Of a stretch of 39,006 nt of DNA, positions 1-39,006 are shown in pieces. Source of the stretch: Clostridiales bacterium (lineage in GTDB: Bacteria > Bacillota > Clostridia > Oscillospirales > Butyricicoccaceae); NCBI GenBank assembly GCA_019418305.1, contig DYCA01000010.1, positions 11,191-50,196 on the forward strand, written 5' to 3'. A program made the position numbers and the translations under genes. Below the pieces are notes generated by a model. It saw nothing but the letters and a program-made list of their open reading frames with translations. It was not told where the DNA came from and did not search any database. How positions within the stretch are numbered: position 1 is the first letter of the stretch; every line of letters starts with the position of its first letter.

Positions 1-2
1 GG

Positions 3-2387
3 CTTTTATGCCTGCTGGCGATTCTGCCGATTGACGGCGTGCTGCTCGACTGGCTGCACCGCGGCATCGGCGCACTGATTGGCAAGGGCGGCTATCTGCT
101 GCCGTTTGCGCTGCTCGCGCTGTCAGGCCTGCTGTTTGCGCGGCAAAAGGGGCCGGTGCGGCTGCGCGGTACGAGCATCGCGCTGCTGCCGCTGTTTATC
201 GGCAGCATTGTCCATGCGTTTGCCTGTGCAAATGAATATGATTTTTCCATGAAAACGCTGTTCGACCTGCTGACAACCGGCATGGAGGGGAAGTCCGGCG
301 GCTTGCTGGCGGGCGGCCTGTATATTGTGCTGGAGTGGGCGCTGTCCTCGGTTGGAGCGCTGCTGGTGCTGCTGGTGCTGACCGTCACGGCGATTCTGGT
401 CGCCTGCCGCATCACGCCGCAGGCGCTGCTGGAGATGTTCCGCCCGCCGGAATATGAGTATGAGGATGAAGAAGAGCGTGAGCGCTATGAGGCGCCGCGC
501 AAGCTGCCCAACGTACACGAGGCGGTCAATGCGCACGCGCAGCGCCGTGAGGAGCGCCGTGCGGCCCGCCGCAAGGCAGATATCGATATTCCGCTCGACA
601 CTGAGCCGCCCGGCGAAGACAAGCCGGGGGCGGACCCGGATGCGCCCGTGCGCCGCACGCATGGCGGCAAGCCGATGGCGCCGGATGAATATCTGCGCTC
701 TTTGAAGGAGGAAACCACGGGCGAGCAGGTGAGCATCCTCGACCTTGTGGAAAACCGTGAGGAGGAGCCGCCGGCCGAGCCTGCGTCCAAGCCGGAAAAG
801 ACGGAAAAGGCGGAAAAAATCAGTGAAAACGAGCAGGCGGAGCTGAGCGAGCAGATGGACGAGAGCCAGAAGGCGCCTGTGCCGGTGTATGACTATCCGC
901 CCATTGACCTGCTGAGCAAGGGAAAACATACCTCGGTTGCCGGTGCGGAAGCAGAGCTGAAGGAAAATTCCGAATGCCTGATTGATACGCTGGAATCGTT
1001 CAATATCGATGCACAGATTATCGGCATCGTGCGCGGCCCGTCGGTTACGCGGTTTGAGCTGACCATCCCGCGCGGTATCAAAATTTCGCGCATTACCGCC
1101 CTGTCGGACGATATTGCGCTGTCGCTGGGTGCGGCAAACGTGCGTATCGCGCCTATCCCGGATAAAATCGCGGTCGGCATCGAGGTGCCGAATAAGACGG
1201 TCAACACCGTGTTCATCCGCGAGTGTATTTCGTCTCCTGCGTTCACCAACGCGCGCAGCCGCCTGTCCTTTGCCGTCGGTAAGGACATCACCGGCAAGCC
1301 GGTTATCGGGGATATTGCCAAGATGCCGCATATGCTGATCGCCGGCACCACCGGTTCGGGTAAATCTGTGTGCATCAACTCGATGCTGATTTCGCTTTTG
1401 TACAAGTCCACGCCCGAAGAGGTGCGCCTGATTATGGTCGACCCCAAGATGGTCGAGCTGGGCAACTATAACGGTATCCCGCACCTGCTGATTCCGGTCG
1501 TGACCGATCCGAAAAAGGCGGCGGGTGCGCTCAACTGGGCGGTTGGCGAGATGGAACGGCGCTACAAGCTGTTTGCCGACCATCAGGTGCGCAATCTGGT
1601 CGGTTATAACGACCTGATGCGCGCCGAGCGCGCCAAGGCCGAGCAGGAGGAGGGCGGCACGCCTGAGCAGTATCAGGTGCTGCCGCAGATCGTCATTGTC
1701 ATCGACGAGCTGGCCGATCTGATGATGGTCGCCGCCAAGGAGGTCGAAACCTCGATTTGCCGTATCGCGCAGAAGGCGCGCGCGGCGGGCATGCATCTGG
1801 TTGTTGCGACGCAGCGCCCCTCGGCGGATGTCATCACCGGCATCATGAAGGCGAACATCCCGTCCCGTATCGCGTTTGCGGTGGCCAGCCAGATTGAGTC
1901 GCGTATCATTCTGGATACGACCGGCGCGGAAAAGCTCATCGGCAAGGGCGATATGCTGTATGCGCCGCTGGGCGAAGGCAAGCCCACCCGTGTGCAGGGC
2001 TGCTTTATCTCGTCCGACGAAATTGAAGCGGTTATCGCGCATATCAAGCAGACGAGCACTGCCGAATATAATGAGGAGATCCTCGAACATATCGAGCGTC
2101 AAGCCGAACAGGTGGACAGCAAGGGCGGCGGCGCGTCCGGCGATGCGGGCGGTGACGAGGACGAGATGATTGAGGAAGCGATCGACGTTATCATGGACTG
2201 TCGGCAGGCGTCCACGTCCATGCTGCAGCGTCGGCTCAAGCTGGGCTATGCGCGTGCCGCGCGTATCATCGACCAGATTGAGGAACGCGGCATCATCGGG
2301 CCGTCGGAAGGCTCCAAGCCGCGGCAAATCCTGATAACCAGAGATGAGTGGCAGGAAATGAAGCTGCGGCGGCACGATATCCCATAA
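3..2387 (+). CDS. ftsK: DNA translocase FtsK/SpoIIIE (5' end outside the window)
   Basis: Membrane-anchored hexameric DNA pump that moves chromosomal DNA through the closing septum at division or sporulation. The frame is open to the left edge, so the true start lies upstream; 794 residues are visible. In order: hydrophobic membrane segments (about the first 130 residues), a charged Glu/Lys/Pro-rich linker, the alpha/beta ATPase core with Walker A AGTTGSGKS (Lys codon at 1362) and Walker B IVIVIDELADLM (about 1690-1730), and a C-terminal gamma winged helix (from about 2165) that reads KOPS-type sequences. The family assignment is secure. FtsK and SpoIIIE cannot be told apart from sequence alone. 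A ribosome-binding site for the next gene follows 6 nt after the stop, so the two may be co-transcribed. Confidence 0.96.
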   Translation, partial: LLCLLAILPIDGVLLDWLHRGIGALIGKGGYLLPFALLALSGLLFARQKGPVRLRGTSIALLPLFIGSIVHAFACANEYDFSMKTLFDLLTTGMEGKSGGLLAGGLYIVLEWALSSVGALLVLLVLTVTAILVACRITPQALLEMFRPPEYEYEDEEERERYEAPRKLPNVHEAVNAHAQRREERRAARRKADIDIPLDTEPPGEDKPGADPDAPVRRTHGGKPMAPDEYLRSLKEETTGEQVSILDLVENREEEPPAEPASKPEKTEKAEKISENEQAELSEQMDESQKAPVPVYDYPPIDLLSKGKHTSVAGAEAELKENSECLIDTLESFNIDAQIIGIVRGPSVTRFELTIPRGIKISRITALSDDIALSLGAANVRIAPIPDKIAVGIEVPNKTVNTVFIRECISSPAFTNARSRLSFAVGKDITGKPVIGDIAKMPHMLIAGTTGSGKSVCINSMLISLLYKSTPEEVRLIMVDPKMVELGNYNGIPHLLIPVVTDPKKAAGALNWAVGEMERRYKLFADHQVRNLVGYNDLMRAERAKAEQEEGGTPEQYQVLPQIVIVIDELADLMMVAAKEVETSICRIAQKARAAGMHLVVATQRPSADVITGIMKANIPSRIAFAVASQIESRIILDTTGAEKLIGKGDMLYAPLGEGKPTRVQGCFISSDEIEAVIAHIKQTSTAEYNEEILEHIERQAEQVDSKGGGASGDAGGDEDEMIEEAIDVIMDCRQASTSMLQRRLKLGYARAARIIDQIEERGIIGPSEGSKPRQILITRDEWQEMKLRRHDIP

Positions 2388-2407
2388 CCATGCAAGGAGG
2401 AATCCCT

Positions 2408-2917
2408 ATGTCTTTTATAAAAATCAACATCGCAGAACAGAGTTTTAACCCGTTTGAGTTAATCAGCAAGCAGTGGATGCTGATTTCCGCCGGTACAGAG
2501 GAAAAGTGGAATACCATGACCGCCAGCTGGGGCGGCGTGGGCGTCATCTGGGGCAAACCCTCGGCAACCTGTTATATCCGCCACAGCCGTTATACCAAGG
2601 AGTTTGTTGATAACTCGGAGTATTATACGCTGTCTTTTTTACAGGATGGCCACCGCGACGCCTTGAACCTGCTGGGCACCAAGTCCGGCCGCGATATCGA
2701 TAAGATGCATGACAGCGGCCTGACGCCGGTCATGGTGGACGGGCAACCAGCTTTTGCCGAGGCGGAGTTGGTGCTGGTTTGCCGTAAGCGCTGCAAGAGC
2801 GAAATTGCACCCGAGGACATTCTTCAGCAGGAGACGCTCGACAGATGGTATGGCGATAAGGATTACCATACTATGTATATCGGGGAAATTGTCGCGGCGT
2901 ATCGAGCGGAAAAATAA
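2408..2917 (+). CDS. flavin reductase-like FMN-binding protein
   Basis: A 169-residue protein of the flavin reductase-like (split-barrel FMN-binding) family, whose members bind FMN and reduce it or act as small flavoenzymes. Typical features are the N-terminal NTMTASWGGVGVIWGKPSA stretch, then ATCYIRHSRYTKEFVDNSEY, and the later LVCRKRCKSEI region. The ATG at 2408 was chosen because AAGGAGG (2394-2400) precedes it by 7 nt; an upstream in-frame start would overlap ftsK. The substrate is unknown. Proteins like this often occur alone in Clostridia and are annotated only as flavin reductases. Confidence 0.85.
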   Translation: MSFIKINIAEQSFNPFELISKQWMLISAGTEEKWNTMTASWGGVGVIWGKPSATCYIRHSRYTKEFVDNSEYYTLSFLQDGHRDALNLLGTKSGRDIDKMHDSGLTPVMVDGQPAFAEAELVLVCRKRCKSEIAPEDILQQETLDRWYGDKDYHTMYIGEIVAAYRAEK

Positions 2918-3033
2918 AAAACGTCACAGATTGTTCACCAAACCGACAAGCCTTCGGGCCTATACTGGAAGAAGGACGGCGGCGGAGCATGTCTCCGCTG
3001 TCTGTATTCAGCCCGAAACCGGAGGGAATCGCA

Positions 3034-4677
3034 GTGAAAAAAAGAATATGCAGCCTGCTGCTGACAGCGGCGCTCATGTTGGGGTTGCTGCCAAGCGCAT
3101 TTGCAGGCTATGAAAACTTTACCGCGCAGACAACATACACGCCGGGACAGTTCACCGACGTGGCGGATAACGCCTGGTATGCGGATAATGTGCGCGCGGC
3201 CTATGAATATGGTCTGATTAACGGTCAGTCTGCCACCCGCTTTGCACCGGACAGCTCGCTGACCGTGGCGGAGGCCGTTAAGCTGGCAGCCTGTCTGCAC
3301 AGCATTTACAACACCGGCAGCGCGGAATTTGCATCCTCCTCCCCATGGTACCGGACCTATGTGGATTATGCGCTGCAAAACGGCATCCTGACCGCCGAGC
3401 GTTCGGACTATACGCAGCCGGCGTCGCGCGCGGTGTTTGCCTCCGTGCTGGCGGCGGCGCTGCCGGCCGATGCGCTGGGTGCCATCAATACGATTGAGGA
3501 CGGAGCAATTCCGGATGTATCGAGCTCCGCATCCTATGCAGATGCGGTTTACCAGCTGTATCGCGCCGGCGTGCTGACCGGCTCGGACAGTGCAGGCCGT
3601 TTTATGCCGTCCAGCACAATTAAGCGCAGCGAGGCCGCCGCTATCGTCACCCGCATGGCGGACCCCAGCCTGCGGCGCACGTTCTCGCTCGCGGTATCGA
3701 CCGAACTGACGGCGAGTGAAATTTTTGAGCGCTGTATGCCGGCAGTATTCAAGCTCTATTCTTATGATGCGCGCGGCAATGTGCTCAGTATGGGCAGCGG
3801 CGTAATCATCAGCGCGAACGGCGATGCAGTCACCTGCGGGCATATCGCCAACGGGGTGCAGCGTCTGGTCGCGGAAATGAAGGACGGCACCAAGCGGGAG
3901 GTCACCATATACGACATTGACACAACCGCGGATATCTCGCATATTCGCGTGGTGGGCAGCGGTCTGCCCTATCTGGAAACCTCAACCGATGTGCAGACCG
4001 GGGATACCGTGTATGCGCTCGGGTATCCCGGCGGCGGCAGTGCGAAGGTGACCAGCGGCGTGGTGACCAATCCGCGCAATCAGGACTACCTTACCACGCT
4101 GATTGAGAGCACCGCTTCGGTCATCAGCGGCAATTCGGGCGGCGCGCTTGTGGATGGACAAGGCCGTCTGATCGGCGTTACGGTCAGCAGCCGCGGCAGC
4201 GGTACACCCTCGTATTCGGTTCCGATTTCGGTTTTGGAGACGCTGGAGGGAAGTACAGCGGTCAGCCCGGCGGTTTATACCAGCACGCACCAGCCGGATG
4301 CATCCAATTGCTATGCCAAGCTGTATCCTGTGCCGGATTTTGGAGCGATTACCGGCGTGCCGCTGCTCGGCAGCGTTAAGGATCGCGGCACAACGTATTT
4401 TTATTACCGTTTATCCGACCTGAGCGGGGACGGCACGCAGCAGATGCTGCAATACTTTGCCGCGCTCAACGGCAATACCTTTTATCAGTTCTCGGACGGT
4501 GTATTCACCTCCTCGGCGGGGTATCTGCTGTCCGTTAAGATGGTGGAAACAAATTATCGTGGGGTGCAGGCATTGGGCATCTGTGTGTCCGGTATCTCCT
4601 CGCAGCCGATCGGCGGCCTTGTACAGGCCGCCGATCTTTCTTTTGCAGGTATTTGTGCATCCTGCGGCTTTTCATGA
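3034..4677 (+). CDS. exported SLH-domain trypsin-like serine protease
   Basis: Predicted cell-surface protease of 547 residues. The GTG start at 3034 has GGAGGG 7 nt upstream and begins a classic signal peptide (KKRICSLLLTAALMLGLLP, cleavage near SAFA). SLH-type repeats follow (FTDVADNAWYADNVRAAYEY and two more up to about residue 215) and should bind secondary cell-wall polymer. The C-terminal half is an HtrA/trypsin-like domain with a full triad: His270 in TCGHIANG, Asp300 in TTADISHIRV and Ser368 in GNSGGAL. No PDZ domain is apparent, unlike DegP/HtrA. About 150 residues after the protease domain are unassigned. Its substrate is unknown; a role in surface-protein processing is inference. 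Confidence 0.88.
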   Translation: MKKRICSLLLTAALMLGLLPSAFAGYENFTAQTTYTPGQFTDVADNAWYADNVRAAYEYGLINGQSATRFAPDSSLTVAEAVKLAACLHSIYNTGSAEFASSSPWYRTYVDYALQNGILTAERSDYTQPASRAVFASVLAAALPADALGAINTIEDGAIPDVSSSASYADAVYQLYRAGVLTGSDSAGRFMPSSTIKRSEAAAIVTRMADPSLRRTFSLAVSTELTASEIFERCMPAVFKLYSYDARGNVLSMGSGVIISANGDAVTCGHIANGVQRLVAEMKDGTKREVTIYDIDTTADISHIRVVGSGLPYLETSTDVQTGDTVYALGYPGGGSAKVTSGVVTNPRNQDYLTTLIESTASVISGNSGGALVDGQGRLIGVTVSSRGSGTPSYSVPISVLETLEGSTAVSPAVYTSTHQPDASNCYAKLYPVPDFGAITGVPLLGSVKDRGTTYFYYRLSDLSGDGTQQMLQYFAALNGNTFYQFSDGVFTSSAGYLLSVKMVETNYRGVQALGICVSGISSQPIGGLVQAADLSFAGICASCGFS

Positions 4678-4876
4678 AACTCTCCCGGCATTTCGTTTGA
4701 TTTCACAAAAAGTGCGCTAAAAGTGCCAATTATGATAAAATTGTTAATTTTTTTGTTTAAAAATGCGAAAGAAATGATAATATATACAAGTATAATCTCC
4801 TGATTTTTGCGGAAATAACAATAAAATCCATCAATTTGCACAAGAAGGAGAGGGCAAATCGGTGAATTCCTACAAT

Positions 4877-4905
4877 GGAACACAAAGCGTCCGGCATGCT
4901 ATAAT
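4877..4905 (+). promoter_or_regulatory. candidate sigma-A promoter for ppdK
   Basis: A perfect TATAAT lies at 4900-4905 with a weak -35 (GGAACA, 4877-4882) at 17 bp, about 60 bp before ppdK. A second candidate further up is TTGTTT (4753-4758), 17 bp, GATAAT (4776-4781). The rest of the 288-bp gap (4678-4965) is AT-rich and shows no gene. Confidence 0.5.
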
Positions 4906-4965
4906 ATTCTTGCGCGATTGAAGTGTGTTTAAGAGAGCACCAAACGAAATGGAGGAAAGACCCAA

Positions 4966-7596
4966 ATGAAGAAGTACGTTTACATGTTCCCGGAAGGCAA
5001 CGGAAAAATGCGTGAGCTGCTTGGCGGCAAGGGCGCGAATCTGGCCGAAATGACCGGACTCGGCATGCCCGTACCGCAGGGCTTTACCATCACCACCGAG
5101 GCCTGCACCCGGTATTATGAGGACGGCAAGACGATCTATCCGGACATTCAGGATCAGATTCTTGAGTACCTCGATAAATTGGAAAAGGTCACCGGCAAAA
5201 CACTGGGCGATCCGGAGAAGCCGCTTCTGGTTTCGGTTCGTTCGGGTGCGCGCGCTTCCATGCCTGGCATGATGGATACCATCCTGAACCTCGGCATGAA
5301 CGATGAAATCTGCGACGCAGTCGCAAAACTGACGAATAATCCGCGCTTTGCGCGTGACTCTTACCGCCGCTTCATTCAGATGTTCTCGGACGTCGTGATG
5401 GAGCTGCCCAAGTCCACCTTTGAGACCTTCATCGACCAGGTTAAGGAGAAGAAGGGCGTCAAGATGGACAACGAGCTGGATGCGGACGATATGAGCGAGC
5501 TTATCGTTCTGTTCAAGGACCACTACAAGAAGTCCCTTGGCGAGGACTTCCCGCAGGACCCCAAGAAGCAGCTGATGGAAGCGGTCCGCGCGGTATTCCG
5601 TTCGTGGGACAACCCGCGTGCTAACACCTACCGCCGCATGAACGACATCCCGCACTCTTGGGGTACCGCAGTTAACGTACAGTCCATGGTATTCGGCAAC
5701 ATGGGCGACACTTCCGGTACGGGCGTTGCGTTCACCCGCAACCCGGCAACCGGCGAAAAGAAGCTGTACGGCGAATTCCTGATGAATGCACAGGGCGAGG
5801 ACGTTGTGGCCGGTATCCGTACCCCGCAGCCGATTTCCGCACTGGCGGACACCATGCCCGAAGTGTATCAGCAGTTTGTGGATATTTCCTCCCGTTTGGA
5901 GCAGCACTACGGCGATATGCAGGATATGGAGTTTACCATTGAAAACGGCAAGCTCTATATGCTCCAGACCCGTAATGGCAAGCGTACCGCACAGGCGGCT
6001 CTCAAGGTTGCAGTTGACCTCGTGGACGAGGGCGTCTGCACCAAGGAGCAGGCCATCATGAAGGTGGAGCCGAAGCAGCTCGACGCGCTGCTGCATCCGA
6101 CCTTTGTTCCGGCGGCTCTGGAGGCAGCCACCCCGATTACCACCGGCCTGCCGGCATCTCCCGGTGCTGCCTGCGGCGCGGTATATTTCACCGCGGAAGA
6201 GGCTGCAGCGGCGCATAAGACCGGTCTCAAGGTTGTTCTGGTCCGTCAGGAGACCTCGCCGGAGGATATCGACGGCATGGCGGTTTCCGAAGGCATCATG
6301 ACTGCCCGCGGCGGCATGACCTCGCACGCAGCGGTTGTTGCACGCGGCATGGGCACCTGCTGCGTGGCCGGCGTCAACGGCATCAAGGTTTCCGAGGAAA
6401 ACAAGACCCTGACCTTTGCCGATGGCACGGTCGTCAAGGAAGGCGAGTTCATTTCGCTCGACGGCTCGACCGGTAACGTATATCTCGGCAAGATTGATAC
6501 GCAGGACGCGGAGCTGACCGGCGATTTCGGCCGCTTCATGGGCTGGGCGGACGAAATCCGCACGCTTATGGTCCGCACCAACGGCGATACCCCGCGCGAT
6601 GCAACGCAGGCGCGCAAGTTCGGCGCGGAAGGCATCGGCCTGTGCCGTACCGAGCATATGTTCTTTGAACCCGAGCGCATCAAGGCAGTGCGTGAGATGA
6701 TCATTTCCGATACCGCGGAGCAGCGCAAGACTGCGCTGGCAAAGATTCTGCCGATGCAGCGCGGCGACTTTGAAGCCATCTACCGCGCAATGGGCGGTCT
6801 GCCGGTAACCATCCGCCTGCTCGATCCTCCGCTGCATGAGTTCCTGCCGCAGGAGGATGAGGATATTCAGGAGTTGGCCAATGAGATGGGCATTCCGTTT
6901 GACAAGCTCAAGGGTAAGGTTGCCGACCTGCACGAGTTTAACCCGATGCTCGGCACCCGCGGCTGCCGTCTGGATGTGCTGTATCCGGAAATTGCCGAGA
7001 TGCAGACCGAAGCCATCATTTCCGCTGCGATCAACGTCTGGAAGGAAGACGGCCTGAAGATCACGCCCGAAATCATGGTGCCGCTGGTCAGCGAAATCAA
7101 CGAGCTGCGCTTTGTCAAGAAGGTCATCAAGGCCAAGGCGGATGCGCTGATTGAAGCATCCGGCCTCAAGATGAAGTATATGATTGGTACGATGATTGAG
7201 ACGCCGCGTGCGGCCGTAACTGCCAACGAAATTGCGCAGGAGGCTGAGTTCTTCTCCTTCGGTACCAACGACCTGACCCAGATGACTTACGGCTTCTCGC
7301 GTGACGACGTGGGCCGCATTTTGGAGACTTACTTCGAGAAGAAGATTCTCGAGTCCGACCCGTTTGCCCGTCTCGACCAGAACGGCGTCGGCAAGCTGAT
7401 CCGCTACGCAGTAGCAGAAGGCCGCCGCACCCGTCCGGATATCAAGCTGGGCATCTGCGGTGAGCACGGCGGCGACCTGTCCTCCGTTGAGTTCTGCCAC
7501 AATGTCGGCCTGAACTATGTTTCCTGCTCGCCCTTCCGTGTGCCGATTGCCCGTCTGGCGGCGGCGCAGGCTTCTGTCAAGAACCCCCGCAAGTAA
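4966..7596 (+). CDS. ppdK: pyruvate, phosphate dikinase
   Basis: Reversibly interconverts pyruvate + ATP + Pi and PEP + AMP + PPi in the cytoplasm, a PPi-linked glycolytic/gluconeogenic enzyme common in anaerobes. The 876-residue length is normal for the family. Domains in order: N-terminal ATP-grasp nucleotide-binding region (GGKGANLAEM near the start, SVRSGARASMPGMMDT), swivelling phosphohistidine domain with catalytic His454 in GGMTSHAAVVARGMG, and C-terminal PEP/pyruvate TIM barrel with Cys831 in GICGEHGGD. These positions agree with the well-studied Clostridium symbiosum enzyme. GGAGG at 4951-4955 supports the start. It appears monocistronic, ended by a strong terminator. The usual PPDK regulatory kinase gene is not in this window. 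Confidence 0.98.
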   Translation: MKKYVYMFPEGNGKMRELLGGKGANLAEMTGLGMPVPQGFTITTEACTRYYEDGKTIYPDIQDQILEYLDKLEKVTGKTLGDPEKPLLVSVRSGARASMPGMMDTILNLGMNDEICDAVAKLTNNPRFARDSYRRFIQMFSDVVMELPKSTFETFIDQVKEKKGVKMDNELDADDMSELIVLFKDHYKKSLGEDFPQDPKKQLMEAVRAVFRSWDNPRANTYRRMNDIPHSWGTAVNVQSMVFGNMGDTSGTGVAFTRNPATGEKKLYGEFLMNAQGEDVVAGIRTPQPISALADTMPEVYQQFVDISSRLEQHYGDMQDMEFTIENGKLYMLQTRNGKRTAQAALKVAVDLVDEGVCTKEQAIMKVEPKQLDALLHPTFVPAALEAATPITTGLPASPGAACGAVYFTAEEAAAAHKTGLKVVLVRQETSPEDIDGMAVSEGIMTARGGMTSHAAVVARGMGTCCVAGVNGIKVSEENKTLTFADGTVVKEGEFISLDGSTGNVYLGKIDTQDAELTGDFGRFMGWADEIRTLMVRTNGDTPRDATQARKFGAEGIGLCRTEHMFFEPERIKAVREMIISDTAEQRKTALAKILPMQRGDFEAIYRAMGGLPVTIRLLDPPLHEFLPQEDEDIQELANEMGIPFDKLKGKVADLHEFNPMLGTRGCRLDVLYPEIAEMQTEAIISAAINVWKEDGLKITPEIMVPLVSEINELRFVKKVIKAKADALIEASGLKMKYMIGTMIETPRAAVTANEIAQEAEFFSFGTNDLTQMTYGFSRDDVGRILETYFEKKILESDPFARLDQNGVGKLIRYAVAEGRRTRPDIKLGICGEHGGDLSSVEFCHNVGLNYVSCSPFRVPIARLAAAQASVKNPRK

Positions 7597-7715
7597 GAGT
7601 TCTGCCATTGACCATTGGATTTGATGAGGCGCAAACCTTCTGATAAATCCCATGGATAGGGCATAAAACCGTCAAAATGGCATGATTTGACCGTGGAGGT
7701 CTATCGCTAAACGCC

Positions 7716-7764
7716 AAAATCCCCGTACATTCCCGTTAGGGCAATGTACGGGGATTTTCGTTTT
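7716..7764 (+). terminator. intrinsic terminator after ppdK
   Basis: A perfect 16-bp stem AAAATCCCCGTACATT (7716-7731) and its complement (7743-7758) around an 11-nt loop, followed by CGTTTT. It lies between the convergent ppdK and FUSC genes and may serve both. Confidence 0.9.
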
Positions 7765-7802
7765 AGGCTACCTTCACCGCTGGATAACCAAGCGCAAAGC
7801 GG

Positions 7803-8873
7803 TTACTCTGTTTTTGGCGCAGGCAGAAATCGAATCGCCACCAGATGGTGAAGGATTGCTGCAAACATCAGGCCGAAGGTTACGCCCAGAATGGTATCCG
7901 CAATACGCAGGATCACAGCACCTTGCATTCCGTATATCCCTGTTCCCAGCATCAGCGCACCAAGGCAGTTCATTGCCGTCTTATACCGGTAATCAGTGCA
8001 AAAACCCAGACATAACCCTCCCAGCGGTCCCAGCAGTGAATGCAGGGATTCAGGTATTACCAAATACAGAATAAAAAACAGGCAGGAACCTGCGACAGCC
8101 CCTATGATTCGCTGACGAAAGCGGATGAAGGTATTGCTGGAATATGGATATTCCGATAACAGAGATGCACAGGCAAATCCCATCCACATAAACCGCTCTA
8201 CACCAAAGACCTGTCCAGCCGTCAGTACGAGGCTTACGCCAAGAGCCATGCGCAGCTGCCATAGGCAGACAGGTTTGGACAGATTAAACTTCTGTATCAC
8301 ATGATGGAACCGAATCGTTTTGTGCTGATGCCGATGCTTGACAAACAGGATTGCGCCACAGAGCAAATAACCTGCCAGTGCCAAAAGCCCGCGACGAATG
8401 AGAGCTTCTCCGACGACAGGGTTGCCCGTCAAATAAATGTAAGCAAAGCTATATAAACCGCCGTTTCCCATCTCAGGTCGCTGCGTCGTGATATAAAGGA
8501 GCGAAAAAAAGCAAACAAAGTGCAGTGGGATCAAAAAAAGCGGCGGAAGTAATGCTGCTGCACTTGGCGCCAGCACCAAAATAGCCAGCGCCGCCGCCAG
8601 AGTTAGGAGCGAGTCTTTGATGCAGTACTCAAAATTGACAAAACGGATGCCTAGCATGATGCAGAACAATGCCACGGCTAACGGGGTGTTGTCAGCGCCA
8701 AACACACTGGACAGCAAGCTGATAAATACAATGGCAAAAGCCACGATCAATACAGAACGTGCGGCCATCGCTGCCCAGTAATACATCTTTTCCTGCTTTG
8801 TATCGCAAGCAGCAATTTGCCGTTTGAGTATGGCAGGGTCCATCTGCAGCGCGTCATAAAATTTCATCTTCAT
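7803..8873 (-). CDS. FUSC-family / aromatic-acid-exporter-like membrane protein
   Basis: A 356-residue integral membrane protein with two sets of hydrophobic helices (about residues 35-180 and 205-345) separated by a basic cytoplasmic stretch (VKHRHQHKTIRFHHVIQKF). This layout is typical of FUSC proteins related to fusaric-acid or aromatic-acid exporters. The start at 8873 overlaps the upstream marR gene by 20 nt, so the two are translationally coupled. The pairing suggests an efflux function switched on by a small-molecule ligand of the regulator (inference). The ligand is unknown. Confidence 0.8.
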   Translation of the reverse strand: MKMKFYDALQMDPAILKRQIAACDTKQEKMYYWAAMAARSVLIVAFAIVFISLLSSVFGADNTPLAVALFCIMLGIRFVNFEYCIKDSLLTLAAALAILVLAPSAAALLPPLFLIPLHFVCFFSLLYITTQRPEMGNGGLYSFAYIYLTGNPVVGEALIRRGLLALAGYLLCGAILFVKHRHQHKTIRFHHVIQKFNLSKPVCLWQLRMALGVSLVLTAGQVFGVERFMWMGFACASLLSEYPYSSNTFIRFRQRIIGAVAGSCLFFILYLVIPESLHSLLGPLGGLCLGFCTDYRYKTAMNCLGALMLGTGIYGMQGAVILRIADTILGVTFGLMFAAILHHLVAIRFLPAPKTE

Positions 8874-9300
8874 GGATATTTGCCTTCCCTTTCTCTATAT
8901 GTGCGGCGAGTTTATCTGCATAATACATAAACATCTCAAAATCCTTGCCGGAACTGCGCCACAGGTCATAAAACGGCTGCAAAATGCTTTCATATCCTTT
9001 CTTCAATTCAGCAAGGCCGATCTCTGTGATAAATAGCTGGTAGCTTCGTTCATCTGTCGCTTTCCGCTGTTTGCATATGCAGTTTTTTTCATAGAGGGCC
9101 TTCAGGCAGCGGCTCACCGCTTCTTTTTTCATTCCGGTTCCCTGGCTGAGCAGAACAGGCGTATTTTGATCAGGCCGCAAATACAGATGTGCCAGCAGTT
9201 CGCATTCACTGACAGTCAGCGCAGATTTGCGCACAGGCAGCAAAGACCGCATGATTTTTTGCATCTGCTGCTGATAGTGAATCATATCTGTCCACTCCAT
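8854..9300 (-). CDS. MarR-family transcriptional regulator
   Basis: A 148-residue winged-helix regulator. The helix-turn-helix and wing read LTVSECELLAHLYLRPDQN, then GMKKEAVSRCLKALYEKNCI, then the wing RKATDERSYQLFIT. The ATG at 9300 was chosen because AAGGAG lies 7 nt upstream; a GTG 15 nt further up would place that ribosome-binding site inside the gene. It is first in a two-gene operon with the FUSC transporter and probably represses it and itself through the palindrome at 9323-9335. Confidence 0.88.
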   Translation of the reverse strand: MEWTDMIHYQQQMQKIMRSLLPVRKSALTVSECELLAHLYLRPDQNTPVLLSQGTGMKKEAVSRCLKALYEKNCICKQRKATDERSYQLFITEIGLAELKKGYESILQPFYDLWRSSGKDFEMFMYYADKLAAHIEKGKANIHEDEIL

Positions 9301-9322
9301 AAAGATCTCCTTCACAAAGTAA

Positions 9323-9363
9323 TTAACATTGTTAAATATATGCTACAAAATACTTTTTGTCAA
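9323..9363 (-). promoter_or_regulatory. sigma-A promoter and palindromic operator of marR-FUSC
   Basis: Read on the minus strand: TTGACA (9363-9358), 17 bp, TATATT (9340-9335). Immediately downstream is TTAAC-N3-GTTAA (9323-9335), a perfect inverted repeat touching the -10 and start point, placed where a MarR dimer would block transcription. Confidence 0.75.
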
Positions 9364-9472
9364 TAGCTGCAATAAAATAATCTGCCGTCTTGCTCTACGG
9401 TGCGAATCGTTCGGCGCTGCCCGAGTTATTGGACAAAACCGTGACAGATCTGTTGATTCGATGCTTTTGGTG

Positions 9473-9502
9473 TTGACAGACCGGTTTTTTACCTCGTATA
9501 AT
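9473..9502 (+). promoter_or_regulatory. sigma-A promoter of the redox operon
   Basis: TTGACA (9473-9478), 18 bp, TATAAT (9497-9502), about 40 bp before the TlpA-like gene. Both hexamers are consensus. Confidence 0.85.
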
Positions 9503-9540
9503 AAGACAAATCAACAAATCAACATTTTGGAGGGCGTTTC

Positions 9541-10146
9541 ATGAAACGAATTCCATTTGCGTTGCTGGGTATCTCGCTTGCCGGTATGCTGGCGCTCAGC
9601 GCGTGTGCCTCTGCCGACCGAACGGCGGAGACGGATGCGATCGAACCAAGCACCACCGATACGCAGAGCGATGCCGGACAAACCAATGCCGGTGTGCTGA
9701 GCAGCTTTTCGACCACCGATCTGGATGGAAACACGGTCGATCAGTCGATTTTGGCGGACTATGACCTGACCATGGTCAACGTATGGGCCACCTTCTGCGG
9801 CCCCTGTATCAATGAAATGCCTGCTCTGGGCGAGCTGGCACAGGAATATGCCGATAAAAATGTGCAGATCATCGGTCTGGTATCCGATGTGCTCAATGTG
9901 GACGGAACGATCAGTGAGGAGCAGGTGCAAACCGCCCGCGATATCGTGGAGCAAACCGGCGCAAGCTATCTGCATCTGCTGCCTTCCGAGGACTTGTATG
10001 GCGTTCTGGGGCAGATTTCCGCTGTGCCGACCACGTTTTTTGTCGACAGTGAAGGGAAACAGGTCGGTTCAGCTATCGTCAGCGCGCAGAGCAAGGACAA
10101 ATGGGTGCAGACCATAGATGCAATGCTGACAGAGGTGCAGGGATGA
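9541..10146 (+). CDS. TlpA/ResA-like thioredoxin-fold lipoprotein
   Basis: A 201-residue extracytoplasmic thiol-disulfide protein. The signal sequence ends in a lipobox (LSAC), so the mature protein should be tethered to the outer membrane face by its Cys. The thioredoxin fold carries the active-site motif WATFCGPC and the cis-proline region SAVPTTFFVD. GGAGGG is 6 nt before the start. Its stop overlaps the next start (ATGA), and a polyferredoxin follows. A likely role is reducing or oxidising surface thiols using electrons supplied by its operon partners (inference). Partner proteins were not identified. Confidence 0.9.
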   Translation: MKRIPFALLGISLAGMLALSACASADRTAETDAIEPSTTDTQSDAGQTNAGVLSSFSTTDLDGNTVDQSILADYDLTMVNVWATFCGPCINEMPALGELAQEYADKNVQIIGLVSDVLNVDGTISEEQVQTARDIVEQTGASYLHLLPSEDLYGVLGQISAVPTTFFVDSEGKQVGSAIVSAQSKDKWVQTIDAMLTEVQG

Positions 10147-10289
10147 GCTTTTTTCGCCGCAACCGCGCCGCTGTAATTACGTTGGCGGTTGCTGTGCTGT
10201 TTCTTGGGCTGGGCGTACTGCGCGAAGAAACGCAAATCGTATTCCGCAAGGCGGTCAATATCTGTATGGAGTGTATCGGCCTTGGGTAA
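10143..10289 (+). CDS. CD1871A-family small CXXC protein
   Basis: A 48-residue protein starting at the ATG that overlaps the stop of the preceding gene. GAGGTG upstream supports this start rather than the longer GTG frame. One transmembrane helix (AAVITLAVAVLFLGLGVL) is followed by the hallmark tail FRKAVNICMECIGLG with a CXXC motif. The family is known from C. difficile and relatives as CD1871A-type CXXC proteins, usually beside a thioredoxin-like lipoprotein and a 4Fe-4S membrane protein, as here. A membrane thiol relay is a plausible inference. Confidence 0.85.
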   Translation: MSFFRRNRAAVITLAVAVLFLGLGVLREETQIVFRKAVNICMECIGLG

Positions 10290-11151
10290 GCTGCGCGACC
10301 ATGCCCGTACGCTGGTCCAGCTGCTTTTCACTGCTTTGACAAACGGTTACGCCGCCGGTTTTGCCAAAGGCAGCATCTATAAGGGACAGAGCAAGCTGAT
10401 TTGCGTGCCGGGGCTTAATTGCTATTCCTGTCCGGGCGCGCTCGGCTCCTGCCCGATTGGCTCATTTCAAGCCGTCATTACCAGCCGCACCAACAAATTC
10501 ACTTTTTATGTGATAGGCTTTCTGCTGTTGTTCGGCGCCTTGTTCGGCAGACTGGTCTGCGGCTGGCTCTGCCCGTTCGGGCTGGTGCAGGATCTGCTGC
10601 ATAAGATACCCTTTCCCAAAAAGCTGCGCCGACTGCCGGGCGATCGTGTGCTCAAATATCTGAAATACGTCATTCTTGTCGGGTTTGTTATTGTTTTGCC
10701 GCTGACTGTGCTGGATATCGTGGGACAGGGCCAGCCGTGGTTCTGCAAATATATCTGCCCGTCCGGTACGTTGTTTGCCGGAATTCCGCTGATTGCATCC
10801 AACCCGCCGCTGCGCGCAGCGCTCGGCTGGCTGTTCACCTGGAAGGCAGCCATTCTCGTCGTGCTGCTGGTGCTGAGCGTGGCGGTATACCGCCCGTTCT
10901 GCCGCTATTTGTGTCCGCTCGGCGCGATTTACGGCTTGTTTAATCCGATTGCACTGTACCGGTTCCGGATTGACGCGGAAAAATGCACGCAGTGCGGCGC
11001 TTGCCGGCAGGCCTGCAAACTGGATATCTCTGTGTGGCAAACGCCAAACAGCATGGAATGCATCCGCTGCGGCGATTGTCGGCGCGCCTGTCCGCATGGT
11101 GCGATTGAAACGGTCAATCCCTGCCAAGGACAGCGGCGAAAAGATGCCTGA
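10282..11151 (+). CDS. NapH/CcoG-like membrane 4Fe-4S protein
   Basis: A 289-residue polytopic iron-sulfur protein. Several membrane helices carry cysteine motifs (CYSCPGALGSCPIG, CGWLCPFG, CKYICPSG, CRYLCPLG), and two C-terminal ferredoxin motifs follow (CTQCGACRQAC and CIRCGDCRRACP). The best start is TTG at 10282, overlapping the stop of the 48-aa gene with GGAG about 10 nt upstream; a longer frame upstream would lie entirely within that gene. It probably moves electrons from cytoplasmic donors across the membrane to the CXXC protein and lipoprotein (inference from gene order). The start codon is the least certain part. Confidence 0.88.
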   Translation: MGKLRDHARTLVQLLFTALTNGYAAGFAKGSIYKGQSKLICVPGLNCYSCPGALGSCPIGSFQAVITSRTNKFTFYVIGFLLLFGALFGRLVCGWLCPFGLVQDLLHKIPFPKKLRRLPGDRVLKYLKYVILVGFVIVLPLTVLDIVGQGQPWFCKYICPSGTLFAGIPLIASNPPLRAALGWLFTWKAAILVVLLVLSVAVYRPFCRYLCPLGAIYGLFNPIALYRFRIDAEKCTQCGACRQACKLDISVWQTPNSMECIRCGDCRRACPHGAIETVNPCQGQRRKDA

Positions 11152-11194
11152 AGCGGGATGCATGTATTTTTTCCGCGGAGTCGGATAAAGATAA

Positions 11195-11224
11195 TTGTCA
11201 ACCTCTGTTTCATCGTGGTATAAT
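11195..11224 (+). promoter_or_regulatory. sigma-A promoter for the phosphopantetheinyl transferase gene
   Basis: TTGTCA (11195-11200), 18 bp, TATAAT (11219-11224), 60 bp upstream of the gene. Confidence 0.8.
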
Positions 11225-11283
11225 AGGGATACCATTTACTTCAACGCATTACACCAACACGCAAATCTTTAGGGGGAATTTTC

Positions 11284-11940
11284 TTGACTGCTGTATATGC
11301 CATTCCGGTATCCGCCGTGAATCCGGACGACAGCGCATCTCGTGCCCGCTTATCCCGTGGTCGCCTGGAACAGATGGACCGACGCCACGGAACAGCCAGA
11401 GCGCAGGGCTTTGCGGCATCGCTTTTGCTGGAATATGCGGTCTCGCAGCAGTATCCGTGGGTGGTTCACCCACTTGCCATTTCGATTGCTGAGGGCGGGA
11501 AACCGTATCTGGTATCCGAACCCGGCATCCATTTCAGCCTGTCTCATTCGGGCGACTGGGCGGTGTGCGCGCTTAGCGACCATCCGGTCGGTGTGGATAT
11601 TGAGCGCTGCGAGCCGGGGCGGCGGGATGTTGCCTCCCGTTTTTTCCACCGCGAGGAGGTGCGTTACCTCAACACGGTTCTGCCTTCCGCGCGGGATGAT
11701 GCATTTTATAAGCTCTGGACACTCAAGGAGAGCTTTGTCAAATCCACCGGACGCGGACTCGACCTGCCGCTGCGCAGCTTCTGGATTGACATTCATCGCA
11801 TGCCGCCGCGGCTGGACTGTGACGAGGTCACCGGCAGCTATTCGCTTTTCCTGCCCGAGTTTGCCGACCGGGATTACCGTCTTGCGGTGTGTGTGGAAAA
11901 GGCGAACGCAGAGCAGCCGGTTTTGCACATCATGAACTGA
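11284..11940 (+). CDS. 4'-phosphopantetheinyl transferase, Sfp type
   Basis: A 218-residue enzyme that moves the phosphopantetheine arm of CoA onto a serine of carrier proteins. Family motifs are in order: GKPYL, HFSLSHSGDW, VGVDIERCEP (Mg-binding Asp and Glu), and FYKLWTLKESFVKSTGRGL. The start is TTG at 11284 with AGGGGGA at 11271-11277. No polyketide, peptide synthetase or carrier-protein gene is in the window, so the partner is unknown. It may serve fatty-acid ACP or an unlinked pathway. Confidence 0.93.
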   Translation: MTAVYAIPVSAVNPDDSASRARLSRGRLEQMDRRHGTARAQGFAASLLLEYAVSQQYPWVVHPLAISIAEGGKPYLVSEPGIHFSLSHSGDWAVCALSDHPVGVDIERCEPGRRDVASRFFHREEVRYLNTVLPSARDDAFYKLWTLKESFVKSTGRGLDLPLRSFWIDIHRMPPRLDCDEVTGSYSLFLPEFADRDYRLAVCVEKANAEQPVLHIMN

Positions 11941-11951
11941 CATATCCAAAG

Positions 11952-11986
11952 AAAAAGGACGATGCCTGTCGCATCGTCCTTTTTTC
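11952..11986 (+). terminator. bidirectional intrinsic terminator
   Basis: A 14-bp stem AAAAAGGACGATGC (11952-11965) with its complement (11971-11984) around CTGTC. T-tracts on either strand suit the converging genes on both sides. Confidence 0.93.
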
Positions 11987-12247
11987 TTATGCCTTTTTCT
12001 GTTCGTATGCAGCGCGTACTGCGGTCGCGAGTTGATCCGAGCAGCTGGTTCCTTTGCCGCTGCACGAAATGCCTTTGAAATACCCCTCGATTTGGTCGAC
12101 GGTCATACCCTCCACCACACGGCTGATGGCCTGTAAATTGCCGTTGCAGCCGCCTTGAAAGGAGACGTTGTGCACCTTATCCCCGTCCAAATCGAATGAA
12201 ATCTGCATCGGGCAAACGCCGCGCGGCTTGTAATCGAAATGTTGCAT
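11987..12247 (-). CDS. TSCPD-domain protein (TIGR03905 family)
   Basis: An 86-residue small protein. The conserved core has GVCPMQISFDLDGDKVHNVSF, GGCNGNLQAIS and the signature TSCSDQLA. Such domains also occur at the C-terminus of some ribonucleotide reductases. The function of the free-standing form is not known. The conserved cysteines suggest metal or thiol chemistry (inference). AAGGAGG lies about 12 nt before the start. It is the last gene of a three-gene minus-strand operon. Confidence 0.88.
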   Translation of the reverse strand: MQHFDYKPRGVCPMQISFDLDGDKVHNVSFQGGCNGNLQAISRVVEGMTVDQIEGYFKGISCSGKGTSCSDQLATAVRAAYEQKKA

Positions 12248-12264
12248 ATTTGCTTTTGTCCTCC

Positions 12265-12969
12265 TTACAGCAGCGTGCGGATATGGTCCGCCGCCTGCAT
12301 GAATGTATCCGCCTGATAGTATGCGCGCGTTTCCTGCGGCTGCGGCAGACCGGTCCAGTTGAGCCAGATTCCCGCCACACCGACATCCATTGCGCCTTGG
12401 ACATCATGCCGGAAGTTATCGCCCACCATCACGGCCTCGTGCGGCAGACAGCCGCATTTTTGCAGCGCCAGCCAGAAAATCGGCGCGCCCGGTTTATCCA
12501 TGCCTGCCTCTTCGCTCGAAACCAGATAGTCTACCCGGTCCGCAAGACCGAGATACTCCAGCTTTTCCATCTGGATATCCGCCATCATATCCGTGCAGAC
12601 GGCGGTCTTGACGCCGGCCTGCCGCAGATCGTCCAGCAGCTCGGTCACGCCCGGGCGCAGCTCCATTTTTTCCAGCACCGCATCCCAGTAAACCCGATGC
12701 GCCTTGCGCGCATAACGAATCGCATTGCAGCCCAGTCGCTCGAGCGCACCCTGCGCGAACAGCACGCGGTCGTGTATCGGCGGCATGCCGGGCTGCTGCC
12801 GCCCCAGACGGTGGCGGTTGACACGAAACGCCTGCGCAAAGTCCTCGCCGGAGAGCCCCAATTCCTGTTCCGCCCAGACGGCAAGCCGCTCATACGCATA
12901 GGCGTCACACACGCCGAAACTGCTGTACAGCGTATCGTCCAAATCAAAAAGTACCGCTTTCAGTCCCAT
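12265..12969 (-). CDS. HAD-superfamily hydrolase (YjjG-like)
   Basis: A 234-residue phosphatase-type protein with all HAD motifs: I, VLFDLDDTLYS with the nucleophile Asp; II, AVCTD; III, a Lys in GMDKPGAPIF; IV, MVGDNFRHDVQG. The ATG at 12969 has GAGGG a few nt upstream and places motif I at residue 7, as usual; an upstream frame would run into the preceding gene. It is similar in kind to nucleotidases such as YjjG, but the substrate cannot be read from sequence. Only 7 nt separate it from the upstream gene. Confidence 0.9.
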   Translation of the reverse strand: MGLKAVLFDLDDTLYSSFGVCDAYAYERLAVWAEQELGLSGEDFAQAFRVNRHRLGRQQPGMPPIHDRVLFAQGALERLGCNAIRYARKAHRVYWDAVLEKMELRPGVTELLDDLRQAGVKTAVCTDMMADIQMEKLEYLGLADRVDYLVSSEEAGMDKPGAPIFWLALQKCGCLPHEAVMVGDNFRHDVQGAMDVGVAGIWLNWTGLPQPQETRAYYQADTFMQAADHIRTLL

Positions 12970-12976
12970 AAATCCC

Positions 12977-13537
12977 TCACAACAGTTTTTCGTTATACAC
13001 CGCGCGGCTGCCGCCGACGAATTTGGCGCGACGGCGTGCGCAAAGCAGGATGGCCTCGCCAATGTGCTTGACCTCAATGCGCAGCGGCACGACAACCGGC
13101 TTGATGTGCATGCCAATCAGCGTTCCGCCGATGTCCATGCCCGCGTATGCGGACTGCTTGAGGCTTTCCACTGCGACCGGGTCGGCAAACCGCTTGTAAG
13201 CGGTGGTTCCGAACGAACCGCCCGCCTTGGGCTGCGGAATGACGTTGACCTCATCCAGCCCGAACCGTTCGCACGCGGCGCGCTCAACAATGAGCGCGCG
13301 GTTGAGGTGCTCGCAGCACTGCGCGGCAAGATAGACGTCGCGCTCATGCAGTACGCTATAAATGCCCTCAAACACCGCTTCGGCCACCTCTACGCTGGAA
13401 TGTGTGCCGATTTTTTCTCCGCACACCTCGCTCGATGAGCAGCCGACCACAAACAAATCGCCTGCGCGCAGCTTTGCTGCGTCGCACACCAAAGCTGCCG
13501 CCTTGGCGCTCTGTTCTCTGATTTCAGAAAGCTCCAT
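12977..13537 (-). CDS. UPF0340 / TIGR01440 family protein (YwlG-like)
   Basis: A 186-residue conserved protein of unknown function, common in Firmicutes. Recognisable segments are LRAGDLFVVGCSSSEVCGEKIGTHSS, AAQCCEHLNRALIVER, NVIPQPKAGGSFGTTAY and GMDIGGTLIGMHIKPVVVPLR. It is the first gene of a minus-strand operon with the HAD and TSCPD genes, with AAAGGAGG 6-7 nt before the start and its own promoter. The ywlG-like family has no established reaction, so no function is assigned. Confidence 0.92.
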   Translation of the reverse strand: MELSEIREQSAKAAALVCDAAKLRAGDLFVVGCSSSEVCGEKIGTHSSVEVAEAVFEGIYSVLHERDVYLAAQCCEHLNRALIVERAACERFGLDEVNVIPQPKAGGSFGTTAYKRFADPVAVESLKQSAYAGMDIGGTLIGMHIKPVVVPLRIEVKHIGEAILLCARRRAKFVGGSRAVYNEKLL

Positions 13538-13562
13538 ATTTTATGCCTCCTTTGATATTTAC

Positions 13563-13591
13563 AGTATACCACAGTTTATCCATGCTTTCAC
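13563..13591 (-). promoter_or_regulatory. candidate sigma-A promoter of the UPF0340-HAD-TSCPD operon
   Basis: Minus strand: GTGAAA (13591-13586), 17 bp, TATACT (13568-13563), about 25 bp before the gene. Confidence 0.6.
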
Positions 13592-13608
13592 CGTCTTTTT
13601 TCCTGCGG

Positions 13609-13637
13609 CATACATTGAGATTGAGGCAAGGCCTCAA
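13609..13637 (+). promoter_or_regulatory. sigma-E-type -10 element and leader hairpin of cotJ
   Basis: CATACATT (13609-13616) matches the sigma-E -10 consensus CATACANT, and cotJ operons are sigma-E-dependent in Bacillus subtilis. The expected -35 is weak (TTTCACCG region, 13586-13593). A 7-bp hairpin TTGAGGC-AAG-GCCTCAA (13621-13637) starts about where transcription would begin. Confidence 0.55.
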
Positions 13638-13663
13638 ACCGATAAACAAGGAGCAACCTGCAT

Positions 13664-13861
13664 ATGAATACGACCAATCCTTCGGGCGATCAGGCGCTGC
13701 CTGCGGACAGCATTGATCCCCGTCTGCTTTCGCTTGCCATGGCATTCGTGCCGGCGCAAAGCTTTGATACGCCGTATGAACCCGCGCTGGCCTTCAGTCG
13801 CGGTACGATTTTTCCGGCGCTCGATAAACCCTTCCTCGGAGAGGAGGCCGTTCCGCAATGA
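13664..13861 (+). CDS. cotJA: spore coat-associated protein CotJA
   Basis: A 65-residue protein with the family core LAMAFVPAQSFDTPYEPALAFSRGTIFPALDKPF. It is made in the mother cell and helps assemble the CotJ part of the inner coat. AAGGAG precedes the ATG at 13664. It overlaps cotJB by four nucleotides (ATGA), so the two are translationally coupled. Confidence 0.93.
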   Translation: MNTTNPSGDQALPADSIDPRLLSLAMAFVPAQSFDTPYEPALAFSRGTIFPALDKPFLGEEAVPQ

Positions 13862-14115
13862 CCGAACGCGAAAAACTGCTCAGTCGTGTGCGCATGTATG
13901 ATTTTGCGCTGGTGGATGTCATCCAATACCTTGACGGCCACCCGAAAAACGCTGCGGCATTGGCTTATTACAGCAAAATGCGCACTGCCTTTGATAAGGC
14001 CGCAGCCGAATACGAGGATGCTTTCGGCCCGTTGACCGCACGTGAAGTGGATACCCGTGTCGGCAACTGGCGCTGGATTGACGACCCGTGGCCGTGGGAA
14101 GGAGAGGATAACTAA
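13858..14115 (+). CDS. cotJB: spore coat protein CotJB
   Basis: An 85-residue protein with the usual CotJB pattern: a charged N-terminus with MYDFALVDVIQYLDGHPKN, then ALAYYSKMRTAFDKAAAEYE, and a Trp-rich end WRWIDDPWPWEGE. It is the middle gene of the cotJABC operon. The stop and the cotJC start share one base (TAATG). It is a spore coat component acting with CotJC. Confidence 0.94.
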   Translation: MTEREKLLSRVRMYDFALVDVIQYLDGHPKNAAALAYYSKMRTAFDKAAAEYEDAFGPLTAREVDTRVGNWRWIDDPWPWEGEDN

Positions 14116-14849
14116 TGTGGTCATACGATAAACGCTTACAATATCCCGTTAATATCAAAAATCCCGATCCGCAGACGGCAAAAATTGTCATTACACAACT
14201 TGGCGGACCGGATGGCGAGATCGGTGCGGCGATGCGCTATCTCAACCAGCGTTATGCCATGCCGTACAAAGAGGGCAAGGCAATTCTGACGGACATCGGC
14301 ACAGAGGAACTTGCGCATCAGGAAATGATTGCGGCCATCGTCTATCAGCTGACGCGCAACCTGACCCCCGAGCAGATCAAAGAGGGTGGATTTGACGCCT
14401 ACTTCGTCGATCATACGACCGGAATTTATCCGCAGTCCGCGGCGGGCATTCCGTTTTCGGCCTCTGCGCTGCAAAGCAAGGGCGACCCGATTACCGACCT
14501 GTTTGAGGATCTGGCGGCCGAGCAAAAGGCACGCACAACGTATGACAACCTGCTGCGTTTAATTGATAACCCGGATGTGCGAGAACCGCTCAAGTTCCTG
14601 CGCGCGAGAGAAATTGTACACTTCCAGCGCTTCGGCGATGCAAACCTTACAAAGTTGAGTGAAAGTTATCCCCTGCAAGCGGCAGCCAGCAGGGGAAATA
14701 TTTCTAATGAATTTTTATATCATAACTGCAAACCGCCAAAGCATTATGCCTTGGCGGTTTGCTATATGTTCCAGATGATTTGGACGCTGCCGTCCTCTCG
14801 AATCATGATTTTATGTATCATGATCATGGCCACCGCTTTTTTTCGTTGA
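14115..14849 (+). CDS. cotJC: CotJC Mn-catalase-like coat protein, interrupted (5' portion)
   Basis: Residues 1-175 are authentic CotJC, a ferritin-like manganese-catalase-family coat protein, with metal-ligand helices LTDIGTEELAHQEMIA, DLAAEQKARTTYDNL and LRAREIVHFQRFGD. At codon 176 the gene runs into an inserted element. The last 69 residues of the open frame (from NLTKLSESYP to ATAFFR) come from element DNA, partly antisense to the recombinase, and do not resemble the family. The true C-terminal 43 codons lie at 21842-21973, 7.2 kb away, in the same orientation and frame. As it stands the operon makes a hybrid 244-aa product. Precise excision would give a normal 218-aa CotJC. Confidence 0.93.
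   Translation: MWSYDKRLQYPVNIKNPDPQTAKIVITQLGGPDGEIGAAMRYLNQRYAMPYKEGKAILTDIGTEELAHQEMIAAIVYQLTRNLTPEQIKEGGFDAYFVDHTTGIYPQSAAGIPFSASALQSKGDPITDLFEDLAAEQKARTTYDNLLRLIDNPDVREPLKFLRAREIVHFQRFGDANLTKLSESYPLQAAASRGNISNEFLYHNCKPPKHYALAVCYMFQMIWTLPSSRIMILCIMIMATAFFR
14625..14645. other. attL: left junction of the cotJC element
   Basis: The direct repeat TTCGGCGATGC (14631-14641) is preceded by the left attB arm CAGCGC (14625-14630). To the left is cotJC and to the right, from 14642, is element DNA. The 11 bp recur at 21833-21843. The exact strand-exchange dinucleotide cannot be fixed from one sequence. Confidence 0.88.
14728..14762 (-). terminator. hairpin at the recombinase stop codon
   Basis: A perfect 12-bp stem GCAAACCGCCAA (14728-14739) and its complement (14751-14762), with a loop that can itself pair (GCAT/ATGC). 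It ends on the recombinase stop codon. No clear U-tract follows on the minus strand, so termination strength is uncertain. Confidence 0.6.
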
Positions 14850-16288
14850 TAGTCGGCAGCTCTCCAGGACTTTACCGGATGCACGATAGCATCATTTTCA
14901 TCCCTATGACTTTTGAGCCTCTCTATTCGCTCGTACAGGGTCAGCCGGTCCTGTTTGAGCTGGGTGGCTTTCCGATTGGCGATTGCCAGCAGTTCATTGT
15001 TGCATCCGCTGGTCAATATAGTATCCAAAAGCAGCTTCTCCGACTGTTCAATGGCTTTGATTTTCAGCTTCAGGTCATTTAACTCCGCACTGTTTACCTT
15101 GCGGGTATGGTGCCTTGTTTTTTTTCCATCCGCCAGTTTTGCGGCAATGCAGTCATCAATCATATGTTCCAAATCCTCCGCATAGATGGAAACCCTTGGT
15201 CCGGTGCAGATTTTCTTATGGGACTTACCGGTGCAGTTGAAGTAACGCCGTACCTCCCCCTTTTTATTGACCTTTCCTTTAATAGTAGTCATCGTGTGTC
15301 CGCATTTATCGCACACCACCTTCCCGGCCAGCCAGCTGGTGGGGCTGCTGTAACTGTTGGTAATCTGCCGGTTCTTTTCCAGCTTTCGCTGGCATTTGAG
15401 CCAAATATCAGAATCTACGATGCCGGGATGCGACAGAAGCACCAGCTTCATGTCCGACCAGTCAGGATTGGCAGAGTTGTGCTTGGTATGGCCGTAAAGC
15501 TGCGCCCCATATTCTCCGGTGAACAGGGAGACATCAGTAATTATCTGCGTTCCACGCCTGTCATAATAGTCATATATATCGGAATCTGCCTTGACATAGA
15601 TGGGATTTTTGAGCAGCGTGGAAAGCTTTGCCGTCGTCCAGCGGCTCCCGTTTAATGGCTGCTTGCCCTCCGCAACCAGAATATCGAGCAGCCTGCGTAG
15701 AGACACATTCCTTTGCGCATAGACGGAAAAGAGATACTGCACCTGCTCAACCTCAGAGGGGATAGGGTGGAGCTTTTTGGTTTTGACATTGTGAATAACG
15801 GCAGGAACCAGTTCAAATCCATAGGGCTGACGGCCGCCCATATAGAATCCCATCTCGCTGCGATGGGCATAGGCCTGGGTGACACGATTGATGATGGAAG
15901 TGCGCTCGAACTCCGCAAATACCATCAGAATCTTGACAATCAGATCGCCATAGGGTGAGGAGGTGTCAAACGATTCCTGCGAAGATACAAACTCAACCTG
16001 ATACGCTTTGAATTCTTGCAGGATGTTCATAAAGTCGGAGAGGGAACGGCTGATACGGTCCAGTTTGTAGACAATGACCTTGCTGACCTGGCCTTGCCGA
16101 ACCAGTTTCATCATCTGTTGAAACCCGTCACGATTCACGTTGCCGCCCGAAAAGCCATTGTCCACGAAGGTCATGACCTTTTCGCCTCGTTCCTCGGGCT
16201 TAATCATTGTTTTGCAATACTCGATCTGGGTTTCGCAGCTGATGCTGTTTTCCCGCTCTACCGACTTGCGGGCATACAAAACAAGCAC
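14762..16288 (-). CDS. large serine recombinase (SpoIVCA/TndX-like)
   Basis: A 508-residue site-specific recombinase that cuts and rejoins att sites through a serine. The N-terminal resolvase domain carries catalytic Ser9 in LVLYARKS and the arginine motif YKLDRISRSLSDF. The recombinase domain follows (GGRQPYGFELVP onward). A zinc ribbon has CDKCGHTM and later NCTGKSHKKIC, then a coiled coil (about LNDLKLKIKAIEQSEKLLLD) and the C-terminus. The length is close to SpoIVCA, which excises skin from Bacillus sigK. The GTG at 16288 was chosen for AAAGGAGG 8 nt upstream; the open frame extends further but without support. It lies 38 nt after a 50-aa gene in the same operon. Confidence 0.95.
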   Translation of the reverse strand: MLVLYARKSVERENSISCETQIEYCKTMIKPEERGEKVMTFVDNGFSGGNVNRDGFQQMMKLVRQGQVSKVIVYKLDRISRSLSDFMNILQEFKAYQVEFVSSQESFDTSSPYGDLIVKILMVFAEFERTSIINRVTQAYAHRSEMGFYMGGRQPYGFELVPAVIHNVKTKKLHPIPSEVEQVQYLFSVYAQRNVSLRRLLDILVAEGKQPLNGSRWTTAKLSTLLKNPIYVKADSDIYDYYDRRGTQIITDVSLFTGEYGAQLYGHTKHNSANPDWSDMKLVLLSHPGIVDSDIWLKCQRKLEKNRQITNSYSSPTSWLAGKVVCDKCGHTMTTIKGKVNKKGEVRRYFNCTGKSHKKICTGPRVSIYAEDLEHMIDDCIAAKLADGKKTRHHTRKVNSAELNDLKLKIKAIEQSEKLLLDTILTSGCNNELLAIANRKATQLKQDRLTLYERIERLKSHRDENDAIVHPVKSWRAADYQRKKAVAMIMIHKIMIREDGSVQIIWNI

Positions 16289-16326
16289 GTTTGATACCTC
16301 CTTTCCTCTGTGAGGTGGTGACACAG

Positions 16327-16479
16327 TTAGCCGGAGATTGTCCCGGCTTCTGTTAGGGCATGTATCAGCTCTTCCGCAATTCGTTCTTTGTAAGCACTGT
16401 CCTCTATTGGAAGTGTCACGTGTTCCACACGATGCCTGACCTTTTTGACATCGGTATACTCCTCCGGAAGTTTTGCCAT
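16327..16479 (-). CDS. 50-aa protein upstream of the recombinase; unrecognised
   Basis: A small charged protein, MAKLPEEYTDVKKVRHRVEH followed by VTLPIEDSAYKERIAEELIHALTEAG. The ATG at 16479 has GGAGG 7 nt upstream (16487-16491); a longer in-frame start at 16539 lacks a ribosome-binding site. The second half looks helical. I do not recognise the family. Its place directly before the recombinase in the same transcript makes it a candidate recombination directionality factor, DNA-binding cofactor or autoregulator, which is inference from position only. Confidence 0.75.
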   Translation of the reverse strand: MAKLPEEYTDVKKVRHRVEHVTLPIEDSAYKERIAEELIHALTEAGTISG

Positions 16480-16548
16480 GAACGCACCTCCAAGATCGCC
16501 CGGCATAAAGGCGTTGCGCTGCAATTCGGATAATTCCATCCGCTAATA

Positions 16549-16577
16549 AGAATATGCGAAAAATTACAGCATATTGC
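16549..16577 (-). promoter_or_regulatory. sigma-E-like promoter before the recombinase operon
   Basis: Read on the minus strand: GCAATATG (16577-16570), then CATATTCT (16556-16549) after 13-14 bp. This agrees with the ATA core of the sigma-E -35 and with CATAnnnT of the -10. Transcription would start about 60 nt before the 50-aa gene. It is AT-rich DNA, so chance resemblance is possible. No good sigma-A promoter was seen on this strand. Confidence 0.45.
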
Positions 16578-16688
16578 ATGGTTGGCAGATTCGGGATTTT
16601 CACACAGGCGCATATAACAAGCCAATGATCAATATGGATGGGAGGGTTGGAATAATGTGAAAATCGTCCAAAATTATGGAAAGAAACA

Positions 16689-16717
16689 TTGAAGTTTTTG
16701 GCATTGAGGACTATAAT
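16689..16717 (+). promoter_or_regulatory. sigma-A promoter of the giant SLH gene
   Basis: TTGAAG (16689-16694), 17 bp, TATAAT (16712-16717), about 125 bp before the gene. It lies in the 361-bp gene-free stretch 16480-16840, which also holds the recombinase promoter and two leader hairpins. Confidence 0.75.
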
Positions 16718-16756
16718 AAAAGCAAATAATACAAACAAACACTCACGCATGCGGTC

Positions 16757-16801
16757 AAAGGGAGCCGGCCCTTTTTGATGGGGATGAAATCCTCCATCAA
16801 A
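16757..16801 (+). promoter_or_regulatory. two leader hairpins before the giant SLH gene
   Basis: Hairpin 1 is AAAGGG-AGCCGG-CCCTTT (16757-16774) followed by TT, resembling a small terminator. Hairpin 2 is TTTGATGG (16774-16781) with CCATCAAA (16794-16801), with inner GGAT/ATCC pairing. They abut, sharing one base at 16774. Both lie in the untranslated leader, 40-85 nt before the start, and could form an attenuator or a stabilising structure. Confidence 0.5.
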
Positions 16802-16840
16802 CAACCGGACTGCCAGACAAACGTAAAGGAGGAAACCAGT

Positions 16841-19800
16841 ATGAGGAAAAAAGGTTTGGCCATGCTGCTGACGCTGGCTATGCTGTTGGGAATGCTGCCG
16901 ACCACAGCGCTGGCGGCGGGACCGGAAGATCCAATGGAGTCCCAACCGGGAGAGACGGCTGAAGTCGAAACCGTTACAGTCGATACATCGGACGCGGACC
17001 TGCCGGACAACGATGAGCTGTTTGCCGGGTATGTGCAGCAGCTGCTGTACCCGGAGTACGGCGTATCGCTGTTTAGCAACTACGGCGAAAGCAGCGGCGT
17101 GCTGAGCGCCGATCAAAAAGCGATCTATGACGGGCTGAAACAGAAGATCACGGAGGTTGCACAGCAGGGTGGATCGACGACATTCTACCCAACAATAGGA
17201 AGTAATGATACCAGCAATTTCTTTACCATCAGCTGGCAGACATCTACAACAGATACGACGCAACTGAAAAATGAATTACAGGATCAGTTTGGAACGATAC
17301 TGGACTGCTTAATGGTTGATTGTCCGTATGAGCTGTATTGGTATAATAAAACCGTTGGTGCAGGATACAGTTCAGTATCCCCTACGGCCAGTGATGGAAT
17401 TGCATCTGCGAAAATCGGAAATTTCCGTTTTACCGTAGCGACAGCGTATCAGGGCAGCAGTGAACTGGAAGTCAGCGCTTCTAAAGTTCAGGCTGCGAAA
17501 ACCGCAGCTGAAAATGCGCAGCAGATTGTCCAAAGCCATGCAGGAGAATCGGATTATGAAAAACTGTTGTCCTATAAGAAGGAAATCTGTAATTTAACAT
17601 CGTATAATCAATCGGCCAGCGGTTACGGCGACCCGTGGCAGCTGATCTATGTATTTGACGGTAATCCTGATACAAATGTCGTTTGCGAGGGCTATTCCAA
17701 GGCGTTCCAGTATCTTTGTGATTTGTCGCAATTTGATGATTCTAATACGGTTTGCTATACCGTGACGGGGGGCATACCGGAAGCCCATATGTGGAATATC
17801 GTCACACTGAATGGACAAAACTATTTGGTCGACGTGACCAACAGCGACGAAAATACCGTTGGCAAGGATGGCGGGCTGTTCCTGGCAGGCACAGAGGGCA
17901 GCGTTGATACAGGCTACAAATTTACCTTTGATGAACGCAATAGCATTACTTATACTTATGATCAAGATGCAAAGAACCTGTATGGTAATGCCATCCTCAC
18001 ATTGGCATCGGAAAATTATGAGGAATCTGGGGAGCCGCTCCAGCAAATTGCGGGCAAGGTAACCATCGAGGGTACGCCGAAGATCGGCGCAGAATTGACG
18101 GCAAACACCAGTGGTATTACTGCGCCTGCGTCTGATGGCTCTTTCACCTACCAGTGGTATCGTGACAGCGAGCCGATTTCCGAAGCAACCGGCGCAAGCT
18201 ACACCCCGGTATCGGCGGATGTCGGCAAGACCATCAAGGTCGAGGTCGCGGCAGACGGCTACTCCGGCACGCTGGAGGCCAGCACGGCTGGCGTTGTTGC
18301 CAAGGCTGACGGGCCGGAGGCGCCTGCCAAACCGACGGCGACCGCTACCGGTGACACCATTACGGTTGAAACGGTGTCCGGGCAGGAATATGCCTGCGTG
18401 GAGGGTACTGGTGCTGCTCCGAACGAAGATACGGCTTGGCAGACCTCCGGCACGTTTACGAACTTAAAACCGTCGACACAGTACAGTGTTTACACCCGCG
18501 TAAAAGAAACGGATTCTGTCAATGCGTCTGCGGTGTCCGAGGCGCTGGTAATCACCACCGAGGCCAAGGCGATTAGCGCGGTAAGCGTGGAAGTGACTGC
18601 ACCGGCCACCGGACAGGGCTTGACTGCCAATGCGACCGTAAAGGATCACACCAGCGATATCGTGGGTGAGGTAAAATGGTATAAAGGAACCGATGTTACG
18701 GGTGCGGCGGTCGCCGGCAATGCGGAAGCCGGTACGATTTACACCGCGCAGATCACCTTGACCCTGAACGGCGGCGCAGATCAGAGCTTTGCCGACTCCG
18801 TTGCGGTGACCGTAAATAACGAAGGTGCGGGCAATGTCTTGTCCAACGGCAAAACGTTGATCATCACCAAGACCTTCCCTGTGACGGCTGCGAAAGTGGT
18901 TGAGAGCATTGCCATCACGGCTCAGCCGACCAAGAAGGAATACGTCGAGGGGGACACGTTTGACACGACGGGCATGGTGGTCACCGCGACCTACGACGAT
19001 ATGAGCACTGCTGCGGTAACCGGCTACACCGTCCAGCCGCAGACCATGGCGGCCGATACGACAGAGGTCACCATCACCTTCGAGGGTAAAACGGCAAAGG
19101 TTACCGGTATTAAGGTGCTGAAAAAGCCCGCTGCCGGGGATTTCTCGATTACGCTGCCGCAGGATGCTGTTTATGACGGACAGCCCAAAACAGCAGTCGT
19201 ACAGGTGAATGCTTCGGTTGCGGGTATGGGAGACGTTACGGTATATTACGAAGGCACAAATGGCACGAGCTATGCCAAATCGACGACTGAGCCTCAGGAT
19301 GCAGGCGATTATACGGTGACCTTTGACGTAACAAAGGGTGATAACTATGCCGCGGCGACGGGTCTGTCCGCAGGCACGTTCCGCATTGCAAAGGCGGAAC
19401 AGGCTGCGCTGACCATCGACAGCACCGGCCCCGTTACCTACGGCAGTACGCTTCAGCTGACCACCTCCGGCGGCTCGGGCGACGGCGCGGTGACCTATAC
19501 CGTTAAGAACGATACCGGCAGCGCGACCATCAGCGGCGATGTGCTGACCCCCACCAAAGCGGGTACGGTCAAGGTCACTGCCACCAAGGCTGCAAGCGGC
19601 AACTATAATGCGGCGACCAGCGCGGAAGTCACCATCACCATTGACAAGGCTGATGCGACCACCGCAATGACGACCGTATCCAGTACAGTGGTAGCCGGGA
19701 GAACCGGTACACTCACCTTGCCCGCCCTGCCGGACGGCGCATCCTATGGAACGCCCACGACGCAAGATTCCGAAATCACCGCATTGAAGCTGGAGGGCGA

Positions 19801-21667
19801 TAAGCTGACCTATACCGGCGGCAGCGATGTAAAGGTCGGCTTAGGGTACGCGGTTACAATTGATGTTGCTGAAAGCACCAACTACAAGGCGTACACCATC
19901 GCCGTGAAGCTGGTCGGCAGCGAAAAGATTACCCCGACCCTGACGGCCAATGCGATTAGCGTCACCTACACCGGCAGCGAGGTGCCCGCATCGACGATTA
20001 CGGGCACGGCCACGGATGGCGATAAGACGGTATCCGGCACATGGAATTGGAGCACCGACAGGAATCCGCCGAAAAATGTGGCAGACAGCGGCCTGTATAA
20101 CGTAATCTTTACGCCTGACGATAAAGCGTATGTTTCCGGCACAACAACCGTTCAGGTGACCATTTCCAAAGCCACCCCGATCGGCGCGCCCAAATACACG
20201 GCGATTTCCGCCAGCGGCAAAACGCTGGCTGACGCCGGCCTGACCACGGAGGGCGGCACGTTCAACGTACCCGGCACGGTTGCATGGGAGCAGGCGGAGA
20301 CAACGGAAGTAACGCTTAACACCTATTATAAGTGGATATTCACGCCTGCCGATTTGGCAAACTACAATACTTTGTCAGGAACGATCAGGCTGTGGCGGCG
20401 TTCGTCGAGCAGCTCCAGCACAACCAACGAGAGCTCCGACTCGGTTTCGCAGCCTGAGACCAGCGGCGGCACGTCCACCGTTACCACAGACATAAATTCG
20501 TTTGTGTTCGGAACGACGGCCAGCACTACGGTGTCTGCCGCTACTATGGATACGGCGGTGGAGCGTGTGCTCAATGCTGCTGAAAAGAATGACACCGATC
20601 CGGTTGTTGTGCTCTCTGTGTATACACCCAGCCACGCGGACAGCGTAAAGGTTACGCTGCCGGTATCCTCGCTGCAAACGCTGGGTAAGAATGTGGACGC
20701 CGTGCTGACGATTACCTCGGGCGTGGCCGAGGTCACGCTGGACAGCGACGCTATCAGCGCCGTTGCTTCGCAGGCGCGCAGTACGGTAACGCTGAGCGTC
20801 GCACCTGTCGCAGCCAGTGAGCTGAACAGCCGCCAGAAAGAGGCTGTGGGCAGCGCGCCGGTGTTCGACCTGTCGTTCAAGAGCGGCAGCACCAGCATTT
20901 CTGATTTTGACGGCGGTCGTGTGTCGGTCACCTTGCCGTATACGCTCAAGTCCGGCCAGACCGCGGATGGTATTGTCGTTTGGTACATGGACAACAACGG
21001 CAATCTGACCGCCTGCGACACGACTTACAGCACCAGCCGCGGGGAAGTGACGTTTACCACTGCGCACTTCTCCAAGTATGTCATCGGCTATGAGGAGCCG
21101 GAGCAGGTCTGGATGAATCCCTACTTCGATGTATCCCGTGGCGCATGGTATTACGATGCCGTGCAATTTGCCACGGATAAGGGGCTGATGAACGGCACGA
21201 CGACCACGCTCTTCTCGCCGGACGAAACGACCACCCGCGCGATGATCGTTACGATTCTGCATCGCTTGGAGGGTAAACCGGTGGTGAACTACGCCATGCG
21301 GTTTGACGATGTGGCTGCGGGACAGTGGTATACCGAGGCCATCCGCTGGGCGGCAGCCGAGGGCATTGTTACCGGATATGGCGACGGCGCGTTCGGCCCG
21401 GATGACACAATCACCCGTGAGCAGATGGCTGCAATCCTGTATCGCTATACGCAGTACAAGGGATATTCGGTCAGCATGACCAGCAGCCTGAGCGGTTATA
21501 CAGACGCGAACCGTATCAGCAATTACGCCACCGCAGCATTCCGCTGGATCTGCGGTCGCGGTATCATGGAAGGCACGACGACGACCACACTCGGCCCGGC
21601 GGAGTCCGCCACCCGCGCGCAAGTCGCAACCATCCTGATGCGCTTCTGCAACGAATACAATCTGTAA
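16841..21667 (+). CDS. giant SLH-anchored transglutaminase-like, Ig-like surface protein
   Basis: A 1608-residue exported protein and the only cargo of the cotJC element. The ATG at 16841 has AAAGGAGG 8 nt upstream and starts a signal peptide (MRKKGLAMLLTLAMLLGMLP, cut near ALA). A transglutaminase/protease-like domain spans about 230-345 with a plausible triad Cys282 (VVCEGYSKAF), His316 (AHMWNIV) and Asp331 (YLVDVTNSD). Several Ig-like modules follow: about 400-490 (FTYQWYRD type), about 686-760 (bacterial Ig-like, TFDTTGMVVTATYDD) and further MBG-like modules. After a Ser/Thr linker (about 1180-1215) and another beta domain, three SLH repeats (about 1425-1608) end the protein. Likely a wall-anchored cross-linking or adhesion protein (inference). 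Confidence 0.92.
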   Translation: MRKKGLAMLLTLAMLLGMLPTTALAAGPEDPMESQPGETAEVETVTVDTSDADLPDNDELFAGYVQQLLYPEYGVSLFSNYGESSGVLSADQKAIYDGLKQKITEVAQQGGSTTFYPTIGSNDTSNFFTISWQTSTTDTTQLKNELQDQFGTILDCLMVDCPYELYWYNKTVGAGYSSVSPTASDGIASAKIGNFRFTVATAYQGSSELEVSASKVQAAKTAAENAQQIVQSHAGESDYEKLLSYKKEICNLTSYNQSASGYGDPWQLIYVFDGNPDTNVVCEGYSKAFQYLCDLSQFDDSNTVCYTVTGGIPEAHMWNIVTLNGQNYLVDVTNSDENTVGKDGGLFLAGTEGSVDTGYKFTFDERNSITYTYDQDAKNLYGNAILTLASENYEESGEPLQQIAGKVTIEGTPKIGAELTANTSGITAPASDGSFTYQWYRDSEPISEATGASYTPVSADVGKTIKVEVAADGYSGTLEASTAGVVAKADGPEAPAKPTATATGDTITVETVSGQEYACVEGTGAAPNEDTAWQTSGTFTNLKPSTQYSVYTRVKETDSVNASAVSEALVITTEAKAISAVSVEVTAPATGQGLTANATVKDHTSDIVGEVKWYKGTDVTGAAVAGNAEAGTIYTAQITLTLNGGADQSFADSVAVTVNNEGAGNVLSNGKTLIITKTFPVTAAKVVESIAITAQPTKKEYVEGDTFDTTGMVVTATYDDMSTAAVTGYTVQPQTMAADTTEVTITFEGKTAKVTGIKVLKKPAAGDFSITLPQDAVYDGQPKTAVVQVNASVAGMGDVTVYYEGTNGTSYAKSTTEPQDAGDYTVTFDVTKGDNYAAATGLSAGTFRIAKAEQAALTIDSTGPVTYGSTLQLTTSGGSGDGAVTYTVKNDTGSATISGDVLTPTKAGTVKVTATKAASGNYNAATSAEVTITIDKADATTAMTTVSSTVVAGRTGTLTLPALPDGASYGTPTTQDSEITALKLEGDKLTYTGGSDVKVGLGYAVTIDVAESTNYKAYTIAVKLVGSEKITPTLTANAISVTYTGSEVPASTITGTATDGDKTVSGTWNWSTDRNPPKNVADSGLYNVIFTPDDKAYVSGTTTVQVTISKATPIGAPKYTAISASGKTLADAGLTTEGGTFNVPGTVAWEQAETTEVTLNTYYKWIFTPADLANYNTLSGTIRLWRRSSSSSSTTNESSDSVSQPETSGGTSTVTTDINSFVFGTTASTTVSAATMDTAVERVLNAAEKNDTDPVVVLSVYTPSHADSVKVTLPVSSLQTLGKNVDAVLTITSGVAEVTLDSDAISAVASQARSTVTLSVAPVAASELNSRQKEAVGSAPVFDLSFKSGSTSISDFDGGRVSVTLPYTLKSGQTADGIVVWYMDNNGNLTACDTTYSTSRGEVTFTTAHFSKYVIGYEEPEQVWMNPYFDVSRGAWYYDAVQFATDKGLMNGTTTTLFSPDETTTRAMIVTILHRLEGKPVVNYAMRFDDVAAGQWYTEAIRWAAAEGIVTGYGDGAFGPDDTITREQMAAILYRYTQYKGYSVSMTSSLSGYTDANRISNYATAAFRWICGRGIMEGTTTTTLGPAESATRAQVATILMRFCNEYNL

Positions 21668-21682
21668 AAGCGAAAACACGAC

Positions 21683-21714
21683 AAAAACGCCCGGCTCGGC
21701 CGGGCGTTTTTGCG
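21683..21714 (+). terminator. intrinsic terminator of the giant SLH gene
   Basis: A 12-bp stem AAAAACGCCCGG (21683-21694) with its complement (21700-21711) around CTCGG, ending in a T-run. The 121 bp between it and the right junction contain no recognisable gene. Confidence 0.94.
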
Positions 21715-21828
21715 GTTGATACAGATGGCAAACTTGCAGCGTGCGCGGGTACCGGCCATAGCTGTGAATGACAGTAAGTCCCGCGAATCCCTGTTGTGCA
21801 AGGGGCTGAAGGTATTTACTTAAATTGA

Positions 21829-21847
21829 TCATTTCGGCGATGCGCTG
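21829..21847. other. attR: right junction of the cotJC element
   Basis: The second copy of TTCGGCGATGC (21833-21843) is followed directly by the right attB arm, GCGCTG (21842-21847, overlapping the repeat end), and by the rest of cotJC. The upstream side (TTGATCAT) is element DNA. Confidence 0.88.
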
Positions 21848-21973
21848 CGTGTGGTACAGGATCATCTGGACAGCAAAAACTACTATGCATTCAACCCCGC
21901 GGTGGATCTGCGCAAATCTGCGCGCAAAACCGCAGCGTCTGCGGAGACAGACACCGCCGCCACATCGGACTGA
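21839..21973 (+). pseudogene. cotJC: displaced 3' segment of cotJC
   Basis: Codons for D followed by ALRVVQDHLDSKNYYAFNP and then AVDLRKSARKT up to a TGA at 21971-21973. The YAFNP-type tail is the characteristic end of clostridial CotJC. It has no start codon or ribosome-binding site and is silent unless the element excises. The junction codon GAT-GCG follows in frame from the 5' part (GAT at 14637-14639). The last 20 or so residues are a low-complexity Ala/Thr/Lys extension. The reading frame is undamaged, which argues for recent insertion or for selection to keep it functional. Confidence 0.93.
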
Positions 21974-22035
21974 CGGCGGACAGCCGGTGCATCCGAACGC
22001 GGAAAATACGGTGTGAAGAATAAATAACTGCCGAT

Positions 22036-22069
22036 AAAAGGGTGCTGATGGAATCGTCAGCACTCTTTT
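22036..22069 (+). terminator. terminator of the cotJ operon
   Basis: AAAAGGGTGCTGA (22036-22048) pairs with TCAGCACTCTTTT (22057-22069), with one G-U pair. It follows the displaced cotJC end, so the original operon terminator is preserved on the far side of the element. Confidence 0.85.
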
Positions 22070-22142
22070 CGTCTTGAAAATAGAGGGGAGTTGGTGCAGG
22101 GGCGATTTGCTCAATGAATACGCTTTTTGTGCAGTATTCTGC

Positions 22143-22183
22143 TTGACATGCAGGCAGCGACAGACTATAATGAACAATGTTCA
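22143..22183 (+). promoter_or_regulatory. consensus promoter and operator of the tetR gene
   Basis: TTGACA (22143-22148), 17 bp, TATAAT (22166-22171), followed at once by TGAAC-AAT-GTTCA (22171-22183). The palindrome covers the start point. The same site recurs at 22795-22807. Confidence 0.88.
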
Positions 22184-22198
22184 TATTGGGGTGATGGA

Positions 22199-22756
22199 AT
22201 GAATACAGTCGTGACATTAAAGGAAGAAATTCTGAAAACAAGCCGGGAACTGATGCAGCAGCAGGGCTGGTCAGCGGTCAATATTCGCTCGGTTGCGGCG
22301 GCATGCGGTGTTTCGGTCGGGTCCATTTACAATTATTTTGCCTCCAAAACAGAGTTGGTGGGCGCTATTGTAGAAAGCGTTTGGTGCGAGATTTTCCATC
22401 GTCCGGAGGACGAGGCGGTATTTCAGGATATCCGGACATGCATCGCATGGATGTACGAGCGCATGGAATACGGCTGCAAGCAGTATCCCGGTTTTTTTGC
22501 GATGCATTCGCTGGGCTTTATGCAGGAGGATAAGCCGGATGGAAGACGGCGGATGCAGCAAACCTGGCAGCATATTTTAGATGGATTATGCGCGGTTTTA
22601 AAGCGGGATATCAACATTCGGCCTGATGCCTTCGATGAGCAGTTCACGGCTGAGAAGTTCGCGAATATCCTGTTTTCGCTGATGCTGTCTGCGTTGCAGA
22701 GGCAGGAGTATGACCCCTCGGTCGTTCTAGAAATTGTTCGCAGGACGCTTTATTGA
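22199..22756 (+). CDS. TetR/AcrR-family transcriptional regulator
   Basis: A 185-residue repressor. The N-terminal helix-turn-helix reads VNIRSVAAACGVSVGSIYNYFASKTELV, and the rest is a helical ligand-binding and dimerisation domain. The ATG at 22199 gives a normal N-terminus (MNTVVTLKEEILKTSRELMQ); the ribosome-binding site is weak. It probably represses itself and the two downstream membrane-protein genes, since both promoter regions share one operator. The inducer is unknown. Confidence 0.92.
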   Translation: MNTVVTLKEEILKTSRELMQQQGWSAVNIRSVAAACGVSVGSIYNYFASKTELVGAIVESVWCEIFHRPEDEAVFQDIRTCIAWMYERMEYGCKQYPGFFAMHSLGFMQEDKPDGRRRMQQTWQHILDGLCAVLKRDINIRPDAFDEQFTAEKFANILFSLMLSALQRQEYDPSVVLEIVRRTLY

Positions 22757-22794
22757 TGCATCCTGTACTGCGGTGGGAATTTTGTCTTGAAAAC

Positions 22795-22807
22795 TGAACG
22801 ATGTTCA
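22795..22807. promoter_or_regulatory. second TetR operator
   Basis: TGAAC-GAT-GTTCA, the same 5+5 palindrome as at the tetR promoter, 18 bp before the next gene. No strong promoter is obvious beside it; it could act as a roadblock or partner a weak promoter. Confidence 0.75.
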
Positions 22808-22825
22808 CGGGAAAGGAAGCAAGAT

Positions 22826-23278
22826 ATGAAAGTGAAGCGTAATACACTGCTGCTCATTGCCTGCCTGGTATGGTGCGCAGCGGGATTTAATATTTTCCGT
22901 ATCGGGGTTCTGGCCTATCCGGCCTATATCACGGTATGGAATCTGCTGTTGTCCGTGGTGGTTTTCGCGGTTTTCCAAAAGTTTATTTTCGGGAAACTGG
23001 TGCAGAAGCACACGGCGCGCATCACTGGCTATGCAGAGGAGCGGCAGTTTTTCCTCAAATTTTTTGACGGAAAAGCCTTCGGCATCATGGCGGTGATGAT
23101 GACCGGAGGTATCGGTCTGCGGGTGTCCGGCATCGCACCCGATCGGTTTATCGCAGTGTTTTATTCCGGATTGGGTGCTGCGCTGCTGCTGGCCGGCATT
23201 TGGTTTGGCTGCAACTATGGTAAAGCGGCCTTGGCCGCTGTCAGGGTGCAGGAACGAGCAGAAGGAAAGGATGTGTAA
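22826..23278 (+). CDS. small membrane protein, unrecognised
   Basis: A 150-residue protein with about four hydrophobic helices (LLLIACLVWCAAGFNIF, YITVWNLLLSVVVFAVF, AFGIMAVMMTGGIGLRV, GLGAALLLAGIWFGCNYG) and a basic loop between helices 2 and 3. The start has GAAAGGAA about 8 nt upstream. It lies 3 nt before the next membrane-protein gene and behind a TetR-type operator. A role in export or membrane stress is only a guess from context. Confidence 0.75.
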   Translation: MKVKRNTLLLIACLVWCAAGFNIFRIGVLAYPAYITVWNLLLSVVVFAVFQKFIFGKLVQKHTARITGYAEERQFFLKFFDGKAFGIMAVMMTGGIGLRVSGIAPDRFIAVFYSGLGAALLLAGIWFGCNYGKAALAAVRVQERAEGKDV

Positions 23279-23281
23279 CAC

Positions 23282-23947
23282 ATGCAGGCAATTATGGAAA
23301 CACTTTTTGATATTGTATATCTGTCTTTGGTCATTACCGTTGGAATTTTGATGATTCGGGGCAGTAAGGGCAACCGCCAGTTCCGCTTGTTCGGATGGAT
23401 GGCTGTCATATTGGGGAGCGGCGACGCCTTTCATCTGGTGCCGCGTGCGGTGGCGCTTTGCACGACAGGTCTGGAAAACTATACGGCTGCATTGGGGCTG
23501 GGGAAGTGTGTCACTTCCATTACCATGACGATTTTCTATGTGCTGCTGTATCGTGTCTGGCGGCAGCGGTATCAGGTCACCGGACGCGGCGGTTTAACGG
23601 CAGCGGTGTACGGTCTGGCCGGGCTGCGCATTGTTCTGTGTCTGATGCCGCAGAATCAGTGGTTAAGTGCGGATGCGCCGCTCTCGTGGGGGATTTACCG
23701 CAACATTCCGTTTGCGCTTTTGGGGCTGCTGGTGATCGTACTGTTCTATCAGGCGGCAAAAAAGCATCAGGATCGTGCCTTTCGTTGGATGTGGCTGACC
23801 ATCGTGCTGAGCTTTGCGTTCTATATTCCGGTGGTTTTGTGGGCCGATGCTGTGCCGGCGGTCGGGATGCTGATGATTCCCAAGACCTGCGCTTATGTAT
23901 GGGCCGTACTGATGGGTTATTTCGCCATGAAGCGGGAGTGCCGATAG
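23282..23947 (+). CDS. seven-helix membrane protein, unrecognised
   Basis: A 221-residue protein with about seven hydrophobic helices and short loops, starting with IVYLSLVITVGILMIRGSKG and ending in a basic MKRECR tail. It begins 3 nt after the previous stop, so the two are co-translated. I see no transporter or enzyme motif. It may form a complex with the 150-residue protein, as the two share an operon and regulator. Confidence 0.75.
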   Translation: MQAIMETLFDIVYLSLVITVGILMIRGSKGNRQFRLFGWMAVILGSGDAFHLVPRAVALCTTGLENYTAALGLGKCVTSITMTIFYVLLYRVWRQRYQVTGRGGLTAAVYGLAGLRIVLCLMPQNQWLSADAPLSWGIYRNIPFALLGLLVIVLFYQAAKKHQDRAFRWMWLTIVLSFAFYIPVVLWADAVPAVGMLMIPKTCAYVWAVLMGYFAMKRECR

Positions 23948-23957
23948 GGAAAACAGA

Positions 23958-23992
23958 AAACGGCATAGCGAAAAGCCATGCCGTTTGTATTT
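23958..23992 (+). terminator. terminator after the TetR-controlled operon
   Basis: AAACGGCAT (23958-23966) pairs with ATGCCGTTT (23978-23986), followed by GTATTT. Confidence 0.75.
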
Positions 23993-24008
23993 AATAATGG
24001 TTCTGATG

Positions 24009-24034
24009 AGAGACGTCGTGGGGCGTCTCTTTTG
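24009..24034 (+). terminator. second hairpin with T-tract
   Basis: AGAGACG (24009-24015) pairs with CGTCTCT (24024-24030) and is followed by TTTG. It lies between convergent genes and its T-tract reads on the plus strand. Confidence 0.6.
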
Positions 24035-24037
24035 CAT

Positions 24038-24766
24038 TCAGTTGAGAATCTTGAGAAACAGCTCCCGGTTGAACTGTTTGTGGAACTGCTCAATCTGATC
24101 GGCAATGCTTTCGCAGCATTGCTTGACTTCGGGATTGGCCGAACCGTTGGCGTTGCGCTCTTTAAAAACATGACCCCACTCGGTCAGGTCAATCTTAAAA
24201 ATGAAGTTGCTCGGAATGCTCAGCATATACAGCCCGCGCTTGACGTCCGGATTGTCGGCCATATCCTCTCGGATATATCCGTTGACCGCCTTGACGTATT
24301 TCACCCCGTCGTGCTCGATGGTCTGCGGTACCGCAAGTCCAAGCTCCTGCAGAGCAAGGTCGGTCGGCAGAATTTTGTCCTGATACCACGCCGACATTTC
24401 GTAAGAAAAGGAGGCAAGGCGGGTGCTCGAACGGATGATGCGGTTGTTAAAGCGCTTGGCATGTGCGTCCCAGTCATCCTGACCGGCGCGGTGCAGTCCC
24501 TCCACGGTGACAGACATGTCGATAAACCGCAGCATGGTGGTATGCTTCCAGCCCCATTTGGTGAGCTTGTCCATCCAGTCCGCGAATTCGGCAAATGCAT
24601 CCGCCTGAGCGCTGTCATATTCCCGCAAGCCGCCGTCCGCACGCAGTACCGTGCGGCAAACTTCCCGAATATGCAATTCCTTTTCGCGTGTCCATGATCG
24701 CTTGCTCATGAACATGGAAACGATTGCGTCGTCGATGCCCGAAATCTGATTCAAATACGTTTTCAT
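24038..24766 (-). CDS. conserved-looking protein of unknown function
   Basis: A 242-residue soluble, mostly helical protein rich in Trp and aromatic residues (MDKLTKWGWKHTTMLRFIDM, then NRIIRSSTRLASFSYEMSAWYQDKILPTDLAL, then MLSIPSNFIFKIDLTEWGHVFKERN). A GAGGGA lies 6-7 nt before the start. The spacing of Arg/Ser residues faintly recalls ThyX, but the RHRxxS motif is absent, so I do not assign it. It stands alone between sigK and the TetR operon. Confidence 0.65.
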   Translation of the reverse strand: MKTYLNQISGIDDAIVSMFMSKRSWTREKELHIREVCRTVLRADGGLREYDSAQADAFAEFADWMDKLTKWGWKHTTMLRFIDMSVTVEGLHRAGQDDWDAHAKRFNNRIIRSSTRLASFSYEMSAWYQDKILPTDLALQELGLAVPQTIEHDGVKYVKAVNGYIREDMADNPDVKRGLYMLSIPSNFIFKIDLTEWGHVFKERNANGSANPEVKQCCESIADQIEQFHKQFNRELFLKILN

Positions 24767-24854
24767 CGGTGTTCCCTCACTTTTTTACGTTGATTATAGC
24801 ATGTTTGCAATCGCGCCGCAATATCAGACCGTAGAAATCCGTGCAGGACGGGCC

Positions 24855-24893
24855 AGGCCGCTGCTGTGCTGCTCCACAGCACAGCAGCGGCCT
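24855..24893. repeat. 17-bp perfect inverted repeat downstream of sigK
   Basis: AGGCCGCTGCTGTGCTG (24855-24871), loop CTCCA, and its exact complement (24877-24893). It lies between the sigK stop and the next minus-strand gene. It has no T-tract, so it is either a factor-assisted or decayed terminator or an RNA-stabilising structure. Confidence 0.85.
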
Positions 24894-24923
24894 GCACAAA
24901 GCGCGCGCGGGATGGCCTGGTCG

Positions 24924-25622
24924 TTATGCATTTTCTTGGAGCGCGTCGCGCAGTTTTTCCAGCGCCCGTTTTTCAATGCGCGATACATACGACCGTGAAA
25001 TGCCGAAGCGTTTGGCAATCTCGCGCTGCGGCAGCGGTGCGGCCATGCCGAGTCCATACCGGAGTCGTATGATTTCTCTTTCGCGCGGGGAGAGCGATGC
25101 GGCGAGCGCGCGATGCATGGCAAGATAGCGGTCATGCTCTTCCACTGCGGCAAGGCCGTCGTCCTCACAGCAAATGATGTCCTGCAAGGCCAGCGCATTG
25201 CCGTCTCCGTCGGTTTCGAGCGTGTCGGATAGCGATAATTCTCCTGCATTTTTTCGCTTTTGCCGGAAGTGCATCAGCAACTCGTTTTGAATGCATTTGG
25301 AAGCATAGGTTGCCAGACGGATGCTCTTATCCGGGCGGAATGTGCTGACCGCTTTAATCAGTCCGATGGTGCCGATGGAAATCAGGTCATCCTGTTGGGC
25401 GCTGGAGGCGTAGTATTTCTTGACAATATGCGCCACCAGCCGCAGATTGTGCTCAATCAGTTGCTCGCGGGCTTTTTCGTCTCCTTCCTGCTGCATTTTT
25501 CGCAGCAGCTCTGCTTCTTTGTCCGGCGGCAGCGGCTTGGGGAACGACCCGTCCGCGCCCTGCACGCGCAGGACGAGAAAAAAGAATGCGCCGCCCAGCG
25601 CAAACAGGGCGGGAAACAGCAT
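24924..25622 (-). CDS. sigK: RNA polymerase sporulation sigma factor, sigma-K type
   Basis: A 232-residue late mother-cell sigma factor. It has a hydrophobic N-terminal pro-sequence (MLFPALFALGGAFFFLVLRV) followed by FPKPLPPDKEAEL, then region 2 (LIEHNLRLVAHIVKKYY, DLISIGTIGLIKAVSTF, LATYASKCIQNELLMHFRQ) and region 4 (LSPREREIIRLRYGLG, REIAKRFGISRSYVSRIEKR). These match sigma-K closely and keep the membrane-tethering pro-peptide removed by SpoIVFB. The ATG at 25622 has GTGAGGTG upstream. The gene is complete and not split by a skin element, in contrast to cotJC in this window. It should drive late coat genes. Confidence 0.93.
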   Translation of the reverse strand: MLFPALFALGGAFFFLVLRVQGADGSFPKPLPPDKEAELLRKMQQEGDEKAREQLIEHNLRLVAHIVKKYYASSAQQDDLISIGTIGLIKAVSTFRPDKSIRLATYASKCIQNELLMHFRQKRKNAGELSLSDTLETDGDGNALALQDIICCEDDGLAAVEEHDRYLAMHRALAASLSPREREIIRLRYGLGMAAPLPQREIAKRFGISRSYVSRIEKRALEKLRDALQENA

Positions 25623-25700
25623 GCAAACGCACCTCACTTTTTTCAGGATACCGTTACGTTATGCATGTCGATGGCTGTCCTATGACGCAGAAAATAGGGC

Positions 25701-25729
25701 TTGTAATTTTCATACGAATCCATTATAAT
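25701..25729 (+). promoter_or_regulatory. sigma-A promoter of the yajC operon
   Basis: TTGTAA (25701-25706), 17 bp, TATAAT (25724-25729), about 42 bp before yajC. Confidence 0.8.
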
Positions 25730-25771
25730 ATGGTAGTATTCATGGCAAAAATGCACGAGGAGGTGTAAGCA

Positions 25772-26104
25772 ATGCCAGGTGCTCAGGAATACCTGACAGC
25801 GATTGGTCAATTCGCGCCGCTTGTTGTCCTGATCGTTTTGTTCTATTTTCTGATGATCCGTCCGCAGCGTAAGCGCGATAAGGCCGAACGCGAGATGCGC
25901 AATTCGATTGATGTGGGCGATGAGATCTCCACGATCGGCGGTTTTATCGGCCGTGTTGTCAGCGTGAAGGATGATGTGCTGGTAATCGAAACATCCAGCG
26001 ATCGTACTAAGCTCAAGATTTACCGTTGGGCGATTCGCGGCAAGGAGGCTCCGGCGACGGAAACGGTCGAGGCGCCCAAGGATGCGGATAAGAACGCAAA
26101 GTAA
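25772..26104 (+). CDS. yajC: preprotein translocase subunit YajC
   Basis: A 110-residue single-pass membrane protein of the Sec holotranslocon accessory complex. One helix (FAPLVVLIVLFYFLMI) is followed by the hallmark RPQRKRDKAE and by the small domain with GDEISTIGGFIGRVVSVKDD. GAGGAGG lies 8-9 nt before the start. It heads a run with the TIGR04086 and SCIFF genes, an order seen in many Clostridia. secD/secF are not adjacent here. Confidence 0.95.
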   Translation: MPGAQEYLTAIGQFAPLVVLIVLFYFLMIRPQRKRDKAEREMRNSIDVGDEISTIGGFIGRVVSVKDDVLVIETSSDRTKLKIYRWAIRGKEAPATETVEAPKDADKNAK

Positions 26105-26165
26105 TAAACCGGTTTCTTGCCGAATAGGATAAAGCAAAATCATTCGGCGGGAGGATGCGTAAGTT

Positions 26166-26579
26166 ATGAGAAAAACCAATGAAGGACCTTCGCCCGTCGG
26201 CGTGTTGTTGCCGGCGGCAGTGGTCGGCCTGCTGACAACCTTGCTGCTGATGCTGATTGGTGCGATTTTTGTGCATCGTCGAGTATTGGCAGAACAGGCA
26301 ATCGCCCCATGCGCATTAATCTTTTTGGCAGTGGGCTGTGCAATCGCCGCACTGATTTCGGCAAAGCGCGCTCCGGGAGGGAAATTCCTGTGGGCGATGG
26401 GCGCCGGCATTCTGGTTTTTCTGATTCTGCTGTTGGTGAGCATCATTCCGCTCGCCCAGCCGATGGATGTTGTGCGTATGGCGGTCAGCCTGCTTTGTGC
26501 GCTGGCAGCTTCGGCGCTCGGCGGCTTTGCCGGCGCCAATATGCGTAAACGGAACAAATATCGTCATTTAAAAAAGTAG
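26166..26579 (+). CDS. TIGR04086 family membrane protein
   Basis: A 137-residue protein with four membrane helices (VLLPAAVVGLLTTLLLMLIG, PCALIFLAVGCAIAALIS, LWAMGAGILVFLILLLVSII, MAVSLLCALAASALGGFAG) and a basic tail. The family is typical of Clostridia, where it sits next to yajC and SCIFF; its function is unknown. A short hairpin (GCCGAAT 26119-26125 with ATTCGGC 26142-26148) stands just before its ribosome-binding site and might modulate translation. Confidence 0.85.
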   Translation: MRKTNEGPSPVGVLLPAAVVGLLTTLLLMLIGAIFVHRRVLAEQAIAPCALIFLAVGCAIAALISAKRAPGGKFLWAMGAGILVFLILLLVSIIPLAQPMDVVRMAVSLLCALAASALGGFAGANMRKRNKYRHLKK

Positions 26580-26592
26580 GAGGGAAATTTCC

Positions 26593-26736
26593 ATGAAGCA
26601 TGTATCTACGCTGACCTCTGCAACCCTGAAGCAGACTGCAGCACACGGCGGCTGCGGCGAGTGCCAGACTTCCTGCCAGTCCGCGTGCAAGACCTCTTGC
26701 ACGGTGGCAAACCAGAAGTGCGAGCACGCGAAGTAA
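26593..26736 (+). CDS. scfA: SCIFF peptide precursor (six cysteines in forty-five)
   Basis: A 47-residue ribosomal peptide precursor beginning MKHVSTLTSATLKQTAAHGG. Its six cysteines fall in a 23-residue stretch (CGECQTSCQSACKTSCTVAN and then QKC). The family is nearly universal in Clostridia, and its maturase forms a sulfur-to-alpha- or sulfur-to-gamma-carbon thioether (ranthipeptide). A good ribosome-binding site (GGAGGGAAATTTCC) precedes it. The maturase gene follows 82 nt later, with a hairpin between. The biological role of the mature peptide is not established. Confidence 0.97.
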   Translation: MKHVSTLTSATLKQTAAHGGCGECQTSCQSACKTSCTVANQKCEHAK

Positions 26737-26760
26737 TCGCGGGTTTTATGAAGTCAATCG

Positions 26761-26792
26761 CAAGGCGTGCCGGTTGCGGCGCGCCTTGTTTG
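26761..26792 (+). terminator. hairpin between SCIFF and its maturase (candidate attenuator)
   Basis: CAAGGCG (26761-26767) pairs with CGCCTTG (26782-26788), with inner CCG/CGG pairing, followed by TTTGTTG. Partial termination here would give more precursor than enzyme. Confidence 0.7.
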
Positions 26793-26818
26793 TTGCGTAT
26801 CGGAGGAAGATTAAAGAA

Positions 26819-28189
26819 ATGATTCATCGTTATCAAAAAAACGGTTTGAATTTTGTGCTGGACGTCAATTCGGGCGCAGTGCATGTGCTGGATGATATCA
26901 GCTATGCGGTGTCCGGCCTGATTGACGAGAATATGGCGGATATCTGCCCGCAGCAGATTGTGGACGAGCTTTCGCAGTATCCGGCGGACGAAGTGCGCGA
27001 GGCGTACAGTGAGCTGGCAGAGCTGAAAAAGGCGGGCCAGCTGTTCGCGCAGGATGATTACATCGATGTGAGCAAGTATATTCCGGTCGGTGCACCAGTC
27101 AAGGCGCTGTGCCTGCATGTCGCGCATGACTGCAACCTGCGCTGCAAATACTGCTTTGCATCCACGGGTGACTTTGGTCAGGGACGCAAGATTATGCCGC
27201 CGGAAATTGCTAAAAAGGCGATAGATTTTGTTATCGCGCGCTCAGGCAAGCGGCATAATATCGAGGTGGACTTCTTCGGCGGCGAGCCGCTCATGGCGTG
27301 GGATACGGTTGTGCAGACGGTGGATTATGCGCGCAGCTTGGAGGAGAAGTTCGATAAAAAGTTCCGCTTCACCATCACCACCAACGGTTTGCTGCTCGAT
27401 GAGGACAAGCGCGCCTATATCAACGAAAATATGGATAATGTTGTGCTGTCGCTCGACGGCCGTCCCGGGGTCAACGACGAGTTCCGCAAGACCGTGTCGG
27501 GCGCAGGCAGCTACGATGTTATCGTGCCCAAGTTCAAGGCGCTGGTGGATGCGCGTGATCCGGAGAAGGATTACTATGCGCGCGGCACGTTCACTTCGCA
27601 TAATCTGGATTTTGCCGACGATGTGGTGCACATTGCGGACGCGGGCTTTGACCGCCTGTCGGTTGAGCCGGTAACGGCGGAGTGCGGCTGCGGCTACGAT
27701 TTAACCGAAGCGGATCTGCCCAAAATCGAAGCGGAATACGACCGCCTGACCGAGATTATGCTCGAGCGCAGAAAGGCCGGCAAGCCGTTCTCGTTTTTCC
27801 ACTTCATGGTCGATTTGGATCAGGGTCCGTGCGTGGTCAAGCGTCTGCGCGGCTGCGGCGCGGGCTATGAATATGTGGCCGTCACGCCGGACGGCGATAT
27901 CTATCCCTGCCATCAGTTTGTCGGCAAAGACGAATTCAGGCAGGGCAGCGTGCTTGACCAGTCGTTCGACATGGACATTGCGGCCAAGTTTGCGGGCATG
28001 AACATTTATACCCGCCCGAAGTGCCAGAAGTGTTGGGCGAAGTTCTACTGTTCTGGCGGCTGCTCGGCGGCAAACTACAACATGAATCATGATATGAATG
28101 ATTCTTATGATCTCGGTTGCGAGATGGAGCGCAAGCGATTGGAATGTGCAATTTATCTGAAAGCGGCGGAGAAAATTTGCGCAGATTAG
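26819..28189 (+). CDS. scfB: SCIFF radical SAM maturase with SPASM domain
   Basis: A 456-residue enzyme that installs the thioether in SCIFF using SAM-derived radicals. An N-terminal peptide-recognition (RRE-like) region is followed by the radical SAM core with Cys105, Cys109 and Cys112 in CNLRCKYCFAS binding the catalytic 4Fe-4S cluster. A C-terminal SPASM domain has cysteines in CGAGYEYVAVTPDGDIYPC and CQKCWAKFYCSGGCSAANYN for auxiliary clusters. The ATG at 26819 has GGAGGA about 11 nt upstream. It is homologous to the characterised CteB and related thioether-forming enzymes. Confidence 0.96.
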   Translation: MIHRYQKNGLNFVLDVNSGAVHVLDDISYAVSGLIDENMADICPQQIVDELSQYPADEVREAYSELAELKKAGQLFAQDDYIDVSKYIPVGAPVKALCLHVAHDCNLRCKYCFASTGDFGQGRKIMPPEIAKKAIDFVIARSGKRHNIEVDFFGGEPLMAWDTVVQTVDYARSLEEKFDKKFRFTITTNGLLLDEDKRAYINENMDNVVLSLDGRPGVNDEFRKTVSGAGSYDVIVPKFKALVDARDPEKDYYARGTFTSHNLDFADDVVHIADAGFDRLSVEPVTAECGCGYDLTEADLPKIEAEYDRLTEIMLERRKAGKPFSFFHFMVDLDQGPCVVKRLRGCGAGYEYVAVTPDGDIYPCHQFVGKDEFRQGSVLDQSFDMDIAAKFAGMNIYTRPKCQKCWAKFYCSGGCSAANYNMNHDMNDSYDLGCEMERKRLECAIYLKAAEKICAD

Positions 28190-28228
28190 TCAATGCGACA
28201 AAAATGTATCAAGAAACCGTAAAAGTCG

Positions 28229-28258
28229 TTGCGGACACCTGCAAAGCTGCCGTATAAT
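28229..28258 (+). promoter_or_regulatory. candidate promoter for the ProC-like gene
   Basis: TTGCGG (28229-28234), 18 bp, TATAAT (28253-28258), 45 bp before the gene. Confidence 0.65.
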
Positions 28259-28302
28259 GACTACTGTATTTTTCAATGTCCCTCTGTGAAGGAGATGATG
28301 AT

Positions 28303-28794
28303 ATGCCGCAGAACGTATTGGTGTCCGTGCTGGGTGAGGGGGAATATCTGCCCCATCTGGTTCGTGCCATTCTGGAAAAAGAGGTAATTCCGGCGCGCAA
28401 CCTGTTCCTGTCCTCTAAAAATCAGGTAGCCTGTCAGGCGGCCGAGGGCTATGATGTGCGCATCTGTGAGGATGACCTTTCCGCTGTGATCAAAAGCGAA
28501 ATCGTTTTGGTGACAGCGTCCAAGCGCGAAATGCCGACCCAGTTGGCTATGATCTCCAGCAGCTCGCAGAAGCGTGTGGTTGTTACCGTGTGCGATAGCG
28601 AAAAGGTCGACTTGGCTTATGTAGCCGATCGCATCGCAGCCGCAACCGAGCTGATTGCCGCCGTGCTGCATCGGGACGAGAACGGAAAGCTGTACGCCAC
28701 GTATGAGATCAGCCAGAAGGCGCGCCTGTTCCTGCATCAGCCGTGCCGTGATTTGGTCAACGCCATGTGTGAGCGAATCAATGAAATGGGCTGA
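28303..28794 (+). CDS. ProC-like partial Rossmann protein
   Basis: A 163-residue protein resembling only the N-terminal NAD(P)-binding half of pyrroline-5-carboxylate reductase/ComER-type proteins: VLVSVLGEGEYLPHLVRAIL, then NLFLSSKNQ and SEIVLVTASKREM. The nucleotide-binding glycine loop is degenerate (LGEGEY rather than GxGxxA) and the catalytic C-terminal domain is missing. AAGGAG precedes the ATG at 28303. It may be a regulatory or decayed relative; I do not assign an enzyme activity. Confidence 0.6.
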   Translation: MPQNVLVSVLGEGEYLPHLVRAILEKEVIPARNLFLSSKNQVACQAAEGYDVRICEDDLSAVIKSEIVLVTASKREMPTQLAMISSSSQKRVVVTVCDSEKVDLAYVADRIAAATELIAAVLHRDENGKLYATYEISQKARLFLHQPCRDLVNAMCERINEMG

Positions 28795-28854
28795 GTTCTA
28801 AAACGGTCAAACCGGGAATATGCTGTATCATGACCTTCCACGAGGGGGAGACGA

Positions 28855-29394
28855 ATGAATAAGCAGCATATTCTCGGTTTTTTTGATGATCTGGTGCGCA
28901 CGCCCGCGTTTCTGTTTCTGTGCGCGATGTTTTTGTGCGGTGCGGTAGCGGGCGGGCTGACCGGTCTGCGTGCCAGTGAAGGGGACAGCGCAGTGGAGCT
29001 GACAGCGTTTCTGGCGCAGCTGCCGGGACAGGCACTCAAAAGCGTGCTGTGCGCGCTGTTGTGGATTATGCTTGCGCCGCTGTGTGCGCTGCTGCGGCCA
29101 GCACCGCTGTTCCTGTCCGCTGTGGTAGCCGCTCGCGGCTTTGTGCTGGCGCTGACGATGGCGGTCGGGCTGGGACAGGAGGAAGGGGCGCTGCTGTCCC
29201 TCGGCATGGCGGCGCTGCCCGCAATGCTGGGCGTGCCAGCGCTGCTGGCCGCCTGCTCCATGGTCTGGCAGAGCGGGGAGGCAATGGGACGGTATTCGCT
29301 GCGCGCCTGCCGCGCACCGTTTGCGGTGTGTTTATTGCTGGCGGCCGCGGGTGCGCTGCTGCGCGTGACCTTTGCCTTGCTGTGGAACATATGA
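28855..29394 (+). CDS. membrane protein, possibly SpoIIM-like
   Basis: A 179-residue protein with about five hydrophobic helices, beginning with a short cytoplasmic stretch and FLFLCAMFLCGAVAGGLTGL. The GAVAGG-type first helix, the length and the helix count recall stage II sporulation protein M, part of the engulfment machinery, but similarity is weak and other small Clostridia membrane proteins fit equally well. GAGGGGGAG precedes the start. It lies 60 bp downstream of the ProC-like gene and ends at a strong terminator. Confidence 0.6.
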   Translation: MNKQHILGFFDDLVRTPAFLFLCAMFLCGAVAGGLTGLRASEGDSAVELTAFLAQLPGQALKSVLCALLWIMLAPLCALLRPAPLFLSAVVAARGFVLALTMAVGLGQEEGALLSLGMAALPAMLGVPALLAACSMVWQSGEAMGRYSLRACRAPFAVCLLLAAAGALLRVTFALLWNI

Positions 29395-29426
29395 CAAGAG
29401 CCGGACGCATCTGCGTCCGGCTCTTG
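29395..29426 (+). terminator. bidirectional terminator
   Basis: A 15-bp stem CAAGAGCCGGACGCA (29395-29409) with its complement (29412-29426), very stable. It sits between the membrane-protein gene and thiH, which converge. Confidence 0.9.
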
Positions 29427-29483
29427 TTCACTCGGCTGGATAAAGCTGCGGGGAGAGAAATGCCGCGTTTGCCGGGGGGATTG

Positions 29484-30674
29484 TCATACATACAGGTAGT
29501 CCGCCATGACAGGTTGTAAGCCGTGGGCCTCAATGGCCTGATAGACCTCGTCGACCGAGCGGTCGTCCGAAATCTCAAACTGCTCGTCGCCCTTGTCCTC
29601 GCCCGAGTGGCCACCGATGCCGACGTCCACGCCCGCTGAGATTTTGGTTGCGGCGATGCCGATGATGTTATCGCGGAAACCCGCGCGTTCGCGTGTCGAG
29701 ATGGTGATGGACGCGAACGGCATAAAGATGCGGTAGGCACACACGACCTGCAGCAGCTGCGGCTCGTGTACGTCCTTGGGATTGATTTTGTCATTGTTGA
29801 TAATCGGACGCAGACGCGGGCAGGAGAAGGCAATCTCCGCGTGCGGATATTTGCGCTGGAGGAGGTAGGCGTGCAGGCCGGTAGCAAAGGCATCCTTACG
29901 GAAGTCGGAAAGGCCCAGCAGCGCCGCAAAGCCCACGCCGCGCATGCCGCCCATCAGAGCGCGCTCCTGCGCGTTCAGGCGGTAGGGGAAAATGCGCTTG
30001 TGGCCGCCGAGATGCAGGGTTTGGTACTTATCCGCATCATAGGTCTCTTGGAACACGGTGACGTAATCCACGCCGCACTCGTGCAGATAAGCGTATTCGT
30101 CAACGTTGAGCGGATAGATTTCGATGCCGATGACGCGGAAGTATTGGCGCGCGAGCTTGACCGCCTCACCGATGTATTCCACCGGCGACATCGTGCGGCT
30201 CTCACCGGTTAGCAGCAGGATTTCCTGCAAGCCGGTTGCGGCGATGGCCTGAAGCTCCTGCTCGATTTCATCCATGTCGAGCTTGGCGCGGCGGATTTTG
30301 TTGTGGCAGTTGAAGCCGCAGTAGATACAGTAGTTTTCGCAATAGTTGGCGATGTACAGCGGGGTGAACATCTGTACCGAGTTGCCGAAATGCTTGCGCG
30401 TCTCCATCTGTGCGCGCTGCGCCATCTGTTCCAGAAACGGTAAGGCGGCAGGGGAGAGCAGCGCGGCAAAGTCCTCGGGCTGGAGTACATCGCGGTTTAA
30501 GGCACGCTGTACATCGGCGGCGGTGTAGGAATCCGCATCGTAGGCGTTCATGCGGGAGATAACTTCGTCTTGAATCTCCGAGCCGATGTTGTCCATGCCG
30601 GGCTGATAGGCCATGTGGTCGGTCTCGGCGGTGATATATTTTGCGGAGATAACCTCCGATTTGTTTTCATACAT
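29484..30674 (-). CDS. thiH: 2-iminoacetate synthase ThiH
   Basis: A 396-residue radical SAM enzyme that splits tyrosine into dehydroglycine and p-cresol, feeding ThiG in thiazole synthesis. The cluster motif CENYCIYC (CX3CX2C) lies in YIANYCENYCIYCGFNCHNK, and a biotin/thiamin-synthase-type barrel follows. The ATG at 30674 (MYENKSEVIS) has AAAGGA upstream; an earlier in-frame start would lie in the repeat-rich gap. It is the last gene of the riboswitch-controlled thiSFGH operon. Confidence 0.95.
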   Translation of the reverse strand: MYENKSEVISAKYITAETDHMAYQPGMDNIGSEIQDEVISRMNAYDADSYTAADVQRALNRDVLQPEDFAALLSPAALPFLEQMAQRAQMETRKHFGNSVQMFTPLYIANYCENYCIYCGFNCHNKIRRAKLDMDEIEQELQAIAATGLQEILLLTGESRTMSPVEYIGEAVKLARQYFRVIGIEIYPLNVDEYAYLHECGVDYVTVFQETYDADKYQTLHLGGHKRIFPYRLNAQERALMGGMRGVGFAALLGLSDFRKDAFATGLHAYLLQRKYPHAEIAFSCPRLRPIINNDKINPKDVHEPQLLQVVCAYRIFMPFASITISTRERAGFRDNIIGIAATKISAGVDVGIGGHSGEDKGDEQFEISDDRSVDEVYQAIEAHGLQPVMADYLYV

Positions 30675-30902
30675 GACAATAATCCTTTCTTGGTTTGTGC
30701 TTCCCCCGAGGCGGTGCGGGCAATGCCGCTGCGCGCGGCGGGCGCACAAGAAGGAGACAACCTGCGGTTTTCCCCTTCTTGTGAATCAACCGCTTTCCCT
30801 TCAGGGCGCGCTGCGCGCGCAAAGCAGAGTTCCGGTTTTTGCTTGCCGCCCATTTCACAGAATTAGAACAGCAAGGGCGGCTGCCACCCCAGAGGAGGTG
30901 CC
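30675..30902. repeat. 228-bp repeat-rich gap inside the thi operon
   Basis: No convincing gene. It holds CACAAGAAGG (30745-30754) with its exact complement CCTTCTTGTG (30774-30783), a loop with CCTGCGG, and GC-palindromic clusters (CCGCTGCGCGCGGCGG region near 30726, GCGCGCTGCGCGCGC near 30806). It looks like an intergenic palindromic repeat of unknown family. Confidence 0.6.
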
Positions 30903-31667
30903 TCAGTCGCGCAAAAAGCCTGTCAGCGGGGAGGATGCCGAGGCGCACTCGCGCACACGGCCCAAACCGGACAAATAAGCCGTGCGGCCGGCCTCGATTG
31001 CCTTTTTGAATGCCTCGGCCATCGCCGGGATATCGCCTGCCGTGGCGATTGCAGTGTTTGCCATCACGGCGGCCGCACCCATTTCCATCGCCTCGCACGC
31101 CTGCGACGGCCGACCGATGCCTGCATCCACGATAACCGGCAGGTCGATTTCGTCAATCAGAATTTGAATGAACTCGCGCGTGGCAAGTCCCTTGTTGGTA
31201 CCGATGGGTGCGCCGAGCGGCATCACGCAGGCCGCACCCGCGCTGACCAAGTCGCGCGCAACGTTCAGGTCGGGATACATGTACGGCATGACGACAAAGC
31301 CCTCTTTTGCGAGGATTTCGGTCGCGCGGATAGTTTCCTGATTGTCGGGCAGCAGATATTTGCTGTCGCGCATGATTTCGATTTTGACAAAATCGCCGCA
31401 GCCAACCTCACGCGAGAGCCGCGCGATGCGTATCGCTTCGTCCGCGTTGCGCGCCCCCGAGGTATTAGGCAGAAGAGTGACCCCCTTGGGGATATAATCG
31501 AGGATGTTTGCCGTGCCGCCTTCATTGGCGCGGCGCAGCGCGAGCGTGATAATCTGTGCGCCTGCATTGTGTACGGCGGCGTTGATTAAATCGAGCGAAT
31601 ATTTGCCTGAGCCTAGAATAAAGCGGGAGGTGAATTCGTGTCCGCCCAGAATCAGCTTATCTTCCAT
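30903..31667 (-). CDS. thiG: thiazole synthase ThiG
   Basis: A 254-residue TIM-barrel enzyme that condenses deoxyxylulose phosphate, dehydroglycine and sulfur from ThiS-thiocarboxylate into the thiazole of thiamine. Landmarks are the N-terminal [18 protein letters not shown], the catalytic-lysine strand [20 protein letters not shown], phosphate-binding loops [13 protein letters not shown] and [18 protein letters not shown], and [18 protein letters not shown] lies upstream of the start. It is the third gene of the operon. Confidence 0.97.
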
Positions 31668-31698
31668 GGTTGTTCTTCTCCTTTATGTGAAAATTGTG

Positions 31699-32334
31699 TT
31701 AAGGTTCGGTATGTCCGAGCAGCAGACGCAGCACCATAGTGGCTTGCTGCGCAGCGCAGACGGCGACACGCGGCGCCATCAGGCCAATACCGTCCGCAAT
31801 GTCGCTCGTTCCGTCGCCGCAGACGTACAGCCGACCGAAGCGGCGTTCAGTGCGCATCAGGTTTGCTGAACCGCAGCCCGCCATGCCGCTGCCCGAAACA
31901 ATAGGTGTGTCCGGCAAACGCTCCAGCAGTGTTTCAATTAGCATGGCTTTCTGGTCAGCGCGGTCGAATGCTTCGCAGACCACGTCGCAGTCTGCAAACA
32001 AGCGCGCGGCGTTGGCCGGGACGATGCGTTCAGTGTGCGGTTCGTATTGCAGATAGGGGTTGATGGCTTCCAGCTGTTCGAGCAGCGCCAGCGTTTTGGG
32101 GATGCCGATGTCCTTCATCGTGTAGTGCTGCCGGTTGAGGTTGCTGATTTCCACCGTGTCGAAATCCACCAGCACCAGCCGTCCCACACCCAGCCGCGCC
32201 AGATGCACGGCGATGTTGGAGCCAAGTCCGCCCAGTCCTGCGATACCGACTGAAGCGTGGTCGAGCTTTTGCTGGATGTCCGCGCCGTGCCGCTCGACGA
32301 GCGCGGCGTGCAGTTCTTCTTTGGTCAAATGCAT
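31699..32334 (-). CDS. thiF: ThiF-type adenylyltransferase for ThiS (family 2)
   Basis: A 211-residue E1-like enzyme that adenylates the ThiS C-terminus before sulfur transfer. The nucleotide-binding motif is GIAGLGGLGSNIAVHLARLG, then LVDFDTVEISNLNRQ. It belongs to the short clostridial ThiF type and lacks the longer zinc-binding tail of E. coli ThiF. The ATG at 32334 has GGAGG about 8 nt upstream, placed inside the end of thiS, so the two are coupled. MHLTKEELHA is the N-terminus. Confidence 0.93.
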   Translation of the reverse strand: MHLTKEELHAALVERHGADIQQKLDHASVGIAGLGGLGSNIAVHLARLGVGRLVLVDFDTVEISNLNRQHYTMKDIGIPKTLALLEQLEAINPYLQYEPHTERIVPANAARLFADCDVVCEAFDRADQKAMLIETLLERLPDTPIVSGSGMAGCGSANLMRTERRFGRLYVCGDGTSDIADGIGLMAPRVAVCAAQQATMVLRLLLGHTEP

Positions 32335-32338
32335 GCTT

Positions 32339-32533
32339 TCAGCCTCCGCCGACAAACTGCACAATTTCAATTACATCGTCCTCGTGCAGTGTCTCTTGTG
32401 AAAAGCGTGTGCGCGGCACAATTTGTCCGTTGCGCTCGACCGCGACGCGCTGCGGGTCGTGTCCGCGCTGCTCCAAAAGAGACAGCACAGTCATACCCGC
32501 AGAACAGGTACACGCCTCGCCGTTTATTTTCAT
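32339..32533 (-). CDS. thiS: sulfur carrier protein ThiS
   Basis: A 64-residue ubiquitin-like protein ending in Gly-Gly-Gly (IVQFVGGG), whose C-terminal carboxylate is converted to thiocarboxylate as the sulfur donor for thiazole. Beta-grasp features include MTVLSLLEQRGHDPQRVAVE. It is the first gene after the TPP riboswitch. AAGAAGGGA precedes the start. Confidence 0.93.
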   Translation of the reverse strand: MKINGEACTCSAGMTVLSLLEQRGHDPQRVAVERNGQIVPRTRFSQETLHEDDVIEIVQFVGGG

Positions 32534-32555
32534 AAAATCCCTTCTTTCAGGAAAT

Positions 32556-32592
32556 AAAAATACCCCGGTTTCACCATGCGGTAAAACCGGGG
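32556..32592 (-). terminator. riboswitch-controlled terminator
   Basis: Minus strand: a 13-bp stem with CCCCGGTTTTACC (32592-32580), loop GCAT, GGTGAAACCGGGG (32575-32563), then TATTTTT. It directly follows the TPP aptamer and precedes thiS, so TPP binding probably ends transcription here. Confidence 0.92.
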
Positions 32593-32608
32593 CATTGAGT
32601 TTTTGCGA

Positions 32609-32697
32609 TGCGACAGCTTCCCTACGATGGTGCTAACCAACAGGTTCAAAAGGTTAGGCTCTCGCCCTCTCAGCCGCTCATCACGGCACCCTTGCTT
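32609..32697 (-). promoter_or_regulatory. TPP riboswitch (THI box)
   Basis: Minus strand: AGGGTGCC start, GGCTGAGAGGG (the CUGAGA core), CCTTTTGAACCTG, then GTAGGGAAGC, which are the conserved blocks of the TPP aptamer in the right order. It lies 75 nt before thiS with a terminator in between. When TPP is plentiful it should switch off thiSFGH. The aptamer edges are approximate. Confidence 0.95.
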
Positions 32698-32727
32698 GCA
32701 AATCCAGTATAGACCAGTGAAAAGTGG

Positions 32728-32774
32728 TTGTCAAGGCGCAAATTCTCTGCTACAATAAAAGAAAACAAATGTTC
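32728..32774 (+). promoter_or_regulatory. dinB promoter with LexA-type SOS box
   Basis: TTGTCA (32728-32733), 17 bp, TACAAT (32751-32756). Just downstream, 32760-32774 reads AGAAAACAAATGTTC; its complement GAACATTTGTTTTCT fits the clostridial LexA box GAAC-N4-GTTT. The same 15 bp precede the helicase gene at 37078. Confidence 0.8.
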
Positions 32775-32791
32775 GATGGGAGGAGAACGCC

Positions 32792-34021
32792 GTGGAGCGC
32801 ACGATTTTGCACTGTGACTGCAATTCGTTTTACGCATCGGTCGAGACGCTGCTTGACCCGACGCTGGCGGAAGGGCCGAGTGCGGTCTGCGGCGACCCGG
32901 AGAGCCGCCACGGCATCATCCTTGCCAAAAACGAAAAGGCCAAGGCGTTCGGTGTGCAGACGGCGGAAACCATCTGGCAGGCAAAACGCAAATGTCCTGA
33001 CCTGCGGCTGGTACCGCCGCACCGCGAGGAATACGTCAAATATTCGCGCCGCTGCAACGAGTTGTACCTGCAATACACCGATTTGGTCGACCCATTCGGC
33101 ATTGATGAATCCTTTCTCGACGTGACTGGTTCGATGCACCTGTTCGGCACGGGCGAACAGATTGCGAACGAACTGCGCCGCCGTATGCGCGAGGAAATTG
33201 GGCTGACGATTTCGGTCGGCGTGTCGTTCAACCGCGCGTTTGCCAAGCTCGGAAGTGACTACAAAAAGCCGGATGCGACGACTGTCTTTTCTCCGGAGAA
33301 CTTCCGGGAGCGCGTCTGGCCGCTGCCGGTTAATACGCTGCTGTACGTCGGCAAGCGCGCCGCCGCGCGGCTCGACGGGCTGGGCGTGCATACGATTGGT
33401 GACTTAGCCGCGTGTGAGCCTGCATTTGTGCACGGCATTTTCGGCAAGCAGGGGGATATGCTGCTGCGCTATGCCCGCGGCGAGGATGATGAGCCGGTGC
33501 GCTCGTTCTATGCCGAGCGCGAGGTCAAGAGCGTGGGCAACGGCATGACCTTTGCGCACAATCTGCTGGGCGAAGAGGCGTGCCGCATGGGATTGACCGC
33601 ACTATGCGACAACGTCGGCCGCCGTCTGCGGGCGCGCGGGATGGTGTGCCAGACCGTGCAGATTGGCATCCGCGACCCGGAGTTTCACAACCGTTCGCGG
33701 CAGATGACGCTGGCGCAGCCGACCAACTCCACCCGCGTGCTGTATGAGACATCGCTTGCGCTGCTGCGCGCGCATTGGCCGATGGATAAGCCGGTGCGGC
33801 TGCTGTCGGTCACGGCGGCCAACCTGCTGTCGGAAAATCAGGCTTGTGAACAGCTTTCCCTGTTTGACAGTCCGCAGCAGACGCAGACACGGCAAAAGCA
33901 GCGTGAGCTGGATAAGACCGTGGACGCATTGCGGCAGCGGTTTGGGAACCGGTCGGTCATTTTTGCAAATTCTGTTCGTAAACCAAAGGAAAACGGGAAA
34001 AAAGATGAAAAAGAGCCATGA
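32792..34021 (+). CDS. dinB: DNA polymerase IV (DinB), Y-family
   Basis: A 409-residue error-prone translesion polymerase. Catalytic acidic residues are Asp9 in LHCDCNSFYASVE and Asp105-Glu106 in GIDESFLDVTGS, followed by the SVGVSFNRAFAKLGSDYKKP palm strand, thumb HhH region (GVHTIGDLA) and little-finger domain. QLSLF (354-358) is a classic beta-clamp-binding motif near the C-terminus. The GTG at 32792 has GGGAGGAG upstream. A LexA-type site at the promoter implies SOS induction. Confidence 0.96.
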   Translation: MERTILHCDCNSFYASVETLLDPTLAEGPSAVCGDPESRHGIILAKNEKAKAFGVQTAETIWQAKRKCPDLRLVPPHREEYVKYSRRCNELYLQYTDLVDPFGIDESFLDVTGSMHLFGTGEQIANELRRRMREEIGLTISVGVSFNRAFAKLGSDYKKPDATTVFSPENFRERVWPLPVNTLLYVGKRAAARLDGLGVHTIGDLAACEPAFVHGIFGKQGDMLLRYARGEDDEPVRSFYAEREVKSVGNGMTFAHNLLGEEACRMGLTALCDNVGRRLRARGMVCQTVQIGIRDPEFHNRSRQMTLAQPTNSTRVLYETSLALLRAHWPMDKPVRLLSVTAANLLSENQACEQLSLFDSPQQTQTRQKQRELDKTVDALRQRFGNRSVIFANSVRKPKENGKKDEKEP

Positions 34022-34044
34022 TTAAATCATGGCTCTTTTTTTGT
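34008..34044 (+). terminator. bidirectional terminator between dinB and the MocR gene
   Basis: A perfect 15-bp stem AAAAAGAGCCATGAT (34008-34022) with its complement (34026-34040), loop TAA, followed by TTTG. It overlaps the end of both convergent genes, including the dinB stop codon. Confidence 0.95.
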
Positions 34045-35436
34045 CCACGCCTGACGCAGCAGTGCTGCGGCCTGGTCGATTTGCGCCTCGGTCATACCGG
34101 CGTAACCGAGTACCAGCGTCGCCTTGGGCGGCTGAACCGGTGGGGTGTAATAAGCGGACAGACCGTACACCCGCACGCCGACGGCCGCGGCCCGCTCCAT
34201 CAGCTCACGTTCCAGCATGCCGTTTCGCATGTGCAGCAGCAAGTGCAGGCCCGCCTCCGAGCGGGATACCTCATGCGGCAGGTCGGCCAGTTCACGTGCA
34301 AGCGCCGCCAGCAGCGCGTCGCGCCGCGCCTGATATACCTTGCGGCTGCGGCTGATGTGCCGCTCAAAGGCGCCGGTGCGCAGAAAGGCCGCAAGTGTGT
34401 GCTGCTCGAAGCTCGGCACGGTGGATGAGTAGAGCGAGAACCGCTCGCGGTAGCGCGCCATCAGCGCGTCCGGCAGCACCAGATAGCCGATGCGCAGGCC
34501 GGGCGCAAGGCTTTTGGCAAAGGTGTTCACATACACGACCCGCCCCGCGCGGTCAAGCTCACCCAGCGCGGGGATGGGGCGCGAGGCATAGCGGAATTCG
34601 CTGTCGTAGTCATCCTCGATGATATAACGGTCGGGCGCAGCGGACGCCCAGCGCAGAATCTCGAGCCGCCGCGCGGCGGGCATGACCGTGCCGAGCGGGA
34701 AGTGATGCGAGGGGGTCAGGTACACGACCGATGCGTCGGACGCGGTCAGTGCGTCCGCGCGCAGACCGCTTTTGTCCAGCGGCAGGGGACGTACTGCTGC
34801 GCCGCCCGCGGCAAAAATCTGATAGAGTTTGCGGTAGCCCGGATTTTCCAGACCATATACGCGATTGCGTCCCAAAAGCTGGATGACCAGCTGCATGAGG
34901 TATTCCGAGCCTGCGCCGACCAGAATGTTGTCGGGCGAGACGTTAATGCCGCGGAAGTCGTATAAATAGCGCGCGATTTGCTCACGCAGTTCGGGTGCAC
35001 CACAGGGGTCGGTGGCGCGCAGCAGCCGGTCAGAATATTCGCTCAGCACGCTGCGGCTGAGCCGCGCCCATGTGGAAAATGGAAAGCAGCCGTTGTCCAC
35101 AATATTGGTGCGGAAGTCGTAAAGATAGTGCTGCTCTTCCGCGGGGGATGGCTGTACCGCGACACGGGGCGCCTGCGTCTGCGCGGGCACGGCAAGCTGC
35201 GGCTGCACGAAGTAGCCGCGGCGCGGCGCAGAGGCAAGATACCCTTCGGCCAGCAGCTGTCCGTAGGCGGTTTCCACCGTGATTTGGCTGACATGCAGGT
35301 TAGCGGCGAGCTGGCGCTTGCTGGGCAGCCGGTCGCCGCCTGCCAGCGCGCCCGACATGATATCCGCGCGCACCGCACGGTATAGCTGTTCGTATAGCGG
35401 GGTTTTGCTGTGCGGGTCAAGATGATAGGTGAGCAT
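34027..35436 (-). CDS. MocR/PdxR-family GntR-aminotransferase regulator
   Basis: A 469-residue regulator fusing an N-terminal GntR winged helix (TPLYEQLYRAVRADIMSGAL, LPSKRQLAANLHVSQITVETAYGQL) to a fold-type I aminotransferase domain that binds PLP; the Schiff-base lysine is in YVNTFAKSLAPGLRIGYL. Such proteins sense PLP or an amino compound. The ATG at 35436 has GGAGGA upstream; an earlier in-frame start would lie in the promoter hairpin. No pdx or gab genes are adjacent, so the regulon is unknown; the neighbouring AEC gene is one candidate. Confidence 0.9.
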   Translation of the reverse strand: MLTYHLDPHSKTPLYEQLYRAVRADIMSGALAGGDRLPSKRQLAANLHVSQITVETAYGQLLAEGYLASAPRRGYFVQPQLAVPAQTQAPRVAVQPSPAEEQHYLYDFRTNIVDNGCFPFSTWARLSRSVLSEYSDRLLRATDPCGAPELREQIARYLYDFRGINVSPDNILVGAGSEYLMQLVIQLLGRNRVYGLENPGYRKLYQIFAAGGAAVRPLPLDKSGLRADALTASDASVVYLTPSHHFPLGTVMPAARRLEILRWASAAPDRYIIEDDYDSEFRYASRPIPALGELDRAGRVVYVNTFAKSLAPGLRIGYLVLPDALMARYRERFSLYSSTVPSFEQHTLAAFLRTGAFERHISRSRKVYQARRDALLAALARELADLPHEVSRSEAGLHLLLHMRNGMLERELMERAAAVGVRVYGLSAYYTPPVQPPKATLVLGYAGMTEAQIDQAAALLRQAWTKKEP

Positions 35437-35472
35437 GGCAGATTCCTCCGTATCGCCTGCGGAAAGAAAAAA

Positions 35473-35528
35473 TCCCTCCAAACTGGCATTGCTGTTTTTA
35501 CAATACCAGTATGGAGGGATAATGTCAA
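35473..35528 (-). promoter_or_regulatory. promoter of the MocR gene overlapping a 19-bp inverted repeat
   Basis: Minus strand: TTGACA (35528-35523), 17 bp, TATTGT (35505-35500). An inverted repeat of TCCCTCCAAACTGGCATTG (35473-35491) with 35501-35519, two mismatches, covers the spacer, -10 and start region. Followed by TTTTTT on the minus strand, it can also terminate the upstream AEC transcript. Confidence 0.75.
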
Positions 35529-36475
35529 ATCAAACCTGCCGTGCGCAGAATAAACAGAATGGCGGTGAGCGTGACAGCGCTCAGCGCTGTGCTGAGTACA
35601 ACGATGGACGCAGCCAGAACATGGTCGCCGCCCATATTTTTGGCCATCACATAGCCGGATACCGTGCTCGGCGCACCGCACAGAATGACCAGCGCGACCA
35701 TCGCCTGGTCGCGGAAGCCCATCCACGCTGCAATGGGCAGGAAGATGACCGGCAGCAGAATCAGCTTGATAAAGGTCGCAGCGCAGGTCGGGGCGAGCTT
35801 TTTGATGGCCTTGGCGCCTTCAAAGCCTGCGCCGATGCTGATGAGCGCGACCGGCGTGGCGCAGGAGGCCAGCATATCCAGCCCCTTGGACAGCATGGGC
35901 GGGAAATCCACTTGCAGCAGCGAAAACGGCAGGCCTGCCAGAATACCCAAAATGATGGGATTGGTGATGATGCCGCCCAGCGTGCGCGACACAATGCCCT
36001 TGCGCTGGGCGTTTTTTGCGTCCGGCGCGGTGACGGTCAGCACCAGCACCGAAAAAATGTTGTACAGCGGTACGCTTGCGACAATCATCAGCGGCACCAG
36101 TCCCGCGTCTCCGTACAGGTTTTGCACGAACGCTACGCCCAAAATCGCCTGTGAGCCGCGAAACGCGCCTTGCGTGAACGCGCCGACCATGCTTTTATCC
36201 GGCAACAGCTTTGCCGCGCCGAACCAGATGGCAAAAAAGTAAACCACCGTGACGCCCGCGCAGAACAGGAAAAACCGAAGGTCGAACTGCTCAGTGATGC
36301 GTCCGGCTGCGATGTCCCGGAACAGCAGAACGGGCAGCAGCACCTTGAACGAAAGCCGGTCGAGGTCGGCCAGTGTCTGCTGCGAAAAAAAATGCCGGCC
36401 GCGCAGCACGCGGCCCAGCAAAATGATTGCAAAAATAGGGACGGTTGCGTTGAGGCAGAAAATCAGATTATCCGT
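35525..36475 (-). CDS. AEC-family transporter with apparent ACG start codon
   Basis: A 316-residue auxin-efflux-carrier-type permease with about ten helices, exporting or importing a small organic acid (substrate unknown). The first canonical start in frame (TTG at 36421) would remove the family's first helix. Reading upstream gives (M)DNLIFCLNATVPIFAIILLG, which is exactly the expected N-terminus, and AGGAGGGG lies 8 nt before an ACG at 36475-36473. That start overlaps the marR stop region by 8 nt. No ATG, GTG or TTG is available there. Either ACG initiates weakly or the codon mutated from ATG. Confidence 0.85.
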   Translation of the reverse strand, partial: TDNLIFCLNATVPIFAIILLGRVLRGRHFFSQQTLADLDRLSFKVLLPVLLFRDIAAGRITEQFDLRFFLFCAGVTVVYFFAIWFGAAKLLPDKSMVGAFTQGAFRGSQAILGVAFVQNLYGDAGLVPLMIVASVPLYNIFSVLVLTVTAPDAKNAQRKGIVSRTLGGIITNPIILGILAGLPFSLLQVDFPPMLSKGLDMLASCATPVALISIGAGFEGAKAIKKLAPTCAATFIKLILLPVIFLPIAAWMGFRDQAMVALVILCGAPSTVSGYVMAKNMGGDHVLAASIVVLSTALSAVTLTAILFILRTAGLI

Positions 36476-36932
36476 TGTATTCCCCTCCTACGGCGGATTC
36501 CTCCTGCCGGAAGAAATCCTGCAATTTTTCCAGACTCTGCGCGAGTACCGCCGCCTGTTCGGGCGACAGTGTTTCCATCACGGACGCAATCATGCGCTCA
36601 TGAAATGCCTTATGATATTCATAGGCGGCGCGACCTTTTGGCGTAAGCGTGATGTTGACCACGCGCCGGTCGGTGCTGCTGCGTGCGCGGCTGACCAGCT
36701 CCTTGGCCTCCAGCTTATCGCAGGCAACGGTCAACGTGGCGAGCGTGACGCCGATAGACCGGGCGACCTCGCTCATACGCACCGGTTCCATCGCCCCGAT
36801 TTTTTCGATGATATGGATTTCCGTAATCGAGATGGCGCTGCCCAGACCGCCTGCCATGGCGCGCTCCTCGATTTTGTTGATGCGGCCGAATACGTCGACC
36901 AGAAAGGAGTTGAGCTGTTCCGCACTGGACAT
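36468..36932 (-). CDS. MarR-family transcriptional regulator
   Basis: A 154-residue winged-helix regulator: SITEIHIIEKIGAMEPVRMSEVARSIGVTLATLTVACDKLEAKELVSR, wing SSTDRRVVNITLTPKGR. It overlaps the AEC transporter gene by 8 nt at its 3' end and has a palindromic operator in its own promoter, so it probably controls both. It resembles FabT-like regulators in length, but no fatty-acid genes are nearby. Confidence 0.92.
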   Translation of the reverse strand: MSSAEQLNSFLVDVFGRINKIEERAMAGGLGSAISITEIHIIEKIGAMEPVRMSEVARSIGVTLATLTVACDKLEAKELVSRARSSTDRRVVNITLTPKGRAAYEYHKAFHERMIASVMETLSPEQAAVLAQSLEKLQDFFRQEESAVGGEYNG

Positions 36933-36972
36933 ATTCGCACCGCCTTTCTGATAATTCGCTAAGCTAACCTAA

Positions 36973-37001
36973 ATATTAGCATAGCTAAGTGAAAAAAGCA
37001 A
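36973..37001 (-). promoter_or_regulatory. promoter and palindromic operator of marR-AEC
   Basis: Minus strand: TTGCTT (37001-36996), 17 bp, TAATAT (36978-36973). The palindrome TTAGC-ATA-GCTAA (36976-36988) lies over the -10 and spacer. Two further GCTAA half-sites follow at 36958-36967. Confidence 0.75.
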
Positions 37002-37046
37002 CAAAAAGCCGCCTGCTTCGACGACAGAGCGGTTTTGCTTTTTCTG

Positions 37047-37092
37047 TTGAGTGCAGCGGCGATTCATTGTATAATGAAGAAAACAAATGTTC
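37047..37092 (+). promoter_or_regulatory. helicase promoter with LexA-type SOS box
   Basis: TTGAGT (37047-37052), 17 bp, TATAAT (37070-37075), then AGAAAACAAATGTTC (37078-37092), identical over 15 bp to the site before dinB and in the same place relative to the -10. Confidence 0.82.
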
Positions 37093-37114
37093 TATCAAGG
37101 GAGTGGGGGACAGG

Positions 37115-39006
37115 ATGGATTTGCTGCAAGGACTGAATCAGGCCCAGCGGGAGGCGGTCACCGCGACGGAGGGCTTTGTGCGCGTGATTGCGGGGGCCGG
37201 TTCGGGCAAGACCCGCGCACTCACCCATCGGTTCGCCTATCTGGTGTGTGAGCTGGGGATTCTGCCGGGGAATATCCTGTGCGTCACCTTCACAAACAAA
37301 GCGGCGGCCGAAATGCGGCAGCGTATTCATCAGCTGACCGGAGATAACGACACCGGCCTTATCAACACCTTTCATGGCTTTTGCGTTTCGGTTTTGCAGG
37401 AGGACAGCCATGCGGTGCAGTATCCCAAGAGCTTTCTGGTGCTGGATAATGCGGATATCGATGCGATGCTGCAAATCATCTATGAAGAACGCGGACTGAC
37501 GCTGCGCAACATGACCTTTTCCGCTGCACGGGATATGATTGAGATACGCAAGCTGTTCAAGGACCCAACGTATTACGAGGATATGATTACCTTGCCGCTG
37601 GATACCTTGCGGGAGAAGTACGAGCGGGCGACCTCGACCACGGATATCATTTTTTACGGCTATTTATATCAGGAGAAAAAGTGTTTCGGGCTGGATTACA
37701 ATGATTTAATCAAGTTTTCGCTGTATATCTTCCGTGAGCATGCGGATATTCGGCGCAAGTGGCAGCAGCGGCTGGAATACATTATGATTGACGAATTTCA
37801 GGACATCGACCAGCTGCAATATGAGCTGATGGAGGTGCTCTGCGGATATCACAAAAACCTGTTTATCGTAGGCGACCCCGACCAGACGATTTACACCTGG
37901 CGCGGCGCGAACGTCAAATACCTGCTGGACTTTGACAAAGCGTTTCCGGGCACGAAAACCATCATGATGATGCAGAATTACCGCTCCACACCACAGATTT
38001 TGGCGGCTGCGAACGCCCTGATTGACAAAAATCAGCATCGCATGAAAAAGGAGCTGCTGGCCACGCTGCCGGACGGCGCGCCGGTCCTGTGTCATTTCGC
38101 GCAGGCGCAGGAGGCGGAAGCCGCGTGGATGGCGGAGGAGATGCAGCGCCTGCACGAGGAGGGTACGGCGTACCGGGACATGGCGGTGCTGTATCGGGCG
38201 CATTATGTGACGCGCGCGGTGGAGGAAGTGCTGCTGCGGGGAAAAATTCCGTATACCATTTACAGCGGCGTGCAGTTTTTCAGTCGCATGGAAATCAAGG
38301 ATGCGCTCAGCTATCTGCGCATGCTCGTCTATCAGGATGATTTGTCCTTCCGGCGCATCGCTAATGTACCCAAACGCAATCTGGGCAAACGGCGCATGGC
38401 CTTTTTGCAGGAGTACGCGGAGCAGCACGGCTGCACATTGTATCGCGCTTTGCAGGATAATATCGAAGATGCGCTGTTCAAAGGCACGCGCGCACGGCAG
38501 TTTATGTCGCTTGTGCAGTCCTTTGCCGAGGGGTATGAGGGACGGCCTGTGTCCGAAGTTTTGTCAGCGGTACTCAACGCAAGCGGCTATGAAGCCATGC
38601 TGCGCACCGAAGGCAGTCAGGAGCGGCTGGATAATCTGGCGGAACTCAAGCAGTCGGTCTATCTGTACGAAACCACCTGCGGCGAGGAGTGTACGCTCGA
38701 GCATTACCTGTCCCATGTGGCGCTGCTGACCAACAGCGATACGGCAGAGCAGGGGGACAAGGTGAAGCTCATGACCGTGCATGCTGCCAAGGGACTGGAA
38801 TTTCCCTATGTGTTTTTGTGCGGCATGAACGAGGGGATTTTTCCCTCGCGCAAGGTGCGCACGCTGCCGGGGATGGAGGAGGAACGCCGTCTGGCGTTCG
38901 TAGCGCTCACACGCGCGGAGCGGCGGCTGTATCTGTCCGAGGCGGACGGACGCAACTTTGACGGTTCGCCGCGGTATCCGTCGCGGTTTGTGCTGGATAT
39001 CGGCCG
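37115..39006 (+). CDS. UvrD/PcrA-type DNA helicase (3' end outside the window)
   Basis: ATP-dependent superfamily 1A helicase used in nucleotide excision repair or replication restart. The frame runs off the right edge; about 630 residues are visible. Motifs in order: Q motif LNQAQREAV, Walker A AGAGSGKT with Lys32, Ia VTFTNKAAAEM, motif II MIDEFQD, motif III VGDPDQTIYTWRGA, motif IV NYRSTPQI, motif V LMTVHAAKGLEFPYVFL and VI RLAFVALTRAERRLYLS. ATG at 37115. Whether it is PcrA or a shorter UvrD-like paralogue depends on the unseen C-terminus. The DEFQD rather than DEYQD form suggests a paralogue. SOS-type control is likely. Confidence 0.94.
   Translation, partial: MDLLQGLNQAQREAVTATEGFVRVIAGAGSGKTRALTHRFAYLVCELGILPGNILCVTFTNKAAAEMRQRIHQLTGDNDTGLINTFHGFCVSVLQEDSHAVQYPKSFLVLDNADIDAMLQIIYEERGLTLRNMTFSAARDMIEIRKLFKDPTYYEDMITLPLDTLREKYERATSTTDIIFYGYLYQEKKCFGLDYNDLIKFSLYIFREHADIRRKWQQRLEYIMIDEFQDIDQLQYELMEVLCGYHKNLFIVGDPDQTIYTWRGANVKYLLDFDKAFPGTKTIMMMQNYRSTPQILAAANALIDKNQHRMKKELLATLPDGAPVLCHFAQAQEAEAAWMAEEMQRLHEEGTAYRDMAVLYRAHYVTRAVEEVLLRGKIPYTIYSGVQFFSRMEIKDALSYLRMLVYQDDLSFRRIANVPKRNLGKRRMAFLQEYAEQHGCTLYRALQDNIEDALFKGTRARQFMSLVQSFAEGYEGRPVSEVLSAVLNASGYEAMLRTEGSQERLDNLAELKQSVYLYETTCGEECTLEHYLSHVALLTNSDTAEQGDKVKLMTVHAAKGLEFPYVFLCGMNEGIFPSRKVRTLPGMEEERRLAFVALTRAERRLYLSEADGRNFDGSPRYPSRFVLDIG

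Follow-up and report, generated by a model that had tools for sequence, protein, structure and literature searches.

Several elements that intervene in sporulation genes have been described. In C. difficile, the directionality factor of the skin element is a protein of 53 aa (PMC10747680) and is controlled by sigma-E/SpoIIID (PMC5025042). Other such elements are gin in gerE, which is non-phage and has a 9-bp core (PMC5595907); vfbin in spoVFB, vrin in spoVR, and SPbeta in spsM (PMC4191935); and yin in yabG (PMC10747680). Several elements in one gene are described for nifD of Rivularia, with at most four in the part of that source consulted (PMC4874684). No description of an element interrupting cotJC was found in the open-licence literature searched, and a subscription paper could exist.

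We analyzed a stretch of 39,006 nucleotides (the window), which carries a cotJ operon on the forward strand: cotJA (13664..13861, +; Pfam CotJA, 2.5e-15), cotJB (13858..14115, +; Pfam CotJB, 1.6e-25), and cotJC, which spans 14115-21973 from its ATG start at 14115. Confirming the first-pass annotation, direct reading of the window and the Pfam domains of the encoded recombinase showed that cotJC is split, after codon 175 (GAT, 14637-14639), by a serine-recombinase element of 7,202 bp. The 5' exon (codons 1-175/176; 14115..14642, +) matched Pfam Mn_catalase (3.6e-53) and an intact homologue in a relative, L058; without excision, its frame runs to 14849 and yields 244 aa. The 3' exon (21842..21973, +), recognized by codon conservation across 15 loci, comprises 43 codons plus the stop and has no start of its own. 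From the right-hand copy of the core the same frame continues as ...FGD-ALRVVQDHLDSKNYYAFNP..., with its stop at 21971-21973, and a hairpin and T-run seen by eye (GTGCTGA...TCAGCAC-TCTTTT, at about 22042-22069) may be the terminator that had been said to persist downstream. The protein was assigned to CotJC by its Mn-catalase family, its cotJABC context, and the presumed manganese ligands E35, E65, H68, E136, and H169, whose positions are mapped from the L. plantarum numbering. CotJC is made and used in the mother cell, which is a terminal cell. For context, the window also encodes an uninterrupted sigK-like sporulation sigma factor (24924..25637, -; NCBIfam SigK subfamily PRK05803, 1.2e-77), which scores above the PRK05803 cut-off and below that of the SigK equivalog model.

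The element is bounded by two direct 11-bp copies of the core TTCGGCGATGC, spaced 7,202 bp apart: attL at 14631..14641 (+), placed by direct reading and by the breakpoint relative to the empty site, and attR at 21833..21843 (+), placed by the same evidence. The right attP half-arm, TTTACTTAAATTGATCAT (21815..21832, +), was recognized from an arm pattern in 11 stretches, two of which (L024 and L107) belong to the same genome; in 10 of the 11, the right arm and core lead into CotJC codons, the exception, L035, not reading as CotJC. Among the loci compared, no free attP was found for this recombinase family, all 13 left-arm matches following cotJC codons. The recombinase gene (14762..16291, -) lies 120 bp from the 5' exon, and thus near one end of the element; its product of 509 aa has the size (~500 aa) and the Resolvase, Recombinase, and Zn_ribbon_recom domains (Pfam) of a large serine recombinase, with a PHROG integrase match and a position in the tree within the clade that uses this site, hereafter site 176. 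Immediately upstream of it is a small conserved gene (16327..16479, -; about 50 aa from the ATG at 16479, in a frame open from 16539), homologues of which occupy the same position in 42 of 57 loci. The small 70-aa frame had no family match in Pfam or PHROG, and its product is, by position, a candidate recombination directionality factor. The cargo gene (16817..21667, +) encodes Ig-like domains and three SLH domains (Pfam Big_3 and SLH) in one protein, which also has a transglutaminase-related stretch (NCBIfam, below cut-off). Within the element, only the recombinase gave a phage match (PHROG integrase), the cargo having been scanned against Pfam and NCBIfam.

Comparison with related genomes, which the first-pass annotation had proposed, yielded an uninterrupted allele in L058. 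This locus aligns to window positions 12615-14642 and 21833-23477 with nothing between, and the two alignments overlap by 12 bp at the core; because they meet there, the split is not a product of chance. The joined CotJC of the window is 99% identical to the L058 protein, and removal of the element therefore restores the frame exactly, bearing out the earlier claims that the same core lies at both junctions, 7202 bp apart, and that the two parts share a frame. As its closest relative is intact, the window's element may be young, and selection before insertion could explain the intactness of the window copy itself. The annotation had also named an observation that would count against it, namely an intact second cotJC with this copy decayed in relatives; for the most part, this was not what the genomes contained. 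Among the first 30 genomes with a site-176 recombinase, a full-length second cotJC was present in G007 and G011 (G017 is uncertain), and among 21 further genomes in G368 (G374 is uncertain), while five of these 21 gave no CotJC or the distant paralogue only. Some genomes (G011, G035, G368) carry decayed or partial extra copies, and all 14 rows for the distant Mn-catalase paralogue are full-length. With second full-length copies rare in both sets, an intact backup cotJC was rejected as the general case.

In related gut bacteria, cotJC occurs in two to six pieces, each inserted element bringing its own recombinase. In 34 loci, the window's among them, a recombinase of the window's family breaks the gene at the codon interrupted in the window; every one of the 34 exons reads open as far as the junction and departs from the CotJC sequence beyond it. 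Overall, the breaks use five conserved sites close to the presumed manganese-ligand codons, and distinct recombinase clades match the sites: a 99-row tree, whose site labels carry caveats, required 4 label changes, the minimum possible, versus a mean of 37.4 when labels were shuffled. Gaps between neighboring exons contained a recombinase of at least 430 aa in 39 of 40 cases, at most 1 kb from a junction in 36 of 40, and the inserts can be as small as 4-kb cassettes or as large as prophages. For site 33, free attP sites occur in phages; the viral contigs searched contained no relative of the site-63B recombinase. In one genome, G053, a single contig holds cotJC in six pieces, including a micro-exon of 9-13 bp, separated by five elements over 83 kb. 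The first-pass annotation dealt with one of the five sites; a single cotJC can hold up to five such elements. Many of these loci come from metagenome bins and a number of lone fragments sit at the ends of contigs, which would fit an assembly artefact or plain pseudogene; however, split cotJC genes were also found in isolate drafts and on single contigs of 3.2 and 4.0 Mb, the breaks recur at the same few sites, and the pieces join in frame with no sign of decay. We give this explanation a negligible probability, the contigs, isolate drafts, and in-frame joins rejecting an artefact, and open exons, conserved 3' exons, and purifying selection rejecting a pseudogene.

The exons of split cotJC genes have kept their frame, and purifying selection on them is strong. 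A stop-free, ungapped, in-frame join was available in 40 of 40 gaps, each picked as the best among many candidates, with 13-18 of 18 residues matching an intact relative. Two loci, L001 and L002, both split at two sites and sharing an orthologous element at site 63, differ over 176 codons by 44 synonymous changes and 1 nonsynonymous change. Across 15 loci, differences in the start-less 3' exon were 0.26/0.23/0.54 by codon position, versus 0.71/0.71/0.71 in the element DNA upstream of it. These observations bear on the possibility that cotJC is simply a safe landing site, the host losing CotJC and excision occurring only when an element moves on. Such parasitism would fit the fast turnover among the 87 genomes of the closest named relative's family, where cotJC is full-length in 33 and in pieces only in 40, the prophage nature of some inserts and the free phage attP for site 33, and a possibly mild effect of cotJC loss, as C. 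difficile cotCB/cotD mutants may indicate. Purifying selection on the split exons is, however, at odds with insertions that are never excised, and we consider this explanation improbable.

Upstream of cotJA is a promoter-like site (TTTCACC...GGCATACATT; 13586..13616, +), presumably of the sigma-K/sigma-E type; its -10 element, CATAnnnT, was present in 44 of 51 loci versus 15% in shuffles, and the full sigma-E -35/-10 pattern fit just 2 of 51. A pattern search with the sigma-E consensus located a box (AATATG-N13-CATATTCT; 16549..16575, -) upstream of the small frame and recombinase. In the site-176 recombinase operon this sigma-E-like box occurred in 27 of 43 loci versus 4% of shuffles, and in several loci it overlaps the tail of an older coding sequence. 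Its presence suggests that excision takes place in the mother cell, as with skin. Excision might instead be real but not developmental, with cotJC activated in some of the cells by active lysogeny or by a phase switch that is stochastic or stress-induced; consistent with this, a similar box lies directly upstream of just 3 of the 39 recombinases that use the other sites, and in part of the population yin was reported to be excised at every time point (PMC10747680). Against it, apart from the conserved box of the site-176 operon, G053 would need five stochastic excisions from a single gene, each independent of the others, a coincidence to be expected only seldom unless something triggers them all, and we judge excision of this kind unlikely.

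A further alternative is that the 5' part functions as a gene in its split state, with a C-terminal tail supplied by the element, giving a variant catalase. Residues 1-175 in the window retain all five presumed ligands, so that the unexcised part could be partly active, and CotJC resembles solved Mn catalases (PDB, sequence comparison) only to residue 177-178. However, the frames running past site 176 (185 to 270 aa) have tails that differ in length and sequence among loci, presumed ligands are lost when the split is at any of the other four sites, and the 3' exons are conserved, making this alternative very unlikely.

We therefore favor, as highly probable given these sequence comparisons, a reading close to the compact skin-like element on a mother-cell coat gene first proposed: that a recombinase element is excised, likely in the mother cell, rebuilding cotJC, and that the window exemplifies a wider, five-site system. 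The large serine recombinase, probably aided by the small upstream-encoded protein, would recombine the two cores, removing 7.2 kb and rejoining cotJC in frame, while the forespore would retain the element. In these gut Clostridia, cotJC would serve as a dock with five attachment sites at codons around the presumed manganese ligands, used by distinct recombinase clades on cassettes, islands, or prophages. It also seems likely that the gene is assembled from as many as six pieces, one a micro-exon with a catalytic glutamate, by up to five different serine recombinases in the same terminal cell, and that a single coat gene, with all five docking sequences provided by its active-site codons, has been settled convergently by unrelated phages, a CRISPR-carrying island, and small cassettes, since an element would lose nothing by being excised in the mother cell.

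The cotJC case, with up to five elements in the gene and distinct recombinase clades, is much larger than the window's single split. Through it, sporulation-linked DNA rearrangement, described as single cases in bacilli and clostridial pathogens, becomes an apparently widespread feature of gut Clostridia, cultured and uncultured alike, that involves multiple elements. The system provides (i) a natural experiment in how unrelated mobile elements settle in terminal-cell genes without killing the host trait, and (ii) a ready collection of different serine integrases whose att sites are mapped in one short gene. It also carries a warning for annotation, as a cotJC called absent or a pseudogene in these genomes may work.

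Like known CotJC proteins, those described here match Pfam Mn_catalase and follow the cotJABC order, but their genes are interrupted. The window's element shares with the skin, gin, and yin type a position in a mother-cell sporulation gene, a recombinase near one end, and a short direct core whose recombination restores the frame. It resembles skin in sigK of B. subtilis and C. difficile in having a large serine recombinase, and differs in its target; moreover, skin is a single element in sigK in the sources as consulted, whereas cotJC has five sites and distinct recombinase lineages. Elements gin, vfbin, vrin, yin, and SPbeta likewise intervene in sporulation genes, but none is in cotJC, and the portions of those sources consulted describe no case of several in one gene. 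The window recombinase has XisF as its best NCBIfam match, far below the cut-off of that model. The interruption elements of cyanobacterial heterocysts (nifD, fdxN, hupL) are alike in that recombinases rebuild genes in a specialized cell, with several elements per gene; they differ in phylum, cell type, and gene, and cotJC is set apart by its five elements, its micro-exon, and its match of recombinase clade to site.

The first-pass annotation held that a 7.2-kb element splits cotJC (14115-21973), that the same short repeat lies at both junctions, and that the two parts share a reading frame, and every coordinate checked agrees. In the window, Pfam models place cotJA, cotJB, and cotJC in that order; the core TTCGGCGATGC occurs at 14631-14641 and again at 21833-21843, a spacing of 7,202 bp; and the frame is left at codon 175/176, with the final 43 codons in frame after the right core. 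Among relatives, where that annotation had suggested looking for an uninterrupted allele, locus L058 (genome G039) carries cotJC without the insert. The joined window CotJC is 99% identical to the L058 protein, and L058 DNA aligns to both window flanks, the two alignments sharing 12 bp with no sequence between them.

A search with the window recombinase hit 52 genome-collection loci plus 5 on viral contigs; the names on the records include Oscillospiraceae, Lachnospiraceae, Oscillibacter, and Ruminiclostridium. An exon ends at residue 174-176 in 34 loci (window included); all 34 are open, and all depart from CotJC directly after RFG(D/E) into element sequence (e.g., ANHTDLSRF). For the remaining recombinase loci, the stretch is mostly too short or the exon lies outside the fetched part. 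The first 30 recombinase-carrying genomes, searched whole, all match CotJC, in most cases with pieces or just the 5' part; a full-length extra copy is present in G007 and G011 and uncertain in G017. CotJC was matched in 17 of 21 further genomes; within this set G368 combines a full-length copy with pieces of a second, G382 yields only the paralogue, and the status of G374 is uncertain. Extra copies with stops or missing parts were seen at G011:C68, G368:C119, and G035:C1:1028284-1028546, those in G011 and G368 coexisting with a full-length copy. In L035, at about 9680 on the minus strand, the right arm and core of site 176 lead into codons with no CotJC reading, which may mark a different target or an end that has diverged.

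Split genes recur across the family of G006 (Agathobaculum record L006, whose CotJC is 96% identical to that of the window over residues 61-176). There, 76 of 87 genomes searched gave a match: 33 full-length, 40 in pieces only (a count that contig ends may inflate, because 10 of the 40 rest on one fragment), and 3 with only a paralogue or weak match. As tallied, breaks fall near codons 33, 63, 137, and 176 in 11, 16, 20, and 16 genomes, of which the calls in G045 (at 33) and G035 (at 176) are to be discounted as stray fragments. All 14 rows of a distantly related Mn-catalase paralogue (32-36% identity), the control in this family, were full-length. The G005 family (a Pseudoflavonifractor record) has 194 of 250 genomes among the matches listed, 115 with a full-length row and 79, including some with a paralogue only, without. 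In the G010 family (an Acetatifactor record), 75 of 120 matched; counted by eye, 49 have at least one full-length copy and 26 have none, four of the latter looking like contig ends or a frameshift.

Read at its junctions, site 63 is two sites (63A and 63B) a few codons apart. Both are occupied in G053 and G080, with a micro-exon between them, GGTACAGAA(GAAC) or one starting GGTACCGAAGAAC; because of this double occupancy, the G053 cotJC is broken into six pieces, all on one strand and spread across 83 kb. Joined at the cores, these pieces give a full CotJC including GTEELAH, with 179 residues (89%) identical to an intact relative; joining exon 2 directly to exon 3, skipping the micro-exon, gives GANELAH or GTELAH. 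Wherever neighbouring exons share a stretch (40 gaps, with L024 excluded as a duplicate of G013), a stop-free, in-frame, ungapped join is available in every case, with 13-18 of 18 residues matching an intact relative; as each join was the best among candidates sharing at least two bases, a correct join exists, and the one actually used may differ. The cores fall at GGP (beside E35), GTE and ELA (E65, H68), AAE (E136), and RFG (after H169). In alignments with solved Mn catalases, these five residues fall at conserved positions and, going by the L. plantarum enzyme, are presumably metal ligands. Such conserved active-site codons would be a natural target for an integrase requiring a stable DNA site.

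A recombinase of at least 430 aa is encoded in 39 of the 40 gaps; the fortieth (G080, site 176) has, at the 3' exon, just a serine-recombinase ORF of 239 aa. When 99 recombinases are placed on a tree, the site label changes four times, the minimum, against a mean of 37.4 after shuffling; because the family default supplied 38 of 59 site-176 labels and exon positions were used to set nine labels by hand, this test is less clean for site 176 than for the rest. Sites 33, 137, and 176 each correspond to one clade and site 63 to two, which, in the three genomes that form the basis (G035, G053, and G080), match the two sub-sites. The arms flanking the cores are inverted repeats that differ, by eye, from site to site.

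Judged by selection on their codons, the split genes are alive. Loci L001 and L002 share splits at sites 63 and 176, the site-63 element being alignable throughout and the site-176 element over its recombinase part; their 176 compared codons show 44 synonymous changes and 1 nonsynonymous. For L037/L038, dN is 0.045 and dS 1.65, for L012/L013 0.041 and 1.18, and dN is below dS in all 20 pairs giving values (25 tried). The 3' exon, which has no start of its own, differs across 15 loci (L024 being the same genome as G013, and L002 omitted) by 0.26 at first, 0.23 at second, and 0.54 at third codon positions; the element DNA immediately upstream gives 0.71 at each position. Because the nearest relative of the window has an intact cotJC, the window insertion may be recent; this evidence of purifying selection applies to the family.

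The elements range from about 4 kb (G013) to more than 50 kb (G031, site 137). The site-33 and 63B inserts of G035 (one contig of 4.0 Mb) are prophages with terminase, portal, and head protein or tail fibre genes; residues 1-32, 28-64, and 68-201 of the intact allele L065 (relative G034) each have exactly one match in the translated G035 stretch. The G053 elements carry an iron-hydrogenase (site 33), Cas3-like and Csd1 CRISPR-Cas genes (63A; L108 10334-15306), a prophage (63B), an aminotransferase (137), and a GGDEF-HD protein (176). Relatives of the site-33 recombinase are encoded in 31 viral contigs, six of which continue directly into a cotJC exon; many others, of 25 inspected by eye, have an unbroken palindromic attP whose core resembles TTTGGCGGTC or its complement. 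For site 33, the empty site (attB), integrated ends (attL/attR), and free site (attP) are thus all seen in nature. Viral contigs with the site-33 recombinase family include L131, L134-L139, L142-L144, L146, L148, and L156; those inspected from L131-L156 have, by eye, an uninterrupted palindromic attP-like sequence directly 3' of the gene, as in unintegrated phages.

In the window element, the first gene after the 5' exon, on the minus strand, encodes a large serine recombinase (Pfam Resolvase, Recombinase, and Zn_ribbon_recom; phage-integrase PHROG, 8e-89). A small ORF lies directly upstream, and beyond it a divergent gene encodes a 1,616-aa cargo protein with SLH and Ig-like domains and a transglutaminase-related stretch below cut-off. 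A homologue at L006 13997-15235, 74% identical to the last 405 aa, sits in a different element, at site 63, so the cargo seems to move between element families. Upstream of the small ORF is AATATGCTGTAATTTTTCGCATATTCT, which resembles the sigma-E consensus; 27 of 43 upstream regions contain the pattern, compared with 4% of mononucleotide shuffles. In several loci the box doubles as the 3' end of an older ORF; by eye, the sequence beyond it differs in the window, L006, L013, and L045, which argues that the sigma-E-like box, rather than the older ORF, is conserved. In 42 of 57 loci, a homologue of the small protein is encoded immediately upstream of the recombinase, and in 21 of 43 sequences (window included) the most upstream start is at the position of window ATG 16479. 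From there the protein would comprise about 50 aa, a size near that of the 53-aa directionality factor of the C. difficile skin element, as given in a portion of PMC10747680.

In the mechanism that we propose, (i) sigma-E would switch on the small protein and recombinase in the mother cell, (ii) attL x attR recombination would excise the element, and (iii) cotJC would be rebuilt in the non-inherited chromosome, the element being retained in the spore. Excerpts of PMC5025042 and PMC4191935 describe this logic as established for skin and SPbeta/spsM, respectively. At other sites, 3 of 39 recombinases have a sigma-E-like box immediately upstream, and control there may lie with a separate factor, as in C. 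difficile. The SigK-like gene of the window is 3 kb downstream of cotJC; an ORF between them (24038-24766) weakly matches FAD-dependent thymidylate synthase. A SigK model matches in all 87 genomes of the G006 family, none above the strict cut-off; since it also matched 11 of 14 control genomes, non-sporulating ones among them, just the high scores (about 230-295 bits in most genomes) are meaningful. SigK-like matches stop near codon 112-120 in G114, G116, G081, G065, G082, G066, G088, G090, and G100, probably skin-type sigK interruptions; in G114 the other half is on another contig.

No description of a split cotJC was found in the open-licence literature searched. As far as the extracts of these sources go, sporulation-gene elements are known in sigK, spsM, spoVFB, spoVR, gerE, and yabG (PMC5025042, PMC4191935, PMC5595907, PMC10747680), and heterocyst cyanobacteria have several elements per gene, at most four (PMC4874684). 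The nearest case found is C. difficile phi027, which adjoins a cotJC-like gene, whereas the elements described here interrupt cotJC. The kind of arrangement is already known; new to these sources are the gene involved, how many elements it holds, its micro-exon, and the match of recombinase clade to site.
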